Source: a virus. Taken from it: a DNA stretch of 36,537 bases. Each line of letters opens with the position of its first letter. The stretch's first letter is position 1. A program made the position numbers and the translations under genes. The stretch is from positions 1 through 36,537 of IMG/VR virus record IMGVR_UViG_3300032291_002420; one strand, given 5' to 3'. Shown here piece by piece: positions 1 through 36,537 of the stretch. A model generated the notes under the pieces. That model had not been told where the DNA came from. It was given only the letters and a program-made list of their open reading frames with translations, and did not search any database.

Positions 1-399
1 AACCTGGCTCACCTCGCCGGGCCGCATGCCGGCAAACTGCGTCAGCGGGAAGCCCGTCGCCTGCTGGAAGGCGGCAGGGTCGCGCATGAGCTCGCCAAGG
101 CGGCGGGTGTCCTCAAGTTCCGCCCGGCGCTGCTCCATCTGCGCGCCCATGAGGCGGCGCTGGGAGGCGTTGTAAAGGTCGGTATTCACTCCCGACGCCG
201 CCCCACCCAGCCCCGCCAGGAGCTGCGCGCGCTGGGCCGGCATGATCGGCTGTCCAGCCGCGAGCAGCGTCGCGCTGATGTTGGCCAGCGCGCTCACCGC
301 CGCGTCGCGCACGTCGCTGCGCGGCACGCCGTAGCGCGGATCGATCTGCGCCATCTGCTCGGGATCGCCGCCCGTGAAGAAATCCATAAGACCGACCAT
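1..399 (-). CDS. Internal virion (ejection-type) protein, 5' part only, cut by window edge
   Basis: This is the first 133 codons of the gene that is complete at 35056-36486. It opens with MVGLMDFFTGGDPEQ and runs off the window at base 1. The start at 399 has a strong ribosome-binding site (GGAGG a few bases upstream) and lies just past the stop of the transglycosylase gene (410-412). It differs from the complete copy by a few residues (for example Ser for Asn in the VSALAN stretch and Leu for Ile near residue 61). The 3' part is missing only because the window ends. In a circular genome this gene and 35056-36486 are the same gene. Confidence 0.85.
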   Translation of the reverse strand, partial: MVGLMDFFTGGDPEQMAQIDPRYGVPRSDVRDAAVSALANISATLLAAGQPIMPAQRAQLLAGLGGAASGVNTDLYNASQRRLMGAQMEQRRAELEDTRRLGELMRDPAAFQQATGFPLTQFAGMRPGEVSQV

Positions 400-450
400 C
401 GACTACCTCCTAGTCCAGCAGGCCGCGGCGGCGGCGGATAGCGATCGGCT
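1..450. repeat. Left copy of imperfect 450-bp terminal direct repeat
   Basis: Bases 1-450 match bases 36088-36537 without gaps at a constant offset of 36087. I counted 17 mismatches by eye (about 96% identity). The last 30 bases are identical. Most differences fall at third codon positions of the gene that reads through (for example near 115, 166, 174 and 342), and only a few change an amino acid (Asn to Ser and Ile to Leu in the 5' part of the gene). This is what two natural variants of one locus look like, so the repeat most likely marks circular closure of a phage genome of about 36.1 kb in a mixed population. An exact physical terminal repeat would be identical. Confidence 0.9.
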
Positions 451-1231
451 CAAAGGGCCGGGGACCGACGACCTGGCCGCGCATTTGCGGCTGTTCCATC
501 TGAGGCGTGGCCCCCAGCTGCGACAGCCCCAGGAAGCCGCGCTGCGCGGCGCCGACCGAAGCCATGCGCTGCGCCTGCTCGCGCTGCTGCTCCTGCTGCT
601 GCTGCGCCTGCTCGGGCGTCAGGGGCGTGGCCGGATCCACCAGGGACGGCGCAAGATAGTTGCCGAGACGACGCAAGCCCGTGCCCAAGTCATTCGCGTA
701 GACGGGCGGCGGCGGCTGCGCCGGAAGCGTTGCTGCCTCCGGCGCTGGGGGAGGCGCAACCGCAAAGGATCCCGCATCCGCCTCCGGCCCAGGCACGCCG
801 CCCGCAGGCGCGGGGGCCGCAGCGCCCAGGCCAAGGCTCGACGCGAACTGCCGCCCGATCTCCGTGATCGGCCCAACGCCGCCCGCGTTCCGCACCGCAT
901 ACCAGGGGCCGACGCCCCGATCGCGCATGCGCTCGAGGGAGAAGTCGACCTGCTCGCGCCAGTTCTCGGCGGAGGGCGGAGCGTTGAACCGCTGCTGGAA
1001 CTCGTAGGCCATGCCCCCCGGCGCGATGCGGCGCGGATCGCGCGAGCCCGAGAACAGCTGGAACGGCCCGAAGGAGTAGCCCCGCGTGTCGGAATTGCCG
1101 AAGGTGGGGGAGCCCAGCGTGCGCGGGTTCAGACCCTCTCGGCTCGCAATACCGAGAGCCATGTTCGGATCGACGCCAAGCTCCGTCGCGCGGCGGAAGA
1201 TGTAGTCCGCGATCGTCGGGATATCAGCCAT
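410..1231 (-). CDS. Virion-associated lytic transglycosylase-like protein
   Basis: This 273-residue protein probably opens peptidoglycan during DNA entry. The N-terminal half (about 1-130) looks like a lysozyme/SLT fold: an early helix is followed by ASREGLNP, where the Glu in SREG is the candidate catalytic acid, then GYSFGPFQLF, the G-P/M-x-Q-L pattern typical of this superfamily, and then GPWYAVRNAGG. The C-terminal half is a low-complexity linker rich in Pro, Ala and Gln (a poly-Gln/Glu run near residues 210-220) ending in an Arg cluster, RRRRGLLD. It overlaps the end of the upstream gene by 8 bases and sits among the internal virion genes, which suits an ejected enzyme rather than the lysis endolysin (that gene is at 5008). 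The exact transglycosylase family is not certain. Confidence 0.65.
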   Translation of the reverse strand: MADIPTIADYIFRRATELGVDPNMALGIASREGLNPRTLGSPTFGNSDTRGYSFGPFQLFSGSRDPRRIAPGGMAYEFQQRFNAPPSAENWREQVDFSLERMRDRGVGPWYAVRNAGGVGPITEIGRQFASSLGLGAAAPAPAGGVPGPEADAGSFAVAPPPAPEAATLPAQPPPPVYANDLGTGLRRLGNYLAPSLVDPATPLTPEQAQQQQEQQREQAQRMASVGAAQRGFLGLSQLGATPQMEQPQMRGQVVGPRPFEPIAIRRRRGLLD

Positions 1232-2492
1232 TGCCCATGGCCTTCCGCATCGGGCCGAAGCCCAGGTTCACGGCCTTGCGACCGGCGACCTCGCGGACCT
1301 GCTCGGGGTACTTCTTCTCGACGTCCTGCGCCATGGGGCCGACGACCTTCGGGTAGGTCTTCGGGTCGCCCTTGTAGCGGTAGGCGTACATATCGAGGCC
1401 CGTCTCCTTGTCGCGCCCGACCTTCTCGATGTCGGTCTTCATGCGCTCGTCGGAGAAGCCAAGCAGAGGAGCCAGCGCGGCGATACCCGACGCCGCAGAC
1501 CCGACAGCGCCCAGGCCGCCAAGGAACGAATTGCCGCGCGGCACGAACTGCGTGCCCGTCTGCGTCATGCCGTAGGGCGTGGCCGACGTCGCGCCCAGCC
1601 GCAGGTTCAGCATTTCGATCGGGTAGTTCTGCTGCTCCTGGAAGCGCGCGTAGGCCTCGTCGAGCGCCGCCTGCTGCTGCGCCTGCCGCTGCGCGCCGAT
1701 GTTCTCAAGCAGCGCGGCGTCAAGCTGACGCGACCTCTGGAACGCGCCCGACAGGTCGGCTAGCTGGTTAGCCGCCGCTAGGCGCTGCTGCGCGCCTTGC
1801 AGGCCCGCGCTCTGGTTGGCCAGCTGCGACTGCAGCATCTGCTGCGCGTTCACCTGCGAGGCCGTCAGCCCGGCCTGCTGGTTGGCCAGCTGCGCCTGCA
1901 TCGCGCGCTGCTGGTCCGCCTGCAGCAGCTGTGCTGCCTGGCCGAAACCCTGCGAGCGGAGATTGGCCGACAGTTCGCCGGCAGACCGCGCGGCCTCACC
2001 GAGTGCGACGCCCTCCGCGATGCCCTGGCGAGAGCCCCCGAAGGCGCGCGCGGCGAGCGCTTGGTCCCCGATACGATTGACTGCAGTTTGCGTCGCACCT
2101 TGCAAACGAGAGAGCGCGGCGTCCTCGACGTTCTGGATGAAGGGGTTCATGTACGCGCTGACATCGCCCTGCAGGAAGCTGGGCGCATTCACACCCTGGA
2201 ACCCGATCTGCGAGGCCTGCACGCCCATGGGGTTGTACTGCGACACGTCGGAAGCTGTTTGGAAGGCCTGGTTGTACATCGGCTGCGTCGCACCGACGCC
2301 CGCCTGCGCGTACTGAAACGCCGCCTCCTGCTCGGGCGAGAAGCCGGCGATCAGCTGGCCAGTGTAGGGCTGGTAGGGGCGATTGCTGATCGCGTCAGCG
2401 CGCGCGAGGTTTTCGCGCGTCACATCCTCAAGCCACGGCGGGAGTTCAGTCCGCTGGGTTACCGTCTGAGCACTCGGTGCGCTTCTGCCCAT
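1224..2492 (-). CDS. Internal virion/tail protein with C-terminal S74-like chaperone motif
   Basis: This 422-residue protein has three parts. Residues 1-130 hold conserved-looking Tyr/Pro/Gly-rich sequence (PYQPYTG, GFSPEQEAAF). Residues about 130-300 are long Gln/Ala-rich helices (AQLANQQAGL and AQSQLANQ-like repeats), probably coiled coil. The C-terminus (346-422) has SDERMKTDIEKVG followed by VVGPMAQDVEKKYPEQV, the signature of the peptidase S74 intramolecular chaperone, with Ser347 and Lys352 at the catalytic dyad positions. Only about 75 residues follow, shorter than usual for S74 domains. The family context is a virion component next to the transglycosylase, probably part of the ejected or tail-tip complex. 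The start at 2492 has GGAG about 10 bases upstream and overlaps the preceding gene by 47 bases. Confidence 0.65.
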   Translation of the reverse strand: MGRSAPSAQTVTQRTELPPWLEDVTRENLARADAISNRPYQPYTGQLIAGFSPEQEAAFQYAQAGVGATQPMYNQAFQTASDVSQYNPMGVQASQIGFQGVNAPSFLQGDVSAYMNPFIQNVEDAALSRLQGATQTAVNRIGDQALAARAFGGSRQGIAEGVALGEAARSAGELSANLRSQGFGQAAQLLQADQQRAMQAQLANQQAGLTASQVNAQQMLQSQLANQSAGLQGAQQRLAAANQLADLSGAFQRSRQLDAALLENIGAQRQAQQQAALDEAYARFQEQQNYPIEMLNLRLGATSATPYGMTQTGTQFVPRGNSFLGGLGAVGSAASGIAALAPLLGFSDERMKTDIEKVGRDKETGLDMYAYRYKGDPKTYPKVVGPMAQDVEKKYPEQVREVAGRKAVNLGFGPMRKAMGNG

Positions 2493-2817
2493 GGGGGTCG
2501 TACTCCATCATTATCATCCGCCGCTTCCAGCCCCTTGCCTTTAGGACCGGCTCGTAGCCCGGCCTTACGCAGGCCTGGCCATACTCACACCCCTGTTCCA
2601 GCGCCCACTTCTCCACCTGCGGCATGAGCTCCAAGATCCCGTCGAGCTCACCGGCAGACAAGAAAAAATGAGCGTACTTGCGCCGTGGCGACTGCACGAT
2701 CTCCGTGATGATGATCGCGCGATCGTTGTGGTGCGCCTGCATCTCCCCTCGGTTGAGGGCTTCGATGACGTCTTCTAGGGAATGCGTGTCGCCGCCAAGT
2801 CGCAGCGCCTTCCGCAT
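2446..2817 (-). CDS. GNAT-like acetyltransferase-fold phage protein
   Basis: This is a 123-residue protein. The middle and C-terminus (ELMPQVEKWALEQGCEYGQACVRPGYEPVLKARGWKRRMIMM) follow the GNAT pattern: a helix, a strand, then an R-x-G-x-E-x-x-L-x-x-x-G-W ending. Short GNAT-like proteins of this kind occur beside structural genes in podovirus-type genomes, and their substrate is unknown. I placed the start at the ATG at 2817, which comes one base after the stop of the preceding gene (TAG-G-ATG). A TTG at 2847 would add 10 residues but has no ribosome-binding site. The 3' end overlaps the next gene by 47 bases. Function is inferred from fold pattern only. Confidence 0.55.
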   Translation of the reverse strand: MRKALRLGGDTHSLEDVIEALNRGEMQAHHNDRAIIITEIVQSPRRKYAHFFLSAGELDGILELMPQVEKWALEQGCEYGQACVRPGYEPVLKARGWKRRMIMMEYDPHGQKRTECSDGNPAD

Positions 2818-2818
2818 C

Positions 2819-3049
2819 CTAGTAAGGAGGAGAGCCCGATTGTCCAAGCGGCACCGCCGTGGCCGTTAGGGTTCCCGCATTACTGACTGTCAGCTTATAT
2901 ACCGACCCGTTCGGCGCTTGAAGCAAAACCGAGTCCACCGCCTCGATCTTGTTCACCGTCTGGCCCACGATCTGGTCTAGCGCCGACAAGGCGCGCGTAA
3001 AGTAGCCCGCGTCGTAGGCCGCCGGAGCGGGAGGAAGATTAGCCCTCAT
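2819..3049 (-). CDS. Small hypothetical virion-region protein
   Basis: This 76-residue protein has no recognised family. The N-terminal half is helical (AYFTRALSALDQIVGQTVN-like pattern) and the C-terminal half is a short beta-rich piece (VLLQAPNGSVYKLTVSNAGTLTA). Its start overlaps the stop of the large tail gene upstream by four bases (ATGA), so it is probably translated by coupling. Its position between the large tail protein and the GNAT-like gene suggests a small structural or assembly part. Confidence 0.6.
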   Translation of the reverse strand: MRANLPPAPAAYDAGYFTRALSALDQIVGQTVNKIEAVDSVLLQAPNGSVYKLTVSNAGTLTATAVPLGQSGSPPY

Positions 3050-5007
3050 CGTGCCCCCTTCGCCGTGAAGTCAATCCGCATCTGGCCGATACTCCATGGG
3101 GCGTCTTCGGTCGCGGCGATCTTGATGCGGAAGTCGCGCCCTGTCACGCGGACATCCGTGTAGCCGTCAGAACGCGGGTTATAAGGCCCCGACGTCGTCT
3201 CCGCGCCCTCCGGGGTGAAGGAGGAGAAGAAGGTCAGTTCCGTGCTGTCGTATCCGTAGCCGCTGTCCGTCAGCGCCTGGCGGACGAAGGAGATGGACCC
3301 ACCGTCGCGCAGGTTGATGGACCCCGTCTCGGCGTAGCGCGACGTCTCGATCGGCATGCCTGCGGCAGTCCAGCCGTTCTCCTGGTAGTACACCTGGTTC
3401 AAATCGTCGGTGGCGAGGGGGAACTTGAACACCCCCGCGCTGCAGGCCGCCGTGCGCGTCATCGTGCTGCCGATGCCCCACCAGCCCTCTTGGAAGTTGT
3501 AGTAGACGGAGAGGTTCGGAACCGAAGATCCCTGCGACGGGAACCAAAACCAGACTTCCGGAAAGGTGCCGTTATCGGCCCCGTGCGCGTAGAGCGGGCC
3601 AGCGTCGGGGTCGATGTTGTCGAAGACGTAGGCGCCGACATCGCACGCCAGCGGCTTCACGACGCCGCCGTCGTACATCCAGAAGCCTTCCTTCCCCATC
3701 CAAATGCAGCGGCCCGCCGTAACCGCGAAAGAGCGCGGCGACATCAGCCCGCAGCCAAAGCCGATGCGCTCGATCGAGTAGATGTAGGGCAGGCCGATGA
3801 AGCGCATCAGCCAGGCTTCGCTCTCGGTCCAGATCAGCGTGCCTTCGCGCACAGGGGCCGCCATAATCAGCAGGCTTTCCGTGTCGAGATCCAGGAAGCC
3901 CGCCGTGTTGGTCGTCGAGGCGAAATCCCAATCGGTGTAGTTCTCGCGCGAGCTCCACCCGACCCGGCGCGGTACGCCGCCGACGCCAAGAAGCACGGCG
4001 TGGCGCTCGGGCGTGACGATTACGGCGCGGTTGCTGATCGGGATCACCTTCGTCGTGGTGACGCTGCCGCCCGTGCCGGTGGTGTTGGTGCCAGAGGAGG
4101 AAAAGGTAAACGTCGTCGGGCTCGGCACAGACGCCACCGTGTGCGTGCCGTTGAAGCTGCCGACGGAATTGCCCGAGACGACGATACTCTCCGCGGGCGT
4201 GTAGCCGTGATTGTCCACCGTCGTCACCGTGGCGACGTTGGAGACGCGGGTAATGCTCGCAATCGCGCTGGTGCCGACAGGGTTGGCAACAGGCTCGCCC
4301 GTGTTCCAGTGCAGCAGCCGCCCGTCGCTTGACGAGACGGCCAGGAGATCCTCGCCCCAGTTGTCGAACGTCCAGGAGAAGGACGGCGTGAACAGTAGGC
4401 TGGCCGGGCGCCTATCAGCCACCGGCAGCGCCGCCGTACCGCCGCTGGAAGACGCATTCGCCGCCGTCTGCGCGTAGGTGAACGTCGTGGAGGACGGCAC
4501 GCTGGCGATCGTAAAGGTGCCGTTGAAAGACGCGTCCGTCACGCCCGCGATCAGCACCGACATGCCGACATGGAACATGTGCGCGTCAGCCGTGGTGATG
4601 GTCACGACATTCGTCGCCCGCACCGCCGTCGTGATGCTCACCTCGGCGTAGTCGAGGCCATACAGAAGCTCGCCGTAGTCGCTCGCGCCATAGGCGCCGT
4701 ACAGGCCGATATCCGGCTGCACATAGCCCGCCGGGGTGACCTCCAGGTAAGACGAGCCGTCGAGGACGTAGAGGTTGTCTTCGCAGCCCAGCGCCGCATA
4801 GGGATTCCCGGCTTGGTTGGACCAGGTGAAGATAGCGCGGCAGGGGCTGGCCAGAGGTGAGCTAGTAATGCGCTGCCACCCGCCCACCGGAAGCAGCTTG
4901 CCGGAGCGCCAGCGCACTAGGTTCGCGTCCCAATACCGCCCCTTTACCTGCAGGGGCGTCGCAGGCTTCACCACACCCGGCGGGAGATTTAGGGCGGCAA
5001 GGGGCAT
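3046..5007 (-). CDS. Large tail structural protein (gp10-like/tail hub candidate) with two internal beta-domain repeats
   Basis: This 653-residue beta-rich protein opens with LPPGVVKPATPLQVKGRYWD and RWRSGKLLPVGGWQRI, a beginning I associate with podovirus tail or DNA-stabilising proteins (P22 gp10 type propellers). Two copies of a roughly 70-residue domain lie at about 123-197 and 245-320. Each has the pattern V-A/V-T-I/V-T-T, then G-x-x-V/I-x-V/I-x-G, then SFNGT(F/H)T(I/V)ASVPS and TTFTY/F. This repeat is often labelled FCCH-like in phage annotations. The remainder alternates Trp/Gly-rich strands (for example NFQEGWWGIGSTMTRTA). The start at 5007 follows the endolysin stop directly. The precise tail role is inferred from length, composition and position. 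Confidence 0.6.
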   Translation of the reverse strand: MPLAALNLPPGVVKPATPLQVKGRYWDANLVRWRSGKLLPVGGWQRITSSPLASPCRAIFTWSNQAGNPYAALGCEDNLYVLDGSSYLEVTPAGYVQPDIGLYGAYGASDYGELLYGLDYAEVSITTAVRATNVVTITTADAHMFHVGMSVLIAGVTDASFNGTFTIASVPSSTTFTYAQTAANASSSGGTAALPVADRRPASLLFTPSFSWTFDNWGEDLLAVSSSDGRLLHWNTGEPVANPVGTSAIASITRVSNVATVTTVDNHGYTPAESIVVSGNSVGSFNGTHTVASVPSPTTFTFSSSGTNTTGTGGSVTTTKVIPISNRAVIVTPERHAVLLGVGGVPRRVGWSSRENYTDWDFASTTNTAGFLDLDTESLLIMAAPVREGTLIWTESEAWLMRFIGLPYIYSIERIGFGCGLMSPRSFAVTAGRCIWMGKEGFWMYDGGVVKPLACDVGAYVFDNIDPDAGPLYAHGADNGTFPEVWFWFPSQGSSVPNLSVYYNFQEGWWGIGSTMTRTAACSAGVFKFPLATDDLNQVYYQENGWTAAGMPIETSRYAETGSINLRDGGSISFVRQALTDSGYGYDSTELTFFSSFTPEGAETTSGPYNPRSDGYTDVRVTGRDFRIKIAATEDAPWSIGQMRIDFTAKGAR

Positions 5008-5544
5008 TTATGCCATCTCCTCTCCGCGAGACATACGCGCGGCAGTCACCTCCACGTCGTCCACGCGTCGGGTCCAGCCGCGGCCAAACACCTGGAACGT
5101 CGGCAAGCCCCGCAGGAACGCCTGGCGCGCTTCGCTGTATTCCTCAATGAACCCTTCGGCCCCCTCCGCGCAAGCGGCTTTGATGGCCGCCAGCGTCTTA
5201 GGTCCGATGGAACCGTCTTGCGTCACGCGCGCAACCTCCTGGGCGAAGAGAATAGCCCGCCGCGGGCCGGAGTTCACCGCGCAGTCAAAGACGGCGTAGT
5301 CAACGCCCGCAGGCAAATCGTCCCCCCGCACCGCGTCCCAGTAGCCACGGCGGTAGATGGCGGCCAGCGTCTCGTCGCTGATCGCGCGGAGCTCGTCCTT
5401 CGTCACCTCGCGCTTGAGATGCGCCTCCAGCGTGCGCTTCGTCACGCCCTTCATCGTGGCGCCACCAGGATCAGCCGGGTGGTCGGCCCAGCCGCCTTCA
5501 TGCTTCAGCACGAAGGCAAGGCAGAGGTCGAAGTTCTGCTTCAC
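5008..5544 (-). CDS. Endolysin, glycoside hydrolase family 108 type
   Basis: This 178-residue lysis muramidase opens the cell wall at the end of infection. The N-terminus has KHEGGWADHPADPGG followed by ATMKGVT, the family hallmark, with Glu16 as the expected catalytic residue. It is followed by the helix YRRGYWDAV and by DYAVFDCAVNSG. The C-terminal half (GSIGPKTLAAIKA) is a small peptidoglycan-binding-like helical part. I use a GTG start at 5544. It overlaps the TGA of the upstream holin-like gene (GTGA), and the protein from there begins exactly where the family usually begins. The longer frame reaching 5709 is upstream coding sequence read in another frame. No signal peptide or anchor is visible, so export probably depends on the holins encoded just upstream. 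Confidence 0.9.
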   Translation of the reverse strand: MKQNFDLCLAFVLKHEGGWADHPADPGGATMKGVTKRTLEAHLKREVTKDELRAISDETLAAIYRRGYWDAVRGDDLPAGVDYAVFDCAVNSGPRRAILFAQEVARVTQDGSIGPKTLAAIKAACAEGAEGFIEEYSEARQAFLRGLPTFQVFGRGWTRRVDDVEVTAARMSRGEEMA

Positions 5545-6062
5545 TTGTCGGCCTTCAGAACGTGGTTGAGCTGCTGGGTCTTTTCGCGCGAGCCGGCCGA
5601 GGAGCCGAAGTAGTAGCTGACGATAACACCCCAGGCCGTGCCAAGGGTACCCAGCATGATCAGCAGCGCCTCGCCTCCCTGCGGCGGGAGGCCATACAGC
5701 AGCATACACCCAAGCACGCTGAAGAAGCCGCAGGTGACGGTCGCCGCCAGGGCGCGCGGGGTCCAGTCGCCGGTCTTCACCTCGCGGTCGCGGGCGCTGT
5801 CGCGATCAGCCGCGTCGATGCGCTGGATGTCGATCTCCAGTTCCTTCATTCGCACCGTGAAGTTTTGCTCGGCCTGCTTCAGCGCGAGCAGCTGCTCCGG
5901 CGTGGCGTTCTTCGCAGCCTCTGCCAGCTCGGCCTCGGTGCCGTCCGGCTTGCCCAGCAGGGCCTCGGAGATGGCGCGCGTGGCCATGCCGGCGAGCGGG
6001 CCGCCGACGGCCGTGGCGATGGAGGGGGCGACCGTGCGGACGAGGTTTAGGAGCTGGTCCAT
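5541..6062 (-). CDS. Holin-like membrane protein with long cytoplasmic N-terminus
   Basis: This is a 173-residue protein. Residues 1-100 are soluble and helical, with a charged coiled stretch (ALKQAEQNFTVRMKELEIDI). Two hydrophobic segments follow: ALAATVTCGFFSVLGCMLLYGL and ALLIMLGTLGTAWGVIVSYYF (about 110-155). It ends in the polar tail SREKTQQLNH. This arrangement matches phage holin-type proteins of the 3-segment or holin_3_6 kind, and the endolysin follows with a four-base overlap. Two other small membrane genes precede it, so which one sets lysis timing cannot be told from sequence. Confidence 0.65.
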   Translation of the reverse strand: MDQLLNLVRTVAPSIATAVGGPLAGMATRAISEALLGKPDGTEAELAEAAKNATPEQLLALKQAEQNFTVRMKELEIDIQRIDAADRDSARDREVKTGDWTPRALAATVTCGFFSVLGCMLLYGLPPQGGEALLIMLGTLGTAWGVIVSYYFGSSAGSREKTQQLNHVLKADK

Positions 6063-6286
6063 CAGTCGCGGTTCTCCGAGGATTGCCCCAGGCGCAGGCC
6101 TCCGAGGAGGCCAACGAGCGCGCCGACGATGGTGGAGAATGCAGGCCCCAGCACCTCAAAGATCTTGTCGTTGTTGACCTTCTCGTCGAACAGGCCGAAC
6201 AGCAGTACGAGCACCATGGCGAGCATGACCATCGCCAGCGTGTAGATTGAGATGAGCAGGATGTGCCGCTGGACGACCTGCATCAT
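6062..6286 (-). CDS. Small two-segment membrane protein, holin candidate
   Basis: This 74-residue protein has two clear membrane segments: ISIYTLAMVMLAMVLVLLFGLF (about 13-34) and an Ala/Gly/Val-rich one around residues 48-66 (VLGPAFSTIVGALVGLLGG). A short charged loop lies between them and the tail is polar. It starts with two ATG codons in a row, as some holins do for dual starts (Met-Met), and overlaps the stop of the preceding gene. It lies in the lysis cassette and is the best size match to a classical class II holin. Confidence 0.65.
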   Translation of the reverse strand: MMQVVQRHILLISIYTLAMVMLAMVLVLLFGLFDEKVNNDKIFEVLGPAFSTIVGALVGLLGGLRLGQSSENRD

Positions 6287-6513
6287 TTGTCGGCCTTGCG
6301 GTCCAGGCGATCGAAGATCTGCTTGAGGATCTCCTTCACTTCCTGGATGTCGGTCTTGTAGTCGTCCTTGCTGACGTAGGACGTGTGAAGCTCACGCTCG
6401 ATGTGCTTCATCTCGTCCTGGAGGGTGCGGACGCTCTCCCAGACGACCTTCAGCATCCACCCTACTGCCGCACCGCAGACCCCGACGATGATGTTGTAGA
6501 GGTCTTGGGTCAT
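6283..6513 (-). CDS. Membrane-anchored coiled-coil protein of the lysis cassette
   Basis: This 76-residue protein has one N-terminal hydrophobic segment (IIVGVCGAAVGWMLKVVW), followed by an acidic/basic coiled coil (about 28-75: TLQDEMKHIERELHT, KTDIQEVKEILKQIFDRL). The layout resembles XhlA/haemolysin-type accessory holins and small phage tail-chaperone membrane proteins. It starts immediately upstream of the two holin-like genes and ends in the overlap with the next. A role in lysis is inferred from position, and no spanin lipobox is present. Confidence 0.5.
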   Translation of the reverse strand: MTQDLYNIIVGVCGAAVGWMLKVVWESVRTLQDEMKHIERELHTSYVSKDDYKTDIQEVKEILKQIFDRLDRKADK

Positions 6514-6846
6514 TTACGTGGGTGTCCACAGCAGCGGCGGCGTCACGACCGGCGGATTGGCGATAGCAGCAAGCTGCGCGGCCACGTTGTCCGTCAGCGC
6601 CTGCACCTGCTCGGGGCCAAGGGCCGCCTGCACCCAGCCGACCACCTGCGCCTGCGTCAGATCCTCGTAGGGCGTGTAGGGCTGGCCCGGCTCGTAGGTC
6701 AGGCCGACAGTGCCATACACGGTCGCGGTGTTGGTGCCGTCCGTGCCGTTGAGGCGCCAGTGGACAGTGAACACCACATCGGTGTGGCCGTCCTTCTGCG
6801 GATAGCAGTCAAGCTGCTCGATGACCCAGGTGTAGGTGTTAGACAT
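6514..6846 (-). CDS. Tail-fibre-linked hypothetical protein
   Basis: This 110-residue protein starts in a one-base overlap (TGATG) with the stop of the tail fibre gene. The N-terminal 60 residues form a beta-rich domain with a conserved-looking core (YTWVIEQLDCYPQKDGHTDVV, then VHWRLNGTDG and VYGTVGL). The C-terminal part contains TQAQVVGWVQAALG and a helix. Proteins with this TYxWxIxxLDCYPQ opening often follow phage fibre genes. I recall this as a conserved family of unknown function and do not assign a role beyond possible fibre assembly or display. Confidence 0.6.
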   Translation of the reverse strand: MSNTYTWVIEQLDCYPQKDGHTDVVFTVHWRLNGTDGTNTATVYGTVGLTYEPGQPYTPYEDLTQAQVVGWVQAALGPEQVQALTDNVAAQLAAIANPPVVTPPLLWTPT

Positions 6847-8366
6847 CAGCGAGCCTCCAGTGTTGCGATACGGGCCTTGAGAGCATCGTTCTCGGCCTTC
6901 AGTTCCTGCACGGCCTTCGTCAGCACGGCGACAATTTGCAACGGATCGATGCCCTGGAAGGTCGGGGTGTTCTCATCGTACATTTCATCCTTGACGCCCG
7001 TGATGGCGGTCGGGATTGCGGCCTGCACCTCATGGGCGACAAAGCCAACAGCAGCCCGGTCCTTGTCCTTCCACTTGAAGGTGACAGGGTTAAGCTGCAT
7101 CACCGCAGAAAGACCGCCGCTGAACGGCGCGATATTTTCCTTGAGGCGGTAGTCCGAGACGCTGATGCAAGAATTGGCTGCAATATCTATGAAGCCAGAG
7201 TCAATGCTGTTCCTGCACTCAAAGCGAACGGCTGGCCCGGAAAACCTAAAGATACCGGCGGCAGAAGACGCAGGCGCGTGAAAGCCAATACCCGGCTGAG
7301 TGCCGCCGGTGTGTTCAATGGTTACCGTCCTCTCGTTCCAATTAGCTGCGCTGGTGCCCGCGACAGCTAATCGGCTTTCGGTGGCACCCGTAAAGGCAGT
7401 CGTCCCAATCCTAAAATTGCCGCCAGCGTCAATGCGAGCGCGTTCGACAGCGTTGGAGTAAAACTCAACTTGCCCGTCAGCAGAGGAAAACATACCCCCG
7501 TCTGTGTCGCCACCACCGCCGCCAAAGGAATACCCGTTGTTGTTTACCCCTCCAACTCCGGGCGCGCCTCCTCTGGCACGAATGCCACCGTTAACCACGA
7601 GGCTTGTATCTGGCGTTGTTGTACCGATGCCAACGTTGCCGCTACTGGCGATACGCATGCGCTCGGAGGTGCCGCCAGTGCGGAAAATAAGATTCTGGTT
7701 CGCTATTTCAGACGCAAGCGAAGCAACGCCCGTGCCGACAACATCCGAAAACACAACAGAGTTGAAGGCAGAGGCGCTCCCAGAAAGATCGAGGACGGCG
7801 TTTCTGTTTACGCTTTCAACTACGAGCGTGGTATTAGAAGCAACATTCCCGGTGTTTGCGTCGTTGTACAGATGAAGGCTGCGGCCTATAGAAGAAACTG
7901 GCGACGACGTACCGATGCCCACGTTGCCCGACGTATCCTTGTAAATCTGCCCGCTGCCGACATTGATCACGGCCGTGTCGCCCGTAAAGCCGTTGATCGC
8001 CGGGTTGGTCAGCGTCTTGTTCGTCAGCGTCTGCGTGCTGTCGGTATCGGCCATCACCTTGCGTGCAGAACCAGTGCCGACCGTCAGAAGGTTGTCGTCG
8101 CTGTCCCAAACGACGGAGCCGTCCGCCGTCTGGGCGGGAGACGCAGCAGTCGGCACGACGAGGACGCCCGTCGCCGTCAGCGTCCCGGCCACCGTCAGCG
8201 TCTTGCCAGACCCGACGTTCAGACCGACCGACGTACCGTTGCCAGCCGCGTTGAACAGCGCGTCGATTGTGTCGAAGTCGGTGTTCAGCTTGCCACCCCA
8301 GGTGTCCCGCGAAGCGCCGACCTCGGGCTTCGTCAGGTTGAGGTTCGTCGTAAAGCTATCGGGCAT
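6846..8366 (-). CDS. Tail fibre/spike with C-terminal peptidase S74 chaperone
   Basis: This 506-residue receptor-binding protein candidate has an N-terminus ([17 protein letters not shown], then [18 protein letters not shown]) that is the standard phage fibre attachment motif. The central 60-400 region consists of Gly/Thr-rich beta repeats (for example [10 protein letters not shown] and [10 protein letters not shown]). The C-terminus is a peptidase S74 domain: SDYRLKENI with Ser404 and Lys409 as the self-cleavage dyad, [14 protein letters not shown], and a terminal coiled coil ([22 protein letters not shown]). This domain folds the trimer and is then cut off. Parts of the shaft (about 7450-7900) look less GC-rich than the flanks, as expected for a host-range region exchanged between phages. 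Confidence 0.85.
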
Positions 8367-8375
8367 CCGCGCCTC

Positions 8376-9140
8376 CTAGTTCAGCCTGTCCCACGCCTGG
8401 GCAGGCGTCGGTTTCAGCGTCCATGTCTCACCGGCCACAGACGCCGGAACCCAAGTCTCGGGGGCCACAGGTTCGGGCTCCCACAGATACCGTCCGTTCG
8501 CCGTCATCCCCGCCGTCACGATAATTAGCTCGGAGGCAAATCTGACGCGTCGCACATCCGCGGTAAAGGACGAAACAAGCGGTATTCCTTCTAGCGCGCT
8601 AAAGGTGGCGTTTCCAGCCGAAACCATGCCGCCCTGGATGGGGATGGTTTCCACCCCCAGCCGCACCCGCTGGCCGTCTGCAGCCATGTCCGAAGAAATA
8701 GCGAAAGTGGCACTGTTCAAAAACACGACATAGCCGTCAGCCGCGGCGTCCGACGTGATGGCCGCCGTGGCCGATACCTGGCGCACGGCTTGGCCGTCGA
8801 AAGCTGCGCCAGAGGTCACGGCGATCGTCTCGGCGGCCTCCCGCACCCTCTGCCCTGCGGCGACCATGTCGGACGCCAGGCCGATCGTCGCCGCCGCGAG
8901 CTCGGTGTTCGCCGCCACGGCCATCATCGAGGAGGTGATGGAGTCGAGGAAGGCCGCGAAACGAACCCGCGTCCCGTCGGCCAGCATGTCGGACGTCACG
9001 GCAGCCGTGGCCGCCGCGCTGGCCGTCTTTACTGCGGCAAACGACGCATCAGACGCGGCGGCGAAGATGGCGCTGGCCTCGAGGACGTACCCCGCGCCGT
9101 ATAGCCCCTCGCCGTAGTCTGCTACGCCGTAGTCAGCCAT
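8376..9140 (-). CDS. Ala-rich repeat protein upstream of the tail fibre
   Basis: This 254-residue protein has an N-terminus (MADYGVADYGEGLYGAGY) that is Tyr/Gly-rich and echoes DYGELLYG in the 3046-5007 tail protein. Residues about 40-220 are nine or so imperfect 20-21-residue repeats built on the pattern A/E-T-I-x-V-T-S-D/G-M-x-A-D-G-x-x-V-R. The C-terminus is Trp/Pro-rich (ETWVPASVAGETWTLKP). Regular repeats of this length suggest a solenoid or fibrous shaft. It is most likely a structural part of the tail or fibre base. No known family was recognised. Confidence 0.6.
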   Translation of the reverse strand: MADYGVADYGEGLYGAGYVLEASAIFAAASDASFAAVKTASAAATAAVTSDMLADGTRVRFAAFLDSITSSMMAVAANTELAAATIGLASDMVAAGQRVREAAETIAVTSGAAFDGQAVRQVSATAAITSDAAADGYVVFLNSATFAISSDMAADGQRVRLGVETIPIQGGMVSAGNATFSALEGIPLVSSFTADVRRVRFASELIIVTAGMTANGRYLWEPEPVAPETWVPASVAGETWTLKPTPAQAWDRLN

Positions 9141-9143
9141 CTA

Positions 9144-9536
9144 TCAGTCCAGCGTGACGTCGAGCGAGCCGACGTTAAACCGAAGCACGTCGCCGTTGTC
9201 GATCGTCTTGGAGGTTGTGAGGTTGGCGAAGGCGATCATATTGCCCGACGACAGCGCGTCGTGGATCGCGGCGGCCACCACAGTGCCCCAAGACGCCGTC
9301 GCGGTCGGGAACTCGACCGCCACGCTGTTGCTGGCCTCGGTCGGCGCCGTGCCAGAGACGGTGAACGTCACCGCCTGGCGCACGTAGGAGCCGCCAGACA
9401 CTTCCGTGCCGCCGCCCCCTTCGCCGGGCGCTACGGTGTAGAGCGCGATGTACCAAGCCGTGGGACGGGTGGCGCTGCCGTTGGTCAGCAACCACGTCAG
9501 TACGAGGTTTTCGCCGTAATTCGACAGACCGGGCAT
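9144..9536 (-). CDS. Conserved tail/fibre-associated protein
   Basis: This is a 130-residue protein. The N-terminus (MPGLSNYGENLVLTWLL) and the stretch TAWYIALYTVAPGEGGGGTEV-SGGSYVRQAVTF match a family of small structural proteins common in tailed phages, in which the Trp/Tyr-rich strand is followed by TEVSGGSY. I recall these as virion proteins, and the function is uncertain. The start at 9536 overlaps the stop of the adaptor gene by one base (TGATG). Longer in-frame extension to 9959 runs through the adaptor gene and is rejected. Confidence 0.7.
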   Translation of the reverse strand: MPGLSNYGENLVLTWLLTNGSATRPTAWYIALYTVAPGEGGGGTEVSGGSYVRQAVTFTVSGTAPTEASNSVAVEFPTATASWGTVVAAAIHDALSSGNMIAFANLTTSKTIDNGDVLRFNVGSLDVTLD

Positions 9537-10153
9537 CAGTAGAACCTCCTGGTGCGAGCCACCAGCGGGGAGCCGCTGGTCAGTGACTTCTGGGCCTCTT
9601 CGTTCAATGCCTGGACGCGCTGGCCATAGAAGGAACCAAACACGGCAATCCGCTGGTCGTCCACCAGAAACGGCGCCGCGTGCGTCAGCGCGCCGTAGAG
9701 GTAAACGTCCGGCGCCTTCGTCAGCAGCCAGTTGGTGGTGTTGGCATTGGAGAGGGCCGGGATCTTGCCGTAGTAGATCATCTCGATCTCGACGTTGTCG
9801 GTCGGCGGCGGCACAAGTTCGATCGCGCCGTTCATGAGGGAGTAGGCCACGACCTTGTCGTACCTCCGCTCCTTCACGATGATGTCGGCTTCGTCGAGCG
9901 TGACAAACCGCAGCGGGCTGGTCCCGTCCACGATCTGCAGGTTGATGGCCTCGAGCCAATCGCCCGGCAGCTGCACGAACTCGGCATCGCTGATTGCCTC
10001 GGCGCGGATGATCTGCTCCCGGCAGCGCAGGCGCGTGTTCAGATCAGCCTCGGCAAACTGAATGAACATGGGGATCTGAGCCGTCAGATCCTGGCGGTTC
10101 AGATAGTCCGCGATGGCGCTCTGCAGCGTGGCGTAATTCGTGATCTGCGACAT
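9536..10153 (-). CDS. Head-tail adaptor (connector) protein
   Basis: This 205-residue protein opens with MSQITNYATLQSAIADYLNR-like sequence, then IPMFIQFAEADLNTRLRCRE. The alternating helices resemble phage gp6/SU10-type adaptors that sit below the portal ring. The later part has YYGKIPALSNANTTNWLL and PDVYLYGALTHAA, also typical. The start at 10153 overlaps the stop of the HNH gene (TGATG). In related phages this adaptor probably followed the 10599-10925 gene directly, so the HNH gene looks inserted between them. Confidence 0.75.
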   Translation of the reverse strand: MSQITNYATLQSAIADYLNRQDLTAQIPMFIQFAEADLNTRLRCREQIIRAEAISDAEFVQLPGDWLEAINLQIVDGTSPLRFVTLDEADIIVKERRYDKVVAYSLMNGAIELVPPPTDNVEIEMIYYGKIPALSNANTTNWLLTKAPDVYLYGALTHAAPFLVDDQRIAVFGSFYGQRVQALNEEAQKSLTSGSPLVARTRRFY

Positions 10154-10599
10154 CAAGCGTGTCTCCACGTCTTACCTGTTTGGATGCACCAAACAGACCT
10201 GTAGTTAATGCCGTAAAGCGCGCAATATTCTTTCGACTTGAGGGCCTTGCTCCGAATGTGATCTACGGCCTCTTTGGTCAGCTTTGCGTTGGGAGATGAA
10301 GCGCCCTTCGCCTGCCGTCCCTTGGCGACCATATCTGCGGAGTTGTCGGCGTTCGTCCCAAGGAAAAGATGATCTGGGTTAACGCAAGATGGCACATCGC
10401 ATGTGTGGCAGACGAGGCTGTCACCAACATCTCCCCGCGAGCACTCAAAAGCCACGCGATGCGCCTTCACAGTCTTGCCCCGAAGCCAAAAATGGCCGTG
10501 GCCCGATCGAGTAGTGCCACCCAGCCAGAGCCAGCACCCGCTTGTGGGCTCGGGCATTACCTGCATGTCGAAGCGCGCGCGCTCCCTTTCGGACAGCAT
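10153..10599 (-). CDS. HNH homing endonuclease
   Basis: This is a 148-residue free-standing nuclease. The Cys/His core is clear: GCWLWLGGTT, KAHRVAFE (first His), CHTCDVPSCVNPDHLFLGT (second part, with N and H of HNH and the zinc-type cysteines), then the NSADMVAKGR helix common to HNH_3 phage endonucleases. A C-terminal helix-turn-helix-like region (LTKEAVDHIRSKA, YGINYRSVWCI) probably reads DNA. I use the ATG at 10599, which overlaps the upstream stop by one base. The stretch 10180-10320 is visibly more AT-rich than its neighbours, a sign of recent insertion. Such enzymes cut related phage genomes lacking the gene. Confidence 0.85.
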   Translation of the reverse strand: MLSERERARFDMQVMPEPTSGCWLWLGGTTRSGHGHFWLRGKTVKAHRVAFECSRGDVGDSLVCHTCDVPSCVNPDHLFLGTNADNSADMVAKGRQAKGASSPNAKLTKEAVDHIRSKALKSKEYCALYGINYRSVWCIQTGKTWRHA

Positions 10600-10925
10600 C
10601 AGCTTTTCATCCAGCTGGTCAAAAAAGGACGCGCCTCGTCGCTCGCCAGCCACTTACGCATGGCGGGCCGATCGTCGAGGATGCCCCTCTGCTTCAGATC
10701 CAGGTAGACCATCATGGGCAGGCTTGCGACCTTGACCATGTCGCCGCTCTTCTGCGTGCGAGAGCTCTCGTTCCTCTCCGCCTGGGCGCGCTCCGCGATC
10801 GCGTCAATGTTGCACGTCGTCTCAAGCACCAGTTTCTGATCGCTGGTCACATGAAAGTTCTGACGGGTACCCGTCAGGCTGTCGTAGGACAGCAAAAACG
10901 AAGCCGGGGCGTATTCGTCAGCCAT
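10599..10925 (-). CDS. Hypothetical head-region protein
   Basis: This 108-residue protein follows the major capsid gene. It opens MADEYAPASFLLSYDSLTG, continues with QNFHVTSDQKLVLETTCNIDAI and a charged helix, and ends with MMVYLDLKQRGILDDRPAMR and KWLASDEARPFLTSW. I recognise no family. It probably is a head completion or decoration part because of its place. I prefer the ATG at 10925, which has AGGG about 7 bases upstream, over the ATG at 10931. The 3' end meets the inserted HNH gene. Confidence 0.6.
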   Translation of the reverse strand: MADEYAPASFLLSYDSLTGTRQNFHVTSDQKLVLETTCNIDAIAERAQAERNESSRTQKSGDMVKVASLPMMVYLDLKQRGILDDRPAMRKWLASDEARPFLTSWMKS

Positions 10926-10975
10926 GTGCATTCCCTAGGAAGGCGGGAGGCGCCCGAAGGCGCCTCCCTCTTTAC

Positions 10976-11956
10976 TCACGAAGGGATCAGGTTGGCGATG
11001 ACCGCGTGTGCGCGCTGGCTCTTGATGCGCAGCCCGTACTCCACGACCATCTCCTTCTTGTCGCTGTCGCCCGTCTTCGCGATATCGAAGGTGCGGAACG
11101 GACGCAGGTAGGACACGGAGGCGTATTCCGGGTCCAGCACGAAGGCGAAGTTGCCAGGCTGGAAGCGGTTCGGGACGATGGCCACCTCACCGAAGTCGGA
11201 GAGGTACACGTCCGCCGTCGCCACGATCGCGACCGGCTTCACCTGGTTGTAGGTGACGCGGTTCGGCGCGATGCCAACGAAGCCGGAGGCGACCGTCTTG
11301 TTGTAGGCGTTCACCATGAACACCTTCGGGTCGCCGCCATCAGTCCAGACCTGCTGGATCGCCGTCTTCAGCATCCCTTCCGTCAGCGCGACGTCGGTGG
11401 AGGTGGAGAGGCCGGTCCAAGCGGTGGACGGGTAGCCGTTGCCGTTCGCGCCAGACATGGCAGACACGGTCGCCGCATTGGCCTGGTAGTTGTACAGCAG
11501 CCAGGTCGGCAGGCCGGCAGTCTTACGCGCAGTGGAGTTGTTGCCCGCCACGCCAGCTTGGTTGCTGGTGAGGATGGCCTCCATATCGCGCTTCAGTTCC
11601 TTCGCCTTCTTGGCCGTCTCGTAGGCCATCAGCGTGCGCATGCCGGCGGTGTTCACCGCGTCGGCAGTGCCGGAAACCGAGATCACCTTGCGCGAAATCT
11701 GCGTGTAGTTGGCCACGCGGACGGTCGCCGTGAAGTCGGCGTCGCCAGCGTCGGCACCTTCGATCACCGCGTTCGCATTGTCAGCGCCGGCCAGCTGGTC
11801 GGTCTGCCACTCGAAGTAGGTGTTGTCGGCCGAGTCGCGGCCGATGTTCGACATGAACGGGGTGTCGACGGGCGAGATGTCGTAGATGATGTTCGACAGG
11901 TCTTCGCGGATCGCGTTGACGTTGTCGTAGGTCGTTGCCTTGCTAACGGAGGGCAT
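10976..11956 (-). CDS. Major capsid protein (SU10/DUF5309 type)
   Basis: This is a 326-residue HK97-fold capsid subunit. The N-terminus (MPSVSKATTYDNVNAIREDLSN, then IIYDISPVDTPFMSNIGRD) and the central YTQISRKVISVSGTADAV are strong signatures of the SU10/BPP-1-like capsid family (DUF5309). It continues with helices of the capsid spine (AYETAKKAKELKRDMEA) and ends with the P-domain strand GDSDKKEMVVEYGLRIKS. The length suits the family. It is preceded by the scaffold gene with a 3-base gap and a GAGG ribosome site. No maturation protease gene or fused domain is visible. Confidence 0.9.
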   Translation of the reverse strand: MPSVSKATTYDNVNAIREDLSNIIYDISPVDTPFMSNIGRDSADNTYFEWQTDQLAGADNANAVIEGADAGDADFTATVRVANYTQISRKVISVSGTADAVNTAGMRTLMAYETAKKAKELKRDMEAILTSNQAGVAGNNSTARKTAGLPTWLLYNYQANAATVSAMSGANGNGYPSTAWTGLSTSTDVALTEGMLKTAIQQVWTDGGDPKVFMVNAYNKTVASGFVGIAPNRVTYNQVKPVAIVATADVYLSDFGEVAIVPNRFQPGNFAFVLDPEYASVSYLRPFRTFDIAKTGDSDKKEMVVEYGLRIKSQRAHAVIANLIPS

Positions 11957-11959
11957 GGG

Positions 11960-12982
11960 TTATTTCCTCTGATCGAGTAGACCGAAAAGCCTCGCGGCGT
12001 CATCCGCTCGGCCCGTTGCTTTGAGACGCTGTCTCATTCGCTGAACGTCGGTCGCCTGCTTCGGAGAGGATGCATTCGATCCGGCCCGCATCGGCTTCGG
12101 ACCCTGCGCCTGCGTAGGCTTGGGCCGGTTAGCCATGAGGGCGTCGTATCGACGCGCCTTTTCAAGCACCAGGACCGCTCGCGGGTCATACGCCTGCGCC
12201 AGTTCTTCGTCCGAGTAGCCGACATTGCGGCCATACTCACGAAGGTTGCTGCGCGCCGCGTTCCACTTCGCTGCGTCCTTCCACTCCGGCATCTTGTCGA
12301 GGAGGAACTGCCGCCCCTCTTCGATCTGCTGCCGCAGTGCAGCTTGCTCCTGCTGAGATGCAATAGAGGCCAGACGTTCCTGCTCGGCTCTCGTCGCGGC
12401 CAGACGGTCCTTGTAGTCCCGCCACTGCTTCTCAACGATCGGGAAGTTGAGCGGGTCTTCGCGGTGCAGCTGTTCCCAGTTTGGCTCCTGCGGCTGGAAC
12501 TGTTCCAGCTGCTGCCTCAGAGCCCCGAGAAGTTGGCCGTACTGCGCCCTCTCCACTTCCACTTGCTGGCGATCCGCTTGGAATGCCACAGCCTCATCAC
12601 GAAGCCGCTGCATCTTCCGCGAATAATCGGACTGCCTCTGGTAGCCGTCCAGCGCCTCCTTCAGCGTGACCTGCTGGGTCTTGCCGTCAATCTTGACGGT
12701 GACCAGCGTGTCAGGCTTCAGACCGCCTTCGGCCTCCCCTTCAGTGTCCTCGACTTCCCCGGATCCCTCACCCTGGGATGACGCGGATTGCTCCGCTGCC
12801 TCGTCACCCTCGGGCATAGTCTCGTCGCCCAGGTCCGCCGACGCCTCAGTCTCCTCGACTGCGGCAGAAGCCTGCTTGGGCTTTCCGGCTGTGGGTTCGG
12901 GGTCACCCCCTCCCAGCAGGCTGGAAATCCGACCAGCGGCCTCTGTCAAACCGATCTCGCTTGGCTGCGACTTCTCGGTCAT
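11960..12982 (-). CDS. Capsid scaffolding protein
   Basis: This is a 340-residue protein. The N-terminal 110 residues are acidic and disordered (Glu/Asp/Ala/Ser-rich), followed by TLVTVKIDGKTQQVTLKEALDGYQRQSDYSRK, a short conserved phage motif. Residues about 140-270 are a long charged coiled coil (QADRQQVEVERAQYGQLLGALRQQLEQ). The C-terminus has the basic region RMRQRLKATGRADDAARLFG, which would bind capsid subunits. Position directly before the capsid gene and composition make scaffold the clear reading. An AAGGAG site lies about 10 bases before the ATG. Confidence 0.85.
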   Translation of the reverse strand: MTEKSQPSEIGLTEAAGRISSLLGGGDPEPTAGKPKQASAAVEETEASADLGDETMPEGDEAAEQSASSQGEGSGEVEDTEGEAEGGLKPDTLVTVKIDGKTQQVTLKEALDGYQRQSDYSRKMQRLRDEAVAFQADRQQVEVERAQYGQLLGALRQQLEQFQPQEPNWEQLHREDPLNFPIVEKQWRDYKDRLAATRAEQERLASIASQQEQAALRQQIEEGRQFLLDKMPEWKDAAKWNAARSNLREYGRNVGYSDEELAQAYDPRAVLVLEKARRYDALMANRPKPTQAQGPKPMRAGSNASSPKQATDVQRMRQRLKATGRADDAARLFGLLDQRK

Positions 12983-12989
12983 AAAGTTT

Positions 12990-13259
12990 CTACTCCTTGC
13001 GTGGCGCTATCTTCAAGCGTCGATTGAACTGCGACACGGTTGGCTCCAAGGCCAGGGCCTCGAGCTCCTGTCTGAACGCAGTTACGGCGCGCACCATGTA
13101 GTACGCATCGTCTCGTTTGGCCCCGTCCTCGGGGCCAGAATTGATCCACTCGGCCACGCACCGCGCCTCGAGGCGCTTCAGCACCTCCTGCGCGGCCCCG
13201 TCCCGGTGGAGAGCCTGCGCGGCGCGCCAGAGCTCTTCCTGCTCGTAACTCGCCATCAC
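12990..13259 (-). CDS. Small hypothetical protein between portal and scaffold
   Basis: This 89-residue, mostly helical, charged protein (EQEELWRAAQALHRDGAAQEVLKRLE) contains a single Cys in EARCVAEWINSGPE. The start overlaps the portal stop by four bases (ATGA), so it is coupled to portal translation. Small helical proteins are common in this slot in podovirus-like genomes, and their function is not known. Confidence 0.65.
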   Translation of the reverse strand: MMASYEQEELWRAAQALHRDGAAQEVLKRLEARCVAEWINSGPEDGAKRDDAYYMVRAVTAFRQELEALALEPTVSQFNRRLKIAPRKE

Positions 13260-15478
13260 ATCGCCCCCGGAGCCATCGCGCCTGGCATGACCATCGGCGC
13301 AGGCGCCTGCACCGGCAGCTGCGGAGGCAGCGGCCCCTGCGCGGTGCGAAACATGGCCTGCAGTTCAGCCCGCTGCCGATCAACCTCGGCCTTGATCATG
13401 GCCATGTCGACCTGGGCGCCGTAGCGGGCCTGGATCTCGGCGGCCTTCATCATCGCGTCGACGTACATCTTGTCGCGCTCGAGGTCCGCCTGCGCGGCGG
13501 CCTTCTGGCGCTCGAGCTCCTGCTTCGCCGCGTTGATGAGGATGTCCGCCTTCACCTTCTCCGCCTCGACCTGCGCCAGCAGCTGCGCCGGATCGGGCTT
13601 GTTCGCACCCTGCTGCATCTGCTGCATGAAGGCCTGCACCTCCTGCGGGTTCACTTCCTTCCAGAACTGGCTTGGGTCTTGGAAGCCAGCCAGTTGCGTC
13701 GCCTGCGCAAGCGCGCCGCGAAGCTGAGACAGGTCGACCAGCGGATTGTATGGCCCGTAGGTCTGAATGACCTCCTTCTGCTGCTGGATAATCTGCGCCA
13801 GGAAGGCCATGCGCTGCTCGTCGGAGCCGCGCCCCAGTGCGATGTTCACAACCATGTCCATCGAGGCGTCCCAGCCCCGCGGGTCGATCGGCACGAACTT
13901 GTTGCGCAGCCTGACGATCTTCGCCTTGTCCTGGTGCTGCACCACCAGCGCAAGAAGGCCCTGGAAGCACCGCTTGAGCCCATCAGCGAATAGGCGCGCG
14001 ATCATCTCGATGCGCTCCTGGGAGCTCGACAGCTGCGCCTGCACCGCCGCGCGGGTGGTGGACTGCAGGACGTCCGCATCGAGGCCCTGGGAGGCGCGCG
14101 AGATGCCCGTGCGCTGCGTCTTCACCTCGTCGAGGTAGGCCATCACGCCCAGCGCCTGCTGGCCCACGAAAGGCGTCGCCAGAGGCTGCACCATGCCAGG
14201 CGCGCGGGCGCGAATGATGGCGCCCGTCTCGACGTTCATCACGTCGGCCATGTTCACCTGGTTCTCGACCACCACCGTGCGCGGGTGGATCGACTGCGCC
14301 AGGCTGTCGAGCGTGTTGCGCATGATCGACGACTTGATCAGCTGCAGGTCCATCGTCTGGTCCGCGATGGACTGCCCGAAGATCGTGTGGGGCGTCGGAT
14401 CGGGCGCGAGGATCGCAAACGGCACCTTCTGCACCACCTCGCTGTGCAGGATGTAGGCGCCATTGCCCACGCTGCAGACCTTGTGGAGCTCGGCAATGCC
14501 GTCGCCGTCACGATCGGCGCGGATGTAGCTCTCGACGTAGAAGACCTTGTCCGTCGTCTCGTCCGTCGTCTGCGTGATACCGAAGAAGCTCTGGTCCGCC
14601 GGGTTGCGGACCAGAACCTCGTTGTTCATATCGAAGCCGCCCGTGCCGGCGTTCTGTTCGATGATGTCGCGCGGGTAGCCCATGGCGACAAGTTCAGAAA
14701 TCGTCGCCAGCTTGCGGCGGCCCACGTAGATCGCGTCGTCGAGGCTGGTGGCCTCGTTGTCGATAAGGAACTGCTCCGGCGGGATGCACTCGACGACGTA
14801 GCGCGGATTGCGCTTCACGCGGCGGATGCGCAGGTCGGTCTGCGCCACGCCGGTCGTCATGTCGACGACTTCCGTCAGGCTCTCCACCGTGACGTCGGGG
14901 TCCGACGTCAGGTAGGCAATCTCATCCGGCAGCAGGCCCGAGTAGGCGTAGCTCTCGACCTCCTCATAGTCGACCTTGTACCAGGTGAGCACGCCCGTCT
15001 TGAGGATGAGCGCGTCCTTCATCGCGTCGTGCAGGATGCGGAAGCCGGGGTTCTCCTGCATGAAGACGTAGTTGATGAGGTCGGTGGCCTGCTCCGCGGC
15101 CTGCACGTCCTCCGCGCCCTTCGGCACGAACTCAATCACCTTGTCGCCGCCCGTGAAGATCCGCAGCAGGGACGGCAGCATGGCGAGGATCGTGTCGCGC
15201 ACCTCGGTCAGGATGACCTGGCTGCGGCCCTCCTCTTCGTTGCCGAAGACCTCGCCCAGGAAGTAGGCCATCGCATCTTCGCGCACAGGCGCGAGATAGC
15301 TGTCGATGTACGTCTGCGAGTCCGTGATCGCCTGGAAGACGATGTAGCGGAACTCCTCGTCGTCCATGGGCTCGTTCTGCGGCAGCATGTAGCCCGTCTC
15401 GTCGTTATAGACGTCGCTACGCGCCGGGATGTTCACCACGTCGGGGTCATATCGGCCAGGGGTAATGCCTTGAGCCAT
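13256..15478 (-). CDS. Portal protein
   Basis: This 740-residue portal forms the dodecameric DNA channel at one capsid vertex. Diagnostic stretches are VLTEVRDTILAMLPSLLRIF, an early helix, then VIEFVPKGAEDVQAAEQATDLINYVFMQ and DAMKDALILKTGVLTWYKV, all typical of large podoviral portals, and later VFYVESYIRADRDGDGIAEL. The C-terminus (about 610-700) is a Gln/Ala/Lys coiled coil (ILINAAKQELERQKAAAQADLERDK) that could form the barrel inside the capsid. The length matches long portals of short-tailed phages and supports the morphology call. The gene starts 4 bases past the MTase stop. Confidence 0.9.
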   Translation of the reverse strand: MAQGITPGRYDPDVVNIPARSDVYNDETGYMLPQNEPMDDEEFRYIVFQAITDSQTYIDSYLAPVREDAMAYFLGEVFGNEEEGRSQVILTEVRDTILAMLPSLLRIFTGGDKVIEFVPKGAEDVQAAEQATDLINYVFMQENPGFRILHDAMKDALILKTGVLTWYKVDYEEVESYAYSGLLPDEIAYLTSDPDVTVESLTEVVDMTTGVAQTDLRIRRVKRNPRYVVECIPPEQFLIDNEATSLDDAIYVGRRKLATISELVAMGYPRDIIEQNAGTGGFDMNNEVLVRNPADQSFFGITQTTDETTDKVFYVESYIRADRDGDGIAELHKVCSVGNGAYILHSEVVQKVPFAILAPDPTPHTIFGQSIADQTMDLQLIKSSIMRNTLDSLAQSIHPRTVVVENQVNMADVMNVETGAIIRARAPGMVQPLATPFVGQQALGVMAYLDEVKTQRTGISRASQGLDADVLQSTTRAAVQAQLSSSQERIEMIARLFADGLKRCFQGLLALVVQHQDKAKIVRLRNKFVPIDPRGWDASMDMVVNIALGRGSDEQRMAFLAQIIQQQKEVIQTYGPYNPLVDLSQLRGALAQATQLAGFQDPSQFWKEVNPQEVQAFMQQMQQGANKPDPAQLLAQVEAEKVKADILINAAKQELERQKAAAQADLERDKMYVDAMMKAAEIQARYGAQVDMAMIKAEVDRQRAELQAMFRTAQGPLPPQLPVQAPAPMVMPGAMAPGAM

Positions 15479-15481
15479 GGT

Positions 15482-16039
15482 CTAGACCTTCTTCCTGACA
15501 CGCCACCACTGCCAGCCCGCCTCGGAACCGACTTCGTGGCTTGGGAAAAACTCACTCACAGCCCGCTTTACACCGTCCATGGGCAAGTCATCACCACCTA
15601 TCACGCCGCCAGGCTTTACCTTAGGCCACCAAGCCTCAAGATCGGCCATGACCTCGTCGTATTCGTGGCCGGCGTCGACCCAAACGAAGTCAACACTCTC
15701 CGCGGAGAACAATCCAGCGGCTTCGGCGGTGGGCATCCGCAGAACATTGGCCTTCGGGTAGCCCGCGCGGGCGATATTCTCCAGGAACACCTTGTAAACC
15801 CGCTCGAGCTCGGGATCCGCTTGGTGCTCGGACTCGTTCGACCCGCCCCAGTGGTCAACGAAAAAAATCGACGGATTTTTTCCGCTTTGAAGCGCCTCGA
15901 CTAGTAGAAAACAAGCCGATCGGCCCTTCCAGCAGCCCAACTCAACAAAAACAGAGCCATCATTGGCCTCCCGCAGGGCGTCGCGGTATGCCTTAGAAAA
16001 ATTAAACCAGCCTTGGATTTCGTCGAAATAGTGCTTCAA
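15482..16039 (-). CDS. Class I SAM-dependent methyltransferase
   Basis: This 185-residue protein has the SAM-binding loop at SVFVELGCWKGRSACFLL (E-x-G-x-x-x-G-x-S form used by Methyltransf_24 proteins), then FFVDHWGGS as the acidic motif II and VDFVWVDAGHEYDEVMADLEAWWPKVKPGG as motifs III-IV. Such enzymes often modify sugars or polysaccharides. The start is TTG at 16039 in a four-base overlap with the preceding stop (TTGA). It lies beside a glycosyltransferase between portal and terminase, and around 15840-15890 the DNA is more AT-rich than the flanks, consistent with gene transfer. The substrate is unknown. Confidence 0.8.
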   Translation of the reverse strand: MKHYFDEIQGWFNFSKAYRDALREANDGSVFVELGCWKGRSACFLLVEALQSGKNPSIFFVDHWGGSNESEHQADPELERVYKVFLENIARAGYPKANVLRMPTAEAAGLFSAESVDFVWVDAGHEYDEVMADLEAWWPKVKPGGVIGGDDLPMDGVKRAVSEFFPSHEVGSEAGWQWWRVRKKV

Positions 16040-16197
16040 CGCTTTTTCGCCTTGCCAGCTTCACTCAGCGCGATGGCGACCGCCTGGTCGCGGCTCTTCA
16101 CCACCGGACCCTTCTTGGACCCGGAGTGCAGCTTGCCCGCCTTGTACTCGCCCATCACCTTGCCGACCTTTTTCTGGCCCTTCGACATGCCTTTCAT
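16036..16197 (-). CDS. Small basic DUF6496-like protein
   Basis: This 53-residue, lysine-rich protein has MGEYKAGKLHSGSKKG followed by PVVKSRDQAVAIALSEAGK, the recognisable core of DUF6496. Proteins of this family are frequent in phage and bacterial genomes and have no known function. The start overlaps the stop of the glycosyltransferase gene (ATGA), and the stop overlaps the TTG start of the methyltransferase, so it is tied into the same transcript. Confidence 0.75.
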   Translation of the reverse strand: MKGMSKGQKKVGKVMGEYKAGKLHSGSKKGPVVKSRDQAVAIALSEAGKAKKR

Positions 16198-16880
16198 TCT
16201 TCGATCTCCATGATCTTGCTCGCGGCCTCTTCCAAGTCGGGCGGAAAATCCTCTTCCTCTCGACAGGCTTCTGCATGCTCATGCGTGAACTCCATCGACC
16301 CGATGTGCTTCACGTCCTTCGACAAGTCGTGGTCGACCAGCACCTTAAAGCCGTGCGCCTGGGCCAACTTGCAGAAGTAGATGTCCTCTCCGACGTACAT
16401 CCCGCCACGCGGCAAATAGGACACGTTGAACCAGGGCTGCGGCAGCTTCTTGAAGACCTCCGTCTTCACCAGCATCACCCCCATGCCGATCGCATCCACC
16501 TCCTCAAGGCCCATGCGATCGTGCGAGTAGATGCACTTTAGCGTGGCGAAGTCGCTGAAGGCCACCGTCTTCACAGGCAGGCGGCGCGTGGGGTAGTTGC
16601 AGGCCACGATATCCACGTCCCGCTTGATCAGCTTTTCCAGCAGATGGGACGGGAACCGCATGTCGCTGTCGAGGAAGAGCGCGTAATCCGCTCCCGCCGT
16701 CAGCGCCATGTGCGCCAGCTTCGCGCGCTGGTCCGCGATCAGCGTCCCGTTGACGATGTGTACGTCGAAGCGCGTATTTGGAGGCGCGTTGCCGTACCAG
16801 CGCGCCGACAACATCGCCAGATCGTGCGCGAAGCCGGTCGCAACCTCGTCGCGCGCCGGAACGCAGATGGAGACGTTCAT
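16194..16880 (-). CDS. Family 2-like glycosyltransferase
   Basis: This 228-residue GT-A fold enzyme begins with MNVSICVPARDEV, has YALFLDSDMRFP with the metal-binding Asp-x-Asp at residues 71-73, and has a later GMYVGEDIYFC with Glu-Asp in the position of the catalytic base. It lacks membrane segments and so probably acts in the cytoplasm on sugars, a protein or a cell-surface precursor. It is coupled by ATGA overlaps to its neighbours. Phage glycosyltransferases next to head genes may glycosylate virion proteins or host lipopolysaccharide. I cannot tell which from sequence. Confidence 0.8.
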   Translation of the reverse strand: MNVSICVPARDEVATGFAHDLAMLSARWYGNAPPNTRFDVHIVNGTLIADQRAKLAHMALTAGADYALFLDSDMRFPSHLLEKLIKRDVDIVACNYPTRRLPVKTVAFSDFATLKCIYSHDRMGLEEVDAIGMGVMLVKTEVFKKLPQPWFNVSYLPRGGMYVGEDIYFCKLAQAHGFKVLVDHDLSKDVKHIGSMEFTHEHAEACREEEDFPPDLEEAASKIMEIEE

Positions 16881-17368
16881 TCTTCCTCCTCGGCGCTCAT
16901 GTCCTCGTACGAGCCTTCCTCATCCTCGCCGTACTCGGACTCGTCATCCTCTTCCTCGTCGTCGCCCTCGTCCTTAATCGGGCCACCGACGATCCACGCA
17001 GAGCACGTCCGCCCCGCCGCGCACTTGAAGTCGAAGATCTCGCAGAAGCCCAGGTCGCCGGCCTCGACGACCTCCATCGCGTCCTCGCCCGCGTCCTCCG
17101 ACATACCGTTCTCGATGCACTCGAGCATGCGAGAGGTCTGGTTGAAGGCGCTGCAGTTGCCGCAGCGCATCGTCTTCGCCTCTTCCGCCGGCACGTCCCA
17201 GCGAGCGCCCATGCGCTGCCAATACTGCTCGTTCGGCTCGTTGGGGTTCATCGGACCATAGTCCGCCTTGTCGATGGCGCGACCGCGGTTCCGCAAGTTC
17301 AGCGTCAGGTCGCCCGTCGCAGCGGGGCAGGCCTCGCCGTCTTCGTACTCGTCCATCGTGTCCGACAT
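16877..17368 (-). CDS. Cys-rich (zinc-ribbon-like) acidic phage protein
   Basis: This is a 163-residue protein. Residues about 75-130 have MRCGNCSAF, then MLECIENG, LGFCEIFDFKCAAGRTC and SAW, a six-Cys arrangement that could bind zinc or form an Fe-S-like site. The C-terminal 30 residues are almost entirely Glu/Asp (EEEDDESEYGEDEEG). I recognise this as a recurrent phage family of unknown function. The ATG at 17368 overlaps the preceding stop. Another Met at 17356 is possible. Confidence 0.7.
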   Translation of the reverse strand: MSDTMDEYEDGEACPAATGDLTLNLRNRGRAIDKADYGPMNPNEPNEQYWQRMGARWDVPAEEAKTMRCGNCSAFNQTSRMLECIENGMSEDAGEDAMEVVEAGDLGFCEIFDFKCAAGRTCSAWIVGGPIKDEGDDEEEDDESEYGEDEEGSYEDMSAEEEE

Positions 17369-17523
17369 CACTTGCCCTTCCGCGACGCACGCATGTTGTC
17401 GATGAGATTGGGATAGGCCCGCCCGGCCTTCTCGGCCATCCGCTTCGCCGCCGCCTTGCGCGCTGGCGTCAGCTTCTTGTCGCCCTTCGTCGGGTCGGGC
17501 GTCTTCCAAACCGGCTTCTTCAT
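17368..17523 (-). CDS. Small basic protein
   Basis: This 51-residue Lys/Arg-rich protein (MKKPVWKTPDPTKGDKK, then ARKAAAKRMAEKAGR) ends in a further basic stretch, MRASRKGK. It is bounded by an ATGA overlap with the preceding gene and by an overlap with the next ATG. The frame is fixed by the two overlaps. Charge and size suggest nucleic-acid binding or internal DNA condensation. No family is known to me. Confidence 0.65.
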   Translation of the reverse strand: MKKPVWKTPDPTKGDKKLTPARKAAAKRMAEKAGRAYPNLIDNMRASRKGK

Positions 17524-17819
17524 CACGCCTTCCCCTTGTTCCGCGCCGAAATGGCCTTCGCCTTCGACTTCGCGTCCGCCTTGCTCGAGGCGCCCCAGGC
17601 CCGCAAAGACAGCAGCAGCCGCGTCGGCTCCCCGTCCTTGTACTCAGGCCCCGGCATGTTCCCCATCCGCGCCAAGAACGACGCACGACGCGGGTTATCG
17701 CCCGACTTCACCGGAGGCTTCAAGTCCATCCCCTCGGCACGCGCAGACGCCCGGCCCTTGGCATTCAAGCCGCCCTTCGGGTTCTTTCCCTCAGACCGCT
17801 GCCAGGCCGGCGTCTTCAC
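17523..17819 (-). CDS. DUF6321-like phage protein
   Basis: This 98-residue basic protein has WQRSEGKNPKGGLNAKGRAS, then DLKPPVKSGDNPRRASFLARMGNMPG, followed by LLSLRAWG, which is the DUF6321 consensus. It is part of the coupled cassette between terminase and portal. The family occurs near head genes of many phages and remains uncharacterised. Confidence 0.8.
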   Translation of the reverse strand: MKTPAWQRSEGKNPKGGLNAKGRASARAEGMDLKPPVKSGDNPRRASFLARMGNMPGPEYKDGEPTRLLLSLRAWGASSKADAKSKAKAISARNKGKA

Positions 17820-18661
17820 AGGAACCGCCGCGGAAGGCCAGGACCAAACGCCATCGTCATGAGCGTGGGACGCGCAGACGCCGCATCGCCAGGCTGGAAC
17901 ATCGTCGGAGGAGCCATCTGGCCGCCATAAGCCGGCCCCACCGCCATGGGCGCCATCGGCGCCATAAGCGCAGGCGACATCGAGGGGGGCATGAAATTGA
18001 ACACAGGGCGCGCCATCACCGCAGCCGAAGGCACAAAGGACCGCCCGCCGTAGCCGCCGAAGATCGACACCCGCGGCACGCCGATGTTCTGCGAGGACGC
18101 CAGCATCTGCATGAACGCCTCGGACGGGGCGTAAGACACCGGAGGCGCTACAGGGGGCGCCGGAGCCGCAGGCGCTACAGGCGCGGGGACGTAGACACTG
18201 TCGTTGCCGCCGCCATCGTTGTAGCTGGGCGGAGAAACCCCAAACCCATACCCAGGGCTCTCCGGCCCATACCCAGCCGCAATCGCGCTGTCGGGGTCCG
18301 TCATGTCAGGCGAACCGTAGGCCGGAGACTCCGGCCCATACCCAGCCGCAATCGCGCTGTCGGGGCTCACGCCCGGCTCGCTGTAGCCGCCCCAGTCACC
18401 GCCACCCCAGCCGCTGTCGCCGCCACCGCCGCCCCCGCTGTCGCCGCCGCTCGGATCCCCACCCTGGCCAGAGTCCGCGTCATAGAACTCCAGCAGCCCG
18501 GTTACAGGGTTCACGGTCCCAGCACCGCCGCGCTTCTTCAACAGCGCAGCCTCGGCAGGGGTGATGTGCGCCAGCACAGTGTCGCCACCGCGACCCTGCT
18601 GCTGCAGCACCTGCGCGAGAAGACGGAAGTAGTCCACAGGGCCAGACCCCTCGGAAGTCAC
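17816..18661 (-). CDS. Gly/Pro-rich repeat protein after terminase
   Basis: This protein has about 281 residues. Near the start is HITPAEAALLKKRGGAGT, then NPVTGLLEFYD, an N-terminal motif seen in many phage proteins at this position. It is followed by a Gly/Ser/Asp-rich stretch and two near-identical copies of DSAIAAGYGPESPxYG, then Pro/Ala-rich and Met/Pro-rich segments (about 180-280). The start is unclear: GTG at 18661, GTG at 18637 with GAGGGG about 9 bases upstream, or TTG at 18694. Low-complexity composition suggests an internal or flexible virion part. No enzymatic motif is seen. Confidence 0.55.
   Translation of the reverse strand: MTSEGSGPVDYFRLLAQVLQQQGRGGDTVLAHITPAEAALLKKRGGAGTVNPVTGLLEFYDADSGQGGDPSGGDSGGGGGGDSGWGGGDWGGYSEPGVSPDSAIAAGYGPESPAYGSPDMTDPDSAIAAGYGPESPGYGFGVSPPSYNDGGGNDSVYVPAPVAPAAPAPPVAPPVSYAPSEAFMQMLASSQNIGVPRVSIFGGYGGRSFVPSAAVMARPVFNFMPPSMSPALMAPMAPMAVGPAYGGQMAPPTMFQPGDAASARPTLMTMAFGPGLPRRFL
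18260..18365. repeat. Two 37-bp exact direct repeats, 69-bp period
   Basis: Bases 18260-18296 and 18329-18365 are identical over 37 bp. They encode the repeated DSAIAAGYGPES motif of the Gly/Pro-rich protein. The 69-bp offset equals 23 codons, so gain or loss of a unit would keep the frame. Confidence 0.85.
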
Positions 18662-18697
18662 CGGAAACCTAAGAGCATTGCGGCACCAACGCAACCA

Positions 18698-20101
18698 TTA
18701 AACCACACCCCTAATGCTCCGGCGCAAAGGCTTGTTCGGCAGCCACGCCGATCCCCGACCACCCACCAGCGCCGCCTGGCCCGCAAACGTCAGACACAAC
18801 GCATCAGCCAAGTCAGGCGAACGCATGCCCCGCTTCTTCAGCCCGTCCTTGCTCTCAACCACCACCTTGCCCGTCGACGTGAACGAATACCGCGGCGCCA
18901 CCAACTCATGCCGCAGCGTCTCGTCCTTCGGCAACTTCACCGACCGCGTCGCCAGCCAGTCCTTCACCGACAACCACAACTCGTCCCTCAACCGATGCGC
19001 ATTCGGGTTCATCGCCGACGACTCCGCCACGTTCACGTCCCGCACGTTGTAGCCCTGCTCCCGCAGCCGATCGGCCACGCCAGACCCTAACCCGATCGTG
19101 TCCACACAAATCTCCTCCGGCGCGTCCTTCTTCGCCTCGTTCACCACCGCGCCCACCGTCTGCATCAGATCCAAGCCACCCCAGGCCCGGATCTCCAACA
19201 CCACATTCCCCTTCCGCTTGCACAGCGCCGTCCTGTCCGTGCCAAACCGCGCCACGTCCAGCCCGTATACCATTGGCTCGTTGGCCCCGACCGTGATGTC
19301 GCGCTCCAGCGCCGAGTCCACCAGATCAGCCGGGATCAACGTGTCATCATCCGCCAGCGCAAACTCACCCAACACCCGAATCCGATACGCGTTCGACGTC
19401 TCGCCATACGTCGCCGCGATCTGACGCACGAAATCCGACGACACCAGCGGGTTGTTCGCGCACGACACGTGCATCCGAAACCAATCAACCGCCAAGTCGT
19501 GGTGCGTCTTGTAAAACAGCCCAGAGTTCCGCGTCGGGTTGCTGATCAAGATCGTGCAAGCACTGTGGCCCGACATCGAGCCCGCCGCAGCCTCAAACAC
19601 CGCCTCCGGCACCGCACTCGCCTCGTCCACCACCAGCAGCACGTTCTCGCTGTGCACGCCCGCCAAAGCTTCAGGCCGCTCGCTGCTGCTCGTCCTCACG
19701 GAAATGAAGCTGCTCTCCGGCGCCCCTTTGAGCGAAATCCTGTCGCTGAAGACCTCAAAACTCTCCCGCAACACAGGCGGCAACTTATTCACCCACGACT
19801 TCAACTCAGCGTACAGCGCGTCAAACAGCTGCGCCGCCGTGGGCGCCGTCACCACCGCCTTCTGCGGATACCGCGTGCAAGCATGCCAAATCAGCACCCA
19901 GCTGCACACCGTGCTCTTCCCCACCCCGTGCCCCGCTCGCACCGAGATCCGCCGCTCGCCCCGCGCGACGGCACGCATCAACTCCTCCTGCCACGGCAGC
20001 GGCTTCGCCCCCAGCACGTTTCGCACGAAACCCACCGGGTCCGCCCGATAGCGCGTAATAAACGAAACGAACGTGTCCTTGTCCGAAGCCGCATCGCTCA
20101 T
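18698..20101 (-). CDS. terL: Terminase large subunit (packaging ATPase-nuclease)
   Basis: This 467-residue motor cuts and pumps DNA into the capsid. The ATPase domain has Walker A at 56-64 (RAGHGVGKST) and Walker B at 154-162 (VLLVVDEAS) with Glu160 as the expected catalytic residue. The nuclease domain has YGLDVARFGTDRTALC with Asp282, EICVDTIGLG with Asp334, and SPDLADALCL with Asp430 and Asp433, giving the RNase H-type metal site. It begins in a four-base overlap with the small subunit gene (ATGA). The overall type resembles podoviral headful or cos terminases. The packaging mode cannot be told here. Confidence 0.95.
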   Translation of the reverse strand: MSDAASDKDTFVSFITRYRADPVGFVRNVLGAKPLPWQEELMRAVARGERRISVRAGHGVGKSTVCSWVLIWHACTRYPQKAVVTAPTAAQLFDALYAELKSWVNKLPPVLRESFEVFSDRISLKGAPESSFISVRTSSSERPEALAGVHSENVLLVVDEASAVPEAVFEAAAGSMSGHSACTILISNPTRNSGLFYKTHHDLAVDWFRMHVSCANNPLVSSDFVRQIAATYGETSNAYRIRVLGEFALADDDTLIPADLVDSALERDITVGANEPMVYGLDVARFGTDRTALCKRKGNVVLEIRAWGGLDLMQTVGAVVNEAKKDAPEEICVDTIGLGSGVADRLREQGYNVRDVNVAESSAMNPNAHRLRDELWLSVKDWLATRSVKLPKDETLRHELVAPRYSFTSTGKVVVESKDGLKKRGMRSPDLADALCLTFAGQAALVGGRGSAWLPNKPLRRSIRGVV

Positions 20102-20802
20102 TCCGTGACGTCCTTTTTATTTTTTGCCGGGCGGCCCCGGCGACGCGAAGGGGGTGGGGTGGGGGTGGGGGCAAGTACCTCCGGCGCAGCGTGCGTAGAC
20201 GGCGCGGGTGGCGCGCACGCGGGCGCCCCCGGCGGGGCGGCAGGGCCGGGGGGGTCTGGCCGATCGGTCGCCTGGCCGGCCCCCTCCTCCCCCGGCGCGG
20301 CCCCGGCCACCCCCTCGATCACTCGGTCGGACCCACCCAACCTTTCACCACCAAAGGTGGGAAGCGCAGGGATTTCAGTAGCTTGGCCCTCGATGTACCC
20401 GGAACCCTTACCCGCGAGCTCCTTCAGGGCCTCAAGGTGCAGCGTGTGCGTGTGCGTGACGGTCGCTTCGACCTGCGTCCGATCGCCGTAGATCTTCGGC
20501 AACAGCCTCGAGGCGGTCCATTTCTTCGCGTCGATCGCCACGCGAGCGACGTCCGCGGGGATCTCGCCCCTGGTCGCCATCTCCGCGAGCTCGTCGATCC
20601 GTTCGGCGTGGATGATCGCCCGCGCCTGTATCGCACGCGTGTAGATGAGGAGGAACTCCTCATCGCGGTTCAACCACGTCCAGATCGACTTCGCGTCTGG
20701 CATGCCTTCTTCTTCGCCGATCGACTTGATCGACCGGCCTTGAGCCACCAGGAGGCAGATCTGCTCAATGAGTTCGGGCGTCTTGATTGTGGGCCTAGCC
20801 AT
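20098..20802 (-). CDS. terS: Terminase small subunit with AT-hook-like tail
   Basis: This is a 234-residue protein. The N-terminus (LIEQICLLVAQGRSIKSIGEEEGMPDAKSIWTWL) is a helix-turn-helix that would bind the packaging site, followed by helices typical of ring-forming TerS (RAIQARAIIHAERIDELAE, and AKKWTASRLLPKIYGDR). Residues about 165-220 are Pro/Ala-rich, and the C-terminus is RRRGRPAKNKK, a close match to an AT-hook (R-G-R-P). TerS proteins end in a TerL-binding tail, so an extra DNA-binding hook is notable. The start overlaps the upstream gene by 8 bases, and its end overlaps TerL. Confidence 0.85.
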   Translation of the reverse strand: MARPTIKTPELIEQICLLVAQGRSIKSIGEEEGMPDAKSIWTWLNRDEEFLLIYTRAIQARAIIHAERIDELAEMATRGEIPADVARVAIDAKKWTASRLLPKIYGDRTQVEATVTHTHTLHLEALKELAGKGSGYIEGQATEIPALPTFGGERLGGSDRVIEGVAGAAPGEEGAGQATDRPDPPGPAAPPGAPACAPPAPSTHAAPEVLAPTPTPPPSRRRGRPAKNKKDVTE

Positions 20803-21031
20803 TACCGCGCCCCTCCTCCTTCCCCTTCGCCTCTCTGTACTCCTGCAGGCTGACGACTGGCTGCTGGCGGAGCCTGGCGAGCCTGTCGTCGTGGAGTGCT
20901 TGGACGATCGTGTCGAGGCGGTTGCGTGTCCATCGTGTCAGGTCTTCGGGTTGGGGCGCGGCCTGGGTCAGGATGTCGTCCCAGATGGCTGCGCAGTGGG
21001 CGTCGAGGTCGTCAGAAGGGGATTTCGTCAT
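20795..21031 (-). CDS. Small hypothetical protein before terminase
   Basis: This 78-residue, charged, helical protein (SDDLDAHCAAIWDDILTQ; RWTRNRLDTIVQALHD; ARLRQQPVVSLQEYREAKG) has its ATG at 21031, and its first 20 bases overlap the preceding gene. No family is recognised. Its place just before the terminase small subunit suggests it belongs to the packaging transcript. Confidence 0.6.
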   Translation of the reverse strand: MTKSPSDDLDAHCAAIWDDILTQAAPQPEDLTRWTRNRLDTIVQALHDDRLARLRQQPVVSLQEYREAKGKEEGRGNG

Positions 21032-21578
21032 CGGGGACGGTGACCTTCTGTGCGGGCTGTACGGTGGCGCCTGGGAAGGCGGCCTTGGCGGCTTCGGCGA
21101 ATGCGGCTGGCTGCCACTGGGACCAGGCCAGCAGGAGTTCGGGGAGCGTGACGACGGTTTCGGGGTGGTCGGAGTGTCGTGCCACGGCGTCGGCGTCTCT
21201 GGGGTTCAGGGCCACCGTATACGGCTTTCCGTGCCAGGTCATCGACCATGTGTTCGGCGGCATGGGTGTGTGACCGGCTTCGGTGGCGGCTTGGTCGAGG
21301 GCTTGCCAGCCTCGGATCATGACCTGGGCGCGATGTGTGATGGCCTCGAGGTCGTTGTCGTGGATGGCGGCGTCGAGTTTGTCGGCGGCCTGTCCGAAGC
21401 GGGCGGCGAGTTCTGGGGTGACGAGGCGCGGCAGTCGGTCGCAGCCCCACTTCGCTTCCAGCGCGTGTGCGACCTGGTCGAGGGGTGCGATAGCTGCGGC
21501 GAGTGCCTTCCCGTGCGCGATGCTTCCCATCCGCAGCAGCGCCTGATCAGCGGTCGAGAGTCGCTTCATCTTGCTCAT
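21012..21578 (-). CDS. Hypothetical protein with SSB-type acidic C-terminal tip
   Basis: This 188-residue protein has no recognised family. It is mainly helical, with MKRLSTADQALLRMGSIAHGKA near the start and a beta stretch in the middle (MTWHGKPYTVALNPRDADAV). It ends in PDDEIPF, which closely matches the tail of bacterial SSB (DDDIPF) that recruits replication enzymes. There is no obvious OB fold, so it may borrow host SSB partners or mimic SSB. The gene begins about 20 bases downstream of the GGGACA repeat cluster, next to the presumed replication origin, which fits a replication role. A Met two codons into the frame is an alternative start. Confidence 0.6.
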   Translation of the reverse strand: MSKMKRLSTADQALLRMGSIAHGKALAAAIAPLDQVAHALEAKWGCDRLPRLVTPELAARFGQAADKLDAAIHDNDLEAITHRAQVMIRGWQALDQAATEAGHTPMPPNTWSMTWHGKPYTVALNPRDADAVARHSDHPETVVTLPELLLAWSQWQPAAFAEAAKAAFPGATVQPAQKVTVPDDEIPF

Positions 21579-21595
21579 GGTCCTTCCCCCGAAAG

Positions 21596-21720
21596 TGTCC
21601 CGCTCTCAGCGGGACATCGGGACACCCCTAAAGGGGTGTGTCCCGTGTCCCGGCAAAGAGGCTTGCGGCTATGTCCCGTTGTCCCGTCTATGTCCCGGTG
21701 GATGTCCCGGCAAATGTCCC
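21596..21720. repeat. GGGACA/TGTCCC repeat cluster, candidate replication origin
   Basis: Ten copies of the hexamer TGTCCC (or its complement GGGACA) lie in 125 bp. Eight read TGTCCC on the plus strand (21596, 21639, 21646, 21672, 21680, 21691, 21703 and 21715). Two are inverted (21611, 21619). The spacings 8, 11, 12, 12 at the right end are close to regular. Two of the copies form a perfect inverted repeat: arms of 9 bases, TGTCCCGCT and AGCGGGACA, with a 3-base loop (21596-21616). Next to it is a 7-bp hairpin, ACACCCC-TAAA-GGGGTGT (21622-21639). Another TGTCCC lies at 22023. The right end lies in the 3' codons of the 21688 gene (encoding GTFAGTSTGT). Iteron-like spacing beside a primase-helicase gene suggests an origin, though an operator array is also possible. 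Confidence 0.65.
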
Positions 21721-21987
21721 GGCGTCCTGGCGCGCCTCTGTCCTCGTTGGCGGCACTTTGACGAGTGCGAACTCGAGGTGGTCCACCTCCTGGACGACCC
21801 CGCTCTCGATCAGGTAGTCGACCGATCGCCGGAAGGACTTCTTCTTGTTCTCCCCGCAGGCCGGCGTCATGGCGTAGAAGGCGCAGCGCCACCGCTCCTC
21901 CGTGACGGTTTGGGCGCCGTCCTCTGATGCGACGCGGATTGCCTTCAGCGCCTCGGCGCGGCGCGGGGTCATGTGGATCTTCTGCAT
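21688..21987 (-). CDS. Hypothetical protein with probable winged-helix fold
   Basis: This is a 99-residue protein. The central part (RRAEALKAIRVASEDG, then SFRRSVDYLIESGVVQEVDHLEFALV) suggests a small winged-helix DNA-binding domain. The ATG at 21987 has a strong AGGAGG site 7 bases upstream. The C-terminal codons (AGTFAGTSTGT) run over four of the GGGACA repeats, so they may be an accident of the overlap with the array. Its place next to the array and the primase-helicase suggests a possible origin-binding role, which is only an inference. Confidence 0.55.
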   Translation of the reverse strand: MQKIHMTPRRAEALKAIRVASEDGAQTVTEERWRCAFYAMTPACGENKKKSFRRSVDYLIESGVVQEVDHLEFALVKVPPTRTEARQDAGTFAGTSTGT

Positions 21988-22043
21988 GGAGGCCTCCTGT
22001 GCCTACGGTTGCTTGATCCTTTTGTCCCGTTTTGTCGCGCATG

Positions 22044-24221
22044 TCACTCTTTTCCTTGTGCCACGATCCACCAGGTGGATCCGTGGTGCGCGGCGCGGTT
22101 CATCTCCTTCAGCGTCTTCTTGACCCTCTGGAATGCCTTCTTCTTGGCCTCCTGGTCGGCGGTCGTCTCCTGGTAGAAGTAGGTCCGCCAGGTTTCTTCG
22201 CCCACGCATCGGACGTTGCTGGGGATGTGGTTTGAGGTCACCTGCTCCCCGTGGTTTTCGATTGCCCTGCGGAGCGCGGTCAGCGCATCGGCGGGGTAGC
22301 CCGTCAGCTTGGTGATCTTGGGCGCGATGACCACCGGCCCGTTCAGGGGCTCGACGGCCAGGGACGTGGCGTCTGGGTCGATGTCGGACAGCGGGACGGA
22401 GATCATGCGGTAGCCGATCTCGATGCCGTCCTCGCCGTCCTTCTGCTTCGTGATCTTGAGGCGCCCCAGGCGTTCGGGGCTGTCGTCGTCGGAGATCTTG
22501 GTCACCTCGAGCTCGGCGTCGACGGCGCCCAGGAGGCTGGAGTGGCCGCGCTGGCCTCGGGCTTCGTCCTTGCCGGCGTGGTGGACGGGCATGACGAGGC
22601 AGTCGAGGGTTTCGGTGAGGTATCCGATGATGGCGATGAAGGCGCCCATGTCTTCGCTGCTGTTCTCGTTGCCGCCCGAGAAGGCGCGGGCGAGCGTGTC
22701 GACCACCAGCATGCGGGGCTTGAGGTTCTTGGCCTTGATCGCTTCGACCAGGGCTTCGGCGTCTTCCATGGTCGATCGGAGGTTCAACTGGCCCCGCAGG
22801 AAGGCGATAGGCGTGTCGGGCGGCAGGTCGTGGTGCTTGCGCAGCGCGTCCCAGCGGCGCTTGAGGCCCGCCCCGCCCTCGCCTGCGACGTAGACGACGT
22901 CGCCCTGGATCGTAGTGCGGTCGAAGGCTGGCTGTCCTGTGGCGATCATGCCGGCCACGTAGAGGGCCACGAAGGACTTGTAGCTGCCGGGCTTGCCGTA
23001 GAGGGCGGCGAAGCCCTTGGCGGGCAGTAGTTCGTGGATCAGCCAGGTGACGGGCTCGTCGCGCAGTTCCTCGGCCATGACGAGGCGGATGCGCGGCTGT
23101 GGGCCTTGCTGGGCTTGTGGGGCCTCCCGGACGTCATCGGGCATGGAGGCGATTGGCGCGGCCTGGGCCTTGGCCTGGATCCGCTCCGCGATCGTCGGCT
23201 CCGGCGGCATGAGGGCGCGGGCTGCGGCCTTGCGGTCGCCACCGTGCTGGAAGGTGGCGTAGAGGTCGAACGGGTCGGTGACGTGGCCCGACAGCGGGTC
23301 TTCGATGCCGTGGTGGGAGTAGGCGCACCAGTGGCCTCGGGTGCCCTTGAAGACGACGACGCCGGCGGTGCCGGTCGTGGATCCTGGCCGCATGTAACGG
23401 TAGGCCTCGCCGTTCGGGCCATGGAGGTCGCGGTACATGAAGCGGTAGCCGTTGGCCTCGAGGGTCTGGCGGACGTACTCAAGGCCGTGGCCGTCGTTGA
23501 ATGCGTCGATAACGCTGGGCGCCTCTGGGAGCGCCTTGGGCGGCGGCGGGCTGCTGGTGATGGCCTGTTCGGCCTTGCGCTGCTGCTGGCGCGTCTGGAG
23601 CCACTGGACGGCCTTCTGCACGTCCATGGGCTGTCCGTCGTGGCGGTGGGAGCGGAAGGCGGAGACGGCCTCCTGCGTGCCGACGCGGGGCAGATACCAG
23701 GGCTGGGACCAGCGGCGGTTCTCTGGGACGTCCGTGATGTAGACGCCGCGGGCGTGGAGCTGCTCGATGAGGTAGGTGACGACGGCGTCGAGCTCGGCGG
23801 GGCTGGCCATGCGGGCGGGCACCAGGATGCGGTACTTCCAGGTATCGGTCGTCGGGTCGTAGGAGTGCGTCGTGTGCGCGAAGAAGCTGACACCGATGTC
23901 TTCCATGGCGGCGATCGCTTCGGGCAGCGGCGGCGCGCCTGTGTGGATCTCGCCTGTCTCTGGGTCGAAGCGGGAGTCGCCGTCGATGACGGCGATATCG
24001 GCGGCGAGGAGGTGTTCGTCGGCGCGCTTGAGTTCCGCCAGGTCGCCGCCGCGGACGTAGTAGCTGCCGTCCTTCGGCCCGACCTTGGGCGTCGACAGGC
24101 GCTGGCAGAAGTATGCCCAAGTGATTTCCTTGGCCGAGAGGGTGACATCTGTGCGTCCGTTGGCGGCCAGGGCGATCTTTAGCCTAGCGGTGTCGTGCGT
24201 CGTTGTTATATCTTGGGACAT
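22044..24221 (-). CDS. Primase-helicase replication protein
   Basis: This is a 725-residue protein. Residues about 20-180 look like an archaeo-eukaryotic primase-type domain: IAVIDGDSRF (Asp80 and Asp82) followed by FFAHTTHSYDPTT and YRILVPARM. The middle holds a Pro-rich linker and a Cys/His-containing part (GTRGHWCAYSHHG). Residues about 385-600 are a RepA/AAA_25-type helicase with Walker A at 408-417 (LYGKPGSYKSF), Walker B at 504-508 (MLVVD) and VMPVHHAGKDEARGQRGHSS as the sensor region. I place the start at the ATG at 24221. The longer frame to 24293 crosses the 24258-24293 hairpin and has no ribosome site there. A primase-helicase is the only replicative enzyme visible, so host polymerase is probably used. 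Confidence 0.85.
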   Translation of the reverse strand: MSQDITTTHDTARLKIALAANGRTDVTLSAKEITWAYFCQRLSTPKVGPKDGSYYVRGGDLAELKRADEHLLAADIAVIDGDSRFDPETGEIHTGAPPLPEAIAAMEDIGVSFFAHTTHSYDPTTDTWKYRILVPARMASPAELDAVVTYLIEQLHARGVYITDVPENRRWSQPWYLPRVGTQEAVSAFRSHRHDGQPMDVQKAVQWLQTRQQQRKAEQAITSSPPPPKALPEAPSVIDAFNDGHGLEYVRQTLEANGYRFMYRDLHGPNGEAYRYMRPGSTTGTAGVVVFKGTRGHWCAYSHHGIEDPLSGHVTDPFDLYATFQHGGDRKAAARALMPPEPTIAERIQAKAQAAPIASMPDDVREAPQAQQGPQPRIRLVMAEELRDEPVTWLIHELLPAKGFAALYGKPGSYKSFVALYVAGMIATGQPAFDRTTIQGDVVYVAGEGGAGLKRRWDALRKHHDLPPDTPIAFLRGQLNLRSTMEDAEALVEAIKAKNLKPRMLVVDTLARAFSGGNENSSEDMGAFIAIIGYLTETLDCLVMPVHHAGKDEARGQRGHSSLLGAVDAELEVTKISDDDSPERLGRLKITKQKDGEDGIEIGYRMISVPLSDIDPDATSLAVEPLNGPVVIAPKITKLTGYPADALTALRRAIENHGEQVTSNHIPSNVRCVGEETWRTYFYQETTADQEAKKKAFQRVKKTLKEMNRAAHHGSTWWIVAQGKE

Positions 24222-24257
24222 CCGCGGATGGTTCCTGCGTTCGCGGGGGACTCGATG

Positions 24258-24293
24258 ATGCGGCGCTGGTGATCCTGCACACCAGCGCCGCAT
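24258..24293. terminator. Perfect 14-bp inverted repeat between SSB-like and primase-helicase genes
   Basis: Arms at 24258-24271 (ATGCGGCGCTGGTG) and 24280-24293 are exact complements with an 8-base loop. On the plus strand the hairpin is followed by TTCGTTTT, a terminator-like tail, so it could stop antisense transcription. On the minus strand, the coding direction, no T run follows, and it would lie in the untranslated leader of the primase-helicase gene and might act as an RNA stop, processing site or brake on read-through. Function is inferred. Confidence 0.5.
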
Positions 24294-24306
24294 TTCGTTT
24301 TAGGCC

Positions 24307-24924
24307 TTAGAACTCGTCAAGCTCTTCCTTGGCGGGCGCCTTTGCGGGCGCGGCCTTCGGTGCCGGCGCGGGCGGAGGCGCGTCGTTGGTCATGTCGGCG
24401 GGCGGGGTGGTCCAGCCGGTGATGGCCCACTTCGGCGCCTTGAAGCGCAGTTCGCCCTGCGGCGTCTGCACCTTAATGGTTTCGGTGCCTTCGATCGTGA
24501 TGACCGGCATCTTTCCGGGGTTGCTGGCGTGCTGCTCGAGGAACTGGTCGTGCAGCTGGTCGATCGACCGCAGCAGCGTCTTGGAGGTGGGCGAGAACTC
24601 GCGCAGGCCGTGGTCCTTGAAGAACACGCGCACGCGCACGGCCTGCTTGTGATCGGCGGTGGGCTTGGGCGGCATCTTCTCGCCTGCCTTCGCCATCACG
24701 GCGTTGTAGGTCGGCGTGAAGGTGAGCCAGCCAATCTCGATGCCGGCGAGGTCCATGACGACCTTCGTCGGCAGGGTGATCTCGACTTCGTTCTTCTCCC
24801 AGGTGCCGTCACCTGCCGGCTCGCGGTTGACGGCGATCATGTCGCCGCTCTTGGCGTCGAACTTGACGACCGGCAGGAACTTGCCGCCGCCGCTGCTGCT
24901 TTCCATGTTGAAACCCAGACCCAT
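24307..24924 (-). CDS. SSB-like or recombination-associated protein with acidic tail
   Basis: This is a 205-residue protein. The N-terminus (GLGFNMESSSGGGKFLPVVKFDAKSGDMIAVN) is Gly/Ser-rich, and beta strands follow (VEITLPTKVVMDLAGIEIGWLTFT). The Pro/Ala-rich C-terminus (about 170-195) ends in KEELDEF, an acidic tip reminiscent of SSB. I recall similar phage proteins next to exonucleases and helicases, without an assigned function. Start: of two ATG codons at 24930 and 24924, the second is preferred because the AAGGAG site then lies 8 bases upstream. The same site would be only 2 bases before the first. It is probably a ssDNA-binding helper of the replication module. Confidence 0.6.
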   Translation of the reverse strand: MGLGFNMESSSGGGKFLPVVKFDAKSGDMIAVNREPAGDGTWEKNEVEITLPTKVVMDLAGIEIGWLTFTPTYNAVMAKAGEKMPPKPTADHKQAVRVRVFFKDHGLREFSPTSKTLLRSIDQLHDQFLEQHASNPGKMPVITIEGTETIKVQTPQGELRFKAPKWAITGWTTPPADMTNDAPPPAPAPKAAPAKAPAKEELDEF

Positions 24925-24971
24925 TGTCATTGCTCCTTCTGGTGCTGCTGAACCCCGCAGCCGGGATGTCG

Positions 24972-25445
24972 TTAGCGGGTGGCCTTCCACCACGCCATGA
25001 GGGCCGCGTCTGCGCGCCCGTCCCACTTCTTGAGTGCGAACAGGTGCGCGTATGCGGGGAAGAGCTCGGCGGCGCGCTGCCGTGCGCCGTCCTTGCCGTC
25101 GCGCGCGTTCACAGCCTTCTGCCAGGCTTGCGGCGTGACGTACTCGATCGGGATGTGCAGCGCGGCGACGATGCCCTCGACCATGCCGACGCCGCGGCCA
25201 AACTGGTACGCGAAGCTCGGCGCTTCGCCTGGGCGCGCGCCGACCTTCTCGACGACGGCCACGCCCGGCTTCCGCGCGTTGATGAGGGGCGCGAGCATCT
25301 GCGGGCTGATCTCGTTCTTCTTCTTGCCGCCGCGCAGCACCTCGACGGTGGGCATGTCGATGATCTCGAGCGTGCCGGCGGTCGGGCAGAAGAAGGCGAG
25401 CGCGCCTGTCGCACCTGGGTCGACGGCGAGGATCACGGGCCTCAT
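24972..25445 (-). CDS. RuvC-like Holliday junction resolvase
   Basis: This 157-residue enzyme cuts four-way junctions during replication and packaging. It opens with ILAVDPGATGALAFF (Asp9), has VAVVEKVGARPGE (Glu66), then YQFGRGVGMVEGIVAALHIPIEYVTPQAWQK, the typical RuvC helix and strand, and ends with WDGRADAALMAWW with Asp146. The four-base overlap (ATGA) with the preceding methyltransferase fixes the start at 25445. Phage RuvC homologues of this size lack the usual host partner motifs. Confidence 0.85.
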   Translation of the reverse strand: MRPVILAVDPGATGALAFFCPTAGTLEIIDMPTVEVLRGGKKKNEISPQMLAPLINARKPGVAVVEKVGARPGEAPSFAYQFGRGVGMVEGIVAALHIPIEYVTPQAWQKAVNARDGKDGARQRAAELFPAYAHLFALKKWDGRADAALMAWWKATR

Positions 25446-26509
25446 CGGGCGGCCTCCTTGTTGATGCGCTCTCCGATCCACCGCATGACGGGGACGGCCA
25501 TGGAGTTGCCCAGCGCCTTGTATCGCGGCCCGTCTGCGGTCTTGTCGCTGATGCGGGTGTATTCGTCGGGGAAGCCTTGGAGGCGCTCGCATTCGCGCGG
25601 CGTGAGGCGGCGCACGGCGCTGGTGGCGGCTGCAACTGCCGCGACCTGGGCGATGAACGTCTCCGTGTCGAAGTCCTGGCGCCCGCTGGCCGTGCCGCAG
25701 GCGTTCAGCGCGGCAGCCACGTCGATGGGTCCGCTGGTGTTGTTGCCACCAAAGGCCACGGCAACGACGGGATCCTGGCCGCGACTTTCCCCGGTGCGAT
25801 CTACGCCCCGGCCACTTGCCGTAAGGCTTGGTGCAGTTGGGTGGGCAGTTCCTTCCCGCGCTTCTCGGCGCGGCGGAGAATGCCTGCGCATGCCCTCGCG
25901 CTCAAAAAGAACCTCGGCGGGATGGATGTCGTCTCGAGCACTTGCGACAACGAACACACGACGGCGTCGTTGGGCCACTCCGAAATATTGAGCGTCGAGA
26001 ACCCGCCAGGCGCAGCGTCTTTCGGGTCCAACAACCAGACCCGCGCTGGTCCATCTCCCTCTTGGCGGAAGGAGGGGTTCGTCGCTTCCAGCCAATGCCC
26101 CGAGAAAGCAGCCGAAGGCGTTGTCTTTGACGTTGAGCACGCCTGGGACGTTCTCCCAGAGGACGATGCCGGGCTTGGCTCCCCTAGCACGTCGAAGATG
26201 GTCAATTGCATCAGCCAGCCTCACGAACTCAAGGGAAAGGTTGCCACGATCGTCGGCCAGTGAAAGCCGCTTGCCCGCGACGGAGAACGCCTGACACGGC
26301 GTGCCGCCGACGAGGACGTCGGCGTCTGCGATCCACTCCTCATCTCGCAGCTTGGTGAAGTCGCCGTGCAGCGGCACGGACGGGTAGTGGTGCGCAAGGA
26401 CCGCGCGCGGAAACTTCTCGATCTCGCTGAATGCGAGCGGGGTCCAGCCCATGTGGTGCCACGCCACGGTGGCCGCTTCGATCCCGCTGCACACGGAGAG
26501 GTAGCGCAT
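25442..26509 (-). CDS. C5-cytosine DNA methyltransferase
   Basis: This 355-residue enzyme probably protects phage DNA from host restriction. Motif I: LSVCSGIEAATVAWHH. Motif IV: VGGTPCQAFSVAGKR with catalytic Cys72. Motif VI: VLWENVPG at about 118-123. Motif VIII: QRRRRVFVVA. Motifs IX and X: RRLTPRECERLQGFPDEYT and YKALGNSMAVPVMRWIG. The target-recognition region (about 205-290) is the least conserved and overlaps the C-terminal part of the nested frame 25801-26211. The start overlaps the preceding HTH gene stop (TAATG) and the end overlaps the resolvase start. All key motifs are present, so it looks active. The recognition site cannot be deduced. Confidence 0.95.
   Translation of the reverse strand: MRYLSVCSGIEAATVAWHHMGWTPLAFSEIEKFPRAVLAHHYPSVPLHGDFTKLRDEEWIADADVLVGGTPCQAFSVAGKRLSLADDRGNLSLEFVRLADAIDHLRRARGAKPGIVLWENVPGVLNVKDNAFGCFLGALAGSDEPLLPPRGRWTSAGLVVGPERRCAWRVLDAQYFGVAQRRRRVFVVASARDDIHPAEVLFEREGMRRHSPPRREAREGTAHPTAPSLTASGRGVDRTGESRGQDPVVAVAFGGNNTSGPIDVAAALNACGTASGRQDFDTETFIAQVAAVAAATSAVRRLTPRECERLQGFPDEYTRISDKTADGPRYKALGNSMAVPVMRWIGERINKEAAR
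25801..26211 (-). CDS. Nested protein frame inside the C5-methyltransferase gene
   Basis: This 136-residue open frame lies wholly within the methyltransferase gene, offset by one base. Its product reads like a genuine protein: MQLTIFDVLGEPSPASSSG at the start, then VWLLDPKDAAPGGFSTL, SEWPNDAVVCSLSQVLE and FFLSARACAGILRRAEKRGKELP. I recognise that last stretch from phage proteins found as separate genes near methyltransferases (memory, not a search). A GAGG lies 7 bases before its ATG. It covers methyltransferase residues 100-236, including ENVPG and the QRRRRVF motif, so both frames are constrained. The nested frame is therefore a credible overprinted gene, although expression is unproven. 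The function of its homologues is unknown to me. Confidence 0.6.
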   Translation of the reverse strand: MQLTIFDVLGEPSPASSSGRTSQACSTSKTTPSAAFSGHWLEATNPSFRQEGDGPARVWLLDPKDAAPGGFSTLNISEWPNDAVVCSLSQVLETTSIPPRFFLSARACAGILRRAEKRGKELPTQLHQALRQVAGA

Positions 26510-26730
26510 TACTTCGCCGCCCCCTTCACCACCTTCAGCCGCAGGCCCAGCACGTTGCAGTAGCGCAGCGCGGCCTTCAGCCCGATGTCGCTACCGCGTG
26601 ATGCGGCGTACCAGTAGGCGGAATGCGAGAGGCCCGCGCGCTTGCACAAGTCGCGCTGCGTCAGGCCTAGCGCCTGGCGCTGGTCCTCTAGGGCGGCGAA
26701 GAAGTCCCCCGGTTCGTCCACTTTGGCCAT
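26509..26730 (-). CDS. Small HTH transcriptional regulator (Cro/XRE type)
   Basis: This 73-residue DNA-binding protein has ALGLTQRDLCKRAGLSHSAYWYAASRG, a clear XRE-type helix-turn-helix with the GLTQ opening and the recognition helix following the GLS turn. The C-terminus (IGLKAALRYCNVLGLRLKVVK) probably makes the dimer. The ATG at 26730 has a Gly/Arg-rich purine site upstream (GAGGGA). The palindrome TTGCG-N7-CGCAA sits about 30-50 bases upstream over its putative promoter, and the same site recurs at 31.87 kb, so this gene is the best candidate for the early repressor or Cro-type switch. It is placed inside the DNA-metabolism genes, an unusual spot for one. Confidence 0.75.
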   Translation of the reverse strand: MAKVDEPGDFFAALEDQRQALGLTQRDLCKRAGLSHSAYWYAASRGSDIGLKAALRYCNVLGLRLKVVKGAAK

Positions 26731-26758
26731 GTCGGTCCCTCTTTCGCAATTCATAAGC

Positions 26759-26781
26759 GCCTTGCGTTTTAGGCGCAAGGC
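26759..26781. promoter_or_regulatory. Operator-like palindrome upstream of HTH gene
   Basis: Arms GCCTTGCG (26759-26766) and CGCAAGGC (26774-26781) are exact complements around a 7-base spacer. The inner 17-bp core TTGCGTTTTAGGCGCAA matches that at 31867-31883 (TTGCGTCCTAGACGCAA) at 14 of 17 positions. On the minus strand a weak promoter reading is TTGCGC, 17 bases, then TATGAA, so the palindrome would cover its -35 box and spacer. The promoter is tentative, the palindrome is directly visible. Confidence 0.65.
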
Positions 26782-26797
26782 ACTTCTGAACAACAAG

Positions 26798-27607
26798 CTA
26801 CTCGGCGGTGAAGGGCTCCACCTGCGCCCAGGTGGGCACACCGATCTCCACCAGCATGTCGGAGTAGAAGGCGGGCGCGTCCTGCGCCTGCTTGAGGGCC
26901 ACATGGTAGGCGGCAGCGGCACGCTCCATGAGGAGGCGCCCAGACTGCAGGCTGCGCGCGTCGAGGGAGTAGACGCCGACCGCGTGCGGCGCATCACTCT
27001 CGACGGCGATGAAGATGAAGCGGTCGAGCTCCCAGCCGACGACCTCGCGGAAGCCCGCGGCGTAGTGCGCGGCCTGCAGGTGATACTGGAAGTTCGCAAT
27101 TTGACGTGCGAAGCCTTCCGGCGATGCGTCGCTGCAGGTCTTCACGTCGAGGATCGCGCTGCCGGTCATGTAGTCGCAGCGCGCCTTGCACGGCACGCCG
27201 TGCTGGTCCCAGAAGAGGGACACTTCGGCGTGGCCGTTCGTCAGGCCTTGCGCGACCAGGGGATGGCGACGCGCGGACGCGGCGATCGCGCGCGCCTTTT
27301 CGTAGGCGGCCTCGTCGACGATCGTCTTGCCCGCGTGGTCCTGCTCAAACTCCTCTGCGGCCTTCTTGCCGATCGTCGTGCGCCGATCAAACTTCGGCAT
27401 GACGGCGAACTCGGCGTCGAACTTCTCCGGCTCGAGGATCAGCGCGTGGGTGAGCGTGCCCAGGCGCATTGCGGGCGTCGGCTCGCGTGGCGCGGTCTTC
27501 GCGGCGATGTAGTGGGCGGGCGAGCGCAGCAGCAGCTTCGCCCCGGATGCGCTCAGTGCTTCGACTGCGTGGTAGTCACTCGCGGGCATTCCGACGTGAC
27601 TGGGCAT
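26798..27607 (-). CDS. RecE/lambda-type PD-(D/E)XK exonuclease
   Basis: This 269-residue nuclease belongs to the exonuclease VIII-like fold (DUF3799 type). The catalytic pieces appear in order: MRLGTLTHALILEP with His54, AEVSLFWDQHG with Glu128, KARCDYMTGSAILDVKT with Asp145, Asp154 and Lys156, and RQIANFQYHLQAAHYA with the conserved Gln and Tyr. It would resect ends to feed recombination, together with the SSB-like protein downstream. No recT-like annealing gene is clear. The ATG at 27607 has a strong AAAGGAGG site. It overlaps the small membrane-protein gene 27576-27704. Confidence 0.85.
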   Translation of the reverse strand: MPSHVGMPASDYHAVEALSASGAKLLLRSPAHYIAAKTAPREPTPAMRLGTLTHALILEPEKFDAEFAVMPKFDRRTTIGKKAAEEFEQDHAGKTIVDEAAYEKARAIAASARRHPLVAQGLTNGHAEVSLFWDQHGVPCKARCDYMTGSAILDVKTCSDASPEGFARQIANFQYHLQAAHYAAGFREVVGWELDRFIFIAVESDAPHAVGVYSLDARSLQSGRLLMERAAAAYHVALKQAQDAPAFYSDMLVEIGVPTWAQVEPFTAE

Positions 27608-27704
27608 CTTCTTCCTCCTTTGCCATGGCCATGATCGCCATCAGAAGCACGCCGAGATTGGCGCCGACGACCAGGCCCACGATGAACCAGACTGTGGTGC
27701 TCAC
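27576..27704 (-). CDS. Small membrane protein (DUF3789-like)
   Basis: This 42-residue peptide is too short for automatic gene callers. The GTG start at 27704 is embedded in the upstream TGA (GTGA). It has one membrane segment (VWFIVGLVVGANLGVLLMAI), then MAMAKEEEDAQS. The G-x-x-x-G and following K-E-E resemble the short DUF3789 phage proteins. Its end overlaps the exonuclease gene start by 32 bases. The role is not known. Confidence 0.55.
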   Translation of the reverse strand: MSTTVWFIVGLVVGANLGVLLMAIMAMAKEEEDAQSRRNARE

Positions 27705-27886
27705 TGCCGCGGCTTGAGCATGTGCTCGATGTTGGCGCGCCGGATGAGGATCCGGCGGCCTATCCGCAGCGCATCGCAGCTGATCTCAGTCCTCGGCGGC
27801 GGCGCGCGTGACGGTCGGCGGCTCGCTAATCGTAAGGCGCGCGCGTAGGCCGCGCGGCTTTGTCTCCGCGGACTTTTCCTCCACAA
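27701..27886 (-). CDS. Excisionase-like C-terminal wing with unclear N-terminus
   Basis: The last 25 codons of this frame (ALRIGRRILIRRANIEHML) match the wing of excisionase-type (MerR-like) proteins. Upstream, the in-frame sequence is Arg/Pro/Ser-rich and does not form the expected HTH, and it overlaps the previous gene for about 100 bases. The longest start is a TTG at 27886. Either this is a broken excisionase whose N-terminus was lost or out-framed, or translation starts late by coupling. The GTGA overlap with the following small membrane gene suggests that the 3' end is translated. Confidence 0.35.
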   Translation of the reverse strand: MWRKSPRRQSRAAYARALRLASRRPSRAPPPRTEISCDALRIGRRILIRRANIEHMLKPRQ

Positions 27887-28022
27887 GCGGCTTGTATTCG
27901 CCGCACCAGTAGGAGCGCGCCACGCGGTGCGGCTGCGGGTAGCGTTGGCAGGTGAGGGATCCGCCCTCCTGGCCGGCGGTGTAGCGGCAGTCCGCGCAGG
28001 TGCGGCGCTGTTCAGTGGTCAA
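27786..28022 (-). CDS. Small zinc-binding-like protein
   Basis: This 78-residue protein has Cys spaced as TCADCRYT, then TCQRYPQ and WCGEYKP, giving four Cys that can hold one zinc ion. The TTG start at 28022 is in a four-base overlap with the preceding stop (TTGA). The C-terminus is low-complexity. It may be an early regulatory or host-interaction protein, and no family is assigned. Confidence 0.6.
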   Translation of the reverse strand: MTTEQRRTCADCRYTAGQEGGSLTCQRYPQPHRVARSYWCGEYKPLVEEKSAETKPRGLRARLTISEPPTVTRAAAED

Positions 28023-28216
28023 GTCTGCGTTCCCTTTTGTAGAGCGTGTCGGGTTAGGTCTAAATCGGCCTTCAACTGCGACGCCTTTTCAATCCACGGG
28101 ATGATGTCGCGGTGCGCCTTGGATAGATCCGATGCCAGTCGGGCATTCTCCTGGCGCAGCCTCTCAACTTCCTCGAGGAGATCAATCCTCAACATCTTCG
28201 TCTTCGCTCTCGTCAC
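28019..28216 (-). CDS. Small coiled-coil protein
   Basis: This 65-residue protein is dominated by a heptad-type helix (LRIDLLEEVERLRQENARLA, then DLSKAHRDIIPWIEKAS and QLKADLDLT). It begins at a GTG at 28216, overlapping the preceding gene by 35 bases. An internal ATG at 28195 would give a shorter form. Probably an early small regulator or anti-host protein, function unknown. Confidence 0.55.
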   Translation of the reverse strand: MTRAKTKMLRIDLLEEVERLRQENARLASDLSKAHRDIIPWIEKASQLKADLDLTRHALQKGTQT

Positions 28217-28415
28217 ATGAGAAGATCATCGCCGTCCCCCAGGCCAAGAGCCCGGCCAGCACGTCGGGATCGCTGGCGTCCATGGGGTACATAGCTCGAT
28301 GTCCGTCGCGGGTACGGACCAGCAGAACGGCATGGGCCGCGTCGACGTCACTTGCCTGCTCGGCCAAGGCGACCAGCGGAGACTGGGCCATGGGTGTCTT
28401 GCCGGTTTTGCGCAC
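28182..28415 (-). CDS. Small acidic hypothetical protein
   Basis: This 77-residue protein has VVALAEQASD-like helix sequence, VLLVRTRDGHRAMYPMDASDP and an acidic tail (DESEDEDVED). The GTG at 28415 follows the previous stop by four bases, with AAAGGG upstream. An ATG at 28391 is an alternative. No family is recognised. Confidence 0.5.
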   Translation of the reverse strand: MRKTGKTPMAQSPLVALAEQASDVDAAHAVLLVRTRDGHRAMYPMDASDPDVLAGLLAWGTAMIFSCDESEDEDVED

Positions 28416-28418
28416 GAT

Positions 28419-29402
28419 CTAGCCCTTTCTTGCCTGGACTCTAATCCTGGGCTTGCCGGCCAGGGCCTCTCCTCGGAACCAAGCCACGCCGTCCAGAACT
28501 TCGCACGCCTCTGGCTGCAGCAGGTGCCCCCTGCGGACGGTTAGGACCACCCACCCCTGCGTCCAGGCAGTAGGCTTGCCACGCAGGTAAATAAAACACG
28601 GCCAGCGGGGATCTGCGAGCATGCCCGTCTCAACGCCGTAGATGCGGCCCTTGAGGTTTTCGCGACCTGTGATGCGTAGCTTGTGCGTGTCCCCTGTCAC
28701 GATCGACGAGGCGCCCTTCATTGCGTTGTTGTAGGCGGCGTGCTCCCCATTGTGCCAGCGGTGGAGGGCGTAGAAGGCCCCGAAATCAAACCGCCAGGCC
28801 ATACGCCAGTCGGGGAACTTGTCGGCAAGAAGCATGCCCTCGGCGCCCTCAAACGCCGCAGCGTGGCGGGCGAGGTAGTTGTCGTGCCTCTCGTCGTGAT
28901 TACCGATTGCCCAGAACTTTTTCGCCTTGGGCGCTAGTGCGGCGAGCTCCGCAAAATGCAGCAGGCCGGCGTCGATTGTTTCCTTCACTTTGACGTGCGG
29001 CTGCCATCCGACTGGGTCGTGGCGACTGATTTCTCCGAAATCCAGCGCGTCGCCCGTGCAGAGGAGAAAGTCGGGTTGGATGTGCGGCAGCGCCCGCAGG
29101 AGGGCCTCATGCGCGACGCTGCGCTCTTGGGTGGGGCTGCTCCAGTGCGGGTCGCCGAACGCTATGAAGGTACCGTTCTCGACGGGCCATTGGACCTCTT
29201 GCAGGTCTTCCGCTTCGCTGCTGTTAGGGATCGCCTGGGTCGTCAGGTCTGGCAGGTCGAGGATCTGTAACGCTCGGTTGAACTGGTTGCGGAGGGTGGT
29301 TTCTGCCATCCCCCGCTTGCGGGCTGCACCAGCCTTCCCATGCGCGAGCACGTCCGCATAGATCGACCTCAGTTCGTCGTCCGTCAGGGCTCGACTTGCC
29401 AT
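28419..29402 (-). CDS. Calcineurin-like metallophosphoesterase with N-terminal HTH
   Basis: This is a 327-residue protein. Residues 1-50 form a DNA-binding-type helix set (LTDDELRSIYADVLAHGKAGAARKRGMAETTLRNQ). From about 75 the phosphoesterase starts: GTFIAFGDPHWSSP with Asp84 and His86, TGDALDFGEI (GD-x-x-D), WAIGNHDERHD (GNHD) and SSIVTGDTHK, all four metal-binding motifs. It would hydrolyse a phosphodiester, possibly a nucleotide signal or DNA end. The ATG at 29402 with AAGGA about 8 bases upstream is chosen over the in-frame Met at 29444, which would cross the 29444-29457 palindrome. A free-standing promoter may lie in the gap upstream. Confidence 0.85.
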   Translation of the reverse strand: MASRALTDDELRSIYADVLAHGKAGAARKRGMAETTLRNQFNRALQILDLPDLTTQAIPNSSEAEDLQEVQWPVENGTFIAFGDPHWSSPTQERSVAHEALLRALPHIQPDFLLCTGDALDFGEISRHDPVGWQPHVKVKETIDAGLLHFAELAALAPKAKKFWAIGNHDERHDNYLARHAAAFEGAEGMLLADKFPDWRMAWRFDFGAFYALHRWHNGEHAAYNNAMKGASSIVTGDTHKLRITGRENLKGRIYGVETGMLADPRWPCFIYLRGKPTAWTQGWVVLTVRRGHLLQPEACEVLDGVAWFRGEALAGKPRIRVQARKG

Positions 29403-29443
29403 GGCGTTCGTCCTTGCTGATTGGTCTACGCTTAACACGGTCA

Positions 29444-29457
29444 ACGATAAATATCGT
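29444..29457. promoter_or_regulatory. 14-bp palindrome in the promoter gap before the metallophosphoesterase
   Basis: The sequence ACGATA-AA-TATCGT is a perfect inverted repeat with a 2-base spacer, in the 89-base gap between genes and in an AT-rich patch unlike its surroundings. On the minus strand TTGACC lies just downstream as a possible -35 box. The site suggests a regulated internal promoter. It differs from the TTGCG-N7-CGCAA operator, so a second regulator would be involved (the nearby winged-helix or HTH gene is a candidate). Confidence 0.5.
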
Positions 29458-29491
29458 GAAAAATTAGTGACTAGGGCGCCGCTCCACGATG

Positions 29492-29680
29492 TCAGTCATC
29501 CCTTCGCTCCCTCATCGCGCGCATCGCGCGGCGTGTCTCCGCGTCGAGCTCCCGCAAGTAGACGTCCGCGATGGCCACCTGCGTGATCTCCACCGCCTGG
29601 CCCGGCAGGACGCGGAGCCCGTAATCCGCAGCGAGTGCCGCGAGACGTACGGGATCCGTCTCCATGATGCGCACCCTCAT
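29492..29680 (-). CDS. Small hypothetical protein
   Basis: This is a 62-residue protein (MRVRIMETDPVRLAALAADYGLR, then VLPGQAVEITQVAIADVYLRELDAETRR). It starts in an ATGA overlap with the preceding gene and ends 90 bases before the metallophosphoesterase gene. It looks like a small helix-rich protein with no known family. The later ATG at 29665 is possible. Confidence 0.55.
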   Translation of the reverse strand: MRVRIMETDPVRLAALAADYGLRVLPGQAVEITQVAIADVYLRELDAETRRAMRAMRERRDD

Positions 29681-29994
29681 GCAGCGGGCAGCAGGCCGGC
29701 GGCGCGGAGGAGTCGCACGCCGTCCGTCGTGACGTAGAGCTCGACCTGGCGCCGGTCCATCGTGCTGATCTTCCGCCGCACCAGCTTGAGATCCACCAGC
29801 TTGTCCGATGCTCGGGTGATGACCGGCTTCGACAGGTCCAGCGTCGCGGCGATGTGCTTCACGCTGTTGCCGGGGTGCGCGGCGATCAGCAGCAGGATCG
29901 CCATTTGGCGGCAGGTCATGTTCTCGGGCAGCAGCTGCGCGCCCGCCACGAAGGGCCGCGCGGACATTGGGATCTCGAGGAGATCGTTCGACAT
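29677..29994 (-). CDS. MarR-like winged-helix regulator
   Basis: This is a 105-residue protein. Residues about 25-95 fit a winged helix: MTCRQMAILLLIAAHPGNS, then VKHIAATLDLSKPVITRASDKLVDLKL as the recognition helix with the wing VRRKISTMDRRQVELYVTTDG. The DRRQ wing is typical of MarR. The ATG at 29994 overlaps the preceding stop (TGATG). It is a likely transcriptional regulator and could act at the palindrome at 29444. The Cys-free, short form lacks a sensing domain. Confidence 0.75.
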   Translation of the reverse strand: MSNDLLEIPMSARPFVAGAQLLPENMTCRQMAILLLIAAHPGNSVKHIAATLDLSKPVITRASDKLVDLKLVRRKISTMDRRQVELYVTTDGVRLLRAAGLLPAA

Positions 29995-30416
29995 CACGCG
30001 GCCCTCCCTGGGACATTGACACGCACGACGGGACACCCCCAGTGCGGCAGCTTCACCACCATCCACCCGCCTTCGATCGACCAAGGCACGTCCTGCGCAG
30101 GCTTCTTTTCGGAGAGGTGTACGTCGTCCAGGGGGACAGTGATGGTGCAGCATCCGTCTTTCCACGCGACGGCGCGGGCTTCGTGGCGCATGGCGCTGTC
30201 GGGCGCCTTTGTCACTCTGACCTTGCCGGCCATCCGGTCCCGTTCGACGTAGACCCGAGATGGCTGGCCCTTGATCTTCTCAAGCCCCAGCCGCGCGCAG
30301 GCGGCCTTGCTGAGAGACAGGGCCATTGCGGGTGTCGCTCTCCCGCCGGGGATGCGCCAGGCGACGGTGACGCTTTCCGTCCGTCCCAGCTGCGTGTTTA
30401 TTCGTTCCCAGGTCAC
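29994..30416 (-). CDS. Hypothetical protein
   Basis: This 140-residue protein has no recognised family: INTQLGRTESVTVAWRIPGGRATP, a helix (ALSLSKAACARLGLEKIKG), a beta pair with VYVERDRMAGKVRVTK, and CCTITVPLDD near the C-terminus. The ATG at 30416 overlaps the stop of the HTH gene by four bases. The mixed alpha/beta sequence suggests a globular domain. Two GGGACA hexamers occur in its last codons, but these look like chance matches in GC-rich DNA. Confidence 0.6.
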   Translation of the reverse strand: MTWERINTQLGRTESVTVAWRIPGGRATPAMALSLSKAACARLGLEKIKGQPSRVYVERDRMAGKVRVTKAPDSAMRHEARAVAWKDGCCTITVPLDDVHLSEKKPAQDVPWSIEGGWMVVKLPHWGCPVVRVNVPGRAA

Positions 30417-30658
30417 TGCTTGCTTTCCTCCTTTGCTCGCGCAGCCGTGATTGACTTTGCGCGGTAACGAACGACACGCACCAAATTAAGCGCGTTGAGG
30501 ATGGACTCGCCCGGCTCGCGCCGCGCGTTCAGCACGTCGCAGACGTAAGCGGGGGACAGGCCGTGCTTCTCCGCGAAGGCGCGCTGACTGCCGGCGGCCT
30601 TGCACGCCGCGGCCAGGCGCCTGCAGACCTCGATGCTGTCTAGGTAGAGGTCGGCCAT
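30413..30658 (-). CDS. Small HTH DNA-binding protein
   Basis: This 81-residue protein has AAGSQRAFAEKHGLSPAYVCDVLNARREPGESILNALNLV, a helix-turn-helix of the Cro/XRE type (QRAFAEKHGLS turn, then recognition helix). The basic C-terminus (RYRAKSITAARAKEESKQ) would help bind DNA. The ATG at 30658 overlaps the preceding stop by one base (TAATG). It is a second candidate regulator of early genes, alongside the one at 26509. Confidence 0.7.
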   Translation of the reverse strand: MADLYLDSIEVCRRLAAACKAAGSQRAFAEKHGLSPAYVCDVLNARREPGESILNALNLVRVVRYRAKSITAARAKEESKQ

Positions 30659-30897
30659 TAGCCCAGCACCGCGAGGACCAGCGTCCCGGCGATCAGCGTC
30701 CCGAAGAACGAGGCCAGCATGATCCCGCCGAAGGCCAGCAGCAGCTGGCCGAAGTCGGTGCGGAAGAAACCCTTCGACATCTTGTTCACTTCCTCTTGCC
30801 TGCGCAGCGGCTGTTGGTTGCAGGGTTCGCTGCAGTCCCCATGGCCGGCGCACAGGCACCGGCTCCGTTCCCCCGTCGGGCGCGCGTGGGGGATCAT
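30658..30897 (-). CDS. Cys-rich N-terminus joined to a membrane segment
   Basis: This 79-residue protein opens with a short cysteine cluster (CLCAGHGDCSEPC), then after a linker has QLLLAFGGIMLASFFGTLIAGTLVLAV, one or two membrane segments. The ATG at 30897 overlaps the preceding stop by four bases (ATGA). A second start at 30780 (MSKGFFRT) with a weak purine site would give a 40-residue membrane peptide alone, so two products are possible. No family was recognised. The Cys pattern may bind metal. Confidence 0.5.
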   Translation of the reverse strand: MIPHARPTGERSRCLCAGHGDCSEPCNQQPLRRQEEVNKMSKGFFRTDFGQLLLAFGGIMLASFFGTLIAGTLVLAVLG

Positions 30898-31199
30898 GGC
30901 GCTAGTCCCGACGGGGGAGTTCCGCCCTGGGCGGAAGCCGGGCGAGCCTCGAGCTCGCGGGCGACCAGCATGGCGTACCCCGCGATGTCTTGCCAATGGT
31001 CAATCTCGTCGGGGTTGCCGTGCAGGATCCGCCCGATCTTGGACGCGATCATGTCGAGGCTTTCGCGCTGGTAGTTGCGCAGGTTGTCCCATCCGTCCAC
31101 ACAGCGCATGCGGCGCTTGAGGCTCTGGATCGTGCCCGCCTTGCTCTTGTAGTCGCCGTGCGTTTGCTCGCGCGTGGCCAGCAGGTTGTCGATCGTCAC
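30894..31199 (-). CDS. DUF6378-like phage protein
   Basis: This 101-residue protein has LATREQTHGDYKSKAGTIQ, then LKRRMRCVDGWDNL and QRESLDMIASKIGRILHGNPDEIDHWQDIAGYA, which closely follows the DUF6378 consensus. The GTG start at 31199 overlaps the TGA of the preceding gene (GTGA). The longer frame to 31298 is rejected because it runs through that gene. The function is unknown, and it is widespread in proteobacterial phages. Confidence 0.8.
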   Translation of the reverse strand: MTIDNLLATREQTHGDYKSKAGTIQSLKRRMRCVDGWDNLRNYQRESLDMIASKIGRILHGNPDEIDHWQDIAGYAMLVARELEARPASAQGGTPPSGLAP

Positions 31200-31378
31200 A
31201 GCTTGATCTCCGCCCCTCGTCCTTCCTTCACCGCCAGCTTGCGGCCAAGGTCGGCCAGCTGCTGGTGGAGGCGCCACGCCTCCTGGCTGTCGGGCCACGT
31301 CTGCCGCAGCAGCTGCTCGAGTACGTCAATGCGCGCACGCAGCACGCCGATCGTCTCGGGGATAACGAGATGTTTCAC
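31196..31378 (-). CDS. Small helical hypothetical protein
   Basis: This 60-residue helical protein (IGVLRARIDVLEQLLRQTWPDS; EAWRLHQQLADLGRKLAVKEG) has a GTG start at 31378 that overlaps the stop of the small membrane gene (GTGA). Leucine spacing suggests a short coiled coil. No family is recognised. Confidence 0.55.
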   Translation of the reverse strand: MKHLVIPETIGVLRARIDVLEQLLRQTWPDSQEAWRLHQQLADLGRKLAVKEGRGAEIKL

Positions 31379-31479
31379 GTGAAGAGCGCCCCCAGCAGGA
31401 CGAAGAGGAGCATGCAGAAGGCGAACAGGATGCTGCCCGCGATGATCTGCAGCCAGTAGACGGGAGAGTTCGGTTCCAT
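31375..31479 (-). CDS. Very small membrane peptide
   Basis: This is a 34-residue peptide (MEPNSPVYWLQIIAGS then ILFAFCMLLFVLLGALFT) made of one membrane segment. A clear AAGGAGG site lies six bases before the ATG, which supports translation despite its small size. The longer frame to 31815 covers the neighbouring gene in another frame and is rejected. Confidence 0.6.
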   Translation of the reverse strand: MEPNSPVYWLQIIAGSILFAFCMLLFVLLGALFT

Positions 31480-31496
31480 GGGGTTCCTCCTTGTCT

Positions 31497-31739
31497 TCAG
31501 AACGGCAGGTCGGCGTTGCGCGCCTGCTGAGCGCCCAGCTGCTGCAGGCGACCGCGCGTGGTCAGCGGCTTGATGTGGCAGCCCATCTCCGTGTCTTCGC
31601 CGATCCGGTCCAGAAGCATCTGGGCATAAGCCAGGGTGTAAGCGGTCGCGACGACCTTTCGCTCGTAGGCGTAGAGCGCGCCAGGGAGGCTGGGATCGCA
31701 CTCGACGGTGATCACGACTGCGAAGTTCGGCTGGCTCAT
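31497..31739 (-). CDS. First early gene, small hypothetical protein
   Basis: This 80-residue protein (MSQPNFAVVITVECDPSLPGAL; YAYERKVVATAYTLAYAQMLLDRI; EMGCHIKPLTTRGRLQQL) has no recognised family. The ATG at 31739 has GGAG about 8 bases upstream, while the ATG at 31787 falls within the proposed promoter region. It is the most upstream gene of the long minus-strand series, so it is probably the first one made. Confidence 0.6.
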   Translation of the reverse strand: MSQPNFAVVITVECDPSLPGALYAYERKVVATAYTLAYAQMLLDRIGEDTEMGCHIKPLTTRGRLQQLGAQQARNADLPF

Positions 31740-31798
31740 TTTCATCTCCATCGCTCCCAGCGCCCCGATCGGCGTCCGGTGAGACATACCTATCCGCC

Positions 31799-31883
31799 TG
31801 ACGGACTAGACGCAAGAGGGAAATCCGCCCTCATCACAAAAAAGTTTAGACCCCGCATCAACTGACTTGCGTCCTAGACGCAA
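31799..31883. promoter_or_regulatory. Divergent control region with two operator-like sites
   Basis: The best site is at 31867-31883, TTGCGTC-CTA-GACGCAA, a perfect 7-bp inverted repeat. A second, degenerate one at 31799-31815 keeps the right half (TAGACGCAA) and part of the left. Both resemble the site at 26759-26781. On the plus strand TTGCGT (31867) is 18 bases from TATCCT as weak boxes for the integrase. On the minus strand TTGCGT and TAGGTA are separated by 17 bases near 31815-31788, and TTGATG and TGTGAT by 17 bases near 31860-31830. The promoter readings are tentative. The repeated 17-bp core is directly visible and is the main support for a control role. Confidence 0.55.
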
Positions 31884-31899
31884 TTCCCACTATCCTTCG

Positions 31900-31911
31900 G
31901 GGTACATACCC
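31900..31911. promoter_or_regulatory. 12-bp palindrome abutting the integrase start
   Basis: GGGTA-CA-TACCC is a perfect inverted repeat (5-bp arms) one base before the ATG at 31913. It could hide the ribosome site in the RNA or be bound by a protein. Given the weak ribosome sites for the integrase, this may limit its translation. Confidence 0.4.
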
Positions 31912-31912
31912 G

Positions 31913-33016
31913 ATGGAGATGGCGGTGAAGGACGACATGAAGGTCACGAAGCTGCAGCGCGCCCCTGGCGTGTGGCGCATCCGCATTGAGACGAAGGACG
32001 AGGCGGGCCGCCGCAAGTTCTCGACGGAGACGCTGAAGGGGACGGAGATCGACGCGGAGGCGCGCCGCATCGAGCTCCTCAAAAGCGCCCACGCGGGCGA
32101 TCTCGTCGAGATCACCCCCGACACGGTGCGGCAGCACTGGGCCAAGTGGCAGCGTCGGCGCGTCGGGCTGCAGCAGATCTCCGACCTCACCCACGCCAGC
32201 CAGGAAAACCTCATCAAGCCGTTTTTGGTCCTCTACGGCGATCGCCCGCTGAAGTCGATCGACCGGGACGACATCGAGGAGTTCTACCTGTCGCGCATCC
32301 GCCAGGTCGGGCCGGGGACCATGACGATCACCCACCACCACCTCAAGGCCATGTTCAACCAGGCCTGCGCGGCGGGCGTCTTGGCGAAGAACCCGATGAA
32401 GAAGGTGGCCGCGCCCAAGGGGGAGAGCGAGGCGCGCAAGCCCCTCGAGAAGCGCCACATCAAGGTGCTGCTCACCTACGCCGCGGACAAGCCGTTCCTG
32501 GGCCGCATGATCCGCCTGGCGCTGGCCACGGGCATGCGCCGCGGCGAGATGTGCGCACTGCGCTGGTCCGACGTCGACCTCGAGACGGGGATCATCCACG
32601 TCTCCCGCACCGTCGTGCGCGTGGGCGCAGCTGAGTACGAGAAGAAGCCGAAGACGGCCAAGAGCATCCGCTCCATCCGCATGACGAAGTCCCTCTGGGA
32701 CGAACTGAAGGCCTGCGCCGGGAAGCCCGACAAGCACATCCTGCAGACCGTGTGGGGCGATCGGCCCACCCTCTCCTACATGACCAGTGCGACGAAGGAC
32801 GCGCTGCGGGCGATCGGCCTGGACGAGGGCTATTGCCTGCACTCCACCCGCCACAGCCACGCGACGCACCTGCTGCGCGAGAAGATGCCGCTGAAGGCCG
32901 TGTCGGAGCGCCTGGGCCACGCCAACGTCGAGGTGACGATGATCGTCTACGCGGGCGTCCTGACAGGCGACGACCAGGAGCTCGCGGCCACCATGGACCG
33001 CGTCGTGAACGGGTAA
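31913..33016 (+). CDS. int: Tyrosine recombinase (phage integrase)
   Basis: This 367-residue integrase inserts phage DNA into the host chromosome. The N-terminal part (to about 170) has the arm- and core-binding region with LKAMFNQACAAGVLAKNPM. The catalytic domain shows LATGMRRGEMCALRW with the first Arg, the Lys turn KPKTAKSIRSIRM, LHSTRHSHATHLL with the His-x-x-Arg pair, and LGHANVEVTMIVYAG with the Tyr nucleophile near residue 346. It is the only plus-strand gene. The start at 31913 is uncertain: ATG codons at 31919 and 31937 follow, the last with AAGGA four bases upstream. A terminator lies about 100 bases downstream of its stop. Confidence 0.9.
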   Translation: MEMAVKDDMKVTKLQRAPGVWRIRIETKDEAGRRKFSTETLKGTEIDAEARRIELLKSAHAGDLVEITPDTVRQHWAKWQRRRVGLQQISDLTHASQENLIKPFLVLYGDRPLKSIDRDDIEEFYLSRIRQVGPGTMTITHHHLKAMFNQACAAGVLAKNPMKKVAAPKGESEARKPLEKRHIKVLLTYAADKPFLGRMIRLALATGMRRGEMCALRWSDVDLETGIIHVSRTVVRVGAAEYEKKPKTAKSIRSIRMTKSLWDELKACAGKPDKHILQTVWGDRPTLSYMTSATKDALRAIGLDEGYCLHSTRHSHATHLLREKMPLKAVSERLGHANVEVTMIVYAGVLTGDDQELAATMDRVVNG

Positions 33017-33040
33017 CGGATTGAAATAGGTTGACTTCGC

Positions 33041-33069
33041 CCCGGCGGATGCGTCTGAATGCCGCCGGG
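33041..33069. other. Hairpin downstream of the integrase, 8-bp arms
   Basis: CCCGGCGG (33041-33048) and CCGCCGGG (33062-33069) are exact complements around a 13-base loop. No T run follows. It lies in the 132-base gap between the converging integrase and virion gene and could be part of the attachment region or a weak terminator. A further 6-bp hairpin (ACCTGC/GCAGGT) is at 33096-33113. Confidence 0.4.
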
Positions 33070-33117
33070 TATTGTGCTTCTTGGTTTCCTCCCGGACCTG
33101 CCACCCAGCAGGTAACT

Positions 33118-33150
33118 GCCCGGCCCTCGCAAGGGGCCGGGCTTTTCTTT
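33118..33150 (+). terminator. Rho-independent terminator after the integrase
   Basis: A GC-rich stem of about 9 bp (GCCCGGCC pairing with GGCCGGGC, 33118-33142) is followed by TTTTCTTT. The order fits a terminator for plus-strand transcription from the integrase. It abuts the stop of the converging minus-strand gene, which ends at 33149. Confidence 0.75.
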
Positions 33151-35056
33151 ACCGGCCTGCGGCCTCCTCGGCGCCCAGCAGGGACTGCAGGCTAAGGATA
33201 CCCTGCCGCTCCATGGACAGCGGGCGCCCGTACCAGAGGCGGGACGCGGCGTAGGGGATGCCCAGGCTCATCGCCAGGCCCGTGACCGGATCCAGCATGC
33301 CAGCCGCCGCCGCGCCACCGCCGGCAGCCCCAAGGCCCGCCGTCGGCGCGGCGCTGGTGCGCGCGCCCGTCAGCAGGTTCTGCGCGAAGCTGCGCTGCGC
33401 CGTGCCGGAGTTCGGCGTCGGGTTCGGCAGCACGGCCTCGCCCGCGCGCACCAGGCGCGTGAACGGATCGCGCGCCATCCCGTAGGCCTCCGGCCCTAGG
33501 GATGCCCGCTCGGCCTGCGCGATTGCACCCGGCGGAATGAAGCCGGTGTTGATCTTGTCCCGGCCACCAGCCGCGCCGCCCATAGCCTCGCGCACCCGCG
33601 AGAACAGCGCGTACTCGCGGTTCAGTGCGCGCCACTGGTCGGCCAGATCCTCCTGCGCGTTCTGGCCGCGCGGCGCGCCAGGAACGGCCACCTGCGTGCC
33701 GGGCGCAGCCGCAGGCTGGCGGCCAGCCGATCGCTCCATCAGCCCCTCAAGGCTCTCGCGCAGGCGGTCCATGGCCTTGCCGTACTCGCGGATCGCCGGG
33801 TTGTCGCTGTTCTGCGCCAAGTTGGAGGCGGTGCGGAGCTCGCCCACGATGACGCGGTAGTTCGCCCCCGGCATCTCCGCGCCCTGCGCGCGCGCCGCGG
33901 CGAAGTCCTGAACCCGCTGCAACTGGCCGTCGAAGGCCCGATAAAGGGACTCGTCCAGGCCGCGCGTGTACTGCTGCCGCATGGCGCCAAGCTCGGCGTC
34001 GAAACGCTGGTCGGGCCGCAGCACCGTCGCCGCCTCGAGGGCGTCGAAACGCTGGCCGAAGGCGCGCTGCGCGGCGTTTAGCACGTCAGGCGTGGCGACA
34101 TCGCTGTCGACCCCCGCCCGCCGCAGCAGCGCCCGCGTGTAGCCGCGCATGGCGTCGTCCTGCGCCGCCGCCGATCGAGACGCCGACGTCGGCAAGTAGC
34201 GCATCACGTCCTCAAAGACGGACGCGCTCGGGTTGCCGAGTTCCTGCGCGGGCGTCAGCGGGACGTTCTCCCGGCGGAGGATCGACAGGTTCTCCTCGCG
34301 CATCGGCGTGTTGCGCGCGGGGAACAGGTTCTGCGGACGGACCATCGGCACCATGCTCGCGGCCATGCCCACCGGCACCGCCACGACGCCAGGCGCGCCG
34401 GCCTCAAGCAGGGACTCCGTCGTGCCGGCGGCAGCCATGCCCGCAGCCGCCTGGCCGCCGGGTCCGGTGGCCAGCGTCTCGGCCACGCGGCGCGTGACGG
34501 AGGGCGCTGCCGTGGGCGCCACCGCGCCAGGAAGGCCCGCGATCGTGCGCGCCGCGCCAGCGCCCGACAGCGCCTCGACGCCTGCGCGCGTGGTCGTGCC
34601 TACGATGCGCTCCATGGGCGTCTCAGGCCGCGCCACACCGGCCCGGTCCAGCAGCCCCTCGATCGCCTGCGACGGCGTCGCCTGGCGCCCGCCCGTGGCG
34701 GCGTTCCAGGCATTCACCGCAAGGTCGGAGATGGGCCGGGCCAGGGCCGCCGCCGTGGCGCCCGCCAGCGCGCCGGGGATCGCGCCCACGCCGCCAGCCA
34801 GCGCGCCAATGCCCGCGCCCGCAGCCGCGCCCGCGCCGATGTCACCGAAGTTGCGCAGGGCCAGCCCAGCGCCGCGCGCGGCACTCTGGCCCACCGTAGG
34901 CGCAGGCTGCGGCGCGGCGGGGACGGGGCGCCAATCGGTCCCGTCGAAAAAGACCTCCGCGCCCTGGGCGTCGCGGGCGCGACGCGCGGGCTGCCACTCG
35001 CCGCCCTGCAGGACGACGATCTCGCCGGTTTCCCGGTTGAGGCGAACTTCAGCCAT
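33149..35056 (-). CDS. Large internal virion (ejection) protein
   Basis: This 635-residue protein begins with VRLNRETGEIVVLQGGEWQPARRA and EVFFDGTDWRPVPAA, two short W-containing strands typical of podoviral internal proteins. Residues about 60-110 are an Ala/Gly-rich hydrophobic stretch (GAGAAAGAGIGALAGGVGAIPGALAG) that may insert in a membrane. The rest is helical with a long Arg/Gln region (RQQYTRGLDESLYRAFDGQLQRVQDFAAARAQ) and another Gly-rich stretch near the C-terminus (about 575-610). Its start overlaps the previous gene (TGATG) and its end abuts the terminator. It is probably ejected with the DNA. The family is inferred from context and composition. Confidence 0.6.
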   Translation of the reverse strand: MAEVRLNRETGEIVVLQGGEWQPARRARDAQGAEVFFDGTDWRPVPAAPQPAPTVGQSAARGAGLALRNFGDIGAGAAAGAGIGALAGGVGAIPGALAGATAAALARPISDLAVNAWNAATGGRQATPSQAIEGLLDRAGVARPETPMERIVGTTTRAGVEALSGAGAARTIAGLPGAVAPTAAPSVTRRVAETLATGPGGQAAAGMAAAGTTESLLEAGAPGVVAVPVGMAASMVPMVRPQNLFPARNTPMREENLSILRRENVPLTPAQELGNPSASVFEDVMRYLPTSASRSAAAQDDAMRGYTRALLRRAGVDSDVATPDVLNAAQRAFGQRFDALEAATVLRPDQRFDAELGAMRQQYTRGLDESLYRAFDGQLQRVQDFAAARAQGAEMPGANYRVIVGELRTASNLAQNSDNPAIREYGKAMDRLRESLEGLMERSAGRQPAAAPGTQVAVPGAPRGQNAQEDLADQWRALNREYALFSRVREAMGGAAGGRDKINTGFIPPGAIAQAERASLGPEAYGMARDPFTRLVRAGEAVLPNPTPNSGTAQRSFAQNLLTGARTSAAPTAGLGAAGGGAAAAGMLDPVTGLAMSLGIPYAASRLWYGRPLSMERQGILSLQSLLGAEEAAGR

Positions 35057-36486
35057 CAGCGGATCACCTCACTGAAACCAGGGGGCGGCGGCGGGATTTC
35101 ACGCGCCGGGGCCGCAGGTGGCGTAAAGCCCGGCTGCACCCGACCGAAGTCGCCGCGCACGACATCCTGCAGGCGCTGCTCCGCGCGCTGCAGGCGGCTC
35201 TGCACGGCCTCGATCGCGCGGTTAAGCAGCGCCTCGCGCTCCACGCGGCTCATGTTCACGCCGGCCTGCATGTCGACCAGGATCTTGCGCTCGCCTTCGG
35301 TCGGGTTGCCGCCGAAGATCGCGCGCAGCTGCGACAGCGCCTGCTCGGTCATGATCGCGCCAAACTGCCGCGTGGCGGAAGCAGTCTGGGGGTCGATGTT
35401 CAGCGCGCCCGCCGCAGCGCCGCGCTGTGCCGCCGTCGGGCCAGCGTAAGCGAGCGGACTGAGGCGCAGCGCCTCGCGCAAGGCCCCATCGGCGCTGCGG
35501 AGGTTACCCAGGTTCGTCTCCGCTTCCTCGCGCAGCTGGACCTCCGCAGCCGAGAGTTGCCGCGGCTGCGTGCTGGTGATGGACACCTGCCCACCGTCCG
35601 GCGTCGTGACTGTGCGCGTCTCGCCCCCCCCAGCGGCAGCTGGCGCGCCTGGAGGGGTCTGCTCGCCAGCCGTGCCGGCGCCCGGAGCACTCGAGCCGCC
35701 AGCTGCGGCGGCCAGAGCGCGCGACGTCGGGCGGGGAATGCCCGCCGGGACATCCGGCCGGATCGTGACCACATCGCCGTTCGGCATACGTTCAAACCGC
35801 GTGCCGTAGAGCGAGTTAAAGGCCACCGCATATTCGGGGCTGTTTGCGAAGTCAGGCTCGCGCGCGCCGCGCAAAACGATGGCCTGGTTCCGCTCGGTGT
35901 CGGTGCGCGGCGTCGCCGTCGTCTGCGGCACCCAGCGGCGCGTCTGCTCGTCGTAGTTGTAGAGCACGCCGCCGACTTCCCTGGCCAGGGGCATGTTCGC
36001 CTCGCGCCGCGCCTGCTGGACCTGCAGCGCCGTCAGTTCGCGCTGGTTCGGATCCTGCGTCAGCTGCTGCGTGCGGACCTGTCGCAGGACCTGGCTCACC
36101 TCGCCGGGCCGCATGCCGGCAAACTGCGTCAGCGGGAAGCCCGTCGCCTGCTGGAAGGCGGCAGGGTCGCGCATGAGCTCGCCCAGGCGGCGCGTGTCCT
36201 CGAGCTCCGCCCGGCGCTGCTCCATCTGCGCGCCCATGAGGCGACGCTGGGAGGCGTTGTAGAGGTCGGTATTCACTCCCGACGCCGCACCGCCCAGCCC
36301 CGCCAGGATCTGCGCGCGCTGCGCCGGCATGATCGGCTGGCCAGCCGCGAGCAGCGTCGCGCTGATGTTGGCCAGCGCGTTCACCGCCGCGTCGCGCACG
36401 TCGCTGCGCGGCACGCCGTAGCGCGGATCAATCTGCGCCATCTGCTCGGGATCGCCGCCCGTGAAAAAGTCCATCAGACCGACCAT
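35056..36486 (-). CDS. Internal virion protein, complete copy
   Basis: This 476-residue protein begins MVGLMDFFTGGDPEQMAQIDP and has helical, Gln/Arg-rich sequence (AQRAQILAGLGGAAS; RRLMGAQMEQRRAELEDTRRLGEL; SQVLRQVRTQQL), then Thr/Ser/Gly-rich low complexity at about 260-310, and a C-terminal coiled coil (EREALLNRAIEAVQSRLQRAEQRLQDV). Its start at 36486 has AGGAGG 7 bases upstream. In the circular map it follows the transglycosylase. With the 33149 and 1224 genes it probably makes the inner core or ejected complex. Its first 133 codons are repeated, with variants, at 1-399. Confidence 0.7.
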   Translation of the reverse strand: MVGLMDFFTGGDPEQMAQIDPRYGVPRSDVRDAAVNALANISATLLAAGQPIMPAQRAQILAGLGGAASGVNTDLYNASQRRLMGAQMEQRRAELEDTRRLGELMRDPAAFQQATGFPLTQFAGMRPGEVSQVLRQVRTQQLTQDPNQRELTALQVQQARREANMPLAREVGGVLYNYDEQTRRWVPQTTATPRTDTERNQAIVLRGAREPDFANSPEYAVAFNSLYGTRFERMPNGDVVTIRPDVPAGIPRPTSRALAAAAGGSSAPGAGTAGEQTPPGAPAAAGGGETRTVTTPDGGQVSITSTQPRQLSAAEVQLREEAETNLGNLRSADGALREALRLSPLAYAGPTAAQRGAAAGALNIDPQTASATRQFGAIMTEQALSQLRAIFGGNPTEGERKILVDMQAGVNMSRVEREALLNRAIEAVQSRLQRAEQRLQDVVRGDFGRVQPGFTPPAAPAREIPPPPPGFSEVIR

Positions 36487-36537
36487 CGACTACCTCCTAG
36501 TCCAGCAGGCCGCGGCGGCGGCGGATAGCGATCGGCT
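36088..36537. repeat. Right copy of imperfect 450-bp terminal direct repeat
   Basis: This copy is aligned to 1-450 at a constant offset of 36087 and differs at 17 sites. The pattern (mostly third codon positions) supports two variants of one circular locus. Confidence 0.9.
36497..36537 (-). CDS. 3' end of the transglycosylase gene, cut by window edge
   Basis: The last 41 bases encode the final codons (ending RRRRGLLD and stop) of the transglycosylase gene complete at 410-1231. It is truncated only by the window end, and supports circularity. Over 36508-36537 this copy is identical to the left one. Confidence 0.85.
   Translation of the reverse strand, partial: PIAIRRRRGLLD

Follow-up and report, generated by a model that had tools for sequence, protein, structure and literature searches.

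A candidate phage replication origin behind a RepA-type helicase-primase gene, with repeats that co-vary with a predicted winged-helix domain

Repeat array and gene order

The window, that is, the whole stretch of DNA analyzed, comprises 36537 bases of an IMG/VR virus record. Read along the minus strand, a helicase-primase gene (24293-22044) is followed by iteron copy 1, a 99-aa ORF (21987-21688), iterons 2-11, a 188-aa gene (21578-21012) and the terminase small subunit gene (20802-20098). A C5 cytosine methylase gene (25442-26509) lies upstream of this replication module. The features of the locus are:

22044..24293, minus strand: proposed initiator-helicase-primase, 749 aa, with an N-terminal primase-like half, an RSF1010-RepA-type AAA_25 core (residues 411-577) and a predicted C-terminal winged helix (Pfam, PHROG, profile, Foldseek)
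22047..22313, minus strand: C-terminal winged-helix domain (residues ~661-749), proposed iteron reader (AlphaFold2, VIA-align, word co-variation)
22023..22028, minus strand: iteron copy 1, split from the other copies by insertion of the 99-aa gene (in the relative L003, an uninterrupted run of 11 copies here)
22004..22053, no strand: local AT-rich minimum around copy 1 (GC 0.46, 0.7th percentile of the window)
21688..21987, minus strand: 99-aa free-standing winged-helix relative, inserted between iterons 1 and 2 (hhalign, BLASTP, HMM)
21596..21720, no strand: main iteron array, ten copies of (C)GGGACA (count and shuffles)
21622..21639, no strand: central hairpin with 8-bp arms, ACACCCCT-AA-AGGGGTGT (hairpins of this type kept in relatives)
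21596..21616, plus-strand reading: second hairpin, an inverted iteron pair with 9-bp arms, TGTCCCGCT-CTC-AGCGGGACA
21012..21578, minus strand: conserved partner gene encoding 188 aa that end in the SSB-like tail DDEIPF (family relative in 75 of the 119 helicase loci examined)

Exactly ten copies of GGGACA lie within 21596-21720, two on the plus and eight on the minus strand, in agreement with a preliminary description of this DNA that had reported ten hexamers in 125 bp and proposed a comparison with shuffled windows. Across 200 dinucleotide shuffles of the window, no 125-bp stretch held more than three copies, and the runner-up hexamer in the real window reached six per 125 bp (the overlapping CGGGAC left aside). 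The clustering is real and far beyond chance. Another copy, at 22023-22028 on the minus strand, lies just past the helicase stop. Start-to-start spacings (15, 8, 20, 7, 26, 8, 11, 12 and 12) range from 7 to 26 with runs of 8-12; several match the 8 to 12 originally described, whereas 15, 20, 7 and 26 fall outside. Iterons are several short direct repeats, frequently spaced about one helical turn apart, and the window has 10-11 such copies, with spacings in L003 mostly of 8-12.

The perfect inverted repeat with 9-bp arms noted earlier is exact at 21596-21616, and the hairpin described alongside it is present at 21622-21639, with arms of 8 rather than 7 bp. No T-run, the sign of a terminator, was found behind the hairpins of the window, and a terminator reading of them was rejected on this ground. 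The array had been placed between two genes. A gene with an SSB-like tail does lie downstream, its product ending in DDEIPF as had been recognized, but at the other end the array runs into the 21688-21987 ORF, over its last 11 codons, which contain three iterons. The 188-aa gene has its ribosome-binding site and start codon directly after the array, and its product is 100% identical in L003.

Helicase-primase and winged-helix domains

The helicase-primase matches Pfam AAA_25 in its core (E 1.2e-38) and a PHROG family of DNA polymerase/primase. RSF1010 RepA (1g8y/1nlf) is the sole PDB relative of the core by profile (E 1.4e-7) and occupies ranks 1-4 in Foldseek (E 5.5e-11), the core being a RecA-fold ATPase of the RSF1010 RepA type. 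Among relatives, the primase half switches between three kinds: the unassigned type of the window, Prim-Pol (L026) and Toprim-like (L024 and L027, with weak Pfam matches). Because the primase half changes kind without loss of the array, the array is independent of primase type.

The C-terminal domain of the helicase is a predicted winged helix. AlphaFold2 modeled residues 667-743 as a helix-strand-helix-helix-beta hairpin arrangement (pLDDT ~80-90), and the isolated domain gave the same arrangement (pLDDT 80.5). VIA-align scores were Z 8.5 to H1/H5 globular domains and Z 7-8 to the winged helices of ORC, MCM and CRP, values that speak for the fold but not for kinship or function. Sequence searches of Pfam and PDB with this domain returned no meaningful match, the fold assignment coming from AlphaFold2.

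The 99-aa ORF product is related to this same domain (hhalign E 2.6e-7; BLASTP 39% identity to the helicase of the window; HMM 22.3 bits versus at most 6.5 for 300 shuffles), in keeping with its earlier label as a winged-helix-type gene. Its gene is missing in the closest relatives, L003, L082 and L083; no such gene was found in viral contigs, nor was a further clear free-standing copy found among the loci examined. The 99-aa protein was rejected as the main binder of the array because these closest relatives share its array and lack the gene. Of the two binders first put forward, the 21688 product is thus probably not the main one, and the primase-helicase, by way of its C-terminal domain, is the better candidate. 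Most likely the 99-aa protein is either an origin modulator (a copy-number inhibitor or cooperating binder) or the leftover of a past cassette exchange.

Arrays in related phages

In L003, L082 and L083 an 11-copy array directly follows the helicase stop, and nearly all examined IMG/VR relatives of the helicase have an array in this position. About a dozen words are used by the different lineages, including GGGACA, CGTGACA, CAGCACA, CGGACA, GGTCAAAT, GGTCGAAT, ATCAGAA, GTAACA, GTTACA and GGGAACA. Layout and central hairpin are conserved across lineages while the word differs. Many arrays have a recurring short hairpin with C/G-rich arms and a T/A-rich center; in L042-L046, a hairpin whose 11-15 bp stem encloses a GGTATAT center is almost constant between arrays of different words. 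Arrays also lie behind the helicase gene in seven cultured phages (0 of 200 shuffles for each): Rhizobium phage 16-3 (GTGACA, 15 copies), CRP-831 (GTATAA, 10 copies), Vibrio phage 1.076.O (CGGACA, 6 copies), BcepGomr, RHph_N65, Idiomarinaceae phage 1N2-2 and Alteromonas phage PB15. By eye, the hairpin of 16-3 and BcepGomr looks terminator-like. Five relatives have no array behind the helicase gene (mycobacteriophages Obutu and Ariel, Gordonia phage Trine, Caulobacter phage RW and MW202711).

A DNA-only scan for triple CGGGACA placed an A1-type helicase within 300 bp at 39 of 119 loci among the matches listed, the array lying 3' to the helicase gene in 39 of 39, versus 0 of 120 arrays among the matches listed for a scrambled word; the pattern itself matched at least 120 times for either word, and gene context alone was used as evidence. 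This difference, along with co-variation of the word with the C-terminal domain, points to a cognate initiator encoded beside the array, as expected of iterons. Proteins of the conserved partner family are encoded behind the array, some with an SSB-like tail (DDEIPF, DDDIPF) and others without.

Since the 188-aa gene of the window is followed closely by the gene for the terminase small subunit (20098-20802), the repeats could serve that subunit as a packaging (pac/cos) site. However, in CRP-831, PB15 and RHph_N65 it is the helicase, not the terminase, that the array accompanies, and the array word tracks the helicase C-terminal domain. We regard a packaging function as scarcely credible. Cumulative GC skew, proposed earlier as a check on origin location, has a minimum in the window at 20843, ~750 bp from the array and significant against block permutation, but no such minimum near the array was reproduced in CRP-831, PB15 and RHph_N65 (n=3). 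GC skew gives no consistent support for an origin.

Co-variation of repeat word and C-terminal domain

What the word follows was assessed in 47 non-redundant arrays, compared as pairs, which are not independent, rather than as separate swaps counted on a tree. With the other regions controlled, word similarity correlated with C-terminal identity over all pairs (partial rank r 0.47, p=0.001) and more strongly among pairs with core identity >0.6 (0.65) and >0.8 (0.83, p=0.001 each). Partial correlations of the word with primase half, core and downstream protein were ~0 for core identity >0.6, and the downstream gene showed a weak association over all pairs (r 0.14, p=0.025). Where core identity exceeded 0.9, C-terminal identity was 0.93 in same-word pairs versus 0.44 in different-word pairs. 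A clear case is L069 (GTAACA) versus L080 (ATCAGAA), with identities of 0.99 in the N-terminal half, 0.97 in the core and 0.90 in the downstream protein, versus 0.20 in the C-terminal domain. At the DNA level, L005 and L021 are near-identical on either side of a stretch that extends from 340 bases ahead of the helicase stop to ~140 bases past it; this divergent stretch, at ~40-85% identity per 40-base block, comprises the C-terminal domain and the array. Both pairs represent cassette swaps, and phages of the L005/L021 kind differ mainly by this cassette. The hairpin apex is largely retained across such swaps.

Block recombination could produce part of the association because the C-terminal coding sequence adjoins the array. 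The downstream gene is equally close to the array, yet has no word association among close pairs, a comparison that controls only partially for adjacency. Contiguity of the two elements would also fit a stronger version, by which block recombination alone creates the co-variation and another, unlinked factor reads the array. Against this version, the swap starts near the domain boundary and stops around the array end, arrays of a dozen or so words are linked to the same helicase gene over highly diverged phages, and the C-terminal domain has a predicted winged-helix fold. We consider it improbable.

The same data bear on whether the repeats are an operator, by which a repressor such as the 99-aa winged-helix protein controls the downstream 188-aa gene. 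In the window the array does lie 5' of this gene, and the locus itself encodes a DNA-binding-type protein. Conversely, relatives with a matching array lack the 99-aa gene, the word does not track the downstream gene among close pairs, and no sigma-70-like promoter was found around the array, although the promoter type of the host may differ. An operator role is decidedly unlikely because the arrays of the cultured Rhizobium phages 16-3 and RHph_N65 sit between convergent gene ends. Autoregulating origin iterons are common among iteron plasmids, and here too the repeats could be a dual element, with origin iterons also controlling the helicase/partner operon and the initiator or the 99-aa protein acting as autorepressor. 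The translation start signals of the 188-aa gene immediately behind the array would suit such an element, but the data do not need it and the convergent arrangement in 16-3 and RHph_N65 speaks against it, leaving dual function a somewhat doubtful extension.

Proposed origin and mechanism

Linkage of array and helicase across phages, co-variation of word and domain, and convergent-gene placement in two cultured phages support, at the level of sequence comparison, the iteron-origin reading originally offered for this DNA. We think it highly likely that the array is the phage replication origin and that the winged helix of the neighboring initiator-helicase-primase binds its iterons. From this arrangement we infer DNA binding by the C-terminal domain, origin activity, a site of unwinding, and roles for the hairpin and the SSB-tailed protein. 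The C-terminal winged helix would bind the GGGACA iterons and gather the protein on the origin. DNA would then open nearby, perhaps at the AT-rich 22004-22053 and/or the hairpins; as an unwinding element, the AT-rich segment is a speculative candidate derived from the window alone. The RSF1010-RepA-like motor would load and unwind, and the N-terminal primase half would lay the first primers. Because the hairpin is constant while iteron words change, it may be a priming or structural signal. Related phages very probably keep this machine and swap the C-terminal domain with its matching repeats, by which the origin "address" would change quickly.

By analogy, the proposed mechanism is best read as resembling that of SaPI Rep or P4 alpha, but driven by a motor of the RSF1010 RepA type. 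The P4 alpha helicase belongs to SF3, whereas the window core is of the AAA_25/RepA type. P4 alpha combines primase, helicase and winged helix in one protein that binds origin repeats (PMC4234260), and initiator, helicase and primase are likewise proposed here to share one polypeptide; the primase of P4 is Toprim, whereas here a RecA-fold motor is joined to an exchangeable primase half. In SaPI Rep and SCCmec Cch2, the C-terminal domain recognizes iterons directly downstream of its own helicase gene, with helicases of the DUF927 (Cch/SaPIbov1) or D5/Primase_Cterm (Cch2/SaPI5) type (PMC7581432). The phage protein would similarly be a self-contained initiator helicase with iterons directly downstream of its gene, its reading domain proposed from co-variation alone; it differs in belonging to tailed phages and in joining primase domains to an AAA_25 core like that of RSF1010 RepA, and its Pfam and PDB sequence matches are to AAA_25/RepA only, not to SF3/D5- or DUF927-type helicases. 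RSF1010 shares the RepA-type helicase and an origin of iterons plus stem-loops but divides the origin tasks among three proteins, RepC, RepA and RepB' (PMC4234260), whereas a single polypeptide is proposed here for iteron reading, unwinding and priming; the free-standing winged helix of the window, which might parallel a separate RepC-like reader, is absent in the closest relatives. In the Vibrio satellite PLE, modular exchange affects the DNA-binding domain RepA_N together with the co-varying origin and leaves the remainder conserved (PMC8263062). Reader domain and origin would be exchanged as modules here too, with an N-terminal RepA_N reader in PLE and, in these phages, a C-terminal winged helix and many more words.

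Module swapping, already known for the PLE satellite (PMC8263062), would thus extend to phages themselves with about a dozen words. For many phages without an assigned origin, the rule would be to look right behind the stop of a RepA-type helicase-primase gene. Near-identical phages that differ mainly in a winged helix of ~90 residues and a repeat stretch of ~120 bp also provide a natural experiment on how initiator DNA specificity changes. More tentatively, tailed phages with RepA-type helicase-primases may possess an exchangeable origin-identity cassette of C-terminal winged helix and iterons, selected to change its word (to evade origin-directed nucleases, satellites or other phages of their kin, for example), some of them, this phage included, with a free-standing copy of the reader acting on the origin in trans. 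Our literature search, with subscription journals mostly outside its coverage, found nothing on GGGACA origins or on repeats of RepA-like phage helicases.

GGGACA arrays also occur inside DnaD/O-like initiator genes and beside other primase-helicases (L102, L104, L132 and others; L096, L103, L133, L164), and 18 of 78 scanned proteins matched a DnaD-like loader family. The word GGGACA is thus common to apparently unrelated initiators.
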